A DNA stretch of 64,000 bases from an uncultured bacterium (GTDB lineage: Bacteria; Cyanobacteriota; Vampirovibrionia; Gastranaerophilales; Gastranaerophilaceae), in contig CADAYD010000017.1 in assembly GCA_902791985.1 (NCBI GenBank), forward strand, positions 1 to 64,000. Reading direction: 5' to 3'. The notes beneath the pieces are model-generated. The model was not told where the DNA came from. It saw nothing but the letters and a program-made list of their open reading frames with translations, and did not search any database. The position numbers and the translations under genes were made by a program. Shown here piece by piece: positions 1-64,000 of this stretch; within the stretch, counting starts at the first letter, position 1, and each line of letters starts with the position of its first letter.

Positions 1-1
1 T

Positions 2-3000
2 AAATCAATCACTCAAGGAATAATTAACGTTAATGGCGGAACCTTAGGAGTTAATGCAGCAATAAATGCAACGACCTTCAATAACCAAGGTGCAACAACT
101 GTAGTATCTGCCTTAACTGCTCCGACAATAAATAATATCTCAGGCTCAATCAGTTCAAGTGCAACGAACTTAGTTGGAGATATTTACAACGCATCAACCT
201 TGAACTTAAATGGCGGAAGTTTACAGGGTAATGTTTATAAATATGGTACATCTGAAACGGATGGCTTTGTAAATATCATTGATGAAGTTACTGTTGGTTC
301 GGGCAAATCAATTGTTAATAATAATATTGAAATAACGAGTGGCTCTAAATTAAAACTTTACGGTGGTTCTATTTCTGGGGCAACAAGTTTAATTGCAAAT
401 ACTAATTCTGTATTAGATATACAAGATAGTACGATAATTAATGATTATATTAATATTGGTAATTTAGACTTAAGAAATTCAGATTTAAGAATTAACATTG
501 ACGCTGATTTAGCAAATGTAAAATCAGATAAGTTTATGGCGTCTACTGTTCTTGGTTCAAATCACATAATAATTAATTCTGTAAATATCTTAACGGATGC
601 TGTTTCTGTGGTTCCGACGATAGTTGATGTTGCAGATGATAGTGTAAGAACATATGTTAAATTGGCAGATTCGTTTGAAACAACTCCTGTTGCGGCTGTA
701 AACGATAGTTACTTGATTACATATGATGATGGTACATCTGAATCAAGATTGACCGGTCAATTGACATTCAGCTTTGCAAATTTAGAAATTGCAGTAAAAT
801 CTGCTGCACAACAAAAGACTTACACTATGAGTAAAGATGAGCTTGTAACAGGTGATTTAGTTCCATTCAATGGTCAAACATTAAATATTAATGCTAATAA
901 TTATGATATTGTTGGTAATAATAAAGTTGGTATAACTGTTTCATCTGAACTTGCACAAACATTAACTTTATCTAATGCAACAAATGTTAGCGGATTCAAG
1001 AACGGATTATTCTTAACAAACAACAATGTTGCAGGTATAACTAATTCAACAATCAGTGATTCGATAATAAATAATGCTAATTTGAACTTGAATGGTACAA
1101 ATACTTTGAACGTAGTAAGTGGTAATGCTGGTATAACTACTATTCAAACCGGTTATACTGAATTCAATGGTGAAGTAATTCAAAGTTCAATCATAGTTGA
1201 CAAATTGATTGGTGTAACAGCCGCAGAAGTAGAATTTAATGCTAACATAACAGCAAGTTTGACAAACAAAGGTACAGTGACATTATCTGATGCTTCAATA
1301 TTTAAAGGAACAATTGATAACAGTGGTTCTTTGATAAATTATGGCAATATTGGAACAACAGAAAATGCTAATCAAATTGAAAATAGTGGTACTATTACAA
1401 ATCACAATGCAATAAGAGCAACTGTTATAACGAATACTGGTTCATTAGACAATACTGATGGAGTATCTATAGTTGCAACAACAATTACAAATAACGGCGA
1501 CAATGGTATTATTACAACTTATGCAGATAAGATTAGTGCAAGTGATAAGATTACAAATAATGCACAGTTGAACTTATTGGGTGGTAATAATTCTAATGTA
1601 ATCAATGGTAATGGTAAGACTACTTTAAGTGGTACAACAATAAATAATGGTACTATAAATCAAAGAATAATAGAGATTACTAGTACCGGTGATCTAACAA
1701 CAGATGCAGATAAGATTACTACAACTGATACAACAAATGGAGTTAAGAATGCAGGTCAATTAACATTAACAGGTTCAAATAAAGAAAATAATAATATTAT
1801 TACCGGTGATGGTTCTACAACTATAAGCGGTTCTATAACAAATAATGTCAAGATTAGTCAATCAACAGTAGAAATTAGTTCGACAGGTTCATTAATTACT
1901 AATGCCGATAATGTTATAACAACTTCAACTGATGGTATTAAGAATGGAAATGTTCTTGAATTGACCGGAGGAACAATAACTAATGTAATTACTGGAATGT
2001 CAGGAAATACAACTATAAGCGGCACAGTTCTAAATAACGGCGAAGTTACTCAAAATAGTGTTACTATTGAAGGAACAAATGCAAAATTAACGACTGATGC
2101 TGACAAAGTAAATGCAAATATAACTAACAATAAAGATTTAGAACTTACAGGCGGGAACAATGCTAATGCTATTGGTGGCAGTGGTAAAACATTAATAAGC
2201 GGTACTGTTGAAAATGTAACCGGTGGTTCGATTTCTCAAACTGAAATAAAAATTGAAGGCTCAAGTGCTAAATTGACTGCAAATGCTGATTCCATTTCTG
2301 CTGCAATTGTTAATAATAAAGATTTAGAATTTACAGGTGGAAATAACATCAATACAAATGTAATTACAGGTTCAGGAGCATTAACTATTAGTGTTAATAC
2401 TTCTAATGATGCTGCTATTACTCAAAATTCAATAGTAGTAGGTAATAATGCTACATTTACTAATAATGCATCATCTGATAAATCTGTAAATGCTATGAAT
2501 GGCATAACAAACAATGGCACAATCGAAAATAATGGTGAATTCTTAATAGGCTCAGGAACTCCGGTAGGTGGTAATTTAGGAACAATATCCGGTCATGGTA
2601 CCTTAACATTAAATGGCGGAACTGATGTAACTTATACAAATAATTCATCAGACGGAATTACTCAGGGTTCAGTTGTAAATAATGCAAATTTACAGAACAA
2701 TAATGCTATATATGCTTCAATAACTAATAATGCAGCAATTAATTCTAATGCAAGTTATATACAAGGTGTATTAACTAACAATGGAACAGATTCATTATTA
2801 ACATTAACCGGAGGAGAAACAAGTGCAAATATTAATGGTACCGGTAAAGTTGTTATCCAAAATATAGTAACATTAAATAATTCAACTGCACAAAATACAA
2901 TTGAATTAACGAATAATTCAACATTGAAAATAAGAAATAATGGCGATATATCCGGTAATACAAGTTTAATTTCCAAGGGTGCAACAATTGATTTTGCGGA

Positions 3001-6000
3001 TGGCATTATTGGCACTTCCAATATTAATATTGGTAATGTTAATATCGAAAATGCAGATTTGAAGGTTGCTATTGATGTTGATTTAAATGAAACTCCAAGA
3101 GCGGATGTATTGAGCGCAAATTCAGTTAATACAGGGGATTCATCAAATCAAATTATTATAGAAACTATAAATATGCTTCATAAAGCATCAGAAGTTATTC
3201 CTGTAGAAGTCGTAATTGCTGATAGTTCAATAATGGGTAATGTTGATTTATCTGCAAATGCTTCTTCTACAGAAATTGAAGGTGACAGTTACCTTATTAC
3301 TTATGCAAAAACAAATGGTAAATTAACGTTTAATTTCTCCGGATTGTATGCTGCTATTAAATCAACCGTCACTACAAAAATCTACACAATGGGTACAGAT
3401 GAACCTGTAATCCAGGATCTTGGGGATATGGGTGGTACTACATTAACTATAAATGGTAATACTCACAGCATTAATGGTAATAACCATGAAGGTATCAACA
3501 TCAATGATGGTCAAAATATTCACATCAATCAAGTTGGTTCATTGAATGATGACGGAAGTGTTAAAACTTCATACAACGGATTTACTACTGCATTGAATAT
3601 CGCAGAAGGCGCAACCGGCGAAATTAAAGATTCTGTATTTGATAACAATGGTACTGATGTCAATAATAATGGAACTTTAACATTAAATGGCAATAATACA
3701 TTTAACGATAAAATAGATTCAACAGAAACAAAAGGTTCTACAATCATTAATGGTACAACCAACTTTAATTCAATCGTTAAACAAAAAGATATATCTGTTA
3801 CAGAAGATGGAGTGGCAAACTTTAATAATGATGTAATTGCAGATATTAACAACTCCGGAATAACTAATAATAAAACTACATTAACCGGTAATGTAATCGG
3901 AAACAGCGGAACATTTAATAATAATGGTGCTAACGTAAGCGGTAATGTTATTACTTCAGGAATATTCAATAATACCAATGGCGGCAGTGTTGGCGGCAAT
4001 GTTAATATTACTTCTGGAAGTTTTGACAACGAAGGCGGTAATATTGCAGGTGATGTAAATAACGCAGGAACATTGAATACCAACTTGAATAATGTTGCAG
4101 GTGAAATTACCAATGATGGCACAATGAATATAAGTGGCGGTGTTGCTCAAAATAATATTTCAGGTAATGGTACTGCTAATATTAATAACAATATAGAAAA
4201 TGCTAAGAATATTGTTCAAGGCAGCATAAATGTTGCAACAGGTAAGAAAGTCCTTAATACCGGTTCTGTTACGGTAAATACCGCATTGAATAATAGGGGT
4301 GTAATTTCAGGTATCGGGACATTGAATATCGGTTCCGGTGCTAATGTAGATAATACTTCCGGTATTGTTGTCCAAAATTCTATCAATATTGACAATAATG
4401 CTTTAGTTAAGACTAGTGCAAATTCATTTAATGCTGTTAAAGGTATCAATAACGATGGTTCTATTACTTATACAGATGGTATTGTAAATAGCAGTATCAA
4501 AGGTAATGGTGAAATTAATCTTGGCGATAATCCTGCTTCAGCTAAAAATACAAATATTATTTTGAACTCAACTATTAAAGATAATACTATCAATTTGAAC
4601 AATGCAATTATCGGATTTGGTGAAGGCTCAGATATATCTAATGCGAAGGCATTGAATGTTAATGCCGGTGGAATTTATTTAATGGATAACAAGATTACTT
4701 CAACAAATATTGGTAATGTAAATCTCAATGGTAAATCGAACTTATATGTTGACTTTAACTTATCTGATATGACTTCAGACACATTTGTAGCGACTGTTAC
4801 AAATAAAGGCGGAGTATTTAATGTAAGCAAAGTTAATGTTCAGGGTATGACGTTGCAGGATCATATTAAGATTCATCTAGGTGATACGACCAAATTAGGC
4901 AGAAGTAATGTAACATCAGATACATTTGAATTGCCAACAATAATGACACCTATAAGAAAAATTGCCGGTAAAGTTCAGGATGGATACTTAATGTATGCTC
5001 CAACCGGAAATAGTCATGAAGATTTCAATCCTTCAATCTTATCAACTCCTGTTGCAGTAATGGGTGCTTATTTCAATCAAATAAATTCTTATGATGAAGC
5101 ATTTAGAAATATTGATACAAAAATGTTAATGACAAAAGAAGAAAGAAATGCTTGGAAGTTGCAAAATACTTATGCATCCGCAAATGGTCCTCAGGTATTT
5201 AGTCCAATATATACTCAAGAAAGAGAAAGTGGAGTATGGGCAAGACCTTATGCAACATTTGAAAAAGTCAGCTTGAGTGGTGGACCTGGAGTAAATAATA
5301 CTATGTATGGCACTTACCTCGGCGGCGACAGTGAAATGAGAGAATTGCGCAACAATTGGGATTATCAGTGGAGTACATATATCGGTTATACCGGTTCTCG
5401 TCAAACATACAGCGGAATAGATATTACACAAAATGGCGTCAATGTTGGTTTAACAGGAACTTGGTATAAAGGTAATTTCTTTACATCATTAACCGGAAAT
5501 ATTGGAGCCGGCTTAGCAGATGCTTCAACTTCATTCGGCAGTGATGAAATACCTATTGTTTCCGGAGGTTTTGCATCTAAGACCGGATATAATATTGAAC
5601 TTGCTAAAGGTCAATTCATTATTCAACCTAATTTGGTTGCTAGTTACTCATTTGCTCAGGCATTAGATTACAGTGCTAAATCTGGTGCAAATATTACCGG
5701 CAAAGCGTTAAATGGTTTCCAATTTGCTCCTGGTGTTAAATTTATCGGCAACTTAAAAGGCGGATGGCAGCCTTATGCAAGTGTAAAAGCAGTAATAAAT
5801 GCACTTGATAAAACAAAATATACAGCAGAAAATGTTGCATTACCAGAAATGGGTATTGATCCTTATTTTGAATTTGGTGCAGGTTTGCAAAAACGTTGGG
5901 GTGACAGATTTACCGGATACTTCCAAGGTATGGCAAGAACAGGCAGCAGAAATGGTTTTGCAATGTCTCTTGGTTTCAGATGGGCATTAGGTAAACAAAC

Positions 6001-6616
6001 TACATTAGAAGAATTTTCGGAAAAAATTCAAACATCTAATTTGCCTGCGTTAGATAATAAAGTAACCGAATTTAGTCCGAATTATTTAAATTCTTACGAG
6101 CCAAAGGACATTAAAGATGTTAAATCTTCTGTCGAAAGAATTGATAACAGTCAATATAAAAAGACTTCGGTATTAAAAATTGAGAAACAGCAAGCAAAAT
6201 CTTCAATTTATAATAATGCAGGTTTATTAGACACTTTGTTTGATGCGGTTAATCAAGGTACTCAAGTCAATAACAAGAAAAATTCTACAATAACAGGAAT
6301 TGATGCTACTATCACCAAGTATAATGCGCAAGCAAAAGAAATAGATTTATTAGTTAAGGCATCAGATTCTAAAGTTATAAATAATGTTAACGCAGACAGT
6401 GTTAAACAATTGCCTAAACAAACTGTAGAAAAATCAACAGTTAATGTTGAAACCTCAAAAGGCAAGTTAATAAAAGTTACTCAAATGAGGACAAAACGTG
6501 GAGCAAAACCGGTTACTCCAGAACGTAAAGTATTAAAACAATTATCAAACAGAAATATACAGAATACTCAAACTACTTCAAGAGCGAGTATGCATGTTTC
6601 TATTGACAAATTATAA
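2..6616 (+). CDS. Giant autotransporter-like surface protein (5' partial)
   Basis: The frame is open to the left edge, so the N-terminus and any signal peptide lie outside the window; an internal TTG near 200 is not the start. At least 2,200 residues are present. About 1,650 residues of Asn/Thr/Gly-rich short repeats (NNGT, LTGGN, ISGT-like) look like a beta-helix passenger. Around 5230-6000 follows an aromatic/glycine-patterned region that fits an autotransporter beta-barrel and ends in a Phe-Arg-Trp strand. Oddly, about 200 further residues, Lys/Gln/Ser-rich, follow the barrel, whereas classical barrels end the protein. It probably acts as an outer-membrane adhesin or surface fibre; the target is unknown. 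Family call is confident, function is inference. Confidence 0.85.
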   Translation, partial: KSITQGIINVNGGTLGVNAAINATTFNNQGATTVVSALTAPTINNISGSISSSATNLVGDIYNASTLNLNGGSLQGNVYKYGTSETDGFVNIIDEVTVGSGKSIVNNNIEITSGSKLKLYGGSISGATSLIANTNSVLDIQDSTIINDYINIGNLDLRNSDLRINIDADLANVKSDKFMASTVLGSNHIIINSVNILTDAVSVVPTIVDVADDSVRTYVKLADSFETTPVAAVNDSYLITYDDGTSESRLTGQLTFSFANLEIAVKSAAQQKTYTMSKDELVTGDLVPFNGQTLNINANNYDIVGNNKVGITVSSELAQTLTLSNATNVSGFKNGLFLTNNNVAGITNSTISDSIINNANLNLNGTNTLNVVSGNAGITTIQTGYTEFNGEVIQSSIIVDKLIGVTAAEVEFNANITASLTNKGTVTLSDASIFKGTIDNSGSLINYGNIGTTENANQIENSGTITNHNAIRATVITNTGSLDNTDGVSIVATTITNNGDNGIITTYADKISASDKITNNAQLNLLGGNNSNVINGNGKTTLSGTTINNGTINQRIIEITSTGDLTTDADKITTTDTTNGVKNAGQLTLTGSNKENNNIITGDGSTTISGSITNNVKISQSTVEISSTGSLITNADNVITTSTDGIKNGNVLELTGGTITNVITGMSGNTTISGTVLNNGEVTQNSVTIEGTNAKLTTDADKVNANITNNKDLELTGGNNANAIGGSGKTLISGTVENVTGGSISQTEIKIEGSSAKLTANADSISAAIVNNKDLEFTGGNNINTNVITGSGALTISVNTSNDAAITQNSIVVGNNATFTNNASSDKSVNAMNGITNNGTIENNGEFLIGSGTPVGGNLGTISGHGTLTLNGGTDVTYTNNSSDGITQGSVVNNANLQNNNAIYASITNNAAINSNASYIQGVLTNNGTDSLLTLTGGETSANINGTGKVVIQNIVTLNNSTAQNTIELTNNSTLKIRNNGDISGNTSLISKGATIDFADGIIGTSNINIGNVNIENADLKVAIDVDLNETPRADVLSANSVNTGDSSNQIIIETINMLHKASEVIPVEVVIADSSIMGNVDLSANASSTEIEGDSYLITYAKTNGKLTFNFSGLYAAIKSTVTTKIYTMGTDEPVIQDLGDMGGTTLTINGNTHSINGNNHEGININDGQNIHINQVGSLNDDGSVKTSYNGFTTALNIAEGATGEIKDSVFDNNGTDVNNNGTLTLNGNNTFNDKIDSTETKGSTIINGTTNFNSIVKQKDISVTEDGVANFNNDVIADINNSGITNNKTTLTGNVIGNSGTFNNNGANVSGNVITSGIFNNTNGGSVGGNVNITSGSFDNEGGNIAGDVNNAGTLNTNLNNVAGEITNDGTMNISGGVAQNNISGNGTANINNNIENAKNIVQGSINVATGKKVLNTGSVTVNTALNNRGVISGIGTLNIGSGANVDNTSGIVVQNSINIDNNALVKTSANSFNAVKGINNDGSITYTDGIVNSSIKGNGEINLGDNPASAKNTNIILNSTIKDNTINLNNAIIGFGEGSDISNAKALNVNAGGIYLMDNKITSTNIGNVNLNGKSNLYVDFNLSDMTSDTFVATVTNKGGVFNVSKVNVQGMTLQDHIKIHLGDTTKLGRSNVTSDTFELPTIMTPIRKIAGKVQDGYLMYAPTGNSHEDFNPSILSTPVAVMGAYFNQINSYDEAFRNIDTKMLMTKEERNAWKLQNTYASANGPQVFSPIYTQERESGVWARPYATFEKVSLSGGPGVNNTMYGTYLGGDSEMRELRNNWDYQWSTYIGYTGSRQTYSGIDITQNGVNVGLTGTWYKGNFFTSLTGNIGAGLADASTSFGSDEIPIVSGGFASKTGYNIELAKGQFIIQPNLVASYSFAQALDYSAKSGANITGKALNGFQFAPGVKFIGNLKGGWQPYASVKAVINALDKTKYTAENVALPEMGIDPYFEFGAGLQKRWGDRFTGYFQGMARTGSRNGFAMSLGFRWALGKQTTLEEFSEKIQTSNLPALDNKVTEFSPNYLNSYEPKDIKDVKSSVERIDNSQYKKTSVLKIEKQQAKSSIYNNAGLLDTLFDAVNQGTQVNNKKNSTITGIDATITKYNAQAKEIDLLVKASDSKVINNVNADSVKQLPKQTVEKSTVNVETSKGKLIKVTQMRTKRGAKPVTPERKVLKQLSNRNIQNTQTTSRASMHVSIDKL
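416..948 (+). repeat. Passenger module copy 1
   Basis: First copy of a roughly 175-residue module: INIGNLDLRNSDLRI, then a stretch ending SYLITYDDG, FSFANLEIAVKS, YTMSKDE and LNINANNYDIVGNN. It aligns by eye, block for block, with 2986-3507. Confidence 0.7.
2986..3507 (+). repeat. Passenger module copy 2
   Basis: Second copy: INIGNVNIENADLKV, SYLITYAK, FNFSGLYAAIKS, YTMGTDE and LTINGNTHSINGNN in the same order and spacing as copy 1. Identity is clear in protein but diverged in DNA, so the duplication is old. Confidence 0.7.
4680..5010 (+). repeat. Passenger module copy 3, shorter
   Basis: A third, more diverged and truncated copy: IGNVNLNGKSNLYVDFNLSD, then DTFVATV and DGYLMYAP. It lies directly before the linker to the barrel, so it may be the capping end of the beta-helix. 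Confidence 0.5.
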
Positions 6617-6642
6617 ATTTAACATTTACTCTAAATTTTCTT

Positions 6643-6670
6643 AGCCCTAACTTCCGCAGGGCTTTTTTTT
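6643..6670 (+). terminator. Rho-independent terminator after the autotransporter gene
   Basis: Stem AGCCCT/AGGGCT with a 9-nt loop followed by eight T residues, 27 nt after the stop codon. Confidence 0.8.
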
Positions 6671-6690
6671 TGTTTAAAATTATATTTTTG

Positions 6691-7416
6691 TTACTTCATT
6701 GTCGGTAAAATAATTTTTGCTTCGACGTTTTTTACTCCGTCTATGCTTTTATTGAATCCGTTATATAGTTGGGCTGTTGTTTTTGCATTATAAAATTTTC
6801 CGCTCGTAACAAGTGCCGTACACCGAAGTTGTTCTAAATCGCTGTTGTTATCTATATTGAATGCAATTACGTCAATCTGAATATCTCGTCTGATTTTAAT
6901 AAGTTCCATGACGAATTTGCATGGACTTTCATCACAATTTTCTCCTCCATCTGTGAGTAATATAATATGTTTTTTACCTGTAAATCCCATAAAATCATAT
7001 TTTATTGCCTGTTTTAGAGAAAATGTTATTGGTGTCATTCCTCGAGGTTTATGTTTTGACAGGGAATATTCAATGTTAGAGGTATTATTTGGAGCAATAG
7101 GAGCTGCAAGAGTGGATGCTCTACAAGCTTCTATTGGAGTAAATCCTATTCTGTGACCATAAATTCGCAATCCGATTTCGGTTTTTGGGGCAATTTTGGG
7201 GAGAATTTCTTTTATTGTTTTTATCATTTGATTGTATTTTGTGTCGTTTTCAAGCCTTTCATTCATACTGTTAGACAGGTCGATGATAAACAGTAATCGC
7301 TCTCCTGCGTCAGGGTTGTAATAGTAGTTTTGTGGCACATATACTCCGTATTTTGCCGCAAAACATTGGTTAATAGTCAAAAATATAATCAATAATAAAA
7401 CTAATATTTTTTTCAT
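6691..7416 (-). CDS. Secreted von Willebrand factor A domain protein
   Basis: 241 residues. Residues 1-20 are a signal peptide ending CFA. The VWA fold has a complete MIDAS: DLSNS (residues 46-50), Thr128 in GMTPI and Asp156 in LLTDGGEN, so it should bind Mg2+/Mn2+ and a protein ligand. Three cysteines in the mature part (CRAS, NCDES, CKF) could form disulphides. It is shorter than VWA proteins with extra domains and lacks a C-terminal membrane anchor, so it is probably periplasmic or released. It is convergent with the autotransporter gene. No Shine-Dalgarno is obvious; AATAAT ends 6 nt before the ATG but no -35 is visible. Binding partner unknown. Confidence 0.8.
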   Translation of the reverse strand: MKKILVLLLIIFLTINQCFAAKYGVYVPQNYYYNPDAGERLLFIIDLSNSMNERLENDTKYNQMIKTIKEILPKIAPKTEIGLRIYGHRIGFTPIEACRASTLAAPIAPNNTSNIEYSLSKHKPRGMTPITFSLKQAIKYDFMGFTGKKHIILLTDGGENCDESPCKFVMELIKIRRDIQIDVIAFNIDNNSDLEQLRCTALVTSGKFYNAKTTAQLYNGFNKSIDGVKNVEAKIILPTMK

Positions 7417-7513
7417 AAAAATATTATTTAATAAGCAATTTTTAATACATTAACCAAAGTAATTAGCGCAATTTGATAATATAAAAAATTATTTATTCCC
7501 CGATAATTTTAAT

Positions 7514-7744
7514 ATGACAACAATTATCGGTATAAAATTGGAAAATCGAGCAAAAGAAGCACTTAAATTGCAAGAAATTTTGACAAATTATGGGTGTGAA
7601 ATCCAAACGCGTATTGGACTTCACCCTATGGGGGATTATAAATGTAATAATTATGGAATAATTCTCATCGAAGTAGTTGCAAAAGTTAATGAAGTTTATG
7701 ATGTGCTCGCTAAGCACTGGCAAATCCAAATGATGAAATTTTAA
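7514..7744 (+). CDS. Small ACT-like protein, TM1266-type
   Basis: 76 residues with a beta-alpha-beta pattern: IGIKLENRAKEALKLQEIL, then GCEIQTRIGL, then GIILIEVV and a final helix. Length and the opening 'I-G-I-x-L-x-N-R' resemble the TM1266-like ferredoxin-fold/ACT family sometimes annotated as an iron-only hydrogenase regulator; that family name is a resemblance by eye. Start ATG at 7514 has no Shine-Dalgarno; GATAAT ends 6 nt before it, although no -35 box is evident. It stands alone upstream of the phosphoesterase gene, transcribed the same way. No hydrogenase genes are visible nearby. Confidence 0.6.
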   Translation: MTTIIGIKLENRAKEALKLQEILTNYGCEIQTRIGLHPMGDYKCNNYGIILIEVVAKVNEVYDVLAKHWQIQMMKF

Positions 7745-7817
7745 AATATGTAAATAATAGTATATACATTCGGTCAAAAAAAATTTTTATGTGATTTTAT
7801 ATTATAAAGGTATTTTT

Positions 7818-9305
7818 ATGATTAGTCCGATTTCGTCAGGGAATGTTAAAACCAGTATATTTTATATAAATGATTATCACGGGAAATCTATAAATATGGA
7901 ACGTACAATGAGTGCTTCTAATACGTTTGATGCACGCAATATAGATAAAAAGGATACTGATATTTTGAAATTGTCTTCCGGTGATATTATGGTTGGCGAG
8001 GATATAACAATAAATCGTGCGGCAATCATGTTTCAAAATTTCATAGGAATAACGGCAAGCGCTATTGGCAATCATGAGCATGATATTCAAGGCAATATTG
8101 ATAAGGTATTACAGTATGTCAAGTTTAATATGTTATCAAATAATGTGAAAATCAATCCACGCAGCCCTTGGAGCGGAGTAGTAAAATCATCTGTGATAGA
8201 AGAAGTTAATGGACATAAATATGGAATTATCGGTTCGACACCTGTTGATTTATTCACAAGAAGTAAACTTGGTCCGCTTCAAAAAGATTTGACTGTAGAT
8301 GATGCCAAAGAAACAATTTATGATATTCAACGCGAAATCGATAAATTGAAAAATCAAGGAGTTAATAAAATTATTCTTCTTTCGCATTTGGGTAATACAT
8401 TTGAAAAAATTATAGCGACTCAAACTTCAGGATTAGATGTTATTTTAGGAGGTCATTCGCATGATTTAATTGCAAGTGTAAAAGAGGGTGAAAATCTTCT
8501 GTATGGGAAAGATGGTGCTCCTGTAATTATTACTCAGGCAGGTAAAGATGGAAAAACATTTGGGATTTTGAATTTAGAGTTTGATAATAGAGGTATAATA
8601 AAAAAAGTCCAAAATAATATAGGGTATACAAAAGATTTCCATCGTAATATGCCACTTGAATATATTTTTAATAAATTGTTTAAAGATAATAAAATATATG
8701 GAGAAATAAAATTTGCTCCAAGTGAACCTAATGATCTTTTAATCAGTTCGAATCCACATGGGTATTTTATTGCAGATTGTATGCGTAAAGATTTGGATTG
8801 TGATATTGCACTTATTCAATCGGCAAATATGAGAGGATATTTTGAAAAAGGCCAAGTGGATGATAGAATTTTAAATGATATTTTGCCGTTTAAAAATGAG
8901 CTGTATAAGATAAAATACAGCGAAAAAGATATTGTAGATGCGATAAGATTTGCGGCTGAAACTTCATATAATTCAAAAGCTCATAAACCTGGGATTTTCT
9001 ATGTTTCAGGATTGAGATATGTTCTTAATAATAAGGGACAGCTTCTTTCTATGAGTTATGTGGATAAAAGTGGAAAGCAAACTCCTATAAATATTAATAA
9101 TCCTCGGTATGATAAGTTCTATGTAACTGTTATAAATGATTATTGTGCTCAGGGTAATGACAATTTATCAATGCTAAACCGTCCGCAGCAAATTGTTCAA
9201 AAAACAGGTATAGATTCTGCTGTATGCGTTGCTAATGTTATCAAAAATACAAAAAATCCTATAGAAATTACTGATGATGGTCGTATTCAAGTTGTTTCGC
9301 AATAA
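7818..9305 (+). CDS. 5'-nucleotidase / UshA-like metallophosphoesterase
   Basis: 495 residues from ATG 7818, chosen because AAAGGT lies 6 nt upstream; an in-frame GTG at 7791 has no ribosome site. The N-terminal domain carries calcineurin-type motifs: NDYHGK, GNHEHD, SHLG and GGHSHD, which supply the two-metal site. The C-terminal half matches a 5'-nucleotidase C-domain (ALIQSANMRG, ILPFKNELYKI). Such enzymes hydrolyse nucleotides or cyclic nucleotides, usually in the periplasm, but no signal peptide is seen here. The N-terminus instead reads ISPISSGNVKTSIF, like other lineage proteins in the window. Substrate unknown. Confidence 0.85.
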   Translation: MISPISSGNVKTSIFYINDYHGKSINMERTMSASNTFDARNIDKKDTDILKLSSGDIMVGEDITINRAAIMFQNFIGITASAIGNHEHDIQGNIDKVLQYVKFNMLSNNVKINPRSPWSGVVKSSVIEEVNGHKYGIIGSTPVDLFTRSKLGPLQKDLTVDDAKETIYDIQREIDKLKNQGVNKIILLSHLGNTFEKIIATQTSGLDVILGGHSHDLIASVKEGENLLYGKDGAPVIITQAGKDGKTFGILNLEFDNRGIIKKVQNNIGYTKDFHRNMPLEYIFNKLFKDNKIYGEIKFAPSEPNDLLISSNPHGYFIADCMRKDLDCDIALIQSANMRGYFEKGQVDDRILNDILPFKNELYKIKYSEKDIVDAIRFAAETSYNSKAHKPGIFYVSGLRYVLNNKGQLLSMSYVDKSGKQTPININNPRYDKFYVTVINDYCAQGNDNLSMLNRPQQIVQKTGIDSAVCVANVIKNTKNPIEITDDGRIQVVSQ

Positions 9306-9356
9306 ATGAAGTATGCAAATTATTATTAACTGCATTTATATTAAAATAATTATTAT

Positions 9357-10517
9357 TTAAAAATCTAAATTTATAAGGTCTTCTTCTTTTTTATAATTCT
9401 TTTTTGAGCGGGAATTTCTTACTTTTTCATTTTTTTTCTTCGTACGTTTCGATAATTTTTTGTACGCATTATCTACTGAAATTTTTGTGATAGGATCACC
9501 TGTTTTTCGGTCAAAAAATACCAGCCAAAAATCCCTGTTCAAATTATCAACGGCGAATGATACGTTTGCAATGAGTTTATCACCCGGTCGAACTTGTCTA
9601 AACATAAGTTTTGTATCTCCAAATATTGAAGGGCTGAATTTTGCCCCATAATCGTTCTCAAGAACCATATCAAATCCTGACAGAGTTTTATCAGACATAT
9701 TTGAAATTAGCATTGATAGGGTAATTGTATTAGCATCCCCAAACGGATCTTTTTCGTGCTTAACGTTGTTTATATTTATTGTCAAACCGTCATACAATAA
9801 TTCTTCTTTTTTGAGTGCTTCTTCTTTATAAACCGGCAAATCTACGGAGGTATTTATTTTTACTTTAATTTGGTCTCCAGGAGCAATTAAAACTTCACCG
9901 CCTTTTCTTATTAGTGCTGCTCCTAATCCTACAACTCCTCCAATTGCTGCTCCTCCTGCCACAGTATAGCCGTGCGAAGCAATTGCGGCTTCCCAGCCCA
10001 GCCATTGTAGTGCCATTAATCCTCCCACTGCTCCTCCTCCGACTGTGTAACCGACATCTTGGGCAACTATTTTGGCAGTTTCTGCAACTGGATTAAGCTT
10101 AGTGCTCATTTTCCCTTCTATAGGTATTTCTCTTCCGTCAGGTGTAACAAGATAATCAAATGACAGATTTAAAGTTGCCATTCTACCGAGACGTTTGTTA
10201 CTTGTAATTAAATCTATTCTACCATGTGCTTTAGTCCCTTTAGGGATAATTATGCCTTTATCCCCATATACATCAGATGTAACCTCAGCAAAAAATTCAT
10301 CCCCTTCCATAGAAATTGACGAATCAAGCACTTGAGAAACGGTCATATTAATTATGTCACTTCTATCTAAGGTTTCAACTTTTCCGGTAAATAATTGGTC
10401 GTAAATTTGTTCATAACTTCCGGTTTCGCTTACTGAACCCTTCAATGGTTCAATTGCCAAACAATAATTGGAACTCATAAAAAATATAACTAATAAAGTA
10501 CCTAAAAATCTTCTCAT
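9357..10517 (-). CDS. Secreted protein with glycine-rich hairpin, function unknown
   Basis: 386 residues; residues 1-21 are a signal peptide (ends CLA). A beta-rich block follows (IIPKGTKAHGRI, LNLSFDYLVTPDGREI), vaguely like the C-terminal beta domain of VirB10/TrbI proteins. Next comes a Gly/Ala-rich segment (VGGGAVGGLMAL... GGAAIGGVVGLGAAL), two potential membrane-inserting stretches, then another beta domain and a strongly basic Lys/Arg tail ending DLINLDF. No conjugation or secretion genes flank it. The ATG at 10517 is fixed by a consensus promoter ending 6 nt upstream, with no Shine-Dalgarno, so the mRNA is probably leaderless. I do not recognise a function. Confidence 0.75.
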   Translation of the reverse strand: MRRFLGTLLVIFFMSSNYCLAIEPLKGSVSETGSYEQIYDQLFTGKVETLDRSDIINMTVSQVLDSSISMEGDEFFAEVTSDVYGDKGIIIPKGTKAHGRIDLITSNKRLGRMATLNLSFDYLVTPDGREIPIEGKMSTKLNPVAETAKIVAQDVGYTVGGGAVGGLMALQWLGWEAAIASHGYTVAGGAAIGGVVGLGAALIRKGGEVLIAPGDQIKVKINTSVDLPVYKEEALKKEELLYDGLTININNVKHEKDPFGDANTITLSMLISNMSDKTLSGFDMVLENDYGAKFSPSIFGDTKLMFRQVRPGDKLIANVSFAVDNLNRDFWLVFFDRKTGDPITKISVDNAYKKLSKRTKKKNEKVRNSRSKKNYKKEEDLINLDF

Positions 10518-10523
10518 ATCGCA

Positions 10524-10552
10524 ATTATACTATATAACAAAAACTCGGGCAA
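10524..10552 (-). promoter_or_regulatory. Leaderless promoter of the 386-residue secreted protein
   Basis: On the minus strand TTGCCC, 17 nt, TATAAT, then 6 nt to the ATG at 10517. Initiation about 7 nt after the -10 box falls on the start codon. Confidence 0.75.
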
Positions 10553-10555
10553 ATA

Positions 10556-12124
10556 CTATTGTTGTTCTTTGGCATCATCAACTTCTTGTGCAATTTCTTC
10601 GACAAGACTATTTGTTTGTGTGGGTTCAAAACAATTACATGTATTCCAAATTAATGTTGTTGGGGGCTCCGAAAGTAATGGACTTGGATATTCATTGTGA
10701 CATTTCCCTTTTAACATATTAGCGGAGCCATCGACTTGAGAATGAAAATTTGCGCAGCAGCTGCATATTTTTAAAGTTAATCCGTAATCATTCATCTTCG
10801 ATTTTAATTGTTGAAGTGCATATATCATTCCGAGATGAGAATCAGTAGTATATTTTTTATTTTTGTAGATAAATCTGATTTTAGCCAGTCCTGATTCTGT
10901 AGAAATAAATTCTAATTTGCAAGGTCTTTCTCCGTGTTTAGTTAAAACAATTACATCTACAGTTAATTTATCTGCATCTCTATCAGAGCCTGACCATATT
11001 TTTTTTAGAATGTATCTGATAGGGGGGAAATTTTTTATAATATGGCAAATAGAATATATAGGATGTAAAAATAGTAATCCAATTTCACCTTTTGTCATTT
11101 TAGTATTTACAAGACTGAGAACGAATGAAATTGCAAGAACAAGTGCACTAATAACTACAGTATTAAAACTTACAATAAACGAGTGGTTGTAAGCAAATAA
11201 TATTAAAATTGCATAAGATATTGCTATTAACCAAAAATTAGGATTTAATAATGAACATATCTGTTCAATAAAAGAAAAATTAAGAGTAAGCAGATTTTTA
11301 AAATTATCTTTAATTAAGGATAATTTTTTTGTCAATCTTGGCTTTTTAAATGTGCAATCTTGTCCGTAAATGTATGATTGAATATTCGGATTATATACGC
11401 ATTTATATTTTGCTTTAGTTAAGGCTAAACTGAACTCTAATTCCGAATTTTCGTCTTTAAAATTTACTTCAATTTCATCAATAACATTTTTTTTCACAAT
11501 AAATAAGCCGGAATCAATAATGTTTGCCAAATTGCAAAGAGTCCTTGCTTGCTTAAAGAAATTTGCAATGTATTTTTTATAAACAGCTTTAATTTTATCT
11601 ATTATATCAAGTTGTTCTCTATTTATGTTAATTTCTCCGGATACGGCATCATTTTTGTTTATTGCAACGTTTGCTAATGTAAGAAAATTAGTATCAATTC
11701 CCCTTATTGCATCTATAAAAATATAAGCATCAATATCTTCATCGTTTTTAATGCTATTTACAAGCATTGTTATTGCTTTGGTTTTTCCAAGAGTCCCTAC
11801 ATCTTGAATATTGAGGACATGTACAAATCTGTCATTTTCAAATATTTTTTCGGAGCCGTCATTGCAATTATCCAAAACGGCATATACTTTAAAATTCCCA
11901 AGAGGATAATCCTGCATTTTTAATTCTTTAACAAGTTCTTCAAGTCCTGTTCTATTGTTGTGTGAATATATGATTACAGCAAGATTATTCTTTATTGAAT
12001 CATATGCGCTATATTTTTTTTCAAGTTCAAATGGCTTGTCTTTTAAATTTTTGCAAGCAAGTATAAACATGTATAAAGTATAAATAATTAAATATATGTA
12101 TAGAATAAATAGTATGTATTTCAT
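10556..12124 (-). CDS. GT2-like membrane protein with cysteine-rich C-terminus
   Basis: 522 residues. An N-terminal membrane helix (1-24) precedes a GT-A-like domain (about 48-290): AVIIYSHNN, AVLDNCNDGS and GTLGKTKA resemble EpsO-like family 2 glycosyltransferases. The expected Asp-x-Asp reads D138-A-I140, so a metal ligand is lost and catalysis is doubtful. Two or three membrane helices follow (about 295-345), then a basic region and an unusual tail (about 445-500) with Cys-x-Cys-Cys, an isolated Cys, and Cys-x-Cys, which could bind zinc or a cluster. AGAGGA sits 6 nt before the ATG. It is probably a cell-envelope glycosyltransferase or a non-catalytic relative; acceptor unknown. Confidence 0.7.
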   Translation of the reverse strand: MKYILFILYIYLIIYTLYMFILACKNLKDKPFELEKKYSAYDSIKNNLAVIIYSHNNRTGLEELVKELKMQDYPLGNFKVYAVLDNCNDGSEKIFENDRFVHVLNIQDVGTLGKTKAITMLVNSIKNDEDIDAYIFIDAIRGIDTNFLTLANVAINKNDAVSGEININREQLDIIDKIKAVYKKYIANFFKQARTLCNLANIIDSGLFIVKKNVIDEIEVNFKDENSELEFSLALTKAKYKCVYNPNIQSYIYGQDCTFKKPRLTKKLSLIKDNFKNLLTLNFSFIEQICSLLNPNFWLIAISYAILILFAYNHSFIVSFNTVVISALVLAISFVLSLVNTKMTKGEIGLLFLHPIYSICHIIKNFPPIRYILKKIWSGSDRDADKLTVDVIVLTKHGERPCKLEFISTESGLAKIRFIYKNKKYTTDSHLGMIYALQQLKSKMNDYGLTLKICSCCANFHSQVDGSANMLKGKCHNEYPSPLLSEPPTTLIWNTCNCFEPTQTNSLVEEIAQEVDDAKEQQ

Positions 12125-12262
12125 ACAAATCCTCTGTAAATAAATTCTAATAAAAACATGCTAAAAATTCAAATTTTACTTATATGCTGATAAAAACTTG
12201 AATAATGTCTTTTTGTATGATAGGATTTGTTTATAGTTAAAGTTACTTCAGTGAGGTATTAA

Positions 12263-12973
12263 ATGAAAAGTTCGACAATCAGAAGATCTGCTCTTTCAAA
12301 AGCATCAATGGATGTGTTTGAAAATCTTGCAAATGAAGGAGCAATAGAATATAATCAAGCACCTGAGCAAAATAATGATTATGCCCCGAGTGAATATTAT
12401 CGTGAAAGTGAAAATTCTCATGTAGATAATAAATCAAAAGAAATTGATTTGTTGTGGCAAACTTTTAAATCTGCGCAACTCAATACAAATTCTACATTAG
12501 CTCATGTTCTTACAGGTTTTGTTCTCGGGGTTGTAACAACTGTTTTGGCTGTTTCATTATTTGGGATGTTTGTTGCAAATTCTGATAATACTTCATTAAA
12601 AAATAAATTACCTATTTTTGGAGTAAAGAATAACGCACAAAAAATTGAAGAAACTATTGACACGACCCCAATTGTTATAGATGAACAAAATATCCCATCT
12701 GATGAGGCTGATATTCCTGCAGTTGTGCAGAAAGAAACGGCAAAATCTAAAAAAACTGAAAAAGTTTCTAAAAATGAGAAAAAAGAAGTAAAATCTCCTG
12801 TTCAAATGAAAAAATATATAATAAAAGATGGAGATACTGTTGAAGCAATTATTATACGTAATTATGGGTCTTATACTCCGCAAAGAGCGCAAGCAATTAT
12901 GCAAGCCAATAATCTAAAGGATTTAGATCACATTAGTATTGACCAAGAATTGCTTTTACCTATCGAAAAATAG
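12263..12973 (+). CDS. Membrane-anchored LysM domain protein
   Basis: 236 residues. A cytoplasmic-looking acidic N-terminus (1-80) is followed by one membrane helix (about 84-106, HVLTGFVLGVVTTVLAVSLF), a Lys/Glu-rich linker and a single LysM domain at the C-terminus (about 184-234, YIIKDGDTVEAIIIRNYGSY... LLLP). LysM binds N-acetylglucosamine-containing glycans, so the protein should tether the inner membrane to peptidoglycan. GAGGT precedes the ATG. The GH13 gene starts 9 nt downstream, so the two form an operon. No enzymatic domain is visible. Confidence 0.85.
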   Translation: MKSSTIRRSALSKASMDVFENLANEGAIEYNQAPEQNNDYAPSEYYRESENSHVDNKSKEIDLLWQTFKSAQLNTNSTLAHVLTGFVLGVVTTVLAVSLFGMFVANSDNTSLKNKLPIFGVKNNAQKIEETIDTTPIVIDEQNIPSDEADIPAVVQKETAKSKKTEKVSKNEKKEVKSPVQMKKYIIKDGDTVEAIIIRNYGSYTPQRAQAIMQANNLKDLDHISIDQELLLPIEK

Positions 12974-12982
12974 GAGTTTTTA

Positions 12983-14503
12983 ATGAGAAAAATTTTGCTG
13001 ATTTTAGGAGTCCTAATGTTTTCTTGTGCTGCTTATGCGCAAGATTTATGGAAAAATGATTTACGCACAAAATTTCTTAATAATGAAGCGGTTATTATGG
13101 AAATAAATATACGTTCATTCAATTCCCAAGATACTAATGGTGACGGTTTTATTCAAGAGGAATTAGGAGAAGTTCGGGGAACTTTTATAAATGGCATAGA
13201 CAGACTTGACGAAATAAAAAACTTAGGAATAAATACTTTGCATATTTTGCCTATAACCCCGACCGGTAAACTTAAATCTCTTGGAACGGCGGGAAGTCTT
13301 TATGCTGCTTTAGATTTTAAATCATTAAATAAAGATTTATATGACGCATCTTCCAGTTTATCCTTTGAAGATCAAGCGAAAGAATTTATAAAAGAAGCAC
13401 ATAAAAGAGGGATTCGAATAATTGTGGATATCCCCGCTTGTGGCAGTTATGATTTATTTTTACAAAGACCTGATTTATTTGTAACAAATTCATCGGGTGA
13501 ACCTATCGTACCTTCTGATTGGACTGATGTAAGGCTTTTAGCGTCGGGGACTGAAGATAAAATTGATACGAATGTCTATAGTTTGTATAAAGATTTTGTT
13601 AAATATGTAATGAGTCTTGGCGCAGATGGGATAAGGGCAGATGTTGCACATTGTAAAACGATGATTTTTTGGAAGGAACTGATTGAGTATTCAAGAAAGA
13701 AAGATCCAGAATTTATGTGGCTTGCAGAGGTATCTGAAGAAGATAAAGAACCTGTATCTTCAAGCAGTGTTTTTACTCCGTATGATAAACTGTTAGAGGC
13801 CGGATTTGATGGATATTATGGTTCATTTTTTAATATAAAAGATTGGAAAAATTCCGGTGAATTACATTCTCAACTTAATTTGACCTTTAATAATCTTAGC
13901 AATTTTACTCCAAAACGTGCGGTAATAGGTAGTTTTACAACTCATGATGAGGTAAGTCCTATAGTTTTAAAAGGTCAGGCTTTAAGTGATATGATTATTT
14001 GGCTTAATGCGACACTACCTGTTAATTCGTATTTTGTAGATGGATTTCAATCCGGTGATGACTATAAATATGTTATGGGTAATAAACCTGCCTCGAATAC
14101 AAATACTGACGATGATATATATTTCATTCATAATGGAAAAATTGACATTTTTAATCTCTCTCGTAAACCGGGAGGAAATAATATATATATAAAAAACGAT
14201 TTTATTCTTGGTAATGATGTTAAAAAAAGTCTTTTACCTATTCTAAATTCGGGCAATTATACTCCGATAAAAACTAATAATTCAAAAGTTTTTTCATATA
14301 CTGTAGGGAATTTAAGTAAACGTGTGTTAGTTTACGGAAACTTAAATTTTAGAGAAAATGAAAAAGCAATTGTTAAAATTCCTAAGTATAAAAATGATAC
14401 CGTAATTCCGATTAAGGTTTCAAAGATTCCGGATATTAAGCACGGAAAAATCCAAACAACCATGCAGCCGGGGGAAATTGTTGTATTAATCCTCAATAAT
14501 TAA
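12983..14503 (+). CDS. Secreted alpha-amylase family (GH13) enzyme
   Basis: 506 residues; signal peptide 1-19 (ends AYA). The (beta/alpha)8 barrel begins at EINIRSF and has GH13 motifs: nucleophile Asp220 in GIRADVAH, acid/base Glu249 in FMWLAEV, and the transition-state stabilising His-Asp (321-322) in TTHDE. DTNGDG (50-55) looks like a calcium loop. A C-terminal beta domain ends the protein. It should hydrolyse or transfer alpha-glucans outside the cytoplasm; specificity cannot be read from motifs alone. GGAG lies before the ATG. The stop overlaps by 4 nt the 3' end of the convergent endonuclease gene. Confidence 0.88.
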   Translation: MRKILLILGVLMFSCAAYAQDLWKNDLRTKFLNNEAVIMEINIRSFNSQDTNGDGFIQEELGEVRGTFINGIDRLDEIKNLGINTLHILPITPTGKLKSLGTAGSLYAALDFKSLNKDLYDASSSLSFEDQAKEFIKEAHKRGIRIIVDIPACGSYDLFLQRPDLFVTNSSGEPIVPSDWTDVRLLASGTEDKIDTNVYSLYKDFVKYVMSLGADGIRADVAHCKTMIFWKELIEYSRKKDPEFMWLAEVSEEDKEPVSSSSVFTPYDKLLEAGFDGYYGSFFNIKDWKNSGELHSQLNLTFNNLSNFTPKRAVIGSFTTHDEVSPIVLKGQALSDMIIWLNATLPVNSYFVDGFQSGDDYKYVMGNKPASNTNTDDDIYFIHNGKIDIFNLSRKPGGNNIYIKNDFILGNDVKKSLLPILNSGNYTPIKTNNSKVFSYTVGNLSKRVLVYGNLNFRENEKAIVKIPKYKNDTVIPIKVSKIPDIKHGKIQTTMQPGEIVVLILNN

Positions 14504-15339
14504 ATCGAGTAGTAGTAATCTCTTAGGATTTTTGTATCGGTTTCGATATTTGGGCTTTCGCAAACGAGCGCTCCTTTGACCCCAAAAGATTTTAGCGCTT
14601 TTAACAGATCTTTGTAATTCATATCAGAATCTTGTAATATCAAATGGCGCTTTTCACCTTTATTTGTATATTCTATCCCTGCAAGATGAGCGTGGAAATT
14701 ATCAATTGCTCTTTGTCCGAGTTCAGTCGCTATTCGCTCTAAAATTAAGCAAAATTCATCATATGTATTGTATTCCCCCGCAGTTCTTGCATGAACGTGA
14801 GAAAAATCAACGCATGGTAAGACTTGTTCAAATTCTTTAGAAAGTTGTATGATTTCCTCGTAATCTCCCCATTGAGTAGCTTTGCCCGTTGTTTCGGGAC
14901 GAATCCAAACATCGATATTTTCTTTTTCAAGTGCTTCAATAATTTTTGCGGTTTGAGTTTTAACCTGATTATAAACGGTTTCTTTGTCGCCGCCCATATA
15001 GAATGCCGCGTGATAAGTTATGCTATATCCGCCAAAATCGTGTGCTGCTTGTGCGGTTTCGATAATCCTTTGAACACTTGCTTCAACTTTTTCATTTTCT
15101 TTGGAGTTTAGATTAATATAAAATGGACCGTGCGAGGTTAATATAAAGCCTTGATTTTGGGTAATTTGTTTAAGATACGCTCTTGTTTGTTCAGACATCC
15201 GAACCCCGTGGACAAACTCAACTTCAAGCCCGTCAAGTTCCATATCTTTTAAAATCTCAAATGCATTTTCATATCCTCTTTTATCGGTTTGCAGCGGCAT
15301 ACCTGCAGTCAGAAAATTTAGTTTATCTGGTTTTATCAT
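14500..15339 (-). CDS. nfo: Endonuclease IV (AP endonuclease family 2)
   Basis: 279 residues, the usual length for Nfo. The TIM-barrel metal-site segments are visible: SHGPFYIN, TYHAAF, RPETTGK, CVDFSHVHAR, NFHAHLAG with KRHL, and VCESP, which supply the His, Glu and Asp ligands of the trinuclear zinc site. It cleaves abasic sites in DNA and can trim 3' blocks during base-excision repair. Its ATG overlaps the TAA of the upstream gene (TAATG), so translation is probably coupled to the C_GCAxxG_C_C protein. Confidence 0.88.
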   Translation of the reverse strand: MIKPDKLNFLTAGMPLQTDKRGYENAFEILKDMELDGLEVEFVHGVRMSEQTRAYLKQITQNQGFILTSHGPFYINLNSKENEKVEASVQRIIETAQAAHDFGGYSITYHAAFYMGGDKETVYNQVKTQTAKIIEALEKENIDVWIRPETTGKATQWGDYEEIIQLSKEFEQVLPCVDFSHVHARTAGEYNTYDEFCLILERIATELGQRAIDNFHAHLAGIEYTNKGEKRHLILQDSDMNYKDLLKALKSFGVKGALVCESPNIETDTKILRDYYYSI

Positions 15340-15737
15340 TATACTTTCACTTTCATAAGTTCTTCGAGGATTTCACACGCATCAGATACAAATTTAGTGC
15401 AATGATTTTTTCGTTCGCTTCCGCTGTAGCCTGCGGATAGAATTCTGCAGCAAGTGACTTTATTGCGTTTTTTGAATTCTTCAACAAATTCGGCTGCTTT
15501 TTCACGAGCACTTATAGAGTTGCCGAATTTATTCCCTCTGCCAAATAAATAGCCCAAGACAATTTGTGCTCCTGTAACACTTCCGCAGGAACAACCTGAG
15601 GACATTCCGCCGGAAAATGTTGTTGCGCAAGGTAAAAGACTGCTATCACAAATCCCTTCATCGATACATGCTTGTACTATGCACTCTGAGCATGAATATC
15701 CGCTCATAAAATATTTTATTGCTCTGTCTTTTATCAT
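15339..15737 (-). CDS. C_GCAxxG_C_C family redox/metal protein
   Basis: 132 residues with the family's cysteine pattern: GYSCSECIVQAC, LPCATTFSGGMSSGCSCGSVTGA, VTCCRIL and HC near the end. The motif Gly-Cys-Ser-Cys-Gly replaces the usual GCGxxCG core. The family is thought to bind metal or an iron-sulphur cluster and often sits beside redox enzymes, but no activity is established. AGGA lies 6 nt before the ATG. It is the first gene of a two-gene operon with nfo. Pairing with a DNA repair nuclease is not something I can explain. Confidence 0.8.
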   Translation of the reverse strand: MIKDRAIKYFMSGYSCSECIVQACIDEGICDSSLLPCATTFSGGMSSGCSCGSVTGAQIVLGYLFGRGNKFGNSISAREKAAEFVEEFKKRNKVTCCRILSAGYSGSERKNHCTKFVSDACEILEELMKVKV

Positions 15738-15852
15738 AATTTTCCTACGATGTTATGTCTAAAACAATATTATATAATGAAAAATAAAAAAAGAAAAATT
15801 ATAACTATATGTAAAATTTTACAATATTTTATTTTATCGTGACAAAGCTGAA

Positions 15853-16194
15853 TTACTTTTGTTTCCCGAATTGGCGATAATTACCATTCTTTAATTCTTC
15901 TTTTATATAATTATCCATTCTATTGTTTGTTTTTGGAACATTGTGTCTTTCAAATCTTTGAAAAACTTTAAATCCGATTTGTCGGAGTTTTTGTTCAAAT
16001 CCTTCATCAAGTCGTTTTCTTATTGATACTCTCACGTTACCTTGATTTCCGTTAGGATACAAATAATTTTGATATTTTGATACAAGCTTCTTTAATGTTT
16101 CCCTTTTTGCAGAAGATATGTTCTGCTCGACAAGAGGAATCCTATATGTGGAATTGAATGTTGTGTTGTTGTTTTGTATCCTTTGTACTTGCAT
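15853..16194 (-). CDS. Small lineage-type protein, basic
   Basis: 113 residues, not recognised. The N-terminus (MQVQRIQNNNTTFNSTYRIP) has the Phe-x-Ser/Gly motif seen in several other proteins here. The rest is Lys/Arg/Gln-rich and helical with one conserved-looking block (GFKVFQRFERHNVPKTNNRMDNYI). AAGGA lies 9 nt before the ATG. It stands alone between two 100-nt gaps. Confidence 0.65.
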   Translation of the reverse strand: MQVQRIQNNNTTFNSTYRIPLVEQNISSAKRETLKKLVSKYQNYLYPNGNQGNVRVSIRKRLDEGFEQKLRQIGFKVFQRFERHNVPKTNNRMDNYIKEELKNGNYRQFGKQK

Positions 16195-16299
16195 TATATT
16201 TATTCCTTTATTTTGTATTCTTTATCATGTTATATAACCTGTAAAAATAAAATTTGCTATAGTGCTAGTGAAGTGTAATATCAAAATGAAAAATTTCTT

Positions 16300-16317
16300 C
16301 TCCTAAATTATTAGGAG
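16300..16317 (-). terminator. Possible terminator after the lipoprotein gene
   Basis: Perfect stem CTCCTAA/TTAGGAG with a 4-nt loop, 11 nt beyond the lipoprotein stop. The T-run on the minus strand begins a few bases late (GAAGAAATTTTT), so strength is uncertain. Confidence 0.4.
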
Positions 16318-16328
16318 TTGAGAAGTAT

Positions 16329-16748
16329 TTAATTCCTAATATAAAAATAATTTGTCGTCAGAAGTTTTGTAGGTTCGTCTTTTGAGTATGCTCGCATTTC
16401 GTAAGCGCCTGTTGAATGAAAAACAAAATAATCAGTATAGTAAAACACTTGCTCATCCTTGACTTTAACTTGTTTTCCCCATACAGTTTCGTAGCCGAGG
16501 CGCTCATCTTTGCCCATTTTCATCACTTGGAGCAGAAGTCTTTTTGTTTTAACTGTTTTGGGTGTAGTAACAAGGTAGTATATCTTTTCTCCGGGCTTAA
16601 AAACATTTGTCGTTTCACTCATTGTTTCTTCGCTGAATGGGTATTTGTTGAAAAGAATATATGCCTGTTTTTCGCATGCTGTCGTAAATATCATTACAAA
16701 AGCAAGTGCGATTAACAAAAATAATTTGTATAACTGCCTTATCGCCAT
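16329..16748 (-). CDS. Putative lipoprotein, function unknown
   Basis: 139 residues. A hydrophobic leader ends FTTAC with Cys25 as a likely lipidation site, although Thr at -3 departs from the usual lipobox. The mature part is beta-rich with several aromatic strands (KIYYLVTTP, VFYYTDYFVFHSTGAYEMRA), suggesting an Ig-like or beta-sandwich fold. The start codon lies inside an 8-nt tandem repeat array, so ATG GCG ATA AGG and the AAGGCG upstream are both repeat units. It is 26 nt downstream of the TPR gene and may be the last gene of that operon. Confidence 0.65.
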   Translation of the reverse strand: MAIRQLYKLFLLIALAFVMIFTTACEKQAYILFNKYPFSEETMSETTNVFKPGEKIYYLVTTPKTVKTKRLLLQVMKMGKDERLGYETVWGKQVKVKDEQVFYYTDYFVFHSTGAYEMRAYSKDEPTKLLTTNYFYIRN

Positions 16749-16770
16749 ATCGCCTTAATGCCTTATCGCC
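16739..16770 (-). repeat. Octamer tandem repeat array overlapping a start codon
   Basis: Read on the minus strand, four successive 8-nt units GGCGATAA, GGCATTAA, GGCGATAT, GGCGATAA, followed by GGC. The third unit contains the ATG of the lipoprotein gene. Confidence 0.7.
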
Positions 16771-16774
16771 TCTA

Positions 16775-18889
16775 TTATTGTAACTTCTTAATCATTTCTT
16801 CAACGGTATTTTTTAGTTCTTTATCGTTGTTATGTTTGATAAATGTTTTATAATTTTTAATCGCTTCCGGTTTTTTACCTTGATGTTCAAATGCCATTCC
16901 AAGTGCATAGTATGCGTAACCGGAATTGTAATTCGGGTCAATTTCAATAACTTTTTCAAAACTCTTTTGAGATTCGATTAAATTATTTTCATTTGCATAC
17001 GCAAGTCCGAGGTTAAACCAACCGTCTGTGTATTCAGGATTTACAATAATAGATTTTTGATAGAAGTTTATTGCTTTTGTATTATCATCCTTCTTTTTAT
17101 AAATGTTGCCTATTTTTAAAAGTGTGACGGCATCATTTGGAACAAGTTGGAGTGCGTCTTGGTAATTTTTTACTGCTGCATCATAGTTATTATTTTTATA
17201 ATTTTTATCTCCTTGAGCTATATATTCTGCGCTCTTTTTCGTTGCGGCATCAGAAACACCGGTTTTGTGGGATTGACTGGTTTGCTCAGGTTTTTGAGTC
17301 TGTTTTGATTTTTCCGGCTCTTTTTTCTGAATATCAGGTGCGTTAACTGTTAAATTTATTGATGGGAGTTCGGACTTATTATCTGAAGATTGCATAATCG
17401 CGCCGGTTGTATACAATGCCGAAATAAAATCACTATATTCTGAGGAGTAGGCAGTTTTTTCAGGGTCAATAGAAATTGCTTTTTCATAATTTTCTGCGGC
17501 TTTAGTATTATCCCCATCTTTTCGGTATGCTCTTGCCAAGCCGAAGTACACGTATCCTTCAGAATATCCGCCTTTTATTGCTTCTTTAAAATATTCTATG
17601 GCATCAGCTGTATTCCCTGCTTCTACAAGTTCATGCCCTCTTGAAACGAGTGCATCATTGAGATTACTTTTAATAATTTTTTCATTCTTTTGAGAAAGAA
17701 GTTCTTTATATAAAGTGATTGCATCTTCATATTTATAGAGTGCATGGAGTGCAAGTGCCTTATTAAATTTGATATTAAAATCATCAGGTTTAACTGTTAA
17801 AACTTCTTCATAATATTTAAGTGCAGTCTGATAATCTTTTTTATTGTGATAACAATTTGCTATATCTTTTTTCAATTCAATGTTTTCATTATCTTTTGAG
17901 ATTGCTACCAGGTAATTTTCTATGGCTTTATCGTAGTTTTGAAGTTTTTTATAAACATTTGCGATATTAATATAGCCGTTTATGTCATTCGGATAAGCTT
18001 TTATGTACATATTATACTGTTCAATTGATTCAGTATTTTTGTTCATATCTGCAAGTAAATTTGCATAATCAAGTCTGACAGTATTCAAATTCGGAACTTT
18101 TTTTAGTACGATCTGATATTGTTCATAAGACATTTCATTTTTTCCTAAATCTTGGTATGCTTGAGCAAGTCCCAGATGAGCGGAATTATTTTCAGCATCA
18201 AGTTCTATAGCTTTTTCTAAAAGTTTGGATGCTTTTTCCACTTCATCATTATTCAATAATGCAATTCCGTATTCATAGTAATGCTTAAATCCGTCAGGGT
18301 TTTTATCATATATAATTTTGTATTGACTCTCAGTATTTTTGTAGTCTTTTATTGCAAAATATGATGAAGCAAGATTTTCTCTAGCTTCTGCATGGCCGGA
18401 ATATGTCTCCAAAAAAGAATTATAGTCTTTTATGGCTTCTTTATAATTGTGAAGTTGATAATTGACATTGCCTAAATTAAAATAATTGTACTTATATTCA
18501 GGGAATAAATCGAGCGCTTTTGAATAAGCACTTAATGCCTCTTCATATTTCCCTTGATTTTCATATATACTGCCAATACTTATATATATGAATGCATCAT
18601 CCGGATTTATTTTGATGACTTTATTATAATTTTCAAGTGCTTTATCAAATTCATCTATTTCTGAATATATCCCTGCAAGTTTTGTGTATAGCATTGCATC
18701 TCCGCCTGATACGGATATTGCCTGTTCCAACTTTTGAATAGCACCTTTTAAATCTTGGCTGTGTTCTGCAGAGCATGCTTCTTGATATAGCATGCTCGCT
18801 TCCGGTGATATATAAGAATATGCCGGAATGACATTTATACATAAACCGGAAACCAAAATAGCCGTTAATAAATTTTTACCTATATTCAT
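16775..18889 (-). CDS. Large secreted or periplasmic TPR protein
   Basis: 704 residues; signal-like N-terminus (1-24, ends AYS). Roughly a dozen tetratricopeptide repeats run from about 29 to 480, with typical G-x-x-Y, A-x-x-x-Y and P-D motifs. A Pro/Lys/Gln/Ser linker (about 515-555) separates these from a second block of four repeats up to the C-terminus. TPR arrays form protein-binding superhelices, so it is probably a scaffold in the envelope. It starts 10 nt after the AcsE-like gene with only a weak GAG, so the two are co-transcribed; a functional link is not evident. Confidence 0.85.
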   Translation of the reverse strand: MNIGKNLLTAILVSGLCINVIPAYSYISPEASMLYQEACSAEHSQDLKGAIQKLEQAISVSGGDAMLYTKLAGIYSEIDEFDKALENYNKVIKINPDDAFIYISIGSIYENQGKYEEALSAYSKALDLFPEYKYNYFNLGNVNYQLHNYKEAIKDYNSFLETYSGHAEARENLASSYFAIKDYKNTESQYKIIYDKNPDGFKHYYEYGIALLNNDEVEKASKLLEKAIELDAENNSAHLGLAQAYQDLGKNEMSYEQYQIVLKKVPNLNTVRLDYANLLADMNKNTESIEQYNMYIKAYPNDINGYINIANVYKKLQNYDKAIENYLVAISKDNENIELKKDIANCYHNKKDYQTALKYYEEVLTVKPDDFNIKFNKALALHALYKYEDAITLYKELLSQKNEKIIKSNLNDALVSRGHELVEAGNTADAIEYFKEAIKGGYSEGYVYFGLARAYRKDGDNTKAAENYEKAISIDPEKTAYSSEYSDFISALYTTGAIMQSSDNKSELPSINLTVNAPDIQKKEPEKSKQTQKPEQTSQSHKTGVSDAATKKSAEYIAQGDKNYKNNNYDAAVKNYQDALQLVPNDAVTLLKIGNIYKKKDDNTKAINFYQKSIIVNPEYTDGWFNLGLAYANENNLIESQKSFEKVIEIDPNYNSGYAYYALGMAFEHQGKKPEAIKNYKTFIKHNNDKELKNTVEEMIKKLQ

Positions 18890-18899
18890 TTTTGATACT

Positions 18900-19820
18900 C
18901 TATAATTGCGTGTAACTATTTGAAAATACTTCCTTGTTTAATAAAATTTTCAAGGTTTTAAAGATTTTTTCCTGTTGAGTATCACTTTTATCATAGTGAA
19001 TATCCTCAACCTCACCAAAACATTGTACCATATTTGATATATTTATGTACAATTTATCAATATCATTTTGCGGATTGTTACATTCAATCATACGTAAAAT
19101 TTTGACAAGCTCAATATCTGTAGCATCAATAATAGCTCCGTCAAGTCCTGCTCCGGAAAGCATAACTCCGTACACTCTGTTAACAATTTGTCTAATTTCT
19201 GATGGCATGCCGTTTGAAATATTTGATAATCCGACAAGAGTATTAACTTTTGGCTCAAAACTTTCTTTAATCATTCTGATGGCGTTTATAACCTCTGTTG
19301 CTTGGGTTTGGTCTATATTTAAAGGTAATATAAGAGGATCAAAAAATATTTTATCCGAAGGAACTTCTTTTTCTATACATTTTTCATAAATTGAAAGTAT
19401 TAAATCCATTCTTCCGTCTGCATTTTTAGGTATTCCTGTTTCTTTTGACATTGCCAGAGCAATAAGATTGCAGTTATATTTAATTGCCAAATCGGTTAAT
19501 CTTTCAAGTTTTTCAAAGTCTGCGGTGGTACTGTTTATAAAACAATTTTGCGGATTAGCGGTTAGCTTTAAGCCCTGTTCTATAGCATCAATATTTGAGG
19601 AATCAAATGAAATCGGCAATTTTGTTTCTGCAGTGCAAATCGGAAGCAGCCAATCAAAAATTTTGTCAAGGTTGCCTTTCGCAGGTCCAATATTTAAATC
19701 AACAGCATCACAATTTTGCATAATTTTTAACAAATTTTTTACAAAATTTTCGTCTTTCGATTCCAATGCATTACGGACAGTTTTTGAGATTATATGTATG
19801 TTTTCGCCTATCAATATCAT
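18900..19820 (-). CDS. AcsE-like methyltetrahydrofolate:corrinoid methyltransferase
   Basis: 306 residues from ATG 19820; an upstream in-frame extension is rejected because a promoter lies there. The whole protein follows the pterin-binding TIM barrel of AcsE/MetH: IGENIH, VDLNIGPA, SFDSSN, INST, GIPKNADGR, FDPLILP and GLSNISNG, including the conserved Asp and Asn that bind methyltetrahydrofolate. A further 45 residues extend beyond the usual 262. The known reaction passes the N5-methyl group to a corrinoid protein. No corrinoid protein, CODH/ACS or MetH is seen in the window, so the partner is unknown. A leaderless promoter precedes it and the TPR gene follows. Confidence 0.82.
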   Translation of the reverse strand: MILIGENIHIISKTVRNALESKDENFVKNLLKIMQNCDAVDLNIGPAKGNLDKIFDWLLPICTAETKLPISFDSSNIDAIEQGLKLTANPQNCFINSTTADFEKLERLTDLAIKYNCNLIALAMSKETGIPKNADGRMDLILSIYEKCIEKEVPSDKIFFDPLILPLNIDQTQATEVINAIRMIKESFEPKVNTLVGLSNISNGMPSEIRQIVNRVYGVMLSGAGLDGAIIDATDIELVKILRMIECNNPQNDIDKLYINISNMVQCFGEVEDIHYDKSDTQQEKIFKTLKILLNKEVFSNSYTQL

Positions 19821-19826
19821 GCATAA

Positions 19827-19858
19827 ATTATAGCACAAAAAGTTTAAAATTTTGACAA
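19827..19858 (-). promoter_or_regulatory. Extended -10 leaderless promoter of the AcsE-like gene
   Basis: TGC directly before TATAAT (19827-19832), 6 nt to the ATG at 19820. The best -35 match, TTGTCA, is 20 nt away, so the extended -10 probably compensates. Confidence 0.6.
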
Positions 19859-19985
19859 AATTTCGTGTTAAAATGCAAAAAATTATAAAAACAAAATATC
19901 TTAATAAAAATTTACAACTGAAAAGCACTAATATAGCAAAAATTTTTTTTAATCTGTTTTATAACTTTAAAACGAATAAATTGTG

Positions 19986-19994
19986 TGTTATAAT
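19986..19994 (+). promoter_or_regulatory. Extended -10 promoter of the 52-residue gene
   Basis: TGT followed by TATAAT; transcription should begin near 20001, giving a leader of about 45 nt that contains AAAGGAG. The -35 region is weak. Confidence 0.5.
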
Positions 19995-20047
19995 TAATAA
20001 CATATAAGGGGTCGTGTAAAACTTTAAAATGTGTAAAGGAGTGTTTT

Positions 20048-20206
20048 ATGGCAACAGTAACAACGGAAAAGGAAGTAAAAAAGATTAAATCGCCGTTTGC
20101 TGATGAATTTGAAGATTATTTAAAACATCAGTGTGCAAAAACAACATTCAATGGCACAGAACTAGAATCGTTCTCCTGGTATAAAAAGGTTTTAGGTCTT
20201 ATGTAA
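20048..20206 (+). CDS. Conserved-looking 52-residue protein
   Basis: A short gene with all its own signals: extended -10 promoter, AAAGGAG 6 nt before the ATG, and a terminator directly after the stop. The product (MATVTTEKEVKKIKSPF... ELESFSWYKKVLGLM) is charged and probably soluble, with an acidic helix DEFEDYLKHQCA and one Cys. There is no signal peptide or membrane segment. Codon use looks like its neighbours. I do not recognise it. Its isolation as a strong single-gene unit suggests an abundant small protein. Confidence 0.7.
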   Translation: MATVTTEKEVKKIKSPFADEFEDYLKHQCAKTTFNGTELESFSWYKKVLGLM

Positions 20207-20213
20207 TTTTCTT

Positions 20214-20241
20214 AAAGCGAGTTTTGATGCTCGCTTTTTTC
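20214..20241 (+). terminator. Rho-independent terminator after the 52-residue gene
   Basis: Stem AAAGCGAG/CTCGCTTT with an 8-nt loop and a T6 run. Confidence 0.85.
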
Positions 20242-20273
20242 AATGTAAAAATATTTTACAAAATATTTTTGTG

Positions 20274-20302
20274 TTGAAAAATATTGTTATGTCCTTTATT
20301 AT
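20274..20302 (+). promoter_or_regulatory. Leaderless promoter of the 270-residue gene
   Basis: TTGAAA, 17 nt, TATTAT, then 6 nt to the ATG at 20309. No Shine-Dalgarno is present. Confidence 0.7.
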
Positions 20303-20308
20303 ATTGAA

Positions 20309-21121
20309 ATGGAATCAGATTATAAAAATTTTCGGGAATTAAGTGTAGAAGAAATAGATAACCGTTTAGAAGTTGATATTGAAGAGAATAAGAAGAAAAT
20401 AAAAAAAATTACAATAATCAGTTTTTTTGTTTTGGTATTTTTATTTCGCGGCTCTATAGCCAGATGGGCAAGATTCAGTGTGGCAATATCCCGAGGTATT
20501 TCAAATGAAAGAATAGATACATCAAAAGAACCCATTCAAACGGATTATTCAAAAGAGGAGCAAAAGGAAAAAACTTTTGTTTATCATTCGTTAATTAATA
20601 AAAATGAAATGGAAATTATTCCTCAAGCGCATTATATTCTCAGTGCAAAAATGGTCGCCTCAAATCATAGTTTTATATTTGTATCAAAATTTTTTGATAG
20701 CGCTGCGTTATATGATTTAGGTTCTGCTTGGGGAAAAATGGCAGACAAAAAATTGTACAAAAAATATGTTAAAGTATACAGTGCAAAGACGGAATTAACA
20801 GGTGCTCGCAGACTTCATTGGCAGTGGAGACATGATACTCCTGTGCCATCGGGGTATATTTCTTCGCATCTTTCGCATACTCATATAATTCCTGCCAATA
20901 GGAATATTATGGCTGCTATGTTAAAAATTAAAATGTATCAAGATTTCAGACTTGAAGGTGAACTTGTTGATATGAATTATTATGACAAAAATATAGGAAG
21001 GGTTATGCATTATAAAACAAGTCTTTCACGTCGAGATACTGATGCTTCAAGCAGAGGCTCAGGGGCATGCGAAACAATGTATGTTACAAAAGTCCAAATC
21101 GGAAATAAGGTATACAAATAA
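20309..21121 (+). CDS. Single-pass membrane protein, function unknown
   Basis: 270 residues. A charged cytoplasmic N-terminus (1-34) precedes one membrane helix (about 35-48, IISFFVLVFLFRGSIA); the remaining 200 residues should be outside. Notable blocks are TELTGARRLHWQWRHDTPVPSGY, then SSHLSHTHIIPANRN and SSRGSGACETMYV. The His-rich SHLSHTH segment could bind metal. I do not recognise a family. The start is set by a leaderless promoter. It is convergent with the permease gene, 4 nt apart and with no terminator between. Confidence 0.7.
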   Translation: MESDYKNFRELSVEEIDNRLEVDIEENKKKIKKITIISFFVLVFLFRGSIARWARFSVAISRGISNERIDTSKEPIQTDYSKEEQKEKTFVYHSLINKNEMEIIPQAHYILSAKMVASNHSFIFVSKFFDSAALYDLGSAWGKMADKKLYKKYVKVYSAKTELTGARRLHWQWRHDTPVPSGYISSHLSHTHIIPANRNIMAAMLKIKMYQDFRLEGELVDMNYYDKNIGRVMHYKTSLSRRDTDASSRGSGACETMYVTKVQIGNKVYK

Positions 21122-21125
21122 TTTT

Positions 21126-21998
21126 TTAAATTTTATATTTCCCGCGTTCAAAAACAAATATATTTAAAAGTGAAAATAGCATTACGATTATTAAAAGAAT
21201 TACTGCCATAGCGCTGGCGTAGCCTAAATCAAGGTTTTCAAACGCCTTTTCGTATATGTAATAAACAATGGTTTTTGTGGAGTCAAGTGGCCCGCCTTTA
21301 GTCATAACATAGATTTCGGCAAAAATTTTCATTGCGGAAATAGAACTTATTGTGGTTACAAGCGCAATGGTCGGCATAAGGTGAGGAACAGTTACTGTCA
21401 GATGTTTTTGCCAAAAATTTGCTCCGTCAATGTCACAGGCTTCGTACAGTTCTTTTGGGACACTCATCAGTGATGCCAGGTAAATCATCATGTAGTAGCC
21501 AATCCCCTTCCAAATTGTAACGATTATGACAGAATAAATCGCGTATTTGGGGTCTGTAAGCCAGCCGATTTGGGGGAAATGTAATAACTGCATGAAATAA
21601 TTTAAAATTCCGTCCTGAGCATAAAGCCATTTAAACGCAATTGCAGCAACGACAATAGACACAATTACAGGTAAGTAAATCAAGATTTTGTATAAAGTTA
21701 TTCCTCGAATTTTCTGGTTTATTAAAACTGCTAAAAACAGCGGAAAAATTGCCAAAATAGGCACGGCAACAACAAGATAAATTATTGTATTAAGCATAAC
21801 TTTATAGAAAATGGGGTTATGCAATATCTCCAGATAGTTTTGTAGTCCTGCAAAATCCGGATTATATATACTTTGTGAGTAGTTTAAAAAACTCAAACCA
21901 ATAGTCTGGAAGAATGGTATGAAGAAAAAAATTAATAATACAATCCCTGCCGGAAGCAAAAACATATATGGTGCAAATTTGCCGTAATATTTAAACAT
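21126..21998 (-). CDS. ABC sugar transporter permease, MalF/UgpA type
   Basis: 290 residues with six membrane helices and the coupling motif ELYEACDIDGANFWQKHLTVTVPHL-type EAA loop (about 187-210) that docks to the ATPase. The C-terminus NIFVFERGKYKI is also typical. This type imports sugars or glycerol-3-phosphate as one half of a heteromeric pair. No second permease, binding protein or ATPase adjoins it, so it is an orphan here. The ATG at 21998 follows a consensus leaderless promoter. Confidence 0.88.
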   Translation of the reverse strand: MFKYYGKFAPYMFLLPAGIVLLIFFFIPFFQTIGLSFLNYSQSIYNPDFAGLQNYLEILHNPIFYKVMLNTIIYLVVAVPILAIFPLFLAVLINQKIRGITLYKILIYLPVIVSIVVAAIAFKWLYAQDGILNYFMQLLHFPQIGWLTDPKYAIYSVIIVTIWKGIGYYMMIYLASLMSVPKELYEACDIDGANFWQKHLTVTVPHLMPTIALVTTISSISAMKIFAEIYVMTKGGPLDSTKTIVYYIYEKAFENLDLGYASAMAVILLIIVMLFSLLNIFVFERGKYKI

Positions 21999-22004
21999 GT
22001 CTTA

Positions 22005-22033
22005 ATTATCTCACTCTATTTATGCTCAGTCAA
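22005..22033 (-). promoter_or_regulatory. Leaderless promoter of the permease gene
   Basis: TTGACT, 17 nt, GATAAT, then 6 nt to the ATG at 21998. Confidence 0.75.
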
Positions 22034-22134
22034 GTATAATAACCTTTTTGCCTATCTTTATTATATTCTATTGTAAAGATATGTAACAAATATATAATTT
22101 TTATATAAAATTAGGCAATTTTTTATTGAAAAAA

Positions 22135-22163
22135 TTGTTTATATACATGTAACGAGGTATAAT
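22135..22163 (+). promoter_or_regulatory. Promoter directly before a 59-residue ORF
   Basis: TTGTTT, 17 nt, TATAAT, then 7 nt to the ATG at 22171. Confidence 0.65.
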
Positions 22164-22170
22164 CGAATCT

Positions 22171-22350
22171 ATGGATGAGAAAAGCAGACAAAACTTTGAA
22201 GTAATTGAGAATACCAGAGAAAGAGTAAATGAAGTTTCTGAAAATCATGCAATCTCTCATCAAACAAATCCGATAGTACGAAAGTTGCTGGACTTTGGCT
22301 TGTCCAACAAAACCCGCAAATTTTCCGTACGTGATTTGTTCAGTAGATAG
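22171..22350 (+). CDS. Small 59-residue protein, probably leaderless
   Basis: ORF MDEKSRQNFEVIENTRERVN... FSVRDLFSR, highly charged, helical in its first half and ending in a basic segment (KLLDFGLSNKTRKFSVRDLF). No signal peptide or membrane helix. It starts 7 nt after a consensus promoter and has no ribosome site at a useful distance. A convergent ORF on the other strand is hydrophobic and lacks signals. Function unknown; the case rests on promoter position and protein-like composition. Confidence 0.5.
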   Translation: MDEKSRQNFEVIENTRERVNEVSENHAISHQTNPIVRKLLDFGLSNKTRKFSVRDLFSR

Positions 22351-22446
22351 ACTTAGTAACACGGTTTTATGAGGATCGATACGTACATAAATTTGTACGG
22401 TTTGCGAAAAGTCGAAAAGGTTGTGCTTCGTTACACTTTTTTATAC

Positions 22447-22475
22447 AAAAAAAAGAGGATTTAGTCCTCTTTTTT
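22447..22475. terminator. Bidirectional terminator between the 59-residue ORF and cobO
   Basis: A-run, stem AAGAGGA/TCCTCTT with a 5-nt loop, T-run. It reaches the cobO stop codon from the other side. Confidence 0.8.
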
Positions 22476-23007
22476 AGTATTCAATACCTTGTCTTGCCAT
22501 AACCCCGATATCAAAGTAGTGTTTAATCGGTTTCATTTCAGTGACTAAATGCGCCATCGCGATAAGCTCTGGGTGCGCATAGCGGCCTGTTAATACAACT
22601 TCCAAGTTTTCCGGTTTATGTAACAGAACATCCTTAATATCACTGACTTTAATCATATTCATAGCTGTACAAATGTTTATTTCGTCTAAAATTACAAGTT
22701 GGTATTCGCCTGAATTGATTGCTTCTTTAGCTTTTTCCCAACCTTTTTTTGCTTCTTTATAATCCTCAAGGCATACATTATGTGAATAGCAAACTCTATC
22801 CATTCCGAACTGGATAACTTCAAGATTAGGCAAAAATTTTGATGACGAAAGCATTTCTCCGTAAGTAGTTGCACCATCTCCTTTGGTAAACTGTATAACA
22901 AGAACTTTCCATCCATGTCCCAATGCACGCAAAGCAAGACCTAGTGCTGCTGTTGTTTTCCCCTTGCCGTCTCCTGTATAAATTTGTATATAACCATGCT
23001 CTAACAC
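22474..23007 (-). CDS. cobO: Corrinoid adenosyltransferase CobO/BtuR
   Basis: 177 residues, the usual length. P-loop TGDGKGKTTAA at 11-21, FTKGDGATTYGE, then LVILDEIN and LTGR are the CobA/CobO family motifs. It transfers the adenosyl group of ATP to cob(I)alamin or cobyrinic acid diamide, making adenosylcobalamin. The start is GTG at 23007, fixed by GGAGGT 7 nt upstream. It stands alone, which fits corrinoid salvage. The AcsE-like protein 3 kb away also uses a corrinoid, though there is no direct link. Confidence 0.92.
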   Translation of the reverse strand: MLEHGYIQIYTGDGKGKTTAALGLALRALGHGWKVLVIQFTKGDGATTYGEMLSSSKFLPNLEVIQFGMDRVCYSHNVCLEDYKEAKKGWEKAKEAINSGEYQLVILDEINICTAMNMIKVSDIKDVLLHKPENLEVVLTGRYAHPELIAMAHLVTEMKPIKHYFDIGVMARQGIEY

Positions 23008-23400
23008 CTAGAATACCTCCGGACTACACGTTCTCTTTCTTATAATAAACTATTTCCCATAAAATTTAATCGTTCAAAGGATGGATAAATGAAGTAAAAA
23101 GAAAAAATTTCTGATTGCTTGTTTAAAAATCTCGTTCCCGATTAAGTAAATCTATCATAGAATAAATTTTTAATTTTGACCAATATTTTTTTTGTATCAT
23201 GCCAAAGTCGTTACAATTATTTGGGTGCGAGTTTTATAAAATAGCAATTTGATTATGTTTGAGCCACTATTATTTTTTATTGAAAAATTTACAAAAATTT
23301 TGTAAAAAAAGATTAAAATATACTTGCACATCATTGAACATGTCTGTGGGTTTGAATTTTGCCCCATGCTTGAATTGTGAAGATTTTTTAATATTTTTAG

Positions 23401-23424
23401 GGCGATATGGCTATAAGGCGATAA
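23401..23424 (+). repeat. Octamer tandem repeat array
   Basis: Three 8-nt units GGCGATAT, GGCTATAA, GGCGATAA in direct succession. Confidence 0.7.
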
Positions 23425-23493
23425 GTTCGTATCGTTTTATTAATTATTAGTATTAATAGTACTATATTGAAATAATTATTAATTGTAACAATT

Positions 23494-23541
23494 ATGGCGT
23501 CCTATAGCCTTATCACCTTAATTATCCAACGTCTTATTGCC
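23494..23541 (-). repeat. Octamer tandem repeat array, inverted
   Basis: Read on the minus strand, six 8-nt units: GGCAATAA, GACGTTGG, ATAATTAA, GGTGATAA, GGCTATAG, GACGCCAT. The array is opposite in orientation to that at 23401-23424, with about 70 nt between them. Confidence 0.6.
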
Positions 23542-23590
23542 CAAAACTTTTTTTTCATCTATCATAATAAAAAAGAGGAGTTAAGGGATT

Positions 23591-24310
23591 ATGGAAGAAA
23601 GAAATAATAGACCGGTTGTCAAACTAATATCAAAACCGCAAAATATGTTAAAAACTATTTATACGGCATGCCGAACTTGTTATAGTGCGCAATCGCCTGT
23701 TGATATGTATGAAAATGACGCAGATGAAGAAAAAATGCTAAAACTTATTAAAAATGTTGTCGCATCAGGTCATCATTCAACAATTGAGCACATTCAGATA
23801 AGTTTTGCAATATCAAATGTTTCAAGAGCATGTACACACCAATTGGTACGTCACAGACTGATGTCCTTTTCTCAAAAATCACAAAGATATGTTCAAGAAA
23901 AAGGTCAGTTTGATTATATAATCCCGCCGACTATTGATAAAAACCCCGAACTCAAAGAAAAATTTATTGCGTTTATGGGTGAAATTTCAGACAAATATCA
24001 GGAATTTGTTGAAGCAGGGATTCCTGCGGAGGATGCAAGATTTGTTCTGCCAAACGCTACATCATCATCACTTGTTGCAAGCCTGAATTTGAGAGAACTC
24101 ATTCATCTTGCACAGTTAAGGCTCTGCACACGTGCGCAGTATGAAATCCGAATGATGGTTAAGGCAATGTGTGATGAGATTACCAAAGAAGAACCTTGGC
24201 TGAAAGAATACCTCGTTCCGAAATGCGAATTTTTAGGTTTCTGCGATGAACACAAATCCTGCGGAAGAAAGATAACAAAATCAGAACTCTTTGCCAAAGC
24301 AGGAGTGTAA
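23591..24310 (+). CDS. thyX: Flavin-dependent thymidylate synthase ThyX
   Basis: 239 residues with the diagnostic RHRxxSxxxxSxR motif (RHRLMSFSQKSQR, 87-99) and the FAD/dUMP-binding segments SGHHSTIEH and LRLCTRAQYEIR. It methylates dUMP to dTMP using methylenetetrahydrofolate and FAD, replacing ThyA. AGAGGAG precedes the ATG. The dtd gene follows 3 nt downstream, so they are one operon. Confidence 0.95.
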   Translation: MEERNNRPVVKLISKPQNMLKTIYTACRTCYSAQSPVDMYENDADEEKMLKLIKNVVASGHHSTIEHIQISFAISNVSRACTHQLVRHRLMSFSQKSQRYVQEKGQFDYIIPPTIDKNPELKEKFIAFMGEISDKYQEFVEAGIPAEDARFVLPNATSSSLVASLNLRELIHLAQLRLCTRAQYEIRMMVKAMCDEITKEEPWLKEYLVPKCEFLGFCDEHKSCGRKITKSELFAKAGV

Positions 24311-24313
24311 ATA

Positions 24314-24751
24314 TTGAAAGCGCTAATTCAGAGAGTAAAAAGAGCGTCGGTGACAATAGATGGGAAATTGTTTTCTTCTATTGATTGTGGTTTGCTTGTA
24401 TTTTTAGGGGTTCAAAAAGGCGACACGCAGGAAAATGTTGATAAGTTAGCTCCAAAGCTTGTTAATCTGCGCATATTTGAGGACGAAAACGACAAAATGA
24501 ATCTTTCACTCAGAGATGTTGGCGGGCAAATGCTTATTGTTTCGCAGTTTACCTTGTGTGGAGATTGCAAAAAAGGAACTCGCCCCAGTTTCGACAACGC
24601 AGAGCTTCCTGATAGGGCAAATGAACTCTATGAATATTTTGTATCTCAAATCAAAATGCAGGGAATTGAAACAAAAACAGGTAGTTTTGGCGCAATGATG
24701 GATGTTGAACTGATTAACGACGGGCCTGTAACTTTTATGGTTGAGAAGTAG
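24314..24751 (+). CDS. dtd: D-aminoacyl-tRNA deacylase
   Basis: 145 residues, family length. SQFTL, GTRPSF and the Gly-cisPro pair in NDGPVTF mark the DTD active site, which removes D-amino acids (and glycine from tRNA-Ala) from mischarged tRNA. The start is TTG at 24314 with AGGAG 8 nt upstream, overlapping the end of thyX; the annotation should not be moved to a later ATG, since the first residues [13 protein letters not shown] are the conserved N-terminus. Convergent with the next gene, 5 nt apart. Confidence 0.93.
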
Positions 24752-24756
24752 TTATA

Positions 24757-27087
24757 TTAGTGCAATCCTGTCGGTGAAAATTCATCAAAGAAATATGTGT
24801 TTTTATACGCAAAGAGTCTGTCAGGATACCCCATAATTTTAAGTTCATTTGCATCCGGAACTCCTATGACTTTTTTAATACCTGAAGATTTTCTGTTTGG
24901 CGCAAATTGACCCAATGCATCCTCAAATGCTTCATAATATTCAAGACATTTTGGGAATTTGTAATAATCATAGATTTGCTCTTTTGCGTTTTTACCGATT
25001 GTTGTTTTGGCTTTTTTGCTTCCATCCTCTGTTAGTTTCGCTATTGATGAAGTTTCTGTATTTATATAATCGTCCTCAACAATGGTTTTTAGTACGGATT
25101 TTTCTATTGAATCTTTTATGTTAAAGATGTCTGAAATATTTTTAATTTTTGTTTTTTCATTTGAAGTTAAATCTTTGTAATCGTCGTATTTGCATAAATA
25201 TTCAATGGCTTTTGTTTCATCTGAATTTTCAACTATTTTTTGTGCAATTTTTTTATTAGATGCAAGTTCTAAACTTTGCGGATAATTTTGGACAAATTCA
25301 GCATTAAGGATATATTTCCCCGCTTTTTCGATATCAATTAAACCGTCTTTTGCTTGTGCATAAGTTTGTGCATTTTTTAGTATTTGGCTATCTGGTGCAG
25401 AATTTGTGTAATCAATATAATTAGTTACGCGCATTAAGGTCGTTTCAACTTTTTCTTTGTTTTTCAATTTATTCCCGTGGATATTTTTGTCTATAATATC
25501 AGTTATGATTTTTGATGTTTTTATTTGACAGGAGTCAAGTGCTTCAGGTTTATATTTTGAACAAACTTCTGCAAGATAATTCAGGTTATTTTCATAAAGG
25601 ATATTTATATAGGAATCAAAATTATCCTGAATATTACGCAATGCTGCAAGTTTTTTATTCTCGGCTTTTATGGCTTCAATCTTTTTATTTCGCTCAATTG
25701 TGTTCATTTTTTCTGTATGGATTGGTCGTATAGAATTGTCATAAACATAGTCTTCAAGTTCTTTGATAGTTTTATCTCCGTCCCAAACTTTGTCTGCTTC
25801 TTGTAAAAATTTTATAAGCATCTTCACATCATCCTCGCCAAATAAGCAAGAGTCAAATTGGACAATGGTATTTAAAAGTTTTTCACTTTCATCAAATTTG
25901 CCGGAATAAAATTCAAGTTTAGTTTTAAAATGTTCTTTGGTGAAATGCTTATAATCTCTTTGAGAAGCTTTGATATTTTCACTATCTTTTATAATTTTAA
26001 ATATTCGCGTCGGGATTTTTTCAAATTTGTAATTAGGTTCTTTTAAGGATGAAACTTTTATGGTTTTCCCGTTTTTGTTATAGATAATTTCATTCGGATT
26101 TTTTAAATTTATATACTGTTTTTGTAAAACTTTTAGTACAAAATCATCATAATCTATTCCTAGCAGTTTTATATCATTTTCAGATAAAAGGTTTTTATTC
26201 TGTTTACGGAATTCCGGTACAGAAGTGAAAGAGCCCTTATTATGCAGTTTGTGGTATCTTATGGTAATTTCTTTTAAGGTTGGTCCTATAAGTTTTTTAT
26301 ACGCATTGTCTTTTTCTTCTTGCGATTTTATTTTAATGTTATCATTTAAAAGCTGCATAACTTTTGATGATAATAGTTCTTTGGCTTTATTTTTGTCATC
26401 AGCTTCAAAAGCATCATACAAATCTTCGTAAAAATCTCTTGTTATTGTATTTTCAAGTTTACGTGCTATAACTTCTTCCGGTCTTGACGGAATTTTTATT
26501 TTAGGATATTTCTTTATCACTTCTTTTAAAGAATGGATGTCATTAAGTGGCTGATAATAATCCTGAAAAACTTTTTTGAGGTTAAAATTATCTTTTTCTA
26601 TCGAGGACTTAAATTTATTTATTAAAACATAATCGGTTTTTTCGTCTGCTTGATTATTTGACTTTATAACATATAAAAAGCCGCTTTTATATATTTTTTT
26701 AATAGAATTTACTTCTTTTTTTATTTGTACTGCACGATCATATTTTTGCTGCGGGTTTAAAATTCTGTCTTCCCAAAGAAGCTCGCCTTCTGCATAAAGG
26801 TCTTCCAATTGTTTTTTTAAGTTCGATAAAACTTTAAGTGCTTTGTATTGAAGCTCTGTTTGATTAATTTCTTCATCCGGAGCATCTTCTTTTAATATTT
26901 CGTTCAGGGTGCGCAGCAAATTGTTTTTTTCAAAATTAATATTATTAATACGGCCGGTAAAATAGACTGCCGGATAAGCCGCAGGGAGTGCTTGTGAATT
27001 TGTTGTACTTTTTTGACACTCTTTTGTGCTGTGAATTTTATTTTGTGGTGTATGGTATTGAATTAATTTAACGGAATCTATTTTCAT
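24757..27087 (-). CDS. Large helical lineage-type protein
   Basis: 776 residues, not recognised. The N-terminus is disordered and reaches the motif AVYFTGRINNINF (about 40-53), the Phe-x-Gly signature shared with other proteins here. The rest is long Lys/Glu-rich helices with no membrane segment or signal peptide, and a final block (KKVIGVPDANELKIMGYPDRLFAYKNTYFFDEFSPTGLH-like) that looks folded. AAAGGA lies 6 nt before the ATG. Divergent from the 167-residue gene. Could be structural or an effector; nothing in the sequence decides. Confidence 0.7.
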   Translation of the reverse strand: MKIDSVKLIQYHTPQNKIHSTKECQKSTTNSQALPAAYPAVYFTGRINNINFEKNNLLRTLNEILKEDAPDEEINQTELQYKALKVLSNLKKQLEDLYAEGELLWEDRILNPQQKYDRAVQIKKEVNSIKKIYKSGFLYVIKSNNQADEKTDYVLINKFKSSIEKDNFNLKKVFQDYYQPLNDIHSLKEVIKKYPKIKIPSRPEEVIARKLENTITRDFYEDLYDAFEADDKNKAKELLSSKVMQLLNDNIKIKSQEEKDNAYKKLIGPTLKEITIRYHKLHNKGSFTSVPEFRKQNKNLLSENDIKLLGIDYDDFVLKVLQKQYINLKNPNEIIYNKNGKTIKVSSLKEPNYKFEKIPTRIFKIIKDSENIKASQRDYKHFTKEHFKTKLEFYSGKFDESEKLLNTIVQFDSCLFGEDDVKMLIKFLQEADKVWDGDKTIKELEDYVYDNSIRPIHTEKMNTIERNKKIEAIKAENKKLAALRNIQDNFDSYINILYENNLNYLAEVCSKYKPEALDSCQIKTSKIITDIIDKNIHGNKLKNKEKVETTLMRVTNYIDYTNSAPDSQILKNAQTYAQAKDGLIDIEKAGKYILNAEFVQNYPQSLELASNKKIAQKIVENSDETKAIEYLCKYDDYKDLTSNEKTKIKNISDIFNIKDSIEKSVLKTIVEDDYINTETSSIAKLTEDGSKKAKTTIGKNAKEQIYDYYKFPKCLEYYEAFEDALGQFAPNRKSSGIKKVIGVPDANELKIMGYPDRLFAYKNTYFFDEFSPTGLH

Positions 27088-27127
27088 GAAAAATCCTTTA
27101 TCTTATTAAAAATCAAAATAAAAAATT

Positions 27128-27156
27128 TTGCCAATAATTGTAAAATTCCTTATAAT
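27128..27156 (+). promoter_or_regulatory. Leaderless promoter of the 167-residue gene and prmC
   Basis: TTGCCA, 17 nt, TATAAT, then 6 nt to the ATG at 27163. Confidence 0.75.
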
Positions 27157-27162
27157 AACTTT

Positions 27163-27666
27163 ATGTATGAAGTAAAAAAAGAAATATATTTGGATTTTAC
27201 AAAGAACCAAAAATCTGCTTTGTGTAATTATTTGCGGGCACTTGTAAAAAAATGCCAGAATTTAACCGAAAAAGAGATTTTTGACAAATTTATAGATGAT
27301 GAAAAATATTATTTTGAGTTGAATTGTTCTAAATTTGAATTTTTGAAAGATATTTTATTTGAGGATTGGTTTAAAAAGGATACAGAAAAATTTATTCATG
27401 AATGTAAAAAATATTATGATTACAAAAAATCACAGCGTCCGATTATAGAAGCAAATAAGGCTTTTGAGAAACAAAAACGTGAATTTCTTAAAAAATTGAA
27501 GATGGCAAACGACCATCCGACTAAAAAACAATTATATTATTATGATAAATTGTGTAAAAAATACGACATAGAAAAAAAAGAATTAGTGTCAAAACTTGAA
27601 GCGATGGAAGAAATAGATAAAATTATTAAAGAACATGATTTGCGTTTTAAGCAAGAAGAGGACTAA
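27163..27666 (+). CDS. Charged coiled-coil protein upstream of prmC
   Basis: 167 residues, about 40 percent charged, all-helical (for example KAFEKQKREFLKKLKMANDH). No signal peptide, membrane helix or known motif; one Tyr-rich stretch KYYDYKKSQRP. It begins directly after a consensus promoter and ends adjacent to the prmC start, so prmC is translated from the same mRNA. Function unknown; the link to peptide release is only positional. Confidence 0.7.
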   Translation: MYEVKKEIYLDFTKNQKSALCNYLRALVKKCQNLTEKEIFDKFIDDEKYYFELNCSKFEFLKDILFEDWFKKDTEKFIHECKKYYDYKKSQRPIIEANKAFEKQKREFLKKLKMANDHPTKKQLYYYDKLCKKYDIEKKELVSKLEAMEEIDKIIKEHDLRFKQEED

Positions 27667-28500
27667 ATGTTAATAACAGATATAGTAAAAATTTTAACAG
27701 ATGCAGGAATTGAGCAAAATGAGGCAAATATCGAGGTTAAGATGCTTATTGAACATTTTGCAGGTTATGGAATTTCTGATATTATTTTGGGTAAAAAGTT
27801 GGATGAAGAAAAACTTAAGATTGTTGAACAAAAAGCAAAACTTCGTGCTACTACCCGTCAACCTATCCAATATATTATAGGGGAGGCTGATTTCATGGGA
27901 GAAAAGTTTATTGTTAATCCATCTGTATTGATACCACGTGATGAAACAGAAATTTTTGTTCGTAAGGTTGTTGAAATCATTAATGAAAATAGCTTTAAAT
28001 CAGTGCTTGATATTGGTACCGGTTCAGGTTGTATCGCTTGCATGATAGCAAAATTGACAAATGCGACCGTAATCGGTGCGGATATATCTTTTGAAGCACT
28101 TGAAACGGCGTTTAAAAATATGGAAAAATTAGGGCTGTTCAATAGAGCACTCTTTAGAAAATCCGATTTATTTTCAATGATACGAAATGATGAGAAATTT
28201 GACGTAATCGTATCAAATCCGCCATATATTCCTTATTCATTGAAAAAAAATATTCAAAAGGAAGTAACTTTTGAACCTGATACGGCACTTTATACAAAAG
28301 ATGAAAAAGGCCTTGAATTTTATGAAAAGATAATTAAAGATGCTCCGAAATTTTTGACTGAAAAAGGTTATCTGCTTTTTGAACTTGGAATAAATGAAAG
28401 TCTTGAAGTTGCACAAATTATGAAAGATGCAGGATTTAAAAATATTCAAATTATAAAAGACCTTGCAAATATTGACAGAGTAATTTGGGGGCAAATATAA
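27667..28500 (+). CDS. prmC: Release factor glutamine methyltransferase PrmC
   Basis: 277 residues. An N-terminal helical domain precedes a Rossmann methyltransferase with VLDIGTGSGCIA (SAM-binding) and the catalytic NPPYIP, which methylates the Gln of the GGQ motif in RF1 and RF2. IPRDETE is also a family motif. AGAGGA inside the end of the upstream gene serves as ribosome site. Its substrate RF2 is encoded at 55.8-56.9 kb. Confidence 0.95.
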   Translation: MLITDIVKILTDAGIEQNEANIEVKMLIEHFAGYGISDIILGKKLDEEKLKIVEQKAKLRATTRQPIQYIIGEADFMGEKFIVNPSVLIPRDETEIFVRKVVEIINENSFKSVLDIGTGSGCIACMIAKLTNATVIGADISFEALETAFKNMEKLGLFNRALFRKSDLFSMIRNDEKFDVIVSNPPYIPYSLKKNIQKEVTFEPDTALYTKDEKGLEFYEKIIKDAPKFLTEKGYLLFELGINESLEVAQIMKDAGFKNIQIIKDLANIDRVIWGQI

Positions 28501-28591
28501 ACAATTGTTACGAAAATATTTTAAATTGAAATAATGGAGTAATATTTGTTTTTATATATTTAGAAGATAAAACATTCAAGGAGAGTTTGTG

Positions 28592-28969
28592 ATGGCTGAA
28601 GAGATAATGTCAATAGAGGAGCTCAGGAGAGCGCAGGCTGCTGCACAAGCACAAGGTACCAGTATAACTAACTATGAACAATGGGAATCCATTTTAGAAG
28701 ATTTTGATATTGCCGGTGTACAATCGACAGGCACTTATGCAGGTGATGTTAAATTGCACGAGCGTATAATTGCGCAGGTTCAGGAGATGATTAATGAGGC
28801 TGTCGAAGAACAAAATGTTCAAAAAGTTCAGCCGCATAACGATGATATAACTAAAACTGATCAAAAAACAACTCAAGATAAAGAGCAGGTTGTAAAAGCC
28901 AATGTTGTAAACGCAACGAGTTCAACAATCATGGCTGATTATATGAAGTACTATCACCTTTTGAGCTAG
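28592..28969 (+). CDS. Small soluble helical protein, unknown
   Basis: 125 residues from ATG 28592, 8 nt after AAGGAG; GTG at 28589 is an alternative. The sequence is Gln/Glu/Ala-rich (EELRRAQAAAQAQGTS, then IIAQVQEMINEAVEEQNVQ) with a disordered Thr/Lys-rich part and a short C-terminal helix MADYMKYYHLL. No known domain. It overlaps the 3' end of lepB by 4 nt on the opposite strand. Confidence 0.65.
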   Translation: MAEEIMSIEELRRAQAAAQAQGTSITNYEQWESILEDFDIAGVQSTGTYAGDVKLHERIIAQVQEMINEAVEEQNVQKVQPHNDDITKTDQKTTQDKEQVVKANVVNATSSTIMADYMKYYHLLS

Positions 28970-29658
28970 ATTGTACTTTTTAATCTGTGCAAAACTTTTA
29001 TGCGCTTAAATGGCCAAAATATGAACACTGCACGACCTACAAAGCGGTCTTTTTTTAATACTCCCCAATAACGGCTGTCTTGGGAGTTTCCTCTATTATC
29101 GCCCATCATAAAGAATTCATCATTGCCAAGTTTAAACGGCCCGCATTTCATTAATCTGTCATCGTACATCAATTGTTTTTGGATTTCCGGCGCAGGACAA
29201 AGCGGGTATTCATAAGCGCTTTTTATGTAATCTTCTTTATATTTTTTGTCATTGATATAAACATATGCAGAACTGTCTTTTTCAAATTTAATTTCAATTT
29301 TTTCCCCCGGAAGCCCCACTACACGTTTAATATATGCAACATCTTTGCATAAGATTCCGGTAAGTCTTGATAATAGAGGTAGCGGTTTTCTTGATAATTT
29401 TGTTGCAGGAGGATAAAAAACCATTATATCTCCACGCTTTGGAGTGCTAAAAAATCTTGAAAAGCGTTCAACTATAATTCTATCGCCTTCTACAAGTGTC
29501 GGATTCATTGAACCTGAAGGTATCCAGCGGACTTCTCCGATGAAAAATCTTATTAAAATGACCATTACAACCACAAATACGATGGTGCTTATTGTTTCTC
29601 CCCACCAAGTTTTATTAAAATTGTCATATTTTTCTTTAAGTTTTTTAAAACTATTCAT
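28966..29658 (-). CDS. lepB: Signal peptidase I
   Basis: 230 residues. One N-terminal membrane helix (about 22-41), then box B PSGSM with catalytic Ser50, the Lys base in YIKRVVGLPG, and GDNRGNSQDSRYWG. It removes signal peptides from exported proteins at the inner membrane. The gene overlaps the end of the polyprenyl synthase gene by 8 nt and is the last gene of the murB-lepB operon. Confidence 0.95.
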   Translation of the reverse strand: MNSFKKLKEKYDNFNKTWWGETISTIVFVVVMVILIRFFIGEVRWIPSGSMNPTLVEGDRIIVERFSRFFSTPKRGDIMVFYPPATKLSRKPLPLLSRLTGILCKDVAYIKRVVGLPGEKIEIKFEKDSSAYVYINDKKYKEDYIKSAYEYPLCPAPEIQKQLMYDDRLMKCGPFKLGNDEFFMMGDNRGNSQDSRYWGVLKKDRFVGRAVFIFWPFKRIKVLHRLKSTI

Positions 29659-30526
29659 ATTTTAAAAGCTCCAAAAAATCTTCCAAACCTTTTGTATATT
29701 CATTTTGCTCAAACCCTTTAATTTCAAGGGTAGCATTGTTTATATAATTATTCAACAAATCTTTTGTTTTTTCAACTCCGGCTATATAATTTTCTGTGCT
29801 GCCTGAATATATAACAGGAGCATTATATATTCCATCTTTTATGTCATTACGTGTCGGTTTTGAATTATCATTTTGAATTAAATTCAATAAATCATCGCGT
29901 ATTTGAAAAGCAATACCTGCGTTTAATCCAAAATTTGAGGCTATATCATTCTTGCTATTATTTATTAAAAATGGTGTCACAAGTGCAGTTTCAAAAAGAT
30001 ATGCTGTTTTATTTTTGGATTTTTCGATGTAATCTTCGATTGTGCCAATCTTAAATCTTGTAAAATTTTGGTCAATTTCTCCAATGCACATTTTGTTCAT
30101 TGTATCTGAAATCATATCAATAAGTGTTATTACACCAATCTCGGTTAAAATTTTCATCGCTGTAGAAAGAAGATAATCTCCGGAAATTACTCCGAGTTTA
30201 TTCCCAAATTGATTTGATAATGTTTTTAACCCTCGCCTTGTGTCGCTTTCGTCGATAATATCATCATGAATTAATGATGCGCTATGGATAAGTTCTATTA
30301 CAGAGAGTGCTTTTAATTGTTTTTCGTTTATTTTCCCGTACATTGATTTGTAAAATAGAATCGAAAGTAAAGGTCTTATTCTTTTAGATGGTGCAGTCAA
30401 AAAATTGATGAGATGAGTATTTAGCGGTTCTGTTGTATTCATGTACTGAACCATATATTCTTCAATAAATTTTATTTCACCTGATGCAAGTTGTTTAATA
30501 TTATTGTATTTATTTTCAAAATTCAT
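29651..30526 (-). CDS. Polyprenyl diphosphate synthase (trans type)
   Basis: 291 residues. First aspartate-rich motif DDIID (in LIHDDIIDESDTRRG) and second motif RDDLLN, where Asn replaces the usual final Asp. It condenses isopentenyl diphosphate with allylic diphosphates to make a long isoprenoid such as a quinone side chain or the precursor of other lipids; chain length cannot be read safely. Its start overlaps the ftsQ stop (TAATG), so it is translationally coupled to the cell-wall cluster. Confidence 0.88.
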   Translation of the reverse strand: MNFENKYNNIKQLASGEIKFIEEYMVQYMNTTEPLNTHLINFLTAPSKRIRPLLSILFYKSMYGKINEKQLKALSVIELIHSASLIHDDIIDESDTRRGLKTLSNQFGNKLGVISGDYLLSTAMKILTEIGVITLIDMISDTMNKMCIGEIDQNFTRFKIGTIEDYIEKSKNKTAYLFETALVTPFLINNSKNDIASNFGLNAGIAFQIRDDLLNLIQNDNSKPTRNDIKDGIYNAPVIYSGSTENYIAGVEKTKDLLNNYINNATLEIKGFEQNEYTKGLEDFLELLKYE

Positions 30527-31461
30527 TATTGTTGTTCTTTATTTTTCGGTGTTTCGTTGTCATTTTGGAGTTTAAAGTAGTTTACTTTATCCCAGCTTAA
30601 ATCAATATATTTAATTTTTTCATTCACGCTGTTTAGGTGTGGAAGGATAGTATAAATTCTTTTAATTCTTTCAAATACTGTGCTGTCTAAAACTCCTAAT
30701 CTTATCGTTGTTGATTCGATTTTGACATATACGTCACTGGGGTTGCGCATATCGATATATTGAACTTTTTCTTTTGAATAAGTTTCAATTTCTTTTGCGA
30801 TTTTGTCAATATATTTTACTTTTTCTACAGTCCAGTCTTTTTGAAATTCAGGGTTTTTGGCGATAATTTTTAAAGTGGAATCAGATTCCGCAAGATGCAT
30901 AAAATTTTTGTGCGTAACGATAACATTATCTGTTGTAACAAATGCAACCGGCATTTTATTTATGTCAGGTTTTATTACAGCCATCGGGATTCGTTCTCTT
31001 ATGATAATTTGAATTCGTGCAGGGAATCCGTATCTGCGGACGTAAACGGTCTTTATTGCCGGAATTTTGTACAATTCGTGTTTTATTGGGGCAACCGGCA
31101 TCATAAATATTGGAATTGGAAAAACTCTAAGCTCCCTTAAAGAATTGTATAAAATATTTATTGGTACTATTTTGTTATTTATTATTTCTACTGTTTGTCC
31201 GTCAGGTTTTGAAAATGCATCAGTTCTTAAATACCAGCCGGGAAGAGTGATAAACAAATAAATACAGCCAACCAAAAATAAAAACAGAATAAATCTTAAA
31301 AAAGTTTTTAATCTGTTAAGTTTCTTTTTCTTTTTTCGGAGCTGGCGTTCTTTTTGTTTAATATGAACAGAATGTTTACCCATCTCAGCGGCATTTTTTA
31401 TTTGCTGAGAATAAGTGCTGTTTCTTTTTATTTCTTTTTCATTATTTTCTTCTTGCGGCAT
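30526..31461 (-). CDS. ftsQ: Cell division protein FtsQ
   Basis: 311 residues: a very basic cytoplasmic N-terminus (KQKERQLRKKKKKLNR), one membrane helix (about 54-73), then a POTRA-like domain (KTVYVRRYGFPARIQIIIRERIP) and a FtsQ beta domain (VKYIDMR..., IKYIDLSWDKVNYFK). FtsQ links early and late divisome proteins in the periplasm. Position after ddl and murB supports the call. Start overlaps the ddl stop. Confidence 0.85.
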   Translation of the reverse strand: MPQEENNEKEIKRNSTYSQQIKNAAEMGKHSVHIKQKERQLRKKKKKLNRLKTFLRFILFLFLVGCIYLFITLPGWYLRTDAFSKPDGQTVEIINNKIVPINILYNSLRELRVFPIPIFMMPVAPIKHELYKIPAIKTVYVRRYGFPARIQIIIRERIPMAVIKPDINKMPVAFVTTDNVIVTHKNFMHLAESDSTLKIIAKNPEFQKDWTVEKVKYIDKIAKEIETYSKEKVQYIDMRNPSDVYVKIESTTIRLGVLDSTVFERIKRIYTILPHLNSVNEKIKYIDLSWDKVNYFKLQNDNETPKNKEQQ

Positions 31462-32414
31462 TATTTATTTAGTCCTGCTCCGTTTAAAATAATTTGTACC
31501 AAATCGTCGTAACCTATACCCATAACCTTGCATTGAGCCGGCAGATCGCTTGTATCGGTCATTCCCGGAGAAGTGTTAATTTCAATGACATAAGGAATAC
31601 CATCATTACCTATCATCAAATCAACTCTTGAAACCCCACGGCAACCTGTAATTTCGTGTGCTTTTACGGAAATTTCTTTGACTTTTTTAGTTAATTCTTC
31701 ACTGAGTCTTGCAGGAAGAATAAAATCTGACATTCCTGCGGTGTATTTTGCCTCAAAATCGTACCATTCGTTTTTGGGTCTGATTTCAAGAATTTCTGTT
31801 GCAAAATTTTTGCCGTCCTGCTCTAAAACACCGACGGTTACAAAAAATCCGTTAATAAATTCTTCTATCAATACATCATCATTATATTTTATTGCTTCTT
31901 CGTATGCGGATTTCAATTCCTCTCTTGAATTGACTTTTGTCATCCCGAAACTTGAGCCTTCCGAAACAGGTTTTGTTATAACAGGGAATTTTAAATCAGC
32001 GGTTAATTTGTCTAAATCATCTCCTTTACGTACGAATGCTGATTTTGCAAGCGGAATATCTTTGCATGTTGATAAAACTTTTTTTGTGTATTCTTTGTTC
32101 ATACAGATAGCAGAACTCATAACCCCGCATCCTGTGTATGGGATGCCCAAAATTTCCAATATACCCTGAATACACCCATCTTCACCGTATTTGCCATGCA
32201 AAGCATTGTAGGCGTAATCAAATTTACCATCTTTTAATTTTTGTGCAATATCCTTATCGACTTCGACAAGCTGTGCATTTTTGTAGCCAAGTCTTTGGAG
32301 TGCACCGAAACAGTTTTTGCCCGAACGGCGAGATACTTCTGCTTCTGATGACATTCCTCCGCAAAGTACGGCTATTTTTGCGTTTTTATCTATTTTTGAA
32401 TTAATTTCTGCCAT
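31461..32414 (-). CDS. ddl: D-alanine--D-alanine ligase
   Basis: 317 residues. ATP-grasp enzyme with GGMSSEAEVS near the N-terminus, ALHGKYGEDG, KPVSEGSSFGM, and the C-terminal VIEINTSPGMT. Tyr in EAKYTAG fits a D-Ala-D-Ala rather than D-Ala-D-Lac enzyme. It makes the terminal dipeptide of the peptidoglycan stem. Its 5' end overlaps the murB 3' end by 25 nt in another frame. Confidence 0.95.
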   Translation of the reverse strand: MAEINSKIDKNAKIAVLCGGMSSEAEVSRRSGKNCFGALQRLGYKNAQLVEVDKDIAQKLKDGKFDYAYNALHGKYGEDGCIQGILEILGIPYTGCGVMSSAICMNKEYTKKVLSTCKDIPLAKSAFVRKGDDLDKLTADLKFPVITKPVSEGSSFGMTKVNSREELKSAYEEAIKYNDDVLIEEFINGFFVTVGVLEQDGKNFATEILEIRPKNEWYDFEAKYTAGMSDFILPARLSEELTKKVKEISVKAHEITGCRGVSRVDLMIGNDGIPYVIEINTSPGMTDTSDLPAQCKVMGIGYDDLVQIILNGAGLNK

Positions 32415-33292
32415 AATTTTAATTCCTCTTTACTTTTATTTCCCAAATATTTTATTTCGGGTTCAAGTTCAATATTATAAACTTCTTTGACCCGTTTTTT
32501 CATTTCGCACATCAACTCAAGAACATCTAATGATTTTGCGTTTCCTGTGTTGACTATAAAATTAGAATGATTACGCCAAACTCGCGCATCCCCTATCATA
32601 ATTTCTTTTGCTCCGACACTTTCAAGCAGTCTGCCTGCAGGGTTGCACGGCGGGTTTTTAAAGATACTTCCGCAATTTGGAAGTGCAAGTGTCGGCTGAT
32701 GTTTTCTGCGAAAATCGAGGTTTTCGTTCATTTGTTTTTTTATTTCGTCGGGATTTTGGGGTGTTAATTCAAAATCCGCTTTTAATACGATTAAATCGTC
32801 CTTTTCGCAGCGAGAAGTTCTGTAATCAAAGCCCATACGCTCTTTTTCAAAGGTTACAAGCCCCATTTTTCTTGAATAGCAAAGAACGGAGGTTATGCAG
32901 TCGCTTACGCACTGATTATGTGCAGATGCGTTCATATAGACTTCCCCTCCTACGCTTCCCGGGAAACCTATCATAAATTCAAGACCTGATAACCCTGCTT
33001 TGCATACTTCCTGAGAGAGTTTTGGACCTTTGACACCGCAGTCTGCCGTAACTTTATTCCCCTCGATAACTATATTATCCATTTTGTGGGTCAAAATTAT
33101 TTTGCCTTCATACCCTGCACTTGATACAAGAGTATTTGACAGATTGCCCACAACGGGAATGTTAGGGTATTTCTGTAAAAGCCGAACAAATTCATCGACA
33201 TTATCCGGAAAATATGCTTCGTCGATTTTTCCGCCGATTTTAAATGTCGTGTAATTTTTTATATCAAAATCTTTTTCAATATAATCAGTCAT
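32390..33292 (-). CDS. murB: UDP-N-acetylenolpyruvoylglucosamine reductase
   Basis: 300 residues. FAD-binding segments TTFKIGGK, GLEFMIGFPGSVGG and the catalytic Ser in GSIFKNP; a C-terminal Glu in LEPEIKYLG completes the active site. It reduces enolpyruvyl-UDP-GlcNAc to UDP-MurNAc. AAGGG lies upstream of the ATG and the leader carries a perfect hairpin. First gene of the murB-ddl-ftsQ-polyprenyl synthase-lepB operon. Confidence 0.95.
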   Translation of the reverse strand: MTDYIEKDFDIKNYTTFKIGGKIDEAYFPDNVDEFVRLLQKYPNIPVVGNLSNTLVSSAGYEGKIILTHKMDNIVIEGNKVTADCGVKGPKLSQEVCKAGLSGLEFMIGFPGSVGGEVYMNASAHNQCVSDCITSVLCYSRKMGLVTFEKERMGFDYRTSRCEKDDLIVLKADFELTPQNPDEIKKQMNENLDFRRKHQPTLALPNCGSIFKNPPCNPAGRLLESVGAKEIMIGDARVWRNHSNFIVNTGNAKSLDVLELMCEMKKRVKEVYNIELEPEIKYLGNKSKEELKLWQKLIQK

Positions 33293-33309
33293 TATAACCC
33301 TTATTGTAG

Positions 33310-33327
33310 GTCGAAGTTTGCTTCGAC
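33310..33327. repeat. Perfect hairpin in the murB leader
   Basis: GTCGAAG, TTTG, CTTCGAC: a 7-bp perfect stem 17 nt upstream of the murB ATG, without a following T-run. It may stabilise or regulate the leader, or be a small dispersed repeat. Confidence 0.45.
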
Positions 33328-33507
33328 GAATATAATAAAATTATAATACAAAACAGATAACCTATATATTTTTTATTATTTATTTACAATTAAATGTGAA
33401 TATTTTGGGTAAATCTTAATGTAAATAATTTTTTACAAAATAGCAACAAATTGTAGATTATTGTTTTATATTTTTTATAAAATATTACTTGTTTGTGAGG
33501 TATGTGT

Positions 33508-33792
33508 ATGATGATTAATAGTTTGCAGAATGTAGGTTTTGGTGCGAAGGCAAGGGTAGTGCCGGCAGGAGAAAAGAATATTGTTGTAACAAGTACCGGT
33601 GATGTGTTAACTCTTCCTGGGCAGCTTATCGGGAGCACAACAAAAGTTAAAGTTCTAAAAGACGGTACTTACAAAATTACAAGTTTACCATCTGTATATG
33701 GTGCAAAACCCACTACAAAAATTTTGACTGAAGAACAATTAATCGCTCAGTATGGTGACAAAGCAGGTAAGAATTTCCAAGCAGTTGCGTAA
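33508..33792 (+). CDS. Small lineage-type protein
   Basis: 94 residues from ATG 33508; GAGGT 6 nt upstream excludes the ATG at 33502, which would abut the ribosome site. N-terminus MMINSLQNVGFGAKARVVP has the Phe-x-Ala/Gly motif found in other proteins of the window. The middle is beta-rich (NIVVTSTGDVLTLPGQLIGS) and the end helical. No membrane segment. It interrupts the cell-wall cluster on the opposite strand and converges on the 85-residue gene. Function unknown. Confidence 0.65.
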   Translation: MMINSLQNVGFGAKARVVPAGEKNIVVTSTGDVLTLPGQLIGSTTKVKVLKDGTYKITSLPSVYGAKPTTKILTEEQLIAQYGDKAGKNFQAVA

Positions 33793-33817
33793 TTAAATAG
33801 GTTTAGAATAAATAATT

Positions 33818-34075
33818 CTATATTTTATTTTTTGTTTCTGCACTTTGCAAAATTCTTTCATCTCTTTCAAAAATATCCACATCAAGTTGTTTTCTTGCGC
33901 TAATTGCCTTTTCAATTCTTTGAGAAATCGCTTCAGCATCATGAATACTCTTTTGGGAATCAGCGTTTTTGAGTTGCTTACAGTATGAACCCATACAGTT
34001 AAAAACCATCGGATTATTAATTTGCTCATGAATTGGTTTATGAGCACTTTTTGGTATCGCTAAAATATGTACCAT
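33818..34075 (-). CDS. Small helical protein after murC
   Basis: 85 residues, chosen over an overlapping ORF in another frame because AAAGGAG lies 6 nt before this ATG and the composition is protein-like (charged helix HDAEAISQRIEKAISARKQLDVDIFERDERI). It starts 14 nt after the murC stop, so it belongs to that operon. Unknown function. Confidence 0.6.
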   Translation of the reverse strand: MVHILAIPKSAHKPIHEQINNPMVFNCMGSYCKQLKNADSQKSIHDAEAISQRIEKAISARKQLDVDIFERDERILQSAETKNKI

Positions 34076-34089
34076 TATAAACTCCTTTA

Positions 34090-35493
34090 TTATTTAACCT
34101 GCACTTCTTTGCTCAAATTCAACAATTCTGAACCTAATTTGGTGATTGTGCCTGCGCCAAGTCCGATTACGATGTCATTAGACTTTAAGTCTTTGTACAA
34201 TTCTTTTGCAACTTCTTCCATGCTGCCTGATATGTGCCTGCAAGGAATATCAGATTTTTCTTTAAACTCGTTTACAAATGCCTGTGAATTTACTCCGACA
34301 ATTTCATCTTCGCTTGCAGCGTAAACATCTGTTACGACAAGTTCATCAATTCCGTCAAACGCTTCCATAAACTCGTTCCAAAGGTTCTGCAAACGAGAAT
34401 ATCTGTGAGGTTGGAATACTGCAATTATTCTCTTGTCTTTAAAAGATTTTGAGCAAGACAAAGTTGCTTTGATTTCTGTCGGATGGTGTGCGTAATCGTC
34501 ATAAATCGTAATTCCGTTAAATTCCCCGACTTTTTGAAAACGTCTGCCCATACCTGTAAAGGTTTCAAAATGCTTATTGACTAAATTCATATCGACACCT
34601 GATATATGAAGGCTTGCCCAGACAGAAAGCGAATTATAAACATTATGAACCCCTTTAAGGCAGATTTTAAGCGTGGTTTGAAATTCGTCTTTGTAATAAA
34701 TATCAAAGGTGGTGAAATCTTCGCCATAGTTGATATTTTTAGCACTGTAGTCTGTGTTTCCTCCGATAGAAAACGTCATAAATTTTGCGTTATGTGCAAG
34801 TTCGTGCACCGAAAAATATTTTACAAGCCGTTTCACGCCCTCATTATCCATATTTGCGAGGATAATGCCGTTTTCACGCATGTTTGAAATGAAAGTTTCA
34901 AAGGTTTCCAAAATAGACTCTAAGCCGTTTTTGTAAAAATCAAGATGGTCAGGCTCTAAGTTGTTGACTACAACAAGGTTAGGGCTGTATTTGACTATGG
35001 TTCCGTCGCTTTCATCAAGTTCTGCGATAAAATATTTTGCATGAGCGCAATTTGCGTTGGTGTTGATTTCGGGGATAATTCCGCCGACAACATAAGACGG
35101 CTTTAAGCCTGCTTTTTCAAGCACATAAGAGCAAAGTCCAGAGGTTGTAGTTTTGCCGTGTGTTCCCGAGTATCCGATAAAATATTCTTCGTTCCTAGAA
35201 ATTTCCGCAAGCAAATCAGAACGATGCCAAATCGGCAACCCAAGTCGTTTTGCTTTTTGCATTTCGGGGTTAAACTCACGGATAGCGGTACTTGCAACCA
35301 CGATGCAATCGTCAGGCAAATTATCCTCGTTATGCCCGATGTAAACCTTTGCGCCCAAATCACGAACGCTTTTTACATATTTGCTGTCATAAATATCAGA
35401 GCCTGAAACCTCGTAACCGTTTTGCAAAAGATACTTTGCCAAACCGCTCATTCCGACTCCGCCTATTGCTATAAAATGATATTTCTTTTTCAT
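34090..35493 (-). CDS. murC: UDP-N-acetylmuramate--L-alanine ligase
   Basis: 467 residues. N-terminal Rossmann loop IGGVGMSGLAK, ATP loop SGTHGKTTTSG, ELDESDGT, and the C-terminal DDYAHHPTEI are MurC motifs. It adds L-Ala to UDP-MurNAc, the first stem-peptide step. GAGGG precedes the ATG. It lies upstream of murB in the same direction but is separated from it by the small gene pair. Confidence 0.95.
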   Translation of the reverse strand: MKKKYHFIAIGGVGMSGLAKYLLQNGYEVSGSDIYDSKYVKSVRDLGAKVYIGHNEDNLPDDCIVVASTAIREFNPEMQKAKRLGLPIWHRSDLLAEISRNEEYFIGYSGTHGKTTTSGLCSYVLEKAGLKPSYVVGGIIPEINTNANCAHAKYFIAELDESDGTIVKYSPNLVVVNNLEPDHLDFYKNGLESILETFETFISNMRENGIILANMDNEGVKRLVKYFSVHELAHNAKFMTFSIGGNTDYSAKNINYGEDFTTFDIYYKDEFQTTLKICLKGVHNVYNSLSVWASLHISGVDMNLVNKHFETFTGMGRRFQKVGEFNGITIYDDYAHHPTEIKATLSCSKSFKDKRIIAVFQPHRYSRLQNLWNEFMEAFDGIDELVVTDVYAASEDEIVGVNSQAFVNEFKEKSDIPCRHISGSMEEVAKELYKDLKSNDIVIGLGAGTITKLGSELLNLSKEVQVK

Positions 35494-35537
35494 AATTCCC
35501 TCATATATTATCCTGGCTAAAAATCCTAAATTATATA

Positions 35538-35843
35538 CTAATTTAAAACTGCAAAAATATTTTGGTATCTTGTTAAAATACGCAATATTTCAATTTTATT
35601 ATCTCTAATCCTATATGCGATTACAAAATTTTTCTTTATAGAGTATATTCTAACTGTTTTATCCGCTAAATCATTTTTAAGTGTTCCTGTTTCAGGATAA
35701 TTTGATAATAACTCAAATACTTTATAAAAAGTATCTATAAGATTAATTGCGGCTGTTTTATTATCAATTGCAATATAATCAAAAACGGTATTAATATCGT
35801 CCTTAGCAGAATCAGTAATTAAAACTTTTAACGGCTTACTCAT
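35538..35843 (-). CDS. ParE/RelE-type toxin
   Basis: 101 residues with the RelE/ParE fold order: LKVLITDSAKDDINTVFDYIA, a second helix, VRIYSIKKNFVIAYRI and IEILRILTRYQNIFAVL. ParE members poison gyrase and RelE members cut mRNA; the sequence looks closer to ParE, without certainty. Its ATG lies within the last codons of the antitoxin remnant (8-nt overlap), the usual coupling in such modules. The intact toxin next to a damaged antitoxin is odd. Confidence 0.82.
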   Translation of the reverse strand: MSKPLKVLITDSAKDDINTVFDYIAIDNKTAAINLIDTFYKVFELLSNYPETGTLKNDLADKTVRIYSIKKNFVIAYRIRDNKIEILRILTRYQNIFAVLN

Positions 35844-36017
35844 ATTTCTTTTTTATCTCATTTAAAAATTCAAAAGCATCGGATACATTATTTGCATTTG
35901 CATCATCAATCCCTTTTTGAATATCAGCATTAAGTTGTGCTAATTCTTTTTTAGAAATCCTTCTGCAATTTTTGAGCGAAGAAATCTTTCAATATTAGGT
36001 GTTAATGATATATCCAT
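35836..36017 (-). pseudogene. ParD-like antitoxin, frameshifted and shortened
   Basis: Starts with a good ribosome site (AAAGGAG) and encodes MDISLTPNIERFLRSKIAEG, a ParD-type strand and first helix, then FLKKN and a stop. In the -1 frame the sequence continues ELAQLNADIQKGIDDANANN... NEIKKKYE, a ParD-like C-terminus, up to the toxin start. The second helix of the ribbon-helix-helix fold is missing, so about 20 residues were deleted. The junction is A AAA AAG, a known -1 slippery heptamer in the correct phase, so a low level of full-length 60-residue product is conceivable. Confidence 0.7.
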
Positions 36018-36129
36018 AACATACTCCTTTGTCAGACACATTATATCAGAGATGTAACAAAACTTCAATGTTTTAAGATAAAAAGCAATTTTTTAAGAGA
36101 AAAATACTTTATAAATTTACAGGGGAATA

Positions 36130-36157
36130 TTAATGAGGATATTTTAATGAGGATATT
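36130..36157 (+). repeat. 14-bp tandem duplication at a start codon
   Basis: TTAATGAGGATATT occurs twice without a gap (36130-36143, 36144-36157). Each copy contains ATG and GAGGAT. The first ATG is out of frame and stops after four codons; the GAGGAT of copy one serves the ATG of copy two. Confidence 0.8.
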
Positions 36158-37388
36158 ACGAAAATTCTTATTTTCATTTGCTGAAAAAAGAAGTTTTTTT
36201 GCTCTGACAGATGATTATTTACCAAGTATTGGAAAACTATTAAAATTAAAAAGGTGTTCAAATAAAAGCGCAAAAAAATTAGTTCCATATAGACCTAAAT
36301 TGAAGCAAAAATCAATATTTATCAGTGCAGAGAGTATGGATAATAGCGCTTTAAAAACAATTGAAAATATGATTGATGAAACTCCTATTTATTCTGCAAA
36401 AACTTATTCTAGAACATTAAGGCAAATAGAAAAATTAAAGTATAGAAAAGCTAAAACTATTGAAGAAGCAAAAGAATATGCCACAAAAACACTAGGAATA
36501 AAATCATACGATATACCAGATGTTGAAGTTGCAAATCAAATAAATCTTTCAATGACAAATGCAATAAAAAAATCTAGAGGTAGAATAAAACTTCCAGATA
36601 AAGTTGAATATACTTCAATTACAACTGGTGATAAAAAATTTACTTCTCTAGATTGTCCTGCTCAAACATTATGGCATGAAAATACAAATGAAATAGTGTT
36701 ACAAATAAATAAAGATTATTTTGATAATATTGATAATGCGATAAATAATTATTTAAATAGATACAAATTAAATGGGCAATTAGTCCAAAACTCAAAAGGC
36801 AAAGATTGTATAAAGTTAATCACTTCCTACAAATATGACAATACACTTAACAGATATTATCGTTTGTATAAACAAGGAAAATTAACAGCAAAAGCTAAAA
36901 TAGATTTTGATAATTTATTGCAAAAAGCATCATATGAAGAAAAAGCTTTGTTAGCATCTAAGGATTCACTAATAGACTATTTAAAACAAAAAAGAGGCAT
37001 TGATTTAAGCCATTTAACTCATGAAGAATATATGACTAAAGCAAGAGAACTACTTTTAGATATTAGGAATACATATAAAATGGTTTTATCTGCGAAAGCA
37101 TTTGAAACACAGAATGCAGTTGGTTTAGATGCTCATGTTCTCCATGAGCTTGGACATTCAACGCATTTCCGAGAAATTAATTTTGCAGATTATGGAAAAG
37201 AAGTAGAGGGGGCTTTTAATCAAGAGGAACTTATGACAGCATTAAAAATTACTCCTTATGCAACAAAAAATAAAGGTGAGCTTATTGGTGAATATATCAA
37301 AGGTAAATTATCAGGTGATAAGTATTCCTCTGATGTTGATGAATTATTTGAGAGTTGTTTTAAATCACCATTTCATGTATACGCATAA
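36147..37388 (+). CDS. Putative HELGH zinc metalloprotease-like protein
   Basis: 413 residues. Near the C-terminus His333-Glu-Leu-Gly-His337 in HVLHELGHSTH is a zincin active-site helix; a third ligand could be a Glu in GELIGEY (about 387-395), which would make it a gluzincin. The first 300 residues are basic and helical with no known domain. No signal peptide, so it should act inside the cell or be delivered by another route. It lies next to a toxin/antitoxin locus and a repeat island, a small accessory-looking patch. Protease activity is inferred from the motif only. Confidence 0.6.
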   Translation: MRILRKFLFSFAEKRSFFALTDDYLPSIGKLLKLKRCSNKSAKKLVPYRPKLKQKSIFISAESMDNSALKTIENMIDETPIYSAKTYSRTLRQIEKLKYRKAKTIEEAKEYATKTLGIKSYDIPDVEVANQINLSMTNAIKKSRGRIKLPDKVEYTSITTGDKKFTSLDCPAQTLWHENTNEIVLQINKDYFDNIDNAINNYLNRYKLNGQLVQNSKGKDCIKLITSYKYDNTLNRYYRLYKQGKLTAKAKIDFDNLLQKASYEEKALLASKDSLIDYLKQKRGIDLSHLTHEEYMTKARELLLDIRNTYKMVLSAKAFETQNAVGLDAHVLHELGHSTHFREINFADYGKEVEGAFNQEELMTALKITPYATKNKGELIGEYIKGKLSGDKYSSDVDELFESCFKSPFHVYA

Positions 37389-37440
37389 GTAAATTGTAAG
37401 CAGTAGTGTGGGCAAAGTAAAGTGAGCTCATAATTATTAA

Positions 37441-37545
37441 CCCTCACCCCAACCCTCTCCCCCGGAGAGGGAGCAAAAACAAACCCTCATCCAATCTTAC
37501 CTCTCGGAGAAGATATAGTAAAAACCCTCTCAAAGGGAGAGGGAG
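37441..37545. repeat. GC-rich palindromic repeat island
   Basis: Begins CCCTCACCCCAACCCTCTCC and contains two hairpins, CCTCTCC/GGAGAGG and CCCTCT/AGAGGG. This CCCTCACCCC...GGGAGAGGG type recurs in many unrelated bacterial genomes between genes. Its base composition contrasts sharply with the AT-rich surroundings. Confidence 0.65.
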
Positions 37546-37559
37546 TAATATAATTTTTT

Positions 37560-39023
37560 TTATATATTTGCTATTTTTGTCCAGAAATCGTTTGCCTGTT
37601 CAAACTGATACGCAAAGTTAAACAGTCTGCCTTCCTCAAACTGAGGAGCAAGTATCTGCAACCCGATAGGCATACCCGAATTGTCAAACCCTGCAGGAAC
37701 GCTTATCCCCGGTATTCCTGCCAAGTTACATCCGATTGTTGCAATATCGGTTAAATACATAGCAAGCGGGTCAGATGCTTTTGCACCAAGTTCAAATGCT
37801 GTGTTCGGGCAAGTCGGTGAAATTAGAACATCAACTTCCTTGAACGCATTAACAAAATCCTGTGTTACAAGCGCACGCATCTGTTGTGCTTTTTTGTAGT
37901 AAGCATCATAATAGCCTGCTGACAAAGCGTAAGTACCAAGCATTATACGGCGTTTGACTTCAGGCCCGAAGCCTTCCGCTCTGGTTTTTGTGTACATTTC
38001 CATAAGATTTCGAGGATTTGGAGTTCTGTAACCGTATCTTACACCGTCAAATCTTGCCAAATTCGATGAACATTCAGCCGTTGCAAGAATATAGTAAATA
38101 CCGATTGAATGTTTAATGTTTTTAAGCGAAATCTCTTTGACTTCACAACCGAGTTTTTTGTAAGTTTCGATTCCGTTTTCAACCGCTTTTGCAACTTCGG
38201 GGGTGTTACCGTCGCCCATAAGTTCTTTGATAACCCCGACTTTTTTGCCTTTGATGTCGTTTTTCAAAAAGTCCGCATAGTGTTCAACAGGCATGTTTAG
38301 TGAAGTCGAATCCTTCGGGTCATGTCCTGAAATGACTTCCAAAAGGTTTGCCGCATCTTCAACCGAGCGTGCAAATGGCCCGATTTGGTCTAAAGATGAA
38401 GCAAATGCGATTAAGCCGTAGCGTGATACTCTGCCGTAGGTCGGTTTCATACCGACAATTCCGCAGAACGACGCAGGAAGTCTGATTGAACCGCCCGTAT
38501 CTGAACCCAAAGCCAAAGTTGCTTCGCATGAAGATACGCTGGCTGCCGAGCCTCCTGATGAACCGCCCGGAACTTTATTCAAATCCCAAGGGTTGTGGAC
38601 CTTTTTGAATGCCGAGTTTTCGTTTGATGAACCCATTGCAAATTCGTCTAAATTTGCTTTCCCGACAATCGGTACAAGGTTATTTAATAATTTTTCCGTA
38701 ACCGTTGCATTGAAAGGTGAAACAAAGTTTTCCAAAATTTTTGACGATGCGGTGGTTTTTGAACCGACAAGATTCATGTTATCTTTTAATGCCAAAGGAA
38801 TACCGGCTAATAAAGGTAATTCTTCCCCTTTTGCGATTTTTTCATCAACTTTTTTTGCGGTTTCAAGTGCTGTATTTTCGGTCAATGAATTAAATGCACC
38901 GAGTTTTTCGTCCAAACTGTTTATTCTTTCTAATGCCGCTTTTGTAAGTTCTACGGCTGAAATTTCTTTATTTTTTAATGCCTTGCTTTGCTCAGAGGCA
39001 GTCTTTTTCAATAATTCAATCAT
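37560..39023 (-). CDS. gatA: Asp/Glu-tRNA amidotransferase subunit A
   Basis: 487 residues. Amidase-signature catalytic triad: Lys80 (in LALKDN), cis-Ser in VPGGSSGGSAA (about 151-161) and Ser179 in DTGGSIR. GatA releases ammonia from Gln for GatB to convert Glu-tRNA(Gln) or Asp-tRNA(Asn). AAGGAGAGG lies directly before the ATG. gatB and gatC are not in the window. Confidence 0.96.
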   Translation of the reverse strand: MIELLKKTASEQSKALKNKEISAVELTKAALERINSLDEKLGAFNSLTENTALETAKKVDEKIAKGEELPLLAGIPLALKDNMNLVGSKTTASSKILENFVSPFNATVTEKLLNNLVPIVGKANLDEFAMGSSNENSAFKKVHNPWDLNKVPGGSSGGSAASVSSCEATLALGSDTGGSIRLPASFCGIVGMKPTYGRVSRYGLIAFASSLDQIGPFARSVEDAANLLEVISGHDPKDSTSLNMPVEHYADFLKNDIKGKKVGVIKELMGDGNTPEVAKAVENGIETYKKLGCEVKEISLKNIKHSIGIYYILATAECSSNLARFDGVRYGYRTPNPRNLMEMYTKTRAEGFGPEVKRRIMLGTYALSAGYYDAYYKKAQQMRALVTQDFVNAFKEVDVLISPTCPNTAFELGAKASDPLAMYLTDIATIGCNLAGIPGISVPAGFDNSGMPIGLQILAPQFEEGRLFNFAYQFEQANDFWTKIANI

Positions 39024-39101
39024 ATCCTCTCCTTAAAAACTGTTTATCCTTAACACTCATTCTATGACAAACATAAAGCATAAGCAAGTCAGTATTTACT
39101 C

Positions 39102-39821
39102 TTACGCTTTCATCTGCATAGGACCTTCTAAGGATGCTGTGACAAACTGCTTTGTATAAGGATTATCCTGTCTTAACAATTCATCAGGAGAGCCTTCAAA
39201 AACGATTTTACCGTCGTAGAGCATAATTACTCGGTCAGCTGTTCTTGTAATCGTTGACATTTGATGAGTTACAACAATAGAGGCCGCATTAATTTCATGC
39301 TTGAGTTGTACAATATAATCTTCTATCAAAGTTGATGACATCGGGTCTAACCCTGCTGTAGGTTCATCATAAAGTATTGTGTTTGGCTGTGTGACTATTG
39401 CTCTTGCAAAACTTACACGCTTTTGCATCCCGCCTGAGAGTTCTGACGGGAATTTGTTTTCTATACCCTGCAATCCAACCAGTTCAAGTTTTTGGGCTAC
39501 AATTTTCTGTAGTTGCTCGTGGGTATATAGTTTTCTTAAATCCTTTCTTTCTCTCAGCGCAAATGATATATTGTCAAATACGTTTAATGAATCAAATAGG
39601 GCGGAGTATTGGAATACCATAGCAATGTCGCCTTCCGATGTTATAATCTCCCCTTCATCATACGGAATCAAGCCGGAAATAAGTTTTAAAACCGTACTTT
39701 TTCCTGAACCTGAAAATCCGACAATCGCAAGAATTTCTCCGTCATTGACCTTAAATGAAATATCATTTATAATAACTTTGTCTTCAAATCTTTTTACCAA
39801 ATTTTTTACTTCAATACTCAT
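39102..39821 (-). CDS. mlaF: MlaF-type ABC transporter ATPase
   Basis: 239 residues. Walker A GFSGSGKST (35-43), Q-loop VFQYSALFDSL, signature LSGGMQKR and Walker B TILYDEPTAGLDP. The Q-loop sequence and the neighbouring MlaE permease place it in the MlaFE family, which moves phospholipids between inner and outer membranes (or toward the envelope in general). AAGGA precedes the ATG. An MlaD-type MCE protein is not visible nearby. Confidence 0.88.
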   Translation of the reverse strand: MSIEVKNLVKRFEDKVIINDISFKVNDGEILAIVGFSGSGKSTVLKLISGLIPYDEGEIITSEGDIAMVFQYSALFDSLNVFDNISFALRERKDLRKLYTHEQLQKIVAQKLELVGLQGIENKFPSELSGGMQKRVSFARAIVTQPNTILYDEPTAGLDPMSSTLIEDYIVQLKHEINAASIVVTHQMSTITRTADRVIMLYDGKIVFEGSPDELLRQDNPYTKQFVTASLEGPMQMKA

Positions 39822-39835
39822 TTTTTAATCCTTTT

Positions 39836-40645
39836 TTAAAAGAAAAATAACATTGCAAAAATCATATCCCAAATAACAATTGAGATAAATGACCAAACAA
39901 CCGCTTTTGTTGTGGCAAGTCCGACACCTTTAGCACCACCTTTAGCAAAATACCCGAAGGTACAACTGATTAGTGCAATTGTCCCTCCAAAAACTGCGGC
40001 TTTAGAAATACATACCCATAAATCTTTCATGTATAATCCAAGCCAAACTGAAGTGAAATATGCCCTGTATGAAAGTCCCGAGAAAATATTTGATGCGACT
40101 CCGCCCAGAATTACTCCGAAAACAGAGGCTATTATTACAACAATCGGCATCATAAAAATTCCTGATAAAACTCTTGGAGTAAAAAGATAGCCAACGGAAT
40201 CAACGCCCAGAACATCTATAGCATCAATTTGTTCGGTTACTCTCATTGTTGCAAGTTCTGAAGCCAAAGACGAACCTATCATTGAAATAAGAGCAAATCC
40301 TGACATTATAACCCCGACTTCTCTGACTGTTAAGATAGTCATTAACATTCCAATTAAACCTGAACCGCCCTGTTTAACCATCTCATTTGCAACTTGAGAA
40401 GATACAATGATAGAGGTCATTCCAACAATTGAAAGAGTAATAGGTAAAGAACTTATTCCAAATCTTTCGCATTGGGCAAAAAGTTCTTTTATATCAATAC
40501 CGTCACGAAAAATTCGCTCTGTCATTCGTATCCCCATTTGAGCAATTTGCCCGATGGTTAATGTAAAATGCATCAATTCCTTAGATAGTGTCGAAAATAT
40601 TTTATAAGTAGCAGATTTTCTTAGATATTGTGCAAATGTAATCAT
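39836..40645 (-). CDS. mlaE: MlaE-type lipid transport permease
   Basis: 269 residues from ATG 40645; the 19 upstream in-frame residues are rejected because a TGCTATAAT promoter occupies them. An N-terminal amphipathic helix is followed by five membrane helices with family segments ELATMRVTEQIDAIDVLGV and FGYFAKGGAKGVG. Together with the ATPase 14 nt downstream it forms the membrane core of an Mla-type transporter. The leaderless promoter drives both genes. Confidence 0.9.
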   Translation of the reverse strand: MITFAQYLRKSATYKIFSTLSKELMHFTLTIGQIAQMGIRMTERIFRDGIDIKELFAQCERFGISSLPITLSIVGMTSIIVSSQVANEMVKQGGSGLIGMLMTILTVREVGVIMSGFALISMIGSSLASELATMRVTEQIDAIDVLGVDSVGYLFTPRVLSGIFMMPIVVIIASVFGVILGGVASNIFSGLSYRAYFTSVWLGLYMKDLWVCISKAAVFGGTIALISCTFGYFAKGGAKGVGLATTKAVVWSFISIVIWDMIFAMLFFF

Positions 40646-40651
40646 AAAATG

Positions 40652-40681
40652 ATTATAGCACAGATAAGTTATTGTTGTACA
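40652..40681 (-). promoter_or_regulatory. Extended -10 leaderless promoter of mlaE-mlaF
   Basis: TGCTATAAT ends 6 nt before the ATG at 40645; TGTACA lies 18 nt upstream of the -10 box as a moderate -35. Confidence 0.6.
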
Positions 40682-40830
40682 TTTTTGCAAAGTAATAATC
40701 AATTATGTTTACATATCATGTAGATTTGTAAAATCTTCAATTAATTTATTAAAGTTTTTTTATTTCGTAGTCGATATAATAATTGTTAGAAGATTAGACT
40801 TTATGATAAAATTTTAATAAGAGGAGCTTT

Positions 40831-41493
40831 ATGGTTGAAGATTTAAAAGATAATCTATTTGAAATACCGGAAGATTTGCTCGACAATATTGCACATAACA
40901 TTGAAAATATTATTCGGACTTTTGATGTTCCGGAAGCAAATAAAATGGAAGTAATAAGACAAATCAACTATATGTATACGAGGACAAAATATCTTTCTTT
41001 GACCGATGAATTGACAGGACTTCCTAACAGACGTTGTTTTGATAATGAATTTAATAAAGAATTTTTAAGGGCTCAAAGATATAAAAATAATCTTACTCTG
41101 GTTATGTTTGATATAGATTATTTTAAAAATGTAAATGATACTTATGGGCATCAATGCGGGGATTATATTTTGCAGCAGGTGGCAAAGGCTGCGTTGCAGA
41201 CATTCCGTCAAACTGATACGGTATATAGAGTTGGCGGTGAAGAATTTATGGTAATTCTAACGGAAACAAGTATTGAGCAGTCATTAATCCCATTAGAAAG
41301 ATTTAGAAAAACAATAGAAACTTTAGATTTAAAATTTAATAGCCAAAACATAAATATAACTGTCAGTATAGGAGCATGTCAGTGGACTTCTGATATTCAG
41401 AGTAAAGAAGAATTTATTAAGAAGGCTGATGCTGCACTATATCAAGCAAAAAAATCCGGTCGTAATAAAACCGTACTTAGTACTGACCTGTAA
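40831..41493 (+). CDS. Diguanylate cyclase (GGDEF)
   Basis: 220 residues. A short helical N-terminus (1-55) with no sensor domain precedes a GGDEF domain: DELTGLPNRR, FDIDYFKNVNDTYGH, active-site GGEEF (135-139) and an inhibitory RxxD site (RQTD, 126-129) five residues before it. It should make cyclic di-GMP and be product-inhibited. Soluble. AGAGGAG precedes the ATG. Its end overlaps the convergent gene by 17 nt. Input signal unknown. Confidence 0.92.
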   Translation: MVEDLKDNLFEIPEDLLDNIAHNIENIIRTFDVPEANKMEVIRQINYMYTRTKYLSLTDELTGLPNRRCFDNEFNKEFLRAQRYKNNLTLVMFDIDYFKNVNDTYGHQCGDYILQQVAKAALQTFRQTDTVYRVGGEEFMVILTETSIEQSLIPLERFRKTIETLDLKFNSQNINITVSIGACQWTSDIQSKEEFIKKADAALYQAKKSGRNKTVLSTDL

Positions 41494-42691
41494 TTTTTAA
41501 AATATGTTGATACCTTAACCACCCTAATACGACGTGTTGAACGTTGTCAATTCGTATTATACTTGCATTAGGTGTTACTCCCGGTTTTACCCAGTTTGCA
41601 GAGTTTGGTAATCCGCCTGCATGAATTCCTGTTTTTACTTGAACTCTTGCAAGGAAATAGTTCCCGATAGACAGTGATTTTGATATAATCGTTTTTAATT
41701 GTTCGTTTTCGGTACAAAAATAAATTGATGCAAGTCCTTCCATTATTGTACCAAGGCTGCAAGGTCTTATATTATCCATAAAAGCACCATAATAACTGTT
41801 TTTAGGATTTGTAATTTGATTGCTAAGTGCAGGAATTGCCATTTGTTCTGAATATGCACGCATTTCATCCGCATCTTTCCCTGCAACCAGTTTTCTTGCT
41901 AATAATTTTTCTATAACCAAAACAGACCAATGATCAAACGGAATATTTAAATCCATTGTTTTTCTTGTATGAACAATATACATAATAATATTTTTAATTG
42001 CATCAAGCCATTTCTGCTGCGGGTCAATTTCGTACAAATAAAATAATCCGGCTGCTGCTTCTCCGGGGTAAAAGATTGCTTCGGCATTTTTATCAGGTTC
42101 ATTAGTTTCTAAATTATAATATGCCCAAACATTACCTTCTTCGTTAATCATTGATAATATAAATTCTCCTAAGCCTCTTAATACGGAGAGTTCTAATTCT
42201 TTTTCTTCATACAAGTTACATAATGCACATAATGCAACTCCTGCGGCTCCTGATTTCGCTATAGGGAATTTTATACCTTCTTCTTCCGGTAGGGACAGTA
42301 CTACATATTTATCATCACCAATTTTTTTTAAATATCTGTCAATAAAATACTTTGAAGCAATAATTCTGTTATCTTTGAATTTTGTTTCTAGTCCGTATTT
42401 TTCATATTCGTACATTGCATACAGTGTTCCGGCATGACGCAAAGAATTATAAGTATTATTTTCATAAGTTATTTCGGGATCAACATTATGTCGATACTGA
42501 AATCTCCCGTCAGGATGAATGTTTCGGTTTATGTAATTCATTGATAGGGCAATTTCACTAAAATATGGTAATTCCCATGTATTTTCATGGGTACTTTTTT
42601 TTGCATCTTTCCACAATAGCGAAACAAATGTCCCCACAATTATAAGGAATATAGTAGGTATGTATGATGTTGGTGATGTTAAATCAAACAT
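41477..42691 (-). CDS. Membrane-anchored alpha/alpha-barrel-like protein
   Basis: 404 residues. A single N-terminal membrane helix (about 10-27) and then repeated helical pairs with segments SGAAGVALCALCNLYE, FYPGEAAAGLFYLYE, PFDHWSV and HAGGLPNSANW. This pattern fits an (alpha/alpha)6-type toroid such as glycosidases, polysaccharide epimerases or terpenoid cyclases; I cannot name the family. Probably periplasmic and acting on envelope polysaccharide, as inference. No ribosome site; TATAAT ends 6 nt before the ATG. Confidence 0.65.
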   Translation of the reverse strand: MFDLTSPTSYIPTIFLIIVGTFVSLLWKDAKKSTHENTWELPYFSEIALSMNYINRNIHPDGRFQYRHNVDPEITYENNTYNSLRHAGTLYAMYEYEKYGLETKFKDNRIIASKYFIDRYLKKIGDDKYVVLSLPEEEGIKFPIAKSGAAGVALCALCNLYEEKELELSVLRGLGEFILSMINEEGNVWAYYNLETNEPDKNAEAIFYPGEAAAGLFYLYEIDPQQKWLDAIKNIIMYIVHTRKTMDLNIPFDHWSVLVIEKLLARKLVAGKDADEMRAYSEQMAIPALSNQITNPKNSYYGAFMDNIRPCSLGTIMEGLASIYFCTENEQLKTIISKSLSIGNYFLARVQVKTGIHAGGLPNSANWVKPGVTPNASIIRIDNVQHVVLGWLRYQHILKITGQY

Positions 42692-42697
42692 AGAATA

Positions 42698-42703
42698 ATT
42701 ATA
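42698..42703 (-). promoter_or_regulatory. -10 element of a probable leaderless promoter
   Basis: TATAAT with 6 nt to the ATG at 42691; no good -35 at 17 nt. Confidence 0.5.
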
Positions 42704-42862
42704 TCAAAGTAACTAAAAATAATAATAAAGCATTTGTATGATTTTTTAATATTTTAAAAATAATTTTCTTAAACAATTGTAACAATATCTTAAATAAGCG
42801 CAAATTTTTCAAAAAAAAATACTTTATATAAATGGAAATAGTGTGAAAGGTTTTGTGTACTC

Positions 42863-43489
42863 ATGATTGATTTTTCAACATTATTGTTTTTCATAAGAAA
42901 CGGAAAACGCGCTCAAGACGGAGAAGGCGGGCGTGGTTTTGTTGCAATTGGTCAGGGTGCTAAGGTTTTCAAACAAATAAGTGAGTACGATAATATATTT
43001 TCAAGAGGGGCTAAATCCGCAGTTAATGCGTTTAAAGCAGTTGCTGAGAATGACAAAGTATTCAACGGAATTGCAAAAGGTGTAAAATTCGCAAGTGAAA
43101 ATGTTAATCCGTTAATTGTTGTATCAAGCGGAATAAATGTTTTGACTTCCGAGGATAAGCAATCGACTGTGATTGCGGAAGCAGGTAATTTAGCAGCTAT
43201 GTTTGCAATTGAAGGTTGGATGAAAAAGAATCTTGATAATTTATTAAAGGATCTTCCAATAAGCAAAAAATGGTATCCTATCGTAAGAGGTATTGCTTTT
43301 GTAATTGGTTCAATCGGAGCATCGACAGCAGGCTATAAATTAGGGAAATTCTCCGCTTCAAAACTTAAAACAATAAATGAACAATCTCAAGTAGAACAAG
43401 AACAGCAGCACGCAAAAATTGTTGAAATGGTCCAAAATAAAAACCAAAATGACAGCTTTATACCCAGAAGTATTGCTTATAGAGCATAA
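42863..43489 (+). CDS. Lineage-type protein with weak membrane segments
   Basis: 208 residues, not recognised. Glycine-rich start (GEGGRGFVAIGQGAKVF), repeated Asn/Ala helices (NAFKAVAENDKVFNGIAKGVKF), a moderately hydrophobic stretch (WYPIVRGIAFVIGSIGASTAGYKLG) and a Gln/Glu C-terminal coil. AAAGG lies 14 nt upstream, farther than usual. May associate with the membrane. Single gene. Confidence 0.6.
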   Translation: MIDFSTLLFFIRNGKRAQDGEGGRGFVAIGQGAKVFKQISEYDNIFSRGAKSAVNAFKAVAENDKVFNGIAKGVKFASENVNPLIVVSSGINVLTSEDKQSTVIAEAGNLAAMFAIEGWMKKNLDNLLKDLPISKKWYPIVRGIAFVIGSIGASTAGYKLGKFSASKLKTINEQSQVEQEQQHAKIVEMVQNKNQNDSFIPRSIAYRA

Positions 43490-43626
43490 AATTTAAGAAA
43501 GTTCGTTGTATATTGCTGATTATTGCTTTTCAATGTATATACTATTTCAATAATTGACATTTGTATGTGTAAATTATAGAATATGAGAGTAGAATGGTAT
43601 TATTATTAAAGATTTGGGGTTAATTT

Positions 43627-45303
43627 ATGGAATTACGGAATAGTCACATTTTATCTCATATTCAAAACAAAACAGCCGATTATGAAGAACGTGTTGCACT
43701 TGGAATTAAAGGTCAATATGGCTGGGAAGAATTTACATACAAGGGATTAGGTCTGTTATCAAGAAAAATCGCAAGGCACCTTATTGAAGATGTTGGAATT
43801 AAAAAAGGCGAATGTATTGCCATATTGTCTGAATCAAAACCTGAATACGGTGCTTGTGTTTTTGCATCGGTTTTGACAGGAACAACAACTGTTCCGTTAG
43901 ATATTAAACTTTCAAAATATGAATTAAAATCGATTTTGTCTGATTGCTTGCCTACAGTAATGTTTACCTCTCAGCACTATTTGGAAACCGCACTTGAATT
44001 GCAAAAAATGATTCCGGAAATAAAGTATATTTATGTAATTGATGAGCATACTGATAGTGAAAATGCCCAAAATATTTATGATTTCCCTGATAAATATGAC
44101 GGAAAATGGCGTCAGAGGAGTTCAAAATCAACGGCATTCATTATTTATACATCAGGCACAACAGGTGCTCCGAAAGGAGTAGAAATTTCATTCCAAAATG
44201 TTAATGCTCAGCTTGTTGATTTAATGGAAGTTGTTGATATTATCTTGCCTAAAAATCAGAATATTCATATGCTTTCAATTTTGCCGATGAATCATTTGTT
44301 TGAAATGACCGTTGGTTTTTCAACCTTCTTAAATTCTGGATTTTCGGTTTATTACACAAGCAGCTTCAAACCAAAAGATATAACCGGTGTAATGAAGGAA
44401 AAAGGAATTCAGTTTATGATTGCTGTTCCTGCGTTTTTAAAACTCTTAAAGGCAGGGATTGAAAAAGAACTTTCAACTGCACCAAAATTTGTTCAAGTGT
44501 TATTCAAAATAATGTATTTTGTAGCACAATTCATTCCGTCATACAAAATGAGAAGAAAATTATTCAAAAAAATTCACCAAAGTTGGGGCGGTAAATTTTT
44601 CGGATGTATTTCAGGGGGTGCGCCGCTTGATGTTGAAGTCGGAACTTTCTTTGAAAGAATTGGAATTCGAGTATATCAAGGTTATGGACTTTCAGAAACA
44701 AGCCCTGTTGTATCGGTAAACTATGATAAACGTGGGGAATTGGCTTCAGTCGGTCATCCGTTAAGACATTTTGAGGCAAAAATTGAAGAAACAACCGGCG
44801 AATTATGGTTAAGAGGACCATCTGTTATGAAGGGTTATCACAATCAGCCTGAAATGACAGCAGAAGTGATTGATGAGGATGGGTGGCTTCATACCGGTGA
44901 TATTGCAAAAATTGATAAAGACGGTCACATATATATTACAGGTCGTATTAAAAATATGATTGTTTTGCAGGGCGGTAAAAAAGTGTTCCCTGAAGAAGTT
45001 GAGTCGGTTCTTGAAAATAGCCACTATATTGCTGAAGTTTGTGTATTAGGGGTTTCAAGGAGCTTTGGAGCAAAAGATGGTGCTGAGGAGGTTACTGCGG
45101 TTATTGTACCGAAGGCTGAAATGTATAATACATATTCTGATGATGATATAGACAGAATGATTAAGCTTGATGTTAAGACTCTTTCTCAACAACTTGCGCC
45201 ATATAAGCGTCCGACTTCAGTTATCATATCAAAAGAACCGTTGCCAAAGACAACGACACTTAAAGTTAAACGCAAAGATGTAAGAGAGATGATTTGCATA
45301 TAA
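43627..45303 (+). CDS. Long-chain acyl-CoA synthetase / AMP-binding enzyme
   Basis: 558 residues. ANL-superfamily motifs in order: P-loop YTSGTTGAPKG, YGLSETSPV, WLHTGDIAKID, GRIKNMIV and the C-terminal catalytic Lys in TTTLKVKRKD. It activates a carboxylic acid with ATP and transfers it to CoA or a carrier; a long-chain fatty acid is likely from overall FadD-like architecture. GGGG precedes the ATG by 8 nt. Single gene closed by a strong terminator. Confidence 0.88.
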   Translation: MELRNSHILSHIQNKTADYEERVALGIKGQYGWEEFTYKGLGLLSRKIARHLIEDVGIKKGECIAILSESKPEYGACVFASVLTGTTTVPLDIKLSKYELKSILSDCLPTVMFTSQHYLETALELQKMIPEIKYIYVIDEHTDSENAQNIYDFPDKYDGKWRQRSSKSTAFIIYTSGTTGAPKGVEISFQNVNAQLVDLMEVVDIILPKNQNIHMLSILPMNHLFEMTVGFSTFLNSGFSVYYTSSFKPKDITGVMKEKGIQFMIAVPAFLKLLKAGIEKELSTAPKFVQVLFKIMYFVAQFIPSYKMRRKLFKKIHQSWGGKFFGCISGGAPLDVEVGTFFERIGIRVYQGYGLSETSPVVSVNYDKRGELASVGHPLRHFEAKIEETTGELWLRGPSVMKGYHNQPEMTAEVIDEDGWLHTGDIAKIDKDGHIYITGRIKNMIVLQGGKKVFPEEVESVLENSHYIAEVCVLGVSRSFGAKDGAEEVTAVIVPKAEMYNTYSDDDIDRMIKLDVKTLSQQLAPYKRPTSVIISKEPLPKTTTLKVKRKDVREMICI

Positions 45304-45322
45304 GATTTATAAAATCATAACA

Positions 45323-45356
45323 AAAAGCAGGTATTTTAAAATACCTGCTTTTGTTA
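45323..45356. terminator. Bidirectional terminator
   Basis: Thirty-nt near-perfect palindrome AAAAGCAGGTATTTT/AAAATACCTGCTTTT between two convergent genes. Confidence 0.9.
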
Positions 45357-45376
45357 TTTTAATAATTTCAAAAATA

Positions 45377-46198
45377 TTATTTATGTGTTGAATATTTATC
45401 AACAATTCTTTTTGCATCATCGGCATCAACTTTTATATAACCTTTTTTGTCGAGGTATAAGCTGATTTTTTCTTCTGCATTTTTAGTAGTAATAATTTTT
45501 ACATAACATTTGTCAATGTCTGAACAATGATTATTTCCGGAGAACTCTAAAATATTCCCGTCAGCCAATTCAAATCTGTTACCATTCGCTGAACCAACAA
45601 GATTTTTTTCAAAACATGATGCAAGCCCATTTGAAGATAAATCTTTACATTTAATCTCCATTGTTTCATTCATAAAGGTTGCTTGCTGTAATGTTGATAA
45701 AGATTTTTTAATCATTACTTTGTTTTGAACATTATTTGTATTTATAATAATTGACGGAAGCGTCATTGCGGCAATAACGCCTGTGATGCCGACTCCAATC
45801 AGTAATATTCCTGCAGTTGCCCAAATTCTTTGAACGTCATGAAAATGCTTCAATGAATCCCATTTTTTGTTTTGCCATGCCCAGTCATTACCCTTTATTC
45901 CAAACCATACTGAAAGTGCTAAATTAGCAATATTTGATATGGCATTAAGAAAAAATATGAAAACAAAAATTAAAGCGGCAATTTCTTTTTCGTTTACCAA
46001 ACCTGCAAAAATTCCAAGAATAAGTGCTATAACAAAGGTCAAAACAGGAACGGCTAATCCAATTAATGTTAAATATGATTTATTGAAAAGACCCCATATC
46101 CAGCCAAAAAAGAATGCTCCCCAACTAAATCTCTTAACTTCGTGGGGAATATCAATACCTTTACCTTCACCTGAGTTATTTACAAAATTTTCTTCCAC
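45377..46198 (-). CDS. DUF2628-like membrane domain fused to pilin-like domain
   Basis: 273 residues from GTG 46198 (GGAGG 4 nt upstream). The first part, FSWGAFFFGWIWGLFNKSY and two or three membrane helices, resembles DUF2628-type proteins. From about 145 the helix GVGITGVIAAMTLPSIIINTN followed by KVMIKKSLSTLQQATFM matches the N-terminal helix of the type IV pilin-like proteins common in this lineage. The C-terminal domain has two Cys pairs (MEIKCKDL... ASC; CSDIDKC). No Gly-Phe-Thr cleavage site for prepilin peptidase is present, so this pilin domain stays membrane-anchored. Confidence 0.7.
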   Translation of the reverse strand: MEENFVNNSGEGKGIDIPHEVKRFSWGAFFFGWIWGLFNKSYLTLIGLAVPVLTFVIALILGIFAGLVNEKEIAALIFVFIFFLNAISNIANLALSVWFGIKGNDWAWQNKKWDSLKHFHDVQRIWATAGILLIGVGITGVIAAMTLPSIIINTNNVQNKVMIKKSLSTLQQATFMNETMEIKCKDLSSNGLASCFEKNLVGSANGNRFELADGNILEFSGNNHCSDIDKCYVKIITTKNAEEKISLYLDKKGYIKVDADDAKRIVDKYSTHK

Positions 46199-46220
46199 AT
46201 AACCTCCAAAATTTAAAAAT

Positions 46221-46254
46221 AAAACGGTATTATGTTAAACATAATACCGTTTTT
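46221..46254. terminator. Bidirectional terminator
   Basis: Stem AAAACGGTATTATGTT/AACATAATACCGTTTT followed by T/G, between two minus-strand genes; ends the TolC-fusion transcript. Confidence 0.85.
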
Positions 46255-46273
46255 GCAAATTGTCAAATATAAA

Positions 46274-48829
46274 TTATAATGTAAAATCTTCTTCTGCCGG
46301 TAAAATGGACGGAATGTTCTTTATCCATTTTTTTGCTTCGTCGCTTGCTTTTGTCCAGTTGACAGATAGCAAACCTCTTTGTACCCAAATAAGTTCTTTA
46401 AAGAATTCATATTGAGAGTTCAATGCATCAAGTTTTGCATCAAAATACAAATGCTGAGCATCTGCAATCTGATCGATAGGCACTTCGCCTCTTAAGTATT
46501 TAGCTTTGACCATTTGATAGTTTTCGCTTTGTGCAAACATTGCTTTATAAGATTTTTCAATCATGAAGTATTTTGAAATTGCTCTGTTAACAACCGTACG
46601 AACCTTCATTTCTATTTCGGTATTAACTTCTTCCAAATAAGCATTAAGTTCGTTTAATTCAGCCTTGCATCTTGCAACTTCAGCGAATTTATGACCACCT
46701 TCAATCGGCTTCCACTGAGCACCGATAAAGAATCTTAACGAAGTTTTATTCAAATTCAAATAAGGTGTATTGCTCCAAGCATCTCCAAATGTTTGTGCTC
46801 CTGCTCCAACACCGGCGGCAGATGCTGCCATTGCATTACCGGTTGCTGCATATGTTTCACCAAAAGTCTGTGCCTGAGTTGCACTTGACATTGTAGTTGC
46901 TGTACCGGATCTAAGTTGGTTGTGAGCCGAATCTTCATAAGGTAAGGCTCTATCATACATTGTCCCGTATTCCAAGGACATTTTAGCATTAGGTAATAAA
47001 AACTTCTGTATGTAATTGCTCATTTCTGCTTTTTTCATCGCAATAGCAGCCTTGAGTTTTGTTGTTTCCGGAGATAAGTATATTACCTCCTCAACCAACA
47101 TATCTGTGAACTTGCCCAATTTTTTAGGGTCTCTTACGTGGTCAATAATGTGTAAATCTCTTGTGAAGAACGCAGGATCACCTGCAGTAAGCGGTTCAAA
47201 TGCAAAATCATATTTCTGATCTTGGTTTAGAAGTTTATTGATTGTAACTTTTAAATTTTTATAATCAGCCTGCATAGCAAGAAGTTTTTTCTCCTCTTCA
47301 CTGACCTGACCGGCCCAGCGGAAAACTTCTTCATATCCGCATTTGCCGGTTTTTTCACGAACTCTTGCAATAGCAAGGTTTTCTCTGGTTTCCTGTACGG
47401 ATTCCTCTTGAACCTTTATCATATTTTCAAGCATTAGGGTTTCAATAAACAAATTCCCGATATGATATTCGGTATTCGCTCTGGTCAAAAGCTCTTCGGC
47501 TTTATCAAATTTTAATTTTTTGTGTTTAACGATAATATTTGTAACTAAATCAGGAGAATATATTACCTGATCCATTGCTACTGTGAACTGACCGGCATGT
47601 GTCGGTACTCCTGAATAAGAACGTGCATAAGCATCATTGTATGATTGATAACCTAAATCAAGTCTTAAAGTTGGCAAATATCTTAAATATGCACTTGCAA
47701 CAGAACGACGAGCTGCACTGATTAAGAATTGTTTTCTCTTAATATCAAGGTTTGTATCATCCAATGCATCAATCAATGTTCCTAAAGAATATTTCGGCAA
47801 TTCTTTATGTGTAATTACAACTGAATTATTTAATAATCTCAAAGGTGGAGTATAGCCAACTGCTTCCCCTGTATCAGAGTTATAGAAAATTACCTTATCA
47901 TCATAGAAAGGTATTCTTTCGTTTTTAACTACATTACCGTGTAATACCCCGTGAATGTTAAATGATGTTGCTTCTGCAATTTTTTTATCAACATCCATTG
48001 TTGATGTCCCAAGCATAGCGCCCATTTCAACGTCTTCCCTACCTATGATGGAATAAGAAGGAAGTTTTTTGCTGATAGCATAATCATAAACTTCTTTTCT
48101 TTGTGCGGTTGTAAGATTATATAATGGAGTAACAAAAATAGCATCAACATCAGACGGTATTTTTGCTAAAGATGCTTTTAAATTTGAACTTACAGGAATA
48201 ACAACATAATTCAAATCACAATTTTTTTCTTTGAGTTTTTGTTGAATACTTGCGTTCCAATTTTTTTCGGTTTTATAGTAATTTTCATTCATCAAGATTG
48301 CTGCTTTTTTAATAGATGGTACAAGAACCTTGAATGTATAAAAATCATTCGCTGTTTGCTGAATAGGGTTAAAGAATTTGTTTCCGAAATCTCTCAAACC
48401 GTATTGTTCAATAGTTACAACATACTTTTTCTTGTCTTTTTTATCTGTATAATATGTACTTGACATGTAACCTAAAGAAATAACCATTCTTGCTCTTGAA
48501 TTAAGTGCTTTATCTGATGCAATTTTGGCACCTTTTTCTGTCCAATCCCCAACAAATATCAAATCTTTCGGAAATACTGCTCTGTAATCAGGCAGTAATG
48601 ATGTTGTAATTGTCTGTTGGAAAGTTTTTAAAACTTCCGCATTTTTTTCTGACGGACCGTCAAAAACAAATGCCAATTCAATAGGCTTCGCATTTTTTAA
48701 CATTTGTTCAATTTTTGCTTGTTTTAGCCTCGCTTGTGCCTGCATAGGTGTTTCTTGAATTGCTAAAGCGCATCCGCTAAATACAAACGTAATTATGAAC
48801 GCTAAAAATGTGCTCCATAATCTTTTCAT
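46274..48829 (-). CDS. Periplasmic binding domain fused to TolC-type channel
   Basis: 851 residues. Signal region 1-23 contains SGC (Cys20), so it may be lipidated or cut at CALA. Residues about 48-330 look like an ABC-type substrate-binding (Peripla_BP-like) domain: LAFVFDGPSEKN, ARMVISLGYMSS, VDAIFVTPLYNLTT, GAMLGTSTMDVDKKIAE. From about 360 to the end is an outer-membrane efflux protein with paired long coiled coils (LFIETLMLENMIKVQEESVQETRENLA; a second set near 740-830). A Gln/Ala/Ser-rich insert (about 665-705) interrupts the second half. GAGGT precedes the ATG. No inner-membrane pump is adjacent. Confidence 0.82.
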   Translation of the reverse strand: MKRLWSTFLAFIITFVFSGCALAIQETPMQAQARLKQAKIEQMLKNAKPIELAFVFDGPSEKNAEVLKTFQQTITTSLLPDYRAVFPKDLIFVGDWTEKGAKIASDKALNSRARMVISLGYMSSTYYTDKKDKKKYVVTIEQYGLRDFGNKFFNPIQQTANDFYTFKVLVPSIKKAAILMNENYYKTEKNWNASIQQKLKEKNCDLNYVVIPVSSNLKASLAKIPSDVDAIFVTPLYNLTTAQRKEVYDYAISKKLPSYSIIGREDVEMGAMLGTSTMDVDKKIAEATSFNIHGVLHGNVVKNERIPFYDDKVIFYNSDTGEAVGYTPPLRLLNNSVVITHKELPKYSLGTLIDALDDTNLDIKRKQFLISAARRSVASAYLRYLPTLRLDLGYQSYNDAYARSYSGVPTHAGQFTVAMDQVIYSPDLVTNIIVKHKKLKFDKAEELLTRANTEYHIGNLFIETLMLENMIKVQEESVQETRENLAIARVREKTGKCGYEEVFRWAGQVSEEEKKLLAMQADYKNLKVTINKLLNQDQKYDFAFEPLTAGDPAFFTRDLHIIDHVRDPKKLGKFTDMLVEEVIYLSPETTKLKAAIAMKKAEMSNYIQKFLLPNAKMSLEYGTMYDRALPYEDSAHNQLRSGTATTMSSATQAQTFGETYAATGNAMAASAAGVGAGAQTFGDAWSNTPYLNLNKTSLRFFIGAQWKPIEGGHKFAEVARCKAELNELNAYLEEVNTEIEMKVRTVVNRAISKYFMIEKSYKAMFAQSENYQMVKAKYLRGEVPIDQIADAQHLYFDAKLDALNSQYEFFKELIWVQRGLLSVNWTKASDEAKKWIKNIPSILPAEEDFTL

Positions 48830-48972
48830 ATCCCATACCTCTTATTTAACTACAATTTAAAATTACAGAATTAATTATATCAGAAAAATTGTGCGTGTCA
48901 AAAAATATTGATTGAAAATTTACTCGAGTTGATTTACAACTCAACATGATTATAAATAATAAAGATAAAAGA

Positions 48973-50634
48973 TCATTTTTTTGCCGTTTTTAATCTTAAT
49001 TTATCAATAATATAACCTGCCTGATTAAGTAATATCGCCGAAAGAAATCCTAAGAATAGGGATTTCCCGCCTGAAACCAATTTTGTTGCAGAGATTATTG
49101 AAGTTAATATGCCTCCGGCAATCGGTATTCCTGATTTTAATGCGACGGATAATTTTTGATCATCTGATGTGGCATAATTTAAACCTCTTACGATAAGTCC
49201 TAAAGAAACTAATATTGTCAAAATATCTGTTGGGGCAGAACCAAGTTCTAAATCCCTTACTTTATCAAAGAATTCACCTATTTCAATATTTACTGATTTA
49301 TCAAAAGATTTTACGGCTTTTTTAAGTGCTAAATTCGCACCGGATTTTGACAATTCAAAAGGTGCTATTTTGTAATAAATAGCCAGCATATCCTGTAGTT
49401 CTCCGGTTGCATCATCGTTGATGAGTTCTTTAATTAATCTAATGCTGGTATCTTTTGTTTCTTGATGTATTTTTTGAATGTTCTCATTCATCCCTGAGGA
49501 AATTGAGTGTTGAGATAATTTATCTAATTCCTTTAAAAATATCGATTTGTTATGTTTCAGCCCATCTGAATTTTTTGTAAACCATTCAAGTTTTTCTACA
49601 ATATCAGTTGCAAATTCGTCATTAGGTGGGATTATTTCTTTTAATTTTTTTACATAATCGTACATGATTGCAATTTTATCTTTGTTTGTGTAAGTCATTG
49701 CATTTCTTACGATTGCGATGTTATCAGCAAGTTTTGTTTTGTCTCCTTTTATTTGTTCTGCTGCGATAAATGTTTGCCACATTTCTTTTCTTTTAAATTT
49801 ATTGTTTTTAGTCCAAAAATCTTTAAAAGATTCATTCCAGAATTTTGAATATAAAGAAGAATTAATTTCTTTAATATAACTGTATCTTTGTGTTTGAAAT
49901 TTTTCTGATATAAAATTTTTTACAATGTCATTTGTTGTTTGACGAAAACCTTTTGCCATTTCTACCAGTTGTTTTTTGGTAAAATCTTTTTCAACTTCAA
50001 TAAATTCTCCATTTTGCCATTCTTTTACCTTGTATTTTATTATTTCATCAGGTGATTCTTCTAGAATATATTTATCTAAATTGTCAAATATTCGGTTCAT
50101 TCTATCAAAACTTTTTCCGGTTTGTTTGTACGATTTGACGACTGTTTTTCGGGATAAATTTTCAAAAAATTTTGATATTGATTTATGTATTTTTTTTGTG
50201 GGTTTTGTTTTGTACATCAATTTCATGAATAAAACATCTTTTATTGAGGTTATATTATTTATGCTTTCGGATTTTTTTATAAATGAATTAAGTTTTTTGA
50301 TAGCGTAACCATAGAATTTAGATTTTCTTTTTGAATTTTCCAGTGTTGATATTTCTAAATTTTCTTCAAAATATTTTTTTAATTTATTCATGTATTTGTT
50401 TACATTTTTTTGAGCGCCTCTTGAAAACATTAAAAGTACAATTCCGGAGCCGAGAATCAATCCCCCCAAACTATAAGATATATTTTTGTTTTCTGCATTA
50501 TTATTTTTATTATTTTTAAGCTCCAAAAAATAAGCATTTTTATTATCCGATTTATGGCCTAAATAAAAATTCTGAAATACATTACCATATTGACCGGCAT
50601 ATTTATATTTATACTGAGTTACGAGATTGTCCAT
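48973..50634 (-). CDS. Multi-helix membrane-associated lineage protein
   Basis: 553 residues, not recognised. One membrane helix near 53-70, a long Lys-rich helical middle (about 75-455), and a C-terminal cluster of two or three membrane segments (DILTILVSLGLIVRGLNYA, SGIPIAGGILTSIISA, SLFLGFLSAILLNQAGYII). The N-terminus NVFQNFYLG loosely fits the lineage motif. AGGA lies 11 nt before the ATG. Flanked by the TolC fusion and GT9 genes in the same direction but with gaps over 100 nt. Confidence 0.65.
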   Translation of the reverse strand: MDNLVTQYKYKYAGQYGNVFQNFYLGHKSDNKNAYFLELKNNKNNNAENKNISYSLGGLILGSGIVLLMFSRGAQKNVNKYMNKLKKYFEENLEISTLENSKRKSKFYGYAIKKLNSFIKKSESINNITSIKDVLFMKLMYKTKPTKKIHKSISKFFENLSRKTVVKSYKQTGKSFDRMNRIFDNLDKYILEESPDEIIKYKVKEWQNGEFIEVEKDFTKKQLVEMAKGFRQTTNDIVKNFISEKFQTQRYSYIKEINSSLYSKFWNESFKDFWTKNNKFKRKEMWQTFIAAEQIKGDKTKLADNIAIVRNAMTYTNKDKIAIMYDYVKKLKEIIPPNDEFATDIVEKLEWFTKNSDGLKHNKSIFLKELDKLSQHSISSGMNENIQKIHQETKDTSIRLIKELINDDATGELQDMLAIYYKIAPFELSKSGANLALKKAVKSFDKSVNIEIGEFFDKVRDLELGSAPTDILTILVSLGLIVRGLNYATSDDQKLSVALKSGIPIAGGILTSIISATKLVSGGKSLFLGFLSAILLNQAGYIIDKLRLKTAKK

Positions 50635-50741
50635 TATGAGAGAAATCCTGATAGTTGTTGTTTGGGGCTTTTTAGAAAATATAAATCAAAAATTTATAAA
50701 TTTCAACAGTATTACTACATCTTTAATAATTATTAATATGA

Positions 50742-51737
50742 TTAAAATTTTGAAATAGTTTCAACAATTTTTGATGGTGAAATTTTCAAACAATCTAAAT
50801 TTTTGCATGTAGTTATTCGCTTAGTCCACAGGCATGGTTTTAATTCGCATTTATCATCAGCCTTAATAGGGATAACTTGAGGAGTTTGAGGAACTAAAGT
50901 TTTATCGTCTGTAGGTCCAAAAATCGGATATGTTTTTACGCCCAATGCGACTGCAACATGTAGCGGCGCAGAATCAGAGCATAAAAACTTCTCCGCTGAA
51001 GAAATTAATTGCGCTAAATCTTTCAAATTTTTTGTTGTTCCATATAAATTTTCAAAATTTTGAGTTCTGACATTTTCTAGTATTTCTTTTATACATTCAT
51101 CATCATCAGGACCGCCGGCGAGCATGACTTTTTTACCTTCTGCGACAAGTAAATCTATTACTTTTGCCCAGATTTTTGGAGGAACTGTTTTAATACAGTT
51201 TTTCATAATGCTCATTTTGCTGACTCCGGGGTGAATTAGAACGGAATTAGCAATGACTTCTCGTTTTTTTACTTTTATTTCCGGTAATTCGGTATTATAG
51301 TTGGTTATTGTTCTAATTAAATCGTGGTACATTGTACAAGCATACTGATTTTTATTTAAAGGAGCAGCATGTGTTAATAATAATTTGCTAAGCTTGCCTG
51401 TATAATAACCGTAGCGTTCTTTAATTCCTGTTAAGAATAGTAAAATACTTATTAATTTGTTTCCTCCGGAGGAAATTACCATGTCAAATTTCCCTTGCCT
51501 TGAAAGAGCAAGGAGTTTAAACATTTCAATATATTTATTCTTTCCCTTTATATCAATAAAAATTAAATCGTCTATAATATCAGTCAAGTCTTTAACGCCT
51601 TTGCTTCTTGGTTCCAGAGCAAGAGTGATATAACTGTCAGGAAATTGTTTTTTAAGAGATATCAAAGTAGGTAAAAAGAATATCTCATCACCGATTCCGC
51701 CAAAATTTATAGTTAGTATTTTCTTTTGTTGTGGCAT
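50742..51737 (-). CDS. GT9 family (heptosyltransferase-like) glycosyltransferase
   Basis: 331 residues. N-terminal INFGGIGDEIFFLPTL and C-terminal nucleotide-sugar motif FLCSDSAPLHVAVALGVKTYPIFGPTD are typical of ADP-heptose:LPS transferases. Likely acts at the inner membrane on lipopolysaccharide core or another envelope glycan. Four Cys in the last 40 residues are unusual (CELKPC, TTCKNLDC). No ribosome site; TAAAAT ends 6 nt before the ATG, so probably leaderless. Confidence 0.85.
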   Translation of the reverse strand: MPQQKKILTINFGGIGDEIFFLPTLISLKKQFPDSYITLALEPRSKGVKDLTDIIDDLIFIDIKGKNKYIEMFKLLALSRQGKFDMVISSGGNKLISILLFLTGIKERYGYYTGKLSKLLLTHAAPLNKNQYACTMYHDLIRTITNYNTELPEIKVKKREVIANSVLIHPGVSKMSIMKNCIKTVPPKIWAKVIDLLVAEGKKVMLAGGPDDDECIKEILENVRTQNFENLYGTTKNLKDLAQLISSAEKFLCSDSAPLHVAVALGVKTYPIFGPTDDKTLVPQTPQVIPIKADDKCELKPCLWTKRITTCKNLDCLKISPSKIVETISKF

Positions 51738-51743
51738 GTTATT

Positions 51744-51749
51744 ATTTTA
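51744..51749 (-). promoter_or_regulatory. -10 element of a probable leaderless promoter
   Basis: TAAAAT with 6 nt to the ATG at 51737; the -35 position (TGTAGA) matches three of six bases. Confidence 0.45.
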
Positions 51750-51891
51750 CTATAAAAAGACTTTCCTCTACATGCACTAGAAAAACTTTAATTTTTGCAT
51801 AACCTTTTCATACTTTTAAATGATGCTAAAAATTTTCAATATTATACAATTATCATGTAAGAAGGAAGAAAACGAAAAAGGGCGAGGGTTA

Positions 51892-52716
51892 ATGGAACAG
51901 GACTTAGATTTTTCCTCATACAGCCAAATAAAACGCGTATCTGAAGAAGAATTGACAAATCTTTGGGGAACTTATCTTGCTGATAAGACTGACAAAAAAA
52001 CGAGAGATGCTTTAATTGTTCAATATATATATCTTGTCAGATATGTTGTTGGTCGTGTAAAAGTTTCGCTTCCTGCCACTATTTCTGTAGAAGATATAAC
52101 AGGTTATGGCGTAGAGGGATTAATTAATGCTGTAGAAAGATTTTCACCTCAGAAAAATTCAAGATTTGAAACTTATGCTTTGATAAGAATTAGAGGTTCT
52201 ATTTTAGATAAAATTCGTTCTCAAGATTTTTTACCGAGAAGTGTTCGTAAAAAAATTAAAGAAATTAAGCAGGCTATAGAAGTTTTAAAACAAGAATATG
52301 GCAGAGTTCCTACAACGAACGAAATTGCTCAATACCTTGATATGGAGCCTGCTAAAGTTACTCAAATTATGTCAGAAGACGTTACAATTACATCTATTTA
52401 TGATAAAAAAGGGACTTCTGATGATAGTATGGAAATAATAGATACAATTGAAGATGAGGGGAAACTAAATCCCTATGATGCTGCGGAGGAGAAAAATGTT
52501 AAAAATGAATTACAGAGGGCTCTTATGAGATTGCCTGAACGTGAACGTGTTTTGATGGTCTTGTATTATCAGGAAAACATGACAATGAAAGAAATCGGTG
52601 AAACCCTGAATATGTCTGAATCAAGAGTATGTCAATTGCATGCTCAAGGTCTTATGAAACTTAAAAATATTCTCAATGAAACCCGCAGCGAGAGATTACA
52701 AAAATCGATTGTATAA
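51892..52716 (+). CDS. FliA/WhiG-type RNA polymerase sigma factor
   Basis: 274 residues from ATG 51892 (GAGGG upstream); the 24 upstream in-frame residues are a chance extension. Region 2 RYVVGRVKVSLPATISVEDITGYG and RFETYALIRIRGSILDKIR, region 3 RVPTTNEIAQYL, and region 4 LPERERVLMVLYYQENMTMKEIGE with the helix-turn-helix SESRVCQLH are of the sigma-28 group 3 type. In other bacteria these direct flagellar or developmental genes; none are visible here. Regulon unknown. Confidence 0.9.
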   Translation: MEQDLDFSSYSQIKRVSEEELTNLWGTYLADKTDKKTRDALIVQYIYLVRYVVGRVKVSLPATISVEDITGYGVEGLINAVERFSPQKNSRFETYALIRIRGSILDKIRSQDFLPRSVRKKIKEIKQAIEVLKQEYGRVPTTNEIAQYLDMEPAKVTQIMSEDVTITSIYDKKGTSDDSMEIIDTIEDEGKLNPYDAAEEKNVKNELQRALMRLPERERVLMVLYYQENMTMKEIGETLNMSESRVCQLHAQGLMKLKNILNETRSERLQKSIV

Positions 52717-52734
52717 AAAATATTCTTATGTTCG

Positions 52735-52771
52735 AAAGCCGCAGGCAGATAATTCTGCCTGCGGCTTTTTT
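52735..52771. terminator. Strong bidirectional terminator
   Basis: Fourteen-bp perfect stem AAAGCCGCAGGCAG/CTGCCTGCGGCTTT, 6-nt loop, T-run, between the convergent sigma and hsp20 genes. Confidence 0.92.
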
Positions 52772-52786
52772 GTACATATTTAGATT

Positions 52787-53227
52787 TTATTTTACGGTAA
52801 TTTTCTTAACTGTATCTTTTTCTTTTTCAAGTTTAGGAGCCTTAATTTTTAATACTCCATGTTCTAATGTTGCTTCAATTTTTTCAGAATCAACACCTTG
52901 CGGAAGATAGATGCTTCTTGAAAATTCTCCGTAATTGAATTCGGATTTTTTGTAAGTGCCTTCCTCTTGGTTGTGTTCTTCAATTTTTTTGGCTCTTATT
53001 GTCAAATAGTTTTCATTAAGGTCTATGTCTAAGTCTTCTTTTTTAACTCCGGGCAATTCTGCACGGATATCGTATTCACCTTTTTTGTCGTGAATTTCTA
53101 CTGGCATTGTCATTTTATCCTCATAATCAGGATAAATATCATCAAAATGTCTGTTCAAAATCGAGCTAATTTCGTCATTAACTGATTTAATAAAATTGTC
53201 CGGTGTTTGTCTTACTAAAAATTTCAT
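52787..53227 (-). CDS. Small heat-shock protein, Hsp20/alpha-crystallin
   Basis: 146 residues. Alpha-crystallin domain with VEIHDKKGEYDIRAELPGVKKEDLDIDL and the conserved A-x-L-x-x-G-V-L motif (ATLEHGVLKIKAPK). It holds unfolding proteins in a refoldable state. AAAGGAG precedes the ATG. I see no CIRCE inverted repeat upstream. Confidence 0.95.
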   Translation of the reverse strand: MKFLVRQTPDNFIKSVNDEISSILNRHFDDIYPDYEDKMTMPVEIHDKKGEYDIRAELPGVKKEDLDIDLNENYLTIRAKKIEEHNQEEGTYKKSEFNYGEFSRSIYLPQGVDSEKIEATLEHGVLKIKAPKLEKEKDTVKKITVK

Positions 53228-53342
53228 AATCTACACTCCTTTCAATTTTTCATATCGGATAACTTTTAACTACATTTATATTATTTCTCTGTTTTTCTAA
53301 AAACACAGATTTTTTAACAAAAAAATAACAATTTAAATAAAA

Positions 53343-53374
53343 GGTGCTAAGGCACTGGGGTATTATGGCAATAA
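53343..53374 (+). repeat. Octamer tandem repeat array, degenerate
   Basis: Four 8-nt units GGTGCTAA, GGCACTGG, GGTATTAT, GGCAATAA in register; the GG at each unit start is retained. Confidence 0.55.
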
Positions 53375-53408
53375 AAAAGTGAGTATTACAGATGATTAAA
53401 TAGATAAT

Positions 53409-53543
53409 ATGTTATGTTGTGATTGTAATCGTGTCAACAAGATATATGAAGATTTGGATAAAAAAGGTGAGAATAGCGATTCTTGGGGGATTGCTATTAT
53501 GGGCAAAGCCTTTAAGGTGTGCTCATTTTTTTTAAGTTCCTAA
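53409..53543 (+). CDS. Possible 44-residue ORF in the hsp20-aroC gap
   Basis: MLCCDCNRVNKIYEDLDKKG... KAFKVCSFFLSS, with four Cys and a protein-like middle. There is no ribosome site and only a weak TTAAAT before it, so it may be a gene remnant or chance. The rest of the 370-nt gap (53228-53597) holds the octamer array and no other signal I can support. Confidence 0.25.
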   Translation: MLCCDCNRVNKIYEDLDKKGENSDSWGIAIMGKAFKVCSFFLSS

Positions 53544-53597
53544 ATTGTTTTGTTATCGATTACAATGGCAGAATTTATTTTAGTATTATAGTGGTGT

Positions 53598-54650
53598 TTA
53601 TAAAATTCTGCTTTTTAATTCTTCAATGGAATCGGCACCGTATTTGAGTAAAATTTCGTTTGCAAGAACCCATGCAACCCTTGCTTCTGCTACAACTGCA
53701 CAAGATTCAACTGCACAAACATCGGACCTTTCGTAGTGTGCTTGAGCGTTTTCTTTGGTCTTTAAATCTACCGAATTAAGAGGCTTTAACATCGTCGGAA
53801 TGGGCTTCATTACCGCAGAAACAACCAAATCCTGTCCGTTTGTCATTCCTCCTTCAACTCCGCCTGCATGGTTTGAGGTTCTGCAAATTTCTCCGTCTTT
53901 TATTTCAAATTCATCATGGTACTGGCTTCCGCAAAGTCCAAGCGGATTATCTCCGATTTCAACGGCTTTAATTGCAGGAATACTCATTAATACTTGTGCG
54001 AGCCTGCCGTCTATTCCCCTGTCCCAGTGAACATATGAGCCTAAGCCGACAGGAATATTTTTATATACAACAGAAAATTTACCGCCGACACTGTCCCCTT
54101 TTTCTTTTGTAAGGTCTATTTCTTGATGAAATTTATCAGGGCAGCATGCGCTTCCGACTTGAGTAACTTCGCTTGAACCGGTTATGCCGATTGTTTTTAA
54201 CAGAAGTTTTGCAATTGCGCCGACTGCTACATCTATTGCTGTTTTTCTTGCACTTGAACGCTCTAAAATATTTCGTAAATCTTTTTGATTATATTTAACA
54301 GAACCTGCATAATCAGCGTGTCCCGGGCGGTATACAGAAAAACTTTTGTCATCGGTTTGGTCATTTGGTGAAACGCTCATAATTTTTTGCCAGTTTTCAA
54401 AATCTTTGTTCTTAATAACAAGCGTAATAGGAGAGCCAAGAGTTTTGCCAAAGCGCACACCTGATGTAATTTCAATCGTGTCACTTTCAATCTTCATTCT
54501 GTCTCCGCGCCCGTAGCCTTCCTGACGACGGTGGAGTTCAGTATTTATAAAATCAATATCAATTTCAAGTCCTGCAGGCACACCTTCTATTATTGCTGTT
54601 AAGCATTTTCCGTGGCTTTCGCCGGCAGTTAGAAATCTGAATTTTTCCAT
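53598..54650 (-). CDS. aroC: Chorismate synthase
   Basis: 350 residues from ATG 54650, 7 nt after GGGAGG; an upstream TTG at 54665 overlaps that ribosome site. Signatures GESHGK, RPGHADYAGSVKY and ERSSARKTA are all present. It converts EPSP to chorismate with reduced FMN, the last common step of aromatic amino acid synthesis. Followed, on the same strand, after the methyltransferase gene. Confidence 0.96.
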   Translation of the reverse strand: MEKFRFLTAGESHGKCLTAIIEGVPAGLEIDIDFINTELHRRQEGYGRGDRMKIESDTIEITSGVRFGKTLGSPITLVIKNKDFENWQKIMSVSPNDQTDDKSFSVYRPGHADYAGSVKYNQKDLRNILERSSARKTAIDVAVGAIAKLLLKTIGITGSSEVTQVGSACCPDKFHQEIDLTKEKGDSVGGKFSVVYKNIPVGLGSYVHWDRGIDGRLAQVLMSIPAIKAVEIGDNPLGLCGSQYHDEFEIKDGEICRTSNHAGGVEGGMTNGQDLVVSAVMKPIPTMLKPLNSVDLKTKENAQAHYERSDVCAVESCAVVAEARVAWVLANEILLKYGADSIEELKSRIL

Positions 54651-54710
54651 ATTTTCCCCTCCCAATTACGTTTAAGTTTATCAGTTTTTTTAATCTTTTT
54701 CAATAACCGA

Positions 54711-55799
54711 CTAATACACTTTAGGTATAAATCTATATTTAACTCTTTCGCAATATGCTTTGTACTCATCATCTTTAATCAGGTTGCGTTCTTCAGTTAT
54801 TGCACGCAAAATATAAACTCCTATCCAAAGTGTCATTCCGATTGTTAAAACAATGTCGCCTAAAATATTTAAATCTCCGGCTGCATATAGTGGTATAAAT
54901 GTCAAAATGATATAGCAAATTTGCATGGCATAGTCCGGATGTCTTACAATGTTGTATGGAAACCCCGTAACAATGCCGCGGTTGGTCAAATTACCGGATT
55001 TTGTTCCAAGCCGCAAAATTGCAACCATTGATATAAAATTGACAAGAATTGCAAGAAAGAATACGCTTATTCGCAAATATAAATTATCAATAGGGATAAG
55101 TTCTTGCATATTTATCGGGAATAGTTTTTCTGTTATGAGTATGAATGGGTAAAAACACATAACGCAGCTGAGTATGCCTAGAGGTGTCGTATCTGCATAT
55201 TTGATTCTGTTTTTCAAAAAATCTGTTTCAGTCAGATAACTAAAAGCAAATACAAACGAAGTTATGGTGAATATTATACTTAACCACACATCTGTAGTAT
55301 CATCAATATACTGCAAAAATCCGCCCCAAATCCCGTTAGATTGTATATATTGCGAAGATTGAAAAAACATTTCTCTCAGGAAATCAATATTGTATCCCAT
55401 TTGTGGTAAAAACTTGTTACACAAAAGGCTTAGAGAATATACTCCGAAAAATGTTTTTATAAAAAGAATTACGAATGCTTGTTTTTCGTTATCTTTTAAA
55501 TAAAAATCGGCTAATTTTTGTTCTAAATCACGCTTTTTAGTAAACTGACGCCTAAAATATCTTAAAATATCAACATTCCGAGATTCCAAAATCGATTGCG
55601 GTCTGAATTTCTTATAAATCGGATAAGCAAAAATTATGTATAAGACATAATAAACGACTAATATTGCAAAATAACTTTGCCAAGGACTGTTTATATTTTG
55701 GTTAAAAAGTGGGCAGATAAAAAGAATCAAAAGGACAATTCCATACACCAGAATTGATGATAAATAATGCTTTAAAATATCTTTGTTTGTAACTTCCAT
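54711..55799 (-). CDS. ICMT/PEMT-like membrane methyltransferase
   Basis: 362 residues from ATG 55799 (GGAG 6 nt upstream; an in-frame ATG 12 nt earlier has no site). About seven membrane helices, then the isoprenylcysteine/phospholipid methyltransferase signature: NIVRHPDY, the ITEERNLIKDDEYKAYCERV motif and RFIPKVY at the end. It should methylate a lipid or isoprenoid-like substrate at the membrane. The N-terminal 200 residues exceed the usual family size. It lies between prfB and aroC in the same direction. Confidence 0.82.
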   Translation of the reverse strand: MEVTNKDILKHYLSSILVYGIVLLILFICPLFNQNINSPWQSYFAILVVYYVLYIIFAYPIYKKFRPQSILESRNVDILRYFRRQFTKKRDLEQKLADFYLKDNEKQAFVILFIKTFFGVYSLSLLCNKFLPQMGYNIDFLREMFFQSSQYIQSNGIWGGFLQYIDDTTDVWLSIIFTITSFVFAFSYLTETDFLKNRIKYADTTPLGILSCVMCFYPFILITEKLFPINMQELIPIDNLYLRISVFFLAILVNFISMVAILRLGTKSGNLTNRGIVTGFPYNIVRHPDYAMQICYIILTFIPLYAAGDLNILGDIVLTIGMTLWIGVYILRAITEERNLIKDDEYKAYCERVKYRFIPKVY

Positions 55800-55844
55800 A
55801 ATTCTCTCCATAATTTTTGTCGCTATTACAATGCCGGATTACAT

Positions 55845-56937
55845 TTACACCCCAACCTTACTTCTTAGATAGCTTTCGATAAATCCGTCTAAGTCGCCGT
55901 CCATAACGCTTTCAACATTCCCGACTTCAAAACCTGTGCGGTGGTCCTTAACCATTTTATACGGATGAAATACATAAGAGCGAATTTGTGAGCCAAAGTC
56001 GATTTTAGCAGTTTCTCCTCGCAGTTGCGCCATTTTTTGCTCTTGTTCTTCTTCCTTAATTGCAAGTAGTTTTGATACAAGAATTTGCATTGCATATTCT
56101 TTGTTTTGAAGTTGTGAGCGCTCCTGCTGACATTTTACAACAATTCCGGATGGTTTGTGTAAAATCCTGACTGCTGTTTCGACTTTATTAACATTCTGTC
56201 CGCCGGCACCGCCTGAGCGCATTGTTGTTATTTCCAAATCTTCAGTTGGTATAACAATTTCTTTTTCAAAATTTTCAACAATCGGTGAAACGTCAACCGA
56301 GGCAAAACTTGTTTGGCGTTTGCCATTAGCATTGAATGGTGAAATTCTTACTAAACGATGAACTCCTTTTTCGGCTTTTGAATATCCAAAAGCATATTTG
56401 CCCGTAATTTTTATAGTCGCAGATTTAATTCCGGCTTCATCACCGTCTAACTTATCTAAGAGTTCGCATTTCCAGCCGCGATTTTCAACCCAGCGCATAT
56501 ACATTCTAAGTAGCATGCTTGCCCAATCTTGTGCATCGGTTCCGCCCGCACCAGAATTTATTGACAAAATTGCATCCGCATTATCGTATTCTCCAGATAA
56601 CATTTGCTGTAATTCAAATTTTTCAAGTTCTTTAGACAGGGTATTCAATCCGCCCAAACTCATTGTGATAAGTTCAGTATCGCCTAATTCTAAGGCTGTG
56701 GAGGCATCATCAAGAACTTGTTCCCAACTTTTTAATTTATCAATAATTTCTTTTTTTTCTTTGACTTCCTGACCTATTTTTGAAACTTTTTCGCTATCGT
56801 TCCAAATTTCCGGATTTTGCATCTTAGAATTTAATTCATTCAGGTCTTTTTCTAAGGTTTTCGGGTCAAAGACACTCCTTAATTTTTTCAAATCTAGGCT
56901 TAATTATATTTAATTCATGTTTTAATTCTGTTTCCAT
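55845..56937 (-). CDS. prfB: Peptide chain release factor 2 with programmed +1 frameshift
   Basis: Translation starts at ATG 56937, reads 23 codons to CTT, meets in-frame TGA and must shift +1 to continue [13 protein letters not shown], giving about 363 residues. The site AAGGAG TGT CTT TGA C at 56880-56865 is the classic RF2 autoregulatory frameshift with an internal Shine-Dalgarno. The body has GGAGGQ for peptidyl-tRNA hydrolysis and the RF2 codon-recognition region around [13 protein letters not shown] promoter ending 6 nt before the ATG suggests a leaderless mRNA. Starting at the later in-frame AUG-like codon would lose the frameshift. Confidence 0.95.
56865..56880 (-). promoter_or_regulatory. 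RF2 +1 programmed frameshift site
   Basis: AAGGAG, 3 nt, CTT TGA C. Low RF2 lets the ribosome pause at TGA and slip forward, so the protein controls its own synthesis. Confidence 0.95.
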
Positions 56938-56943
56938 AGTGTA

Positions 56944-56972
56944 ATTTTAATATAAAAAAGTAAATATGTGAA
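56944..56972 (-). promoter_or_regulatory. Leaderless promoter of prfB
   Basis: TTCACA, 17 nt, TAAAAT, then 6 nt to the ATG at 56937, a start supported independently by the frameshift. Confidence 0.75.
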
Positions 56973-56990
56973 TTTAAGTTATAACAAAAA

Positions 56991-57018
56991 AATAACACCC
57001 GATAGGGTATTATTTTTG
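56991..57018. terminator. Terminator between the 103-residue gene and prfB
   Basis: AATAACACCC/GGGTATTATT stem (one mismatch), GATA loop, flanked by A- and T-runs. It ends the upstream minus-strand transcript. Confidence 0.75.
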
Positions 57019-57061
57019 ATTTAGGTTCATATAACCAATGTTTGCATAAATCTTTATTGAA

Positions 57062-57373
57062 TTATTTTTCAATATCAAGATTATTGCTACCGGCTTGAAG
57101 CTGTTTTTTCATGATGTTGTTTTTAACAGCATCTACTAGCAACTCATAAGATTTCTTTTTATCAATTCCCGGAAATTCTTGATTGAGTTGGTTTCTGACC
57201 ATTGCTTCCAGCTCATTGCTGTCAGAAAACATTCCCACACCACTTATTGACTCAAGGTAGTCTGTGGTGCTTTTATCTAAAGATGTTTTATTAGAAAATG
57301 TCTGCCATCTTGATGTCGGATTTACAGTTTTTTTGCCATCTTGCTTTATTTTTTTCTTTATATGGTCAAACAT
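57062..57373 (-). CDS. Small soluble protein, unknown
   Basis: 103 residues: basic start (MFDHIKKKIKQDGKK), then polar segments and a helix-rich end (NELEAMVRNQLNQEF, KKSYELLVDAVKNNIMKKQ). No membrane helix or motif. GAGGTGG precedes the ATG. It could be a small structural or regulatory protein; nothing decides. Confidence 0.6.
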   Translation of the reverse strand: MFDHIKKKIKQDGKKTVNPTSRWQTFSNKTSLDKSTTDYLESISGVGMFSDSNELEAMVRNQLNQEFPGIDKKKSYELLVDAVKNNIMKKQLQAGSNNLDIEK

Positions 57374-57473
57374 TTTTCCACCTCACACAAACTTCTTGTA
57401 TTATTTTAAAGTATTCTCAAAATATTAATTGACTACTTTATATATTATTGTTACAATTTTTTACAATTTCATC

Positions 57474-59462
57474 CTACAATTTACTGAAATCTGTAAGATA
57501 GTCATATTTTTCTTTTAACAAATTAAGTAATGAAATTCTATTATTTTTAACATTTTCATCTTTATCCATTACAAGAACATCATTAAAAAATTTAGTGACT
57601 GTAGGATTCAATTTTTCAAGACTATCAAGGTATGAACGATAGTTTTTATCCGGTTGAATTCGGTTAATATCTTCATACAAAGTCTTTTCTACAGGTTCAA
57701 TAAAATACTGTTCGCTTACTGTTCCAATTGTCGCATCCTTAATAATTCTAATAACTCTGTTTGCATTTTCCAAAAGTTGAGGAGCATTTAATGTTGAAAC
57801 AATATCAACTCTTTTTACGAAATCTGCAATATCTTTTAAAGGATTATTAATCAAGCATGCTTCAAGAATATTTTTATTATATTTTTCAGATAATAGTATA
57901 ATCATTCTTTGAATGAAAAATTCATTAACTTCATCGGCGCAATCCCTTTGTATTGGCAATCCTTTGAGAGCTTCTTTAATATACTTATCAATGTCGATTT
58001 TTAAATCAGCATCAAGAATTGTTTTAATGACTCCCAATGCTGCACGTCTTACTCCAAGCGGGTCGGATGAACCTGTTGGTTTTTTACCTGCAGCAAATAC
58101 TGCACAAACGGTATCTATCTTATCTGCAATTCCGACAATTTGTCCTTCTATTCCTTTAGCGGTTTCACTTTCTGAATTAATAGGGAAATAATGTTCTTTA
58201 ATACCCTGAACAACTTTATCATTTTCACCGGAAACTTTTGCATAATCTGAACCAATATAACCTTGAAGCTCAGTGAATTCAAATACAAGGTGTGTAGTTA
58301 AATCTGCTTTACACAAAAGTGCTGTTCGTTCTACATCTGTTGGATTTACCCCCAAATCAGAACAGATGTCTTTTGAGAGTTTGATAAGTCTTTGAGTTTT
58401 ATCAAACATTGTTCCCATACCTTTTTGGAACGTAACTCCTTTAAGGCTTTCAACATAATCAACAAGAGGTTTTTTAGTATCTTCTTTAAAGAAAAATACT
58501 GCATCATCAAGTCTAGCCTTAATTACACGAACATTCCCGTCCTTAATATTTTTAAATTCGTTACCGACATAATTTGCCATCGTAATGAATTTGTTTATTA
58601 ATTTTCCGTCTTTATGAAGTGCAAAGTATCTTTGGTGAGAACTCATAACCGTAACAGTTACTTCTTCGGGGATTGTCAAAAATTCTTTATCAAATTCACA
58701 AATAACAGGAACCGGGTATTCTGTAATGAATGTAACTTCTTCAAGTAAATCTTCAGTATAATAAGGTATAGCTCCAATTTTTGCTGCTTCTTGAGTTGCA
58801 CTGTCTACAATAAGTTTTCTGCGCTCGTCTTGATCAACGATAACACAAGCATTTCTCATTGTTTCAATATAATCTTGAGGGAGTCCTATAGGCAGGCTTT
58901 GCATTGCAAATCTGTGGCCTCTTGTGTATATCGAAGATTCTTTATCAATAATTTTTATTTTAACTTCTTCATTATCTAAAACAGATGCAATCCACTTAAT
59001 AGGGCGTGAAAATTTTTCATCATTGTAGCCCCAGCGCATAAAGTGTGCGCCTTGAAGTTTCATAAAGATTTGCGGTACATTTTCAGATAAAAGCTCTTTT
59101 ATATCTTTCCCTTGGATAATAATTTTTGCATAGATATAATTATTTTCTACATATAGAGATTCTAAAGGTACATTGTTCTTTTTTGCAAAACCTTCTGCGG
59201 CTTTGGTTAAATTCCCGTTTTCATCGTATGCAATATTTTTTATAGGCCCTTTTACGATTTTTTCTTCATCACCGGTTTTGTTATCAAGACCGTATATTAA
59301 AACTGCAAGCCGTCTTGGGGTTGCATAAACTTTTATATCATCAAATTTAACTTTGTTATCTTCTAAAAATTTTTTAAAGCCGTTATTTAGTTGTTCAATG
59401 GCTTGCGGAATAAATTTGTAAGGTAATTCTTCTGTTCCGACTTCCAATAAATATGTGCTCAT
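57474..59462 (-). CDS. glyS: Glycyl-tRNA synthetase beta subunit
   Basis: 662 residues, near family length. Begins with the family's LLEVGTEELPYKFIP and contains RRLAV, SSHQRYF, KGVTFQKGMGTMFDK and the HD-like SSDPLGVRRAA segments; ends with an anticodon-binding helical domain. It pairs with GlyQ (alpha) in the bacterial alpha2beta2 enzyme; glyQ is not in the window. AAGGA precedes the ATG and a consensus promoter is present. Confidence 0.95.
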   Translation of the reverse strand: MSTYLLEVGTEELPYKFIPQAIEQLNNGFKKFLEDNKVKFDDIKVYATPRRLAVLIYGLDNKTGDEEKIVKGPIKNIAYDENGNLTKAAEGFAKKNNVPLESLYVENNYIYAKIIIQGKDIKELLSENVPQIFMKLQGAHFMRWGYNDEKFSRPIKWIASVLDNEEVKIKIIDKESSIYTRGHRFAMQSLPIGLPQDYIETMRNACVIVDQDERRKLIVDSATQEAAKIGAIPYYTEDLLEEVTFITEYPVPVICEFDKEFLTIPEEVTVTVMSSHQRYFALHKDGKLINKFITMANYVGNEFKNIKDGNVRVIKARLDDAVFFFKEDTKKPLVDYVESLKGVTFQKGMGTMFDKTQRLIKLSKDICSDLGVNPTDVERTALLCKADLTTHLVFEFTELQGYIGSDYAKVSGENDKVVQGIKEHYFPINSESETAKGIEGQIVGIADKIDTVCAVFAAGKKPTGSSDPLGVRRAALGVIKTILDADLKIDIDKYIKEALKGLPIQRDCADEVNEFFIQRMIILLSEKYNKNILEACLINNPLKDIADFVKRVDIVSTLNAPQLLENANRVIRIIKDATIGTVSEQYFIEPVEKTLYEDINRIQPDKNYRSYLDSLEKLNPTVTKFFNDVLVMDKDENVKNNRISLLNLLKEKYDYLTDFSKL

Positions 59463-59495
59463 ATTCTGTCCTTATTATGTATCTTCTCTACGATA

Positions 59496-59524
59496 ATTAT
59501 AGTAGAAGCAGGACAGAATGTAAA
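59496..59524 (-). promoter_or_regulatory. glyS promoter inside an inverted repeat
   Basis: TTTACA, 17 nt, TATAAT; transcription gives a leader of about 30 nt with AAGGA. A perfect 9-bp inverted repeat, ATTCTGTCC at 59463-59471 and GGACAGAAT at 59511-59519, brackets the promoter and ribosome site. Confidence 0.65.
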
Positions 59525-59543
59525 ATTAATTTTGACTTTAAAT

Positions 59544-60008
59544 TTAGAATCCAAGCATCATTTTATTTAATGTAGCGTTATAATTCATAGATGCAAACAT
59601 TGTATTACGATTTTGTTTAACTGTTTCAAATGCTTGTTTTATTGCTTCAAATTCGGGTTTAAATTCCTCATATTTCCCAGTATCAAGTCTGTCAGATATT
59701 TGTTTTAGTATTTGTTCTATTGGGGTGGAATTTGATACGGATATGTCCATTCTTGATGCCAAATCTTTTGATTTTGCAATGAGTTCTCTCTCTCCTTGAC
59801 AAATATTTTGAGGCAAAGGGATTTTTGAGGATTTTCTTATCTTAATAGCATTTTGTATTAAAATTTGAGCTTGAGCTTCAGATGTTACCGTTCTTGGATC
59901 GATTCCGAGTGCAATAAGTTTGCGTTTGGTTTCTTCCGATATTCCACCGGAGTTGCCAAATCCGTTGCTCCCAAAATTGCCGATTTGTCCGATTGAATTT
60001 ATTGACAT
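59544..60008 (-). CDS. Lineage-type helical protein
   Basis: 154 residues. N-terminus MSINSIGQIGNFGSNGFG has the shared Phe-Gly motif. Then ISEETKRKLIALGIDPRTVTSEAQAQILIQNA, a compact helical domain, and a C-terminal coil (EAIKQAFETVKQNRNTMF). No signal peptide or membrane helix. GGGT precedes the ATG. Divergent from the 133-residue gene with about 190 nt between. Function unknown. Confidence 0.65.
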   Translation of the reverse strand: MSINSIGQIGNFGSNGFGNSGGISEETKRKLIALGIDPRTVTSEAQAQILIQNAIKIRKSSKIPLPQNICQGERELIAKSKDLASRMDISVSNSTPIEQILKQISDRLDTGKYEEFKPEFEAIKQAFETVKQNRNTMFASMNYNATLNKMMLGF

Positions 60009-60200
60009 AGATACCCAAGCCTTTCTGTTATGGTTTTAATGATACAAACCACATAGTCAATAAATTTATCGGATATTATTATCAAAAACTTTAAAATCCA
60101 ATTGTAAATAAATGTAACAAAACACTAAAAGTGTGAAATTGGAGTTTTTTTTAATCCTTTATATATGTAAGAGACAATAAAAAAATAAGAGGTGAGAGCC

Positions 60201-60602
60201 ATGTCAATTGCAAATTTACAAGAAAAATTATTATTTTTTACGCAACAAAAAAGCCGTTTGAATATGCAATTATCAAATATTCAAATGCAGCAATTATCTG
60301 CTACAAAGAAATCTACAACTTCTCAGATGGCGTATAATCAAAAATTACAAGATTTGTATTATGACCCTGAAATTGGTTATGGTACAGAGGATTATGCGGA
60401 TGTTTTGGTAGTGCTTCAAAATGATCATGAATTTGAAATGGCAAGCCTAACCGCTTGGGAGTCGGAACTTGAAGCACAAAAAGAGACTCTTGAAACTCAA
60501 ATTAACGCAGTTCAAAATTACGAAAATTCTTGGCAAAAATTATTAGCTAATAATATTAAAGTCGAATTCAGTTACGGAGGTTCAGGCGGAGGCGGCAAAT
60601 AA
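60201..60602 (+). CDS. Small coiled-coil protein
   Basis: 133 residues from ATG 60201 (AGAGGTGA upstream; GTG at 60192 overlaps that site). Mostly two Gln/Ser/Thr-rich helices (LLFFTQQKSRLNMQLSNIQ; ESELEAQKETLETQINAVQ) with a short acidic loop (YYDPEIGYGTEDYADV) and a Gly-rich tail YGGSGGGGK. The pattern resembles secreted WXG-like or type III needle-associated proteins only superficially. No signal peptide. Two terminators follow. Confidence 0.65.
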   Translation: MSIANLQEKLLFFTQQKSRLNMQLSNIQMQQLSATKKSTTSQMAYNQKLQDLYYDPEIGYGTEDYADVLVVLQNDHEFEMASLTAWESELEAQKETLETQINAVQNYENSWQKLLANNIKVEFSYGGSGGGGK

Positions 60603-60625
60603 AGAAAATTAAATTTAGATTTAAT

Positions 60626-60655
60626 AAAGCACCGAATAATATTCGGTGCTTTTTG
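60626..60655 (+). terminator. Rho-independent terminator
   Basis: Twelve-bp perfect stem AAAGCACCGAAT/ATTCGGTGCTTT, 3-nt loop, T-run. Confidence 0.9.
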
Positions 60656-60664
60656 TGTAAAAAA

Positions 60665-60690
60665 AATCCTGCTTGCTTTTGCAGGATTAT
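60665..60690 (+). terminator. Second hairpin downstream
   Basis: Stem AATCCTGC/GCAGGATT, 8-nt loop, followed by ATTTAG; weaker T-run. May back up the first terminator. Confidence 0.5.
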
Positions 60691-60774
60691 TTAGCTTTTA
60701 TTAAAAGCTGTATGATGGATAAATTCTAATTCATAAAAGTCTTATTATCAAATAATATTGACCTCTTATATTCT

Positions 60775-60810
60775 TCAATATTAATATAAATTTGTCAATA
60801 TTAATATTGA
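60775..60810. promoter_or_regulatory. Likely operator pair of the small XRE-type regulator
   Basis: TCAATATTAATATTGA (60795-60810) is a perfect 16-bp palindrome; TCAATATTAATAT recurs exactly 20 bp upstream (60775-60787), two helical turns. A TATAAT at 60819-60824 places the palindrome over the -35 region, so binding would block transcription of the regulator gene. Confidence 0.6.
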
Positions 60811-60863
60811 AATTTACATATAATCTTAATTTATAACTTATCATTAAAAAATAAGGAGGACAT

Positions 60864-61094
60864 GTGAATAATCCAATCCTTAATGAAATTAAGAATCTTG
60901 TAGCAGACAGAGATATTACATTGACTTTGCTTGCGCAAAAATTAGAGAAGAAGTTGGGCAGAAAATACTCTCTTGCATCACTATCGCAGAAGTTGAGAAA
61001 CGGAACTATCCCCTATAGTGAAGTTAGGCATATTGCTGAAATTTTAGATTATAAAATAATTTTTTATGATTTACTTAAAAGGCATCATAAATAA
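60864..61094 (+). CDS. Small helix-turn-helix regulator
   Basis: 76 residues. Helices NEIKNLVADRDITLTLLAQKLEKKLG and SLASLSQKLRNGTIPYSEVRHIAEILDYKI form a Cro/XRE-like fold, with SQKLRNG as recognition helix. The start is GTG at 60864 after AAGGAGG; an ATG two bases earlier is in a different frame and stops at once. A palindrome pair upstream fits autorepression. Targets beyond its own promoter are unknown. Confidence 0.75.
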   Translation: MNNPILNEIKNLVADRDITLTLLAQKLEKKLGRKYSLASLSQKLRNGTIPYSEVRHIAEILDYKIIFYDLLKRHHK

Positions 61095-61103
61095 TATAAA
61101 TAA

Positions 61104-61904
61104 TTATTTATACAAATATAATTTTTGATAATTATAAATATTTGTTTTGCTGTTAATATTTGTACTTTTTTCATAAACATTATCAACTGCGGTTTCAACA
61201 AAGCCTGCTGCTTTGAGAATTTCGTCAGTGTTACATTCTTTGTCGTAATCTCCGATTATTAATGTTGATGTAGAATCCATCTTATTTGAAAGGTTTTTTG
61301 CAAGTTTTAGCCTGTCTTGATGAGATAAATAAGGCCAGAAGTTTCTGGCAAATAGTACAGTATTTTTTAAATTTATTTTCAAAACATCTGTTAAAATGTC
61401 ACTCTGTTTAAAATCTACTAAAGATTTTAAGGAATATTCAACCTTTATTGTCTTTGTATTTTTCAGACGTGGATCATTTGAACCTTGTTTGGGCATTATT
61501 TCAAAAAAATTGAAAAACTCTCCGTTCATATATTCATTTGCCATCAAAAATTCTGTGTTTGTTATATTGTAAACTCCTCGTTTTGCAAGTTTTAGATGCT
61601 CCCTATCTATATCTTTTGCTTTTAATGGCAAGAATTTTGCTGCTTTTTCTTTAAGTTTTGAAATTAAAACTCCAAGAAATGAATAGACTTCTTCTCCGTC
61701 AGAACAGGCATGGATAATTACATTAACTTTTGGGGTATTTTTATATTTATTATCTAAAAAATCAATAACATCGGGAAAATATAAATCATCTCTACAGATG
61801 ACGGTGTCCCCTCTGTAGCGAATTTCTCCGTCTTCATTATTCACATTATTAAAAAAGATTCCAAAAGATGGATTATGGGATTTTATTGGTGTTATTGCAA
61901 GCAT
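61104..61904 (-). CDS. CheR-like SAM-dependent methyltransferase
   Basis: 266 residues. HACSDGEEVYSFLGVLISKL and AKDIDREHLKLAKRGVYN match motif I and the following acidic loop of CheR methyltransferases. The C-terminal half keeps a Rossmann pattern (NTVLFARNFWPYL, STLIIGDYD). CheR's N-terminal helical domain is absent; instead ITPIKSHNPSFGIFFNN carries the lineage Phe-Gly motif. No receptors or CheA/CheB genes are visible, so the substrate is probably not a chemoreceptor. A leaderless promoter precedes it. Confidence 0.72.
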   Translation of the reverse strand: MLAITPIKSHNPSFGIFFNNVNNEDGEIRYRGDTVICRDDLYFPDVIDFLDNKYKNTPKVNVIIHACSDGEEVYSFLGVLISKLKEKAAKFLPLKAKDIDREHLKLAKRGVYNITNTEFLMANEYMNGEFFNFFEIMPKQGSNDPRLKNTKTIKVEYSLKSLVDFKQSDILTDVLKINLKNTVLFARNFWPYLSHQDRLKLAKNLSNKMDSTSTLIIGDYDKECNTDEILKAAGFVETAVDNVYEKSTNINSKTNIYNYQKLYLYK

Positions 61905-61910
61905 ATTTAT

Positions 61911-61939
61911 ATAAAACTCATAAATATATTTTTTGCCAA
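61911..61939 (-). promoter_or_regulatory. Leaderless promoter of the CheR-like gene
   Basis: TTGGCA, 17 nt, TTTTAT, then 6 nt to the ATG at 61904. Confidence 0.6.
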
Positions 61940-61940
61940 A

Positions 61941-61972
61941 TAAAAAGAGTCCGATTTCGGAATCGGACTCTT
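61941..61972 (-). terminator. Terminator after fusA
   Basis: Twelve-bp perfect stem AAGAGTCCGATT/AATCGGACTCTT with a 4-nt loop; the T-run follows on the minus strand. Confidence 0.9.
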
Positions 61973-61989
61973 AGTTCTTACGGTTTAAA

Positions 61990-64000
61990 TTATGCCTTAG
62001 CAGCTCCTGCCTTAGCAATAATTTCGTCTTCAACATTCTTAGGAACTTGTTCATATTTTTGGAATTCCATAGAGAATGTTCCACGTCCTTGAGTATTTGA
62101 ACGTAAGTCTGTAGCATAGCCAAACATATTAGCTAAAGGTACAACAGCACGTACGATTACGTTTCCGGTGTTACCTAAAGGTTCTTGACCCTCAATTCTT
62201 CCTCTACGACGAGAAATGTCACCGATAATTGTACCTGTAAATTCATCAGGAATTTCGATTTCAACTTTCATCATCGGTTCAAGAATACAAGGCTGTGCTT
62301 TTTTACAACCATCTTTGATAGCCATAGAACCGGCAATTTTGAATGCCATTTCTGATGAGTCGACTTCGTGGTAACTTCCGTCGAACAATTCAACCTTAAC
62401 GTCTATCATCGGATAGCCTGCTAAGATACCGCCTTCAAGTGCTTCTTCCATACCTTTTCTTGCAGGTTCAATGTATTCCTTAGGAATAGCACCTCCGACG
62501 ATTTTGTTTTCAAATACGAATCCTGCATTTTCTTCAGCCGGCATGATTCTAACTTTACAATGACCATATTGACCTTTACCACCTGACTGACGGATAAATT
62601 TAGAATCCTGTTCTGCAGTTCCTCTGATAGTTTCTCTGTATGCAACTTGAGGTTTACCAATGTTTGCTTCAACTTTGAATTCTCTTAACATACGGTCAAC
62701 GATAATATCCAAGTGTAATTCGCCCATACCTGAAATGATTGTTTGACCTGTTTCTTCATCAGATTTAACTCTGAAAGACGGATCTTCTTCAGCGAGTTTT
62801 TGAAGTGCGATACCCATTTTATCCTGGTCTGCTTTTGTTTTTGGTTCTATAGCAACGGAAATAACCGGTTCAGGGAAGGTCATTCTTTCCAAGATAATCG
62901 GATTCTTTTCGTCACATAAAGTATCACCTGTTGTAGTTTCTTTCAGACCTACTGTTGCACAGATATCACCTGCATAAACTTCATTTTCTTCAAGTCTTTG
63001 GTCAGCATACATACGAACCAAACGTGAAATACGTTCTTTTTTACCCGTAGTAGAGTTCAGAACATATGAACCTGAAGTGATTTTACCCGAATATACACGT
63101 AAGAATGTCAAACGACCTACAAACGGGTCTGTCATTACTTTGAATGACAAAGCGCTGAACGGCTCATCATCAGATGAGTGACGAACTGTTTTTGAACCGT
63201 CTTCAAGTTCACCTTCGATAGCTTTTACATCAACAGGTGACGGCATGTAATCAACAACGTTGTTTAATAACAACTGTACACCTTTGTTTTTGAATGCTGT
63301 ACCGCAAGTTACAGGAACTATTTTATTGTTACATACTGCTTTTCTTAAGCCTGCTTTCAATTCTTCAACAGTAATTGAATCAGGATCTTCAAAGAATTTT
63401 TCCATCAATGTGTCGTCTTCAGAACAGATTGCTTCAACCATTGCATCGTGGTATTCTTTTGCTTTTTCTTGTAAATCAGCAGGAATTTCTTCTTCTTTAA
63501 TATCTGTACCTAAATCGTTTGTATAGATTTCAGCCTTCATAGTCATCAAGTCAACAAGACCTGTGAACTTGTCTTCAGCGCCGATAGGTAACTGAATTGG
63601 AACAGCATTTGCACCTAATCTTGTTTTAATTTGTTCAGCTACACGATAGAAATCTGCCCCTGTTCTGTCCATTTTGTTAACAAATACCATACGAGGTACT
63701 TCATATCTGTTAGCTTGACGCCATACTGTTTCTGATTGTGATTGAACCCCGCCTACGGCACAGAATACGGCAACAACACCGTCTAATACACGCAATGAAC
63801 GTTCAACTTCAATTGTAAAGTCAACGTGACCCGGGGTATCGATAATGTTAATTTGGTGTCCTTTCCATTCTGCGGTAACTGCTGCAGATTGGATTGTGAT
63901 ACCTCTTTCTCTTTCTTGTTCCATAAAGTCGGTAACTGCAGCACCATCGTGAACTTCACCTAATTTGTGAGTTTTGCCTGTGTAAAACAAGATACGTTCT
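61990..64000 (-). CDS. fusA: Translation elongation factor G (5' partial)
   Basis: At least 670 residues; the right window edge cuts the N-terminus in the middle of [15 protein letters not shown], so the P-loop is outside. Visible are the switch region [30 protein letters not shown] and domains II-V to the C-terminus. It drives ribosomal translocation with GTP. Highly expressed genes like this show codon use typical of the host. Confidence 0.97.

Follow-up and report, generated by a model that had tools for sequence, protein, structure and literature searches.

The DNA analysed here, a 64,000-nucleotide stretch from an uncultured bacterium of the Gastranaerophilales (hereafter, the window), encodes an outer-membrane factor (OMF) with a built-in substrate-binding protein (SBP) domain, copies of which are already deposited in sequence databases and partly annotated. 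The fusion is a genuine two-domain protein in one reading frame, which starts with ATG and runs unbroken over 851 aa. A sequence-only reading of the window had described it as a single protein made of an ABC-type binding domain followed by a complete outer-membrane channel, and our analysis bore this out in each respect: which two domains are present, how they are ordered and that the channel is complete. An artefact of assembly or a frameshift joining two genes was rejected, since dozens of independently assembled species carry full-length fused copies. The features of the locus are the following:

46274 to 48829, minus strand: coding sequence of the fusion, TrpX-type substrate-binding domain plus TolC-type outer-membrane channel, 851 aa
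48874 to 48901, minus strand: match to a sigma-70-type promoter (TTGACA-16-TATAAT, 12/12) upstream of the fusion start codon, as a consensus match only
48761 to 48829, minus strand: putative SPI-like signal peptide, residues ~1-23, from sequence and alignment
47810 to 48694, minus strand: substrate-binding domain, class I/cluster B, of TrpX/CD0873/VC_1101 type, residues 46-340, from profiles and AlphaFold/Foldseek
47225 to 47779, minus strand: OEP repeat 1, residues 351-535, holding a 68-residue helix (426-493), from Pfam and AlphaFold
46754 to 46939, minus strand: hypervariable Ala/Gly/Thr-rich insert, residues 631-692, ahead of the second barrel strands, from conservation and AlphaFold
46340 to 46753, minus strand: OEP repeat 2, residues 693-830, holding a 67-residue helix (713-779), from the genome search and AlphaFold
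46221 to 46253, minus strand: terminator-like hairpin of 15 bp directly 3' of the fusion stop codon, as a consensus match only
43627 to 45303, plus strand: AMP-binding acyl ligase, neighbour of the fusion, which it often adjoins in relatives

The C-terminal half of the window protein matched Pfam OEP (PF02321) over two stretches (E=4.3e-17), and in a search of the genome the two repeats scored 57.6 and 22.2 bits, both above the Pfam cut-off of 22. The AlphaFold model of the full-length protein (pLDDT 79, pTM 0.55) consisted of an alternating alpha/beta domain at residues ~48-340 and a channel of TolC-like fold, with TolC as the top Foldseek match (E~1e-14, TM up to 0.79 by target length). The complete channel spans residues ~349-830, and in the model its first helix (residues 349-382) runs into the first barrel strand, with the binding domain placed just before this helix. 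The fusion shares with the TolC/OprM OMFs (PF02321 OEP; TIGR01844) the two OEP repeats, the two helices of ~67 residues, the fold and, in relatives, the operons with adaptor and pump; it differs from them in the extra N-terminal binding domain of ~300 residues, in its weak match to TolC sequence models and in the stand-alone position of its gene in the window.

The match of the window protein to the NCBIfam TrpX model (NF041285) was weak (E=1.9e-5, residues 163-334), and its score of 23.9 bits did not reach the equivalog cut-off of 390 bits; judged by its sequence, the binding domain is a distant relative of TrpX and not TrpX itself. Among 16 family members, all matched OEP, eight matched the TrpX model (best E=2e-10) and six matched PF04392 ABC_sub_bind (best E=4e-10). 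The family profile recovered from the PDB both several TolC structures and 3lft, an SBP from S. pneumoniae with bound Trp. Foldseek searches with the full-length model returned, after TolC, the SBPs CD0873, VC_1101 (3lkv) and 3lft at E ~1e-6. For the N-terminal domain modelled alone (pLDDT 87, pTM 0.85), the five best PDB matches were all TrpX/CD0873-type SBPs, including 6hni, 6hnj, 3lkv and 3lft, with E-values from 1e-10 to 7e-9 and TM values of 0.58-0.70. Profiles and structure matches show that the N-terminal domain has the class I fold of TrpX/CD0873-type SBPs. Domain searches of both halves agreed with the sequence-only reading, with OEP in the C-terminal half and TrpX/PF04392 in the N-terminal half of the window protein and its homologues, and the binding-protein fold on which that reading depended was found by profile as well as by AlphaFold/Foldseek. 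Viral structures gave no meaningful match, and a viral origin was rejected.

A lipoprotein anchor on the protein was also considered and discarded: the Cys at residue 20 of the window protein varies among relatives, so the fusion protein is probably not a lipoprotein. Transcription as a single gene is suggested by the terminator-like hairpin that directly follows the stop codon. The earlier observation that no pump genes adjoin the fusion holds in the window, where the gene stands alone, no linked thioesterase or pump was found and a cluster of EmrA adaptor and EmrB MFS with an OMF is absent, but does not extend to relatives, in which RND, ABC-2 or EmrAB-type pumps are neighbours of the fusion. 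Directly upstream of the fusion lies a 553-aa ORF (48973-50634, minus strand) with no Pfam match. A 273-aa membrane protein (45377-46198, minus strand) that had no accepted Pfam match is encoded in the space separating the fusion from the acyl ligase; its sequence, TLPSIIINTNNVQNKVMIKKSLSTLQQA, is akin to prepilin-like proteins found near the fusion in other loci. An MlaE permease with an adjoining MlaF-like ABC ATPase (39102-40702, minus strand) is located 5.6 kb from the fusion, and MlaE/F homologues are also found near it in loci L048 and L130.

A scan of GTDB revealed 80 loci, each encoding a match to the fusion, nearly all of them in rumen or gut assemblies of Gastranaerophilales; in 241 genomes of this order, at least ~95% of the profile was found in one open frame at 56 places. 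The distribution of the fusion is patchy within the genus, since some near-complete genomes of the same genus lack it. In one relative, a stop codon breaks the second half of the fusion (G156:C4:131228-131890), which could be a split or decaying copy. More distant fusions were present in other families of Gastranaerophilales and in another order of the same class, and the sole match in a sample of the phylum outside class Vampirovibrionia was weak and confined to the channel. In addition, a tblastn search of plasmids identified a full-length fusion in Sulfuricurvum kujiense, of the Campylobacterota (WP_041667226, 803 aa), annotated only as 'ABC transporter substrate binding protein', with the same domain order as the window protein, ~20% identity to it, and matches to PF04392 (1e-9) and OEP (3e-39). 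When binding halves were compared through hhalign, probabilities were 99% for Sulfuricurvum and 97% for L135, and a weak 25% for L126. The question of occurrence in other genomes raised by the sequence-only reading is thus answered by many Gastranaerophilales, another order of the class and the S. kujiense plasmid.

In a tree of channel halves that included ten unfused OMFs, all fusions were placed on one side of a branch with support of 92/93. This grouping apart from the unfused OMFs supports, on a small sampling, a common origin of the fused channels. A TolC-family protein of 726 aa encoded in an RND operon of a Cetobacterium somerae plasmid (L150, 5260-7440) has a channel half that the tree places, on a long branch, within the fusion clade. 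The interpretation of its N-terminal region of ~290 aa as an SBP was rejected, with no support from Pfam or hhalign.

The gene neighbourhoods of relatives point to a role of the fusion in export. In five deeper relatives (L123, L124, L125, L126 and L135) the fusion heads an operon in which the genes for an adaptor and a permease of RND type come immediately after it. On the Sulfuricurvum plasmid the order is TetR, fusion, HlyD, RbbA-type ABC-2 protein and second ABC-2 permease, so that the two proteins of equal domain order differ in that the one from the plasmid belongs to an operon with an adaptor and an ABC-2 exporter. In loci L096 and L099, from two gut genomes, MarR, an EmrA-like adaptor, an EmrB-like MFS protein, an acyl-ACP thioesterase, the fusion and an acyl ligase are encoded in this order on one strand, and in L062 EmrB is directly upstream of the fusion. 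Ordinary unfused OMFs are also encoded near the fusion, at L055:1262-2569 and L096:415-1833. Every pump neighbour of the fusion in relatives is an exporter. Since pump genes lie beside it in relatives, the fusion is best explained as the exit duct of a tripartite exporter that has a sensor or accessory domain of its own in the periplasm, an explanation to which we give an even chance.

The opposite direction of transport, uptake, had been raised in the sequence-only reading and is now strongly disfavoured. In such a device, the channel would admit a solute that the binding domain catches and an ABC importer receives. The binding domain does descend from importer SBPs, with which it shares the class I fold, as in its top structural matches (6hni, 3lkv and 3lft). 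BPD_transp_2 permeases are taken as the importer partners of TrpX-type SBPs. No such permease was found in the host genome (97.8% complete), in a search that was positive in 12 of 14 control genomes, nor did this genome contain a free-standing PF04392 protein elsewhere. Uptake is therefore unlikely, and the uniform exporter neighbours of the fusion in relatives add to making it very improbable. The fusion differs from TrpX, CD0873 and VC_1101 in this lack of a BPD_transp_2 permease in its genome as well as in its linkage to a channel.

With regard to export in the host itself, each of the four RND permeases of the genome has its own adjacent unfused OMF, and they show at most ~24% identity to the operon-type RNDs of relatives; on both grounds, a host RND was rejected as the cognate pump. 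An RND of the operon type is absent from this genome, and its EmrAB pair lies on a different contig, next to an unfused OMF that belongs to it. That these pumps all have OMFs of their own counts against the exit-duct explanation.

In the exit-duct arrangement that we infer, which covers trimer geometry, ligand binding, gating, substrate and the partner pump in the host, the signal peptide would send the protein out, and the C-terminal part would then form a TolC-like trimer. At its N-terminus each subunit would carry a binding domain whose ancestor was an aromatic-amino-acid SBP of TrpX/CD0873 type; in the model, a short linker ties this domain to the beginning of the first channel helix. Because the linker meets the helix at this point, the three binding domains would ring the channel exterior at the periplasmic equatorial belt, a position drawn from the model and from the analogy with TolC. 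The duct would serve an adaptor and a pump of RND, ABC-2 or EmrAB type depending on the lineage; in the lineage of the window the gene is alone, for which reason the pump would be encoded elsewhere. The binding domain would most likely sense a small molecule in the periplasm, which could be an amphiphile or an acid akin to the substrate that is exported, and sensing may modulate the opening of the duct or the assembly of the pump. The adaptor contacts TolC at the channel tip, and the route of such gating is not obvious, since the equatorial belt is away from this contact site.

Instead of sensing, the binding domain might catch a periplasmic substrate and hand it over to the pump or channel, thus recruiting it for efflux. 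Solute capture is the job of SBP folds, RND pumps load from the periplasm, and RND pump genes accompany that of the fusion in relatives. However, from the model and known TolC structures the domain is expected outside the channel and well above the RND entry sites, and copies associated with EmrAB and ABC-2 exist, pumps that as a rule take their substrate from the inner membrane or the cytoplasm. We regard recruitment as quite improbable.

Conservation across 45 homologues, measured as mean pairwise identity, was 67% for the binding domain and 70-74% for the channel; within the latter, the insert at residues 631-692 had 31%, and the signal/linker region also varied freely. The insert is probably an extracellular loop. 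Rich in Ala, Gly and Thr and variable in length, this stretch (46754-46939) could face host or phage pressure. In the class I SBP fold, the cleft is lined by the loops that follow the core strands at their C-terminal ends. Near-invariant residues of the fusion were enriched in these cleft-side loops, in a weak signal (P=0.03), and not on the opposite face (P=0.76); their concentration in the loops suggests that the binding pocket is kept. Regarding the ligand, two residues are known to set the choice of amino acid in TrpX relatives (Ala268/Gln284; PMC6816091). These residues of 3lft align with Ile262/Asp279 of the fusion, so that the determinants of aromatic amino-acid specificity are replaced, and the ligand probably differs from that of TrpX relatives.

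Two further explanations concern the binding domain. In one of them, the main rival of the sensing duct, the binding-protein fold is a scaffold only, which clasps the TolC equatorial belt or the peptidoglycan and stabilises or positions the channel without any ligand. The lipoprotein YbjP binds E. coli TolC with 3:3 stoichiometry between the equatorial domain and the membrane (PMC13082787, PMC13095208), near the expected place of the N-terminal domain of the fusion, which provides a precedent for an accessory domain attached to this part of TolC; YbjP is, however, a separate lipoprotein and not a fused binding domain, and its fold is different and smaller. A scaffold would also fit with the changed TrpX specificity residues, the weakness of the cleft signal, and the Cetobacterium relative, whose N-terminal region is no longer recognisable as an SBP. 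On the other hand, conservation is higher in the cleft-side loops than on the opposite face, and across the entire SBP half it comes close to that of the channel. Altogether, we consider the scaffold somewhat unlikely. In the second, more specific version of the exit duct, which we rate as unlikely, the duct is ligand-controlled: the domain would close on a periplasmic metabolite and thereby open or prime the channel or its docking with the pump.

Literature searches returned no paper on an SBP-TolC fusion and no characterised example, in agreement with the sequence-only reading, to which no characterised protein of this domain order was known; the architecture is, nevertheless, not unique to the host genome. 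TolC-type ducts are usually seen as passive, with pump contact alone opening them. Here, a conserved family of ducts carries its own periplasmic binding domain, occurs in at least two phyla and lies beside RND, ABC-2 and MFS pumps; it would bring a possible point of regulation to the outer membrane, and a ligand-controlled duct, if true, would be an outer-membrane step with its own substrate sensor. The fusion offers a defined test case for substrate sensing by an outer-membrane component, and it is a conserved envelope protein of the little-studied gut Gastranaerophilales.

A lipid substrate was considered for the gut lineage, in which the acyl-ACP thioesterase, the acyl ligase, a FarAB/EmrAB-like pump and MarR would form a module with the fusion that exports free fatty acids or similar amphiphiles. 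This reading is compatible with the exit-duct explanation and specifies its substrate. The acyl ligase is near the fusion in 20 of the 80 GTDB loci, in several orientations, and the thioesterase in 13, counts that are not independent since the loci share ancestry; in six loci MarR lies directly upstream on the strand of the fusion, and L096 and L099 have the complete cluster. As a precedent, FarAB-FarR of N. gonorrhoeae is a MarR-regulated fatty-acid pump of EmrAB type that uses a borrowed OMF (PMC6780985). The FarAB-MtrE and EmrAB-TolC systems resemble L096 and L099 in their MarR-regulated EmrAB-type pump, but their OMF is ordinary, without the binding domain of the fusion. The thioesterase also pairs with a paralogous ligase in genomes without the fusion, which weakens the case for an obligate module, and adjacency may therefore reflect the locus; moreover, the window has neither a linked thioesterase nor a linked pump. 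A functional tie between the fusion and its neighbouring acyl ligase in the window is suggested, the lipid link is a suggestion only, and the module as a whole appears doubtful. In the relatives G056, G058, G048, G006 and others, acyl ligases were found inside open frames of ~1,160-1,180 aa, fused to further domains.
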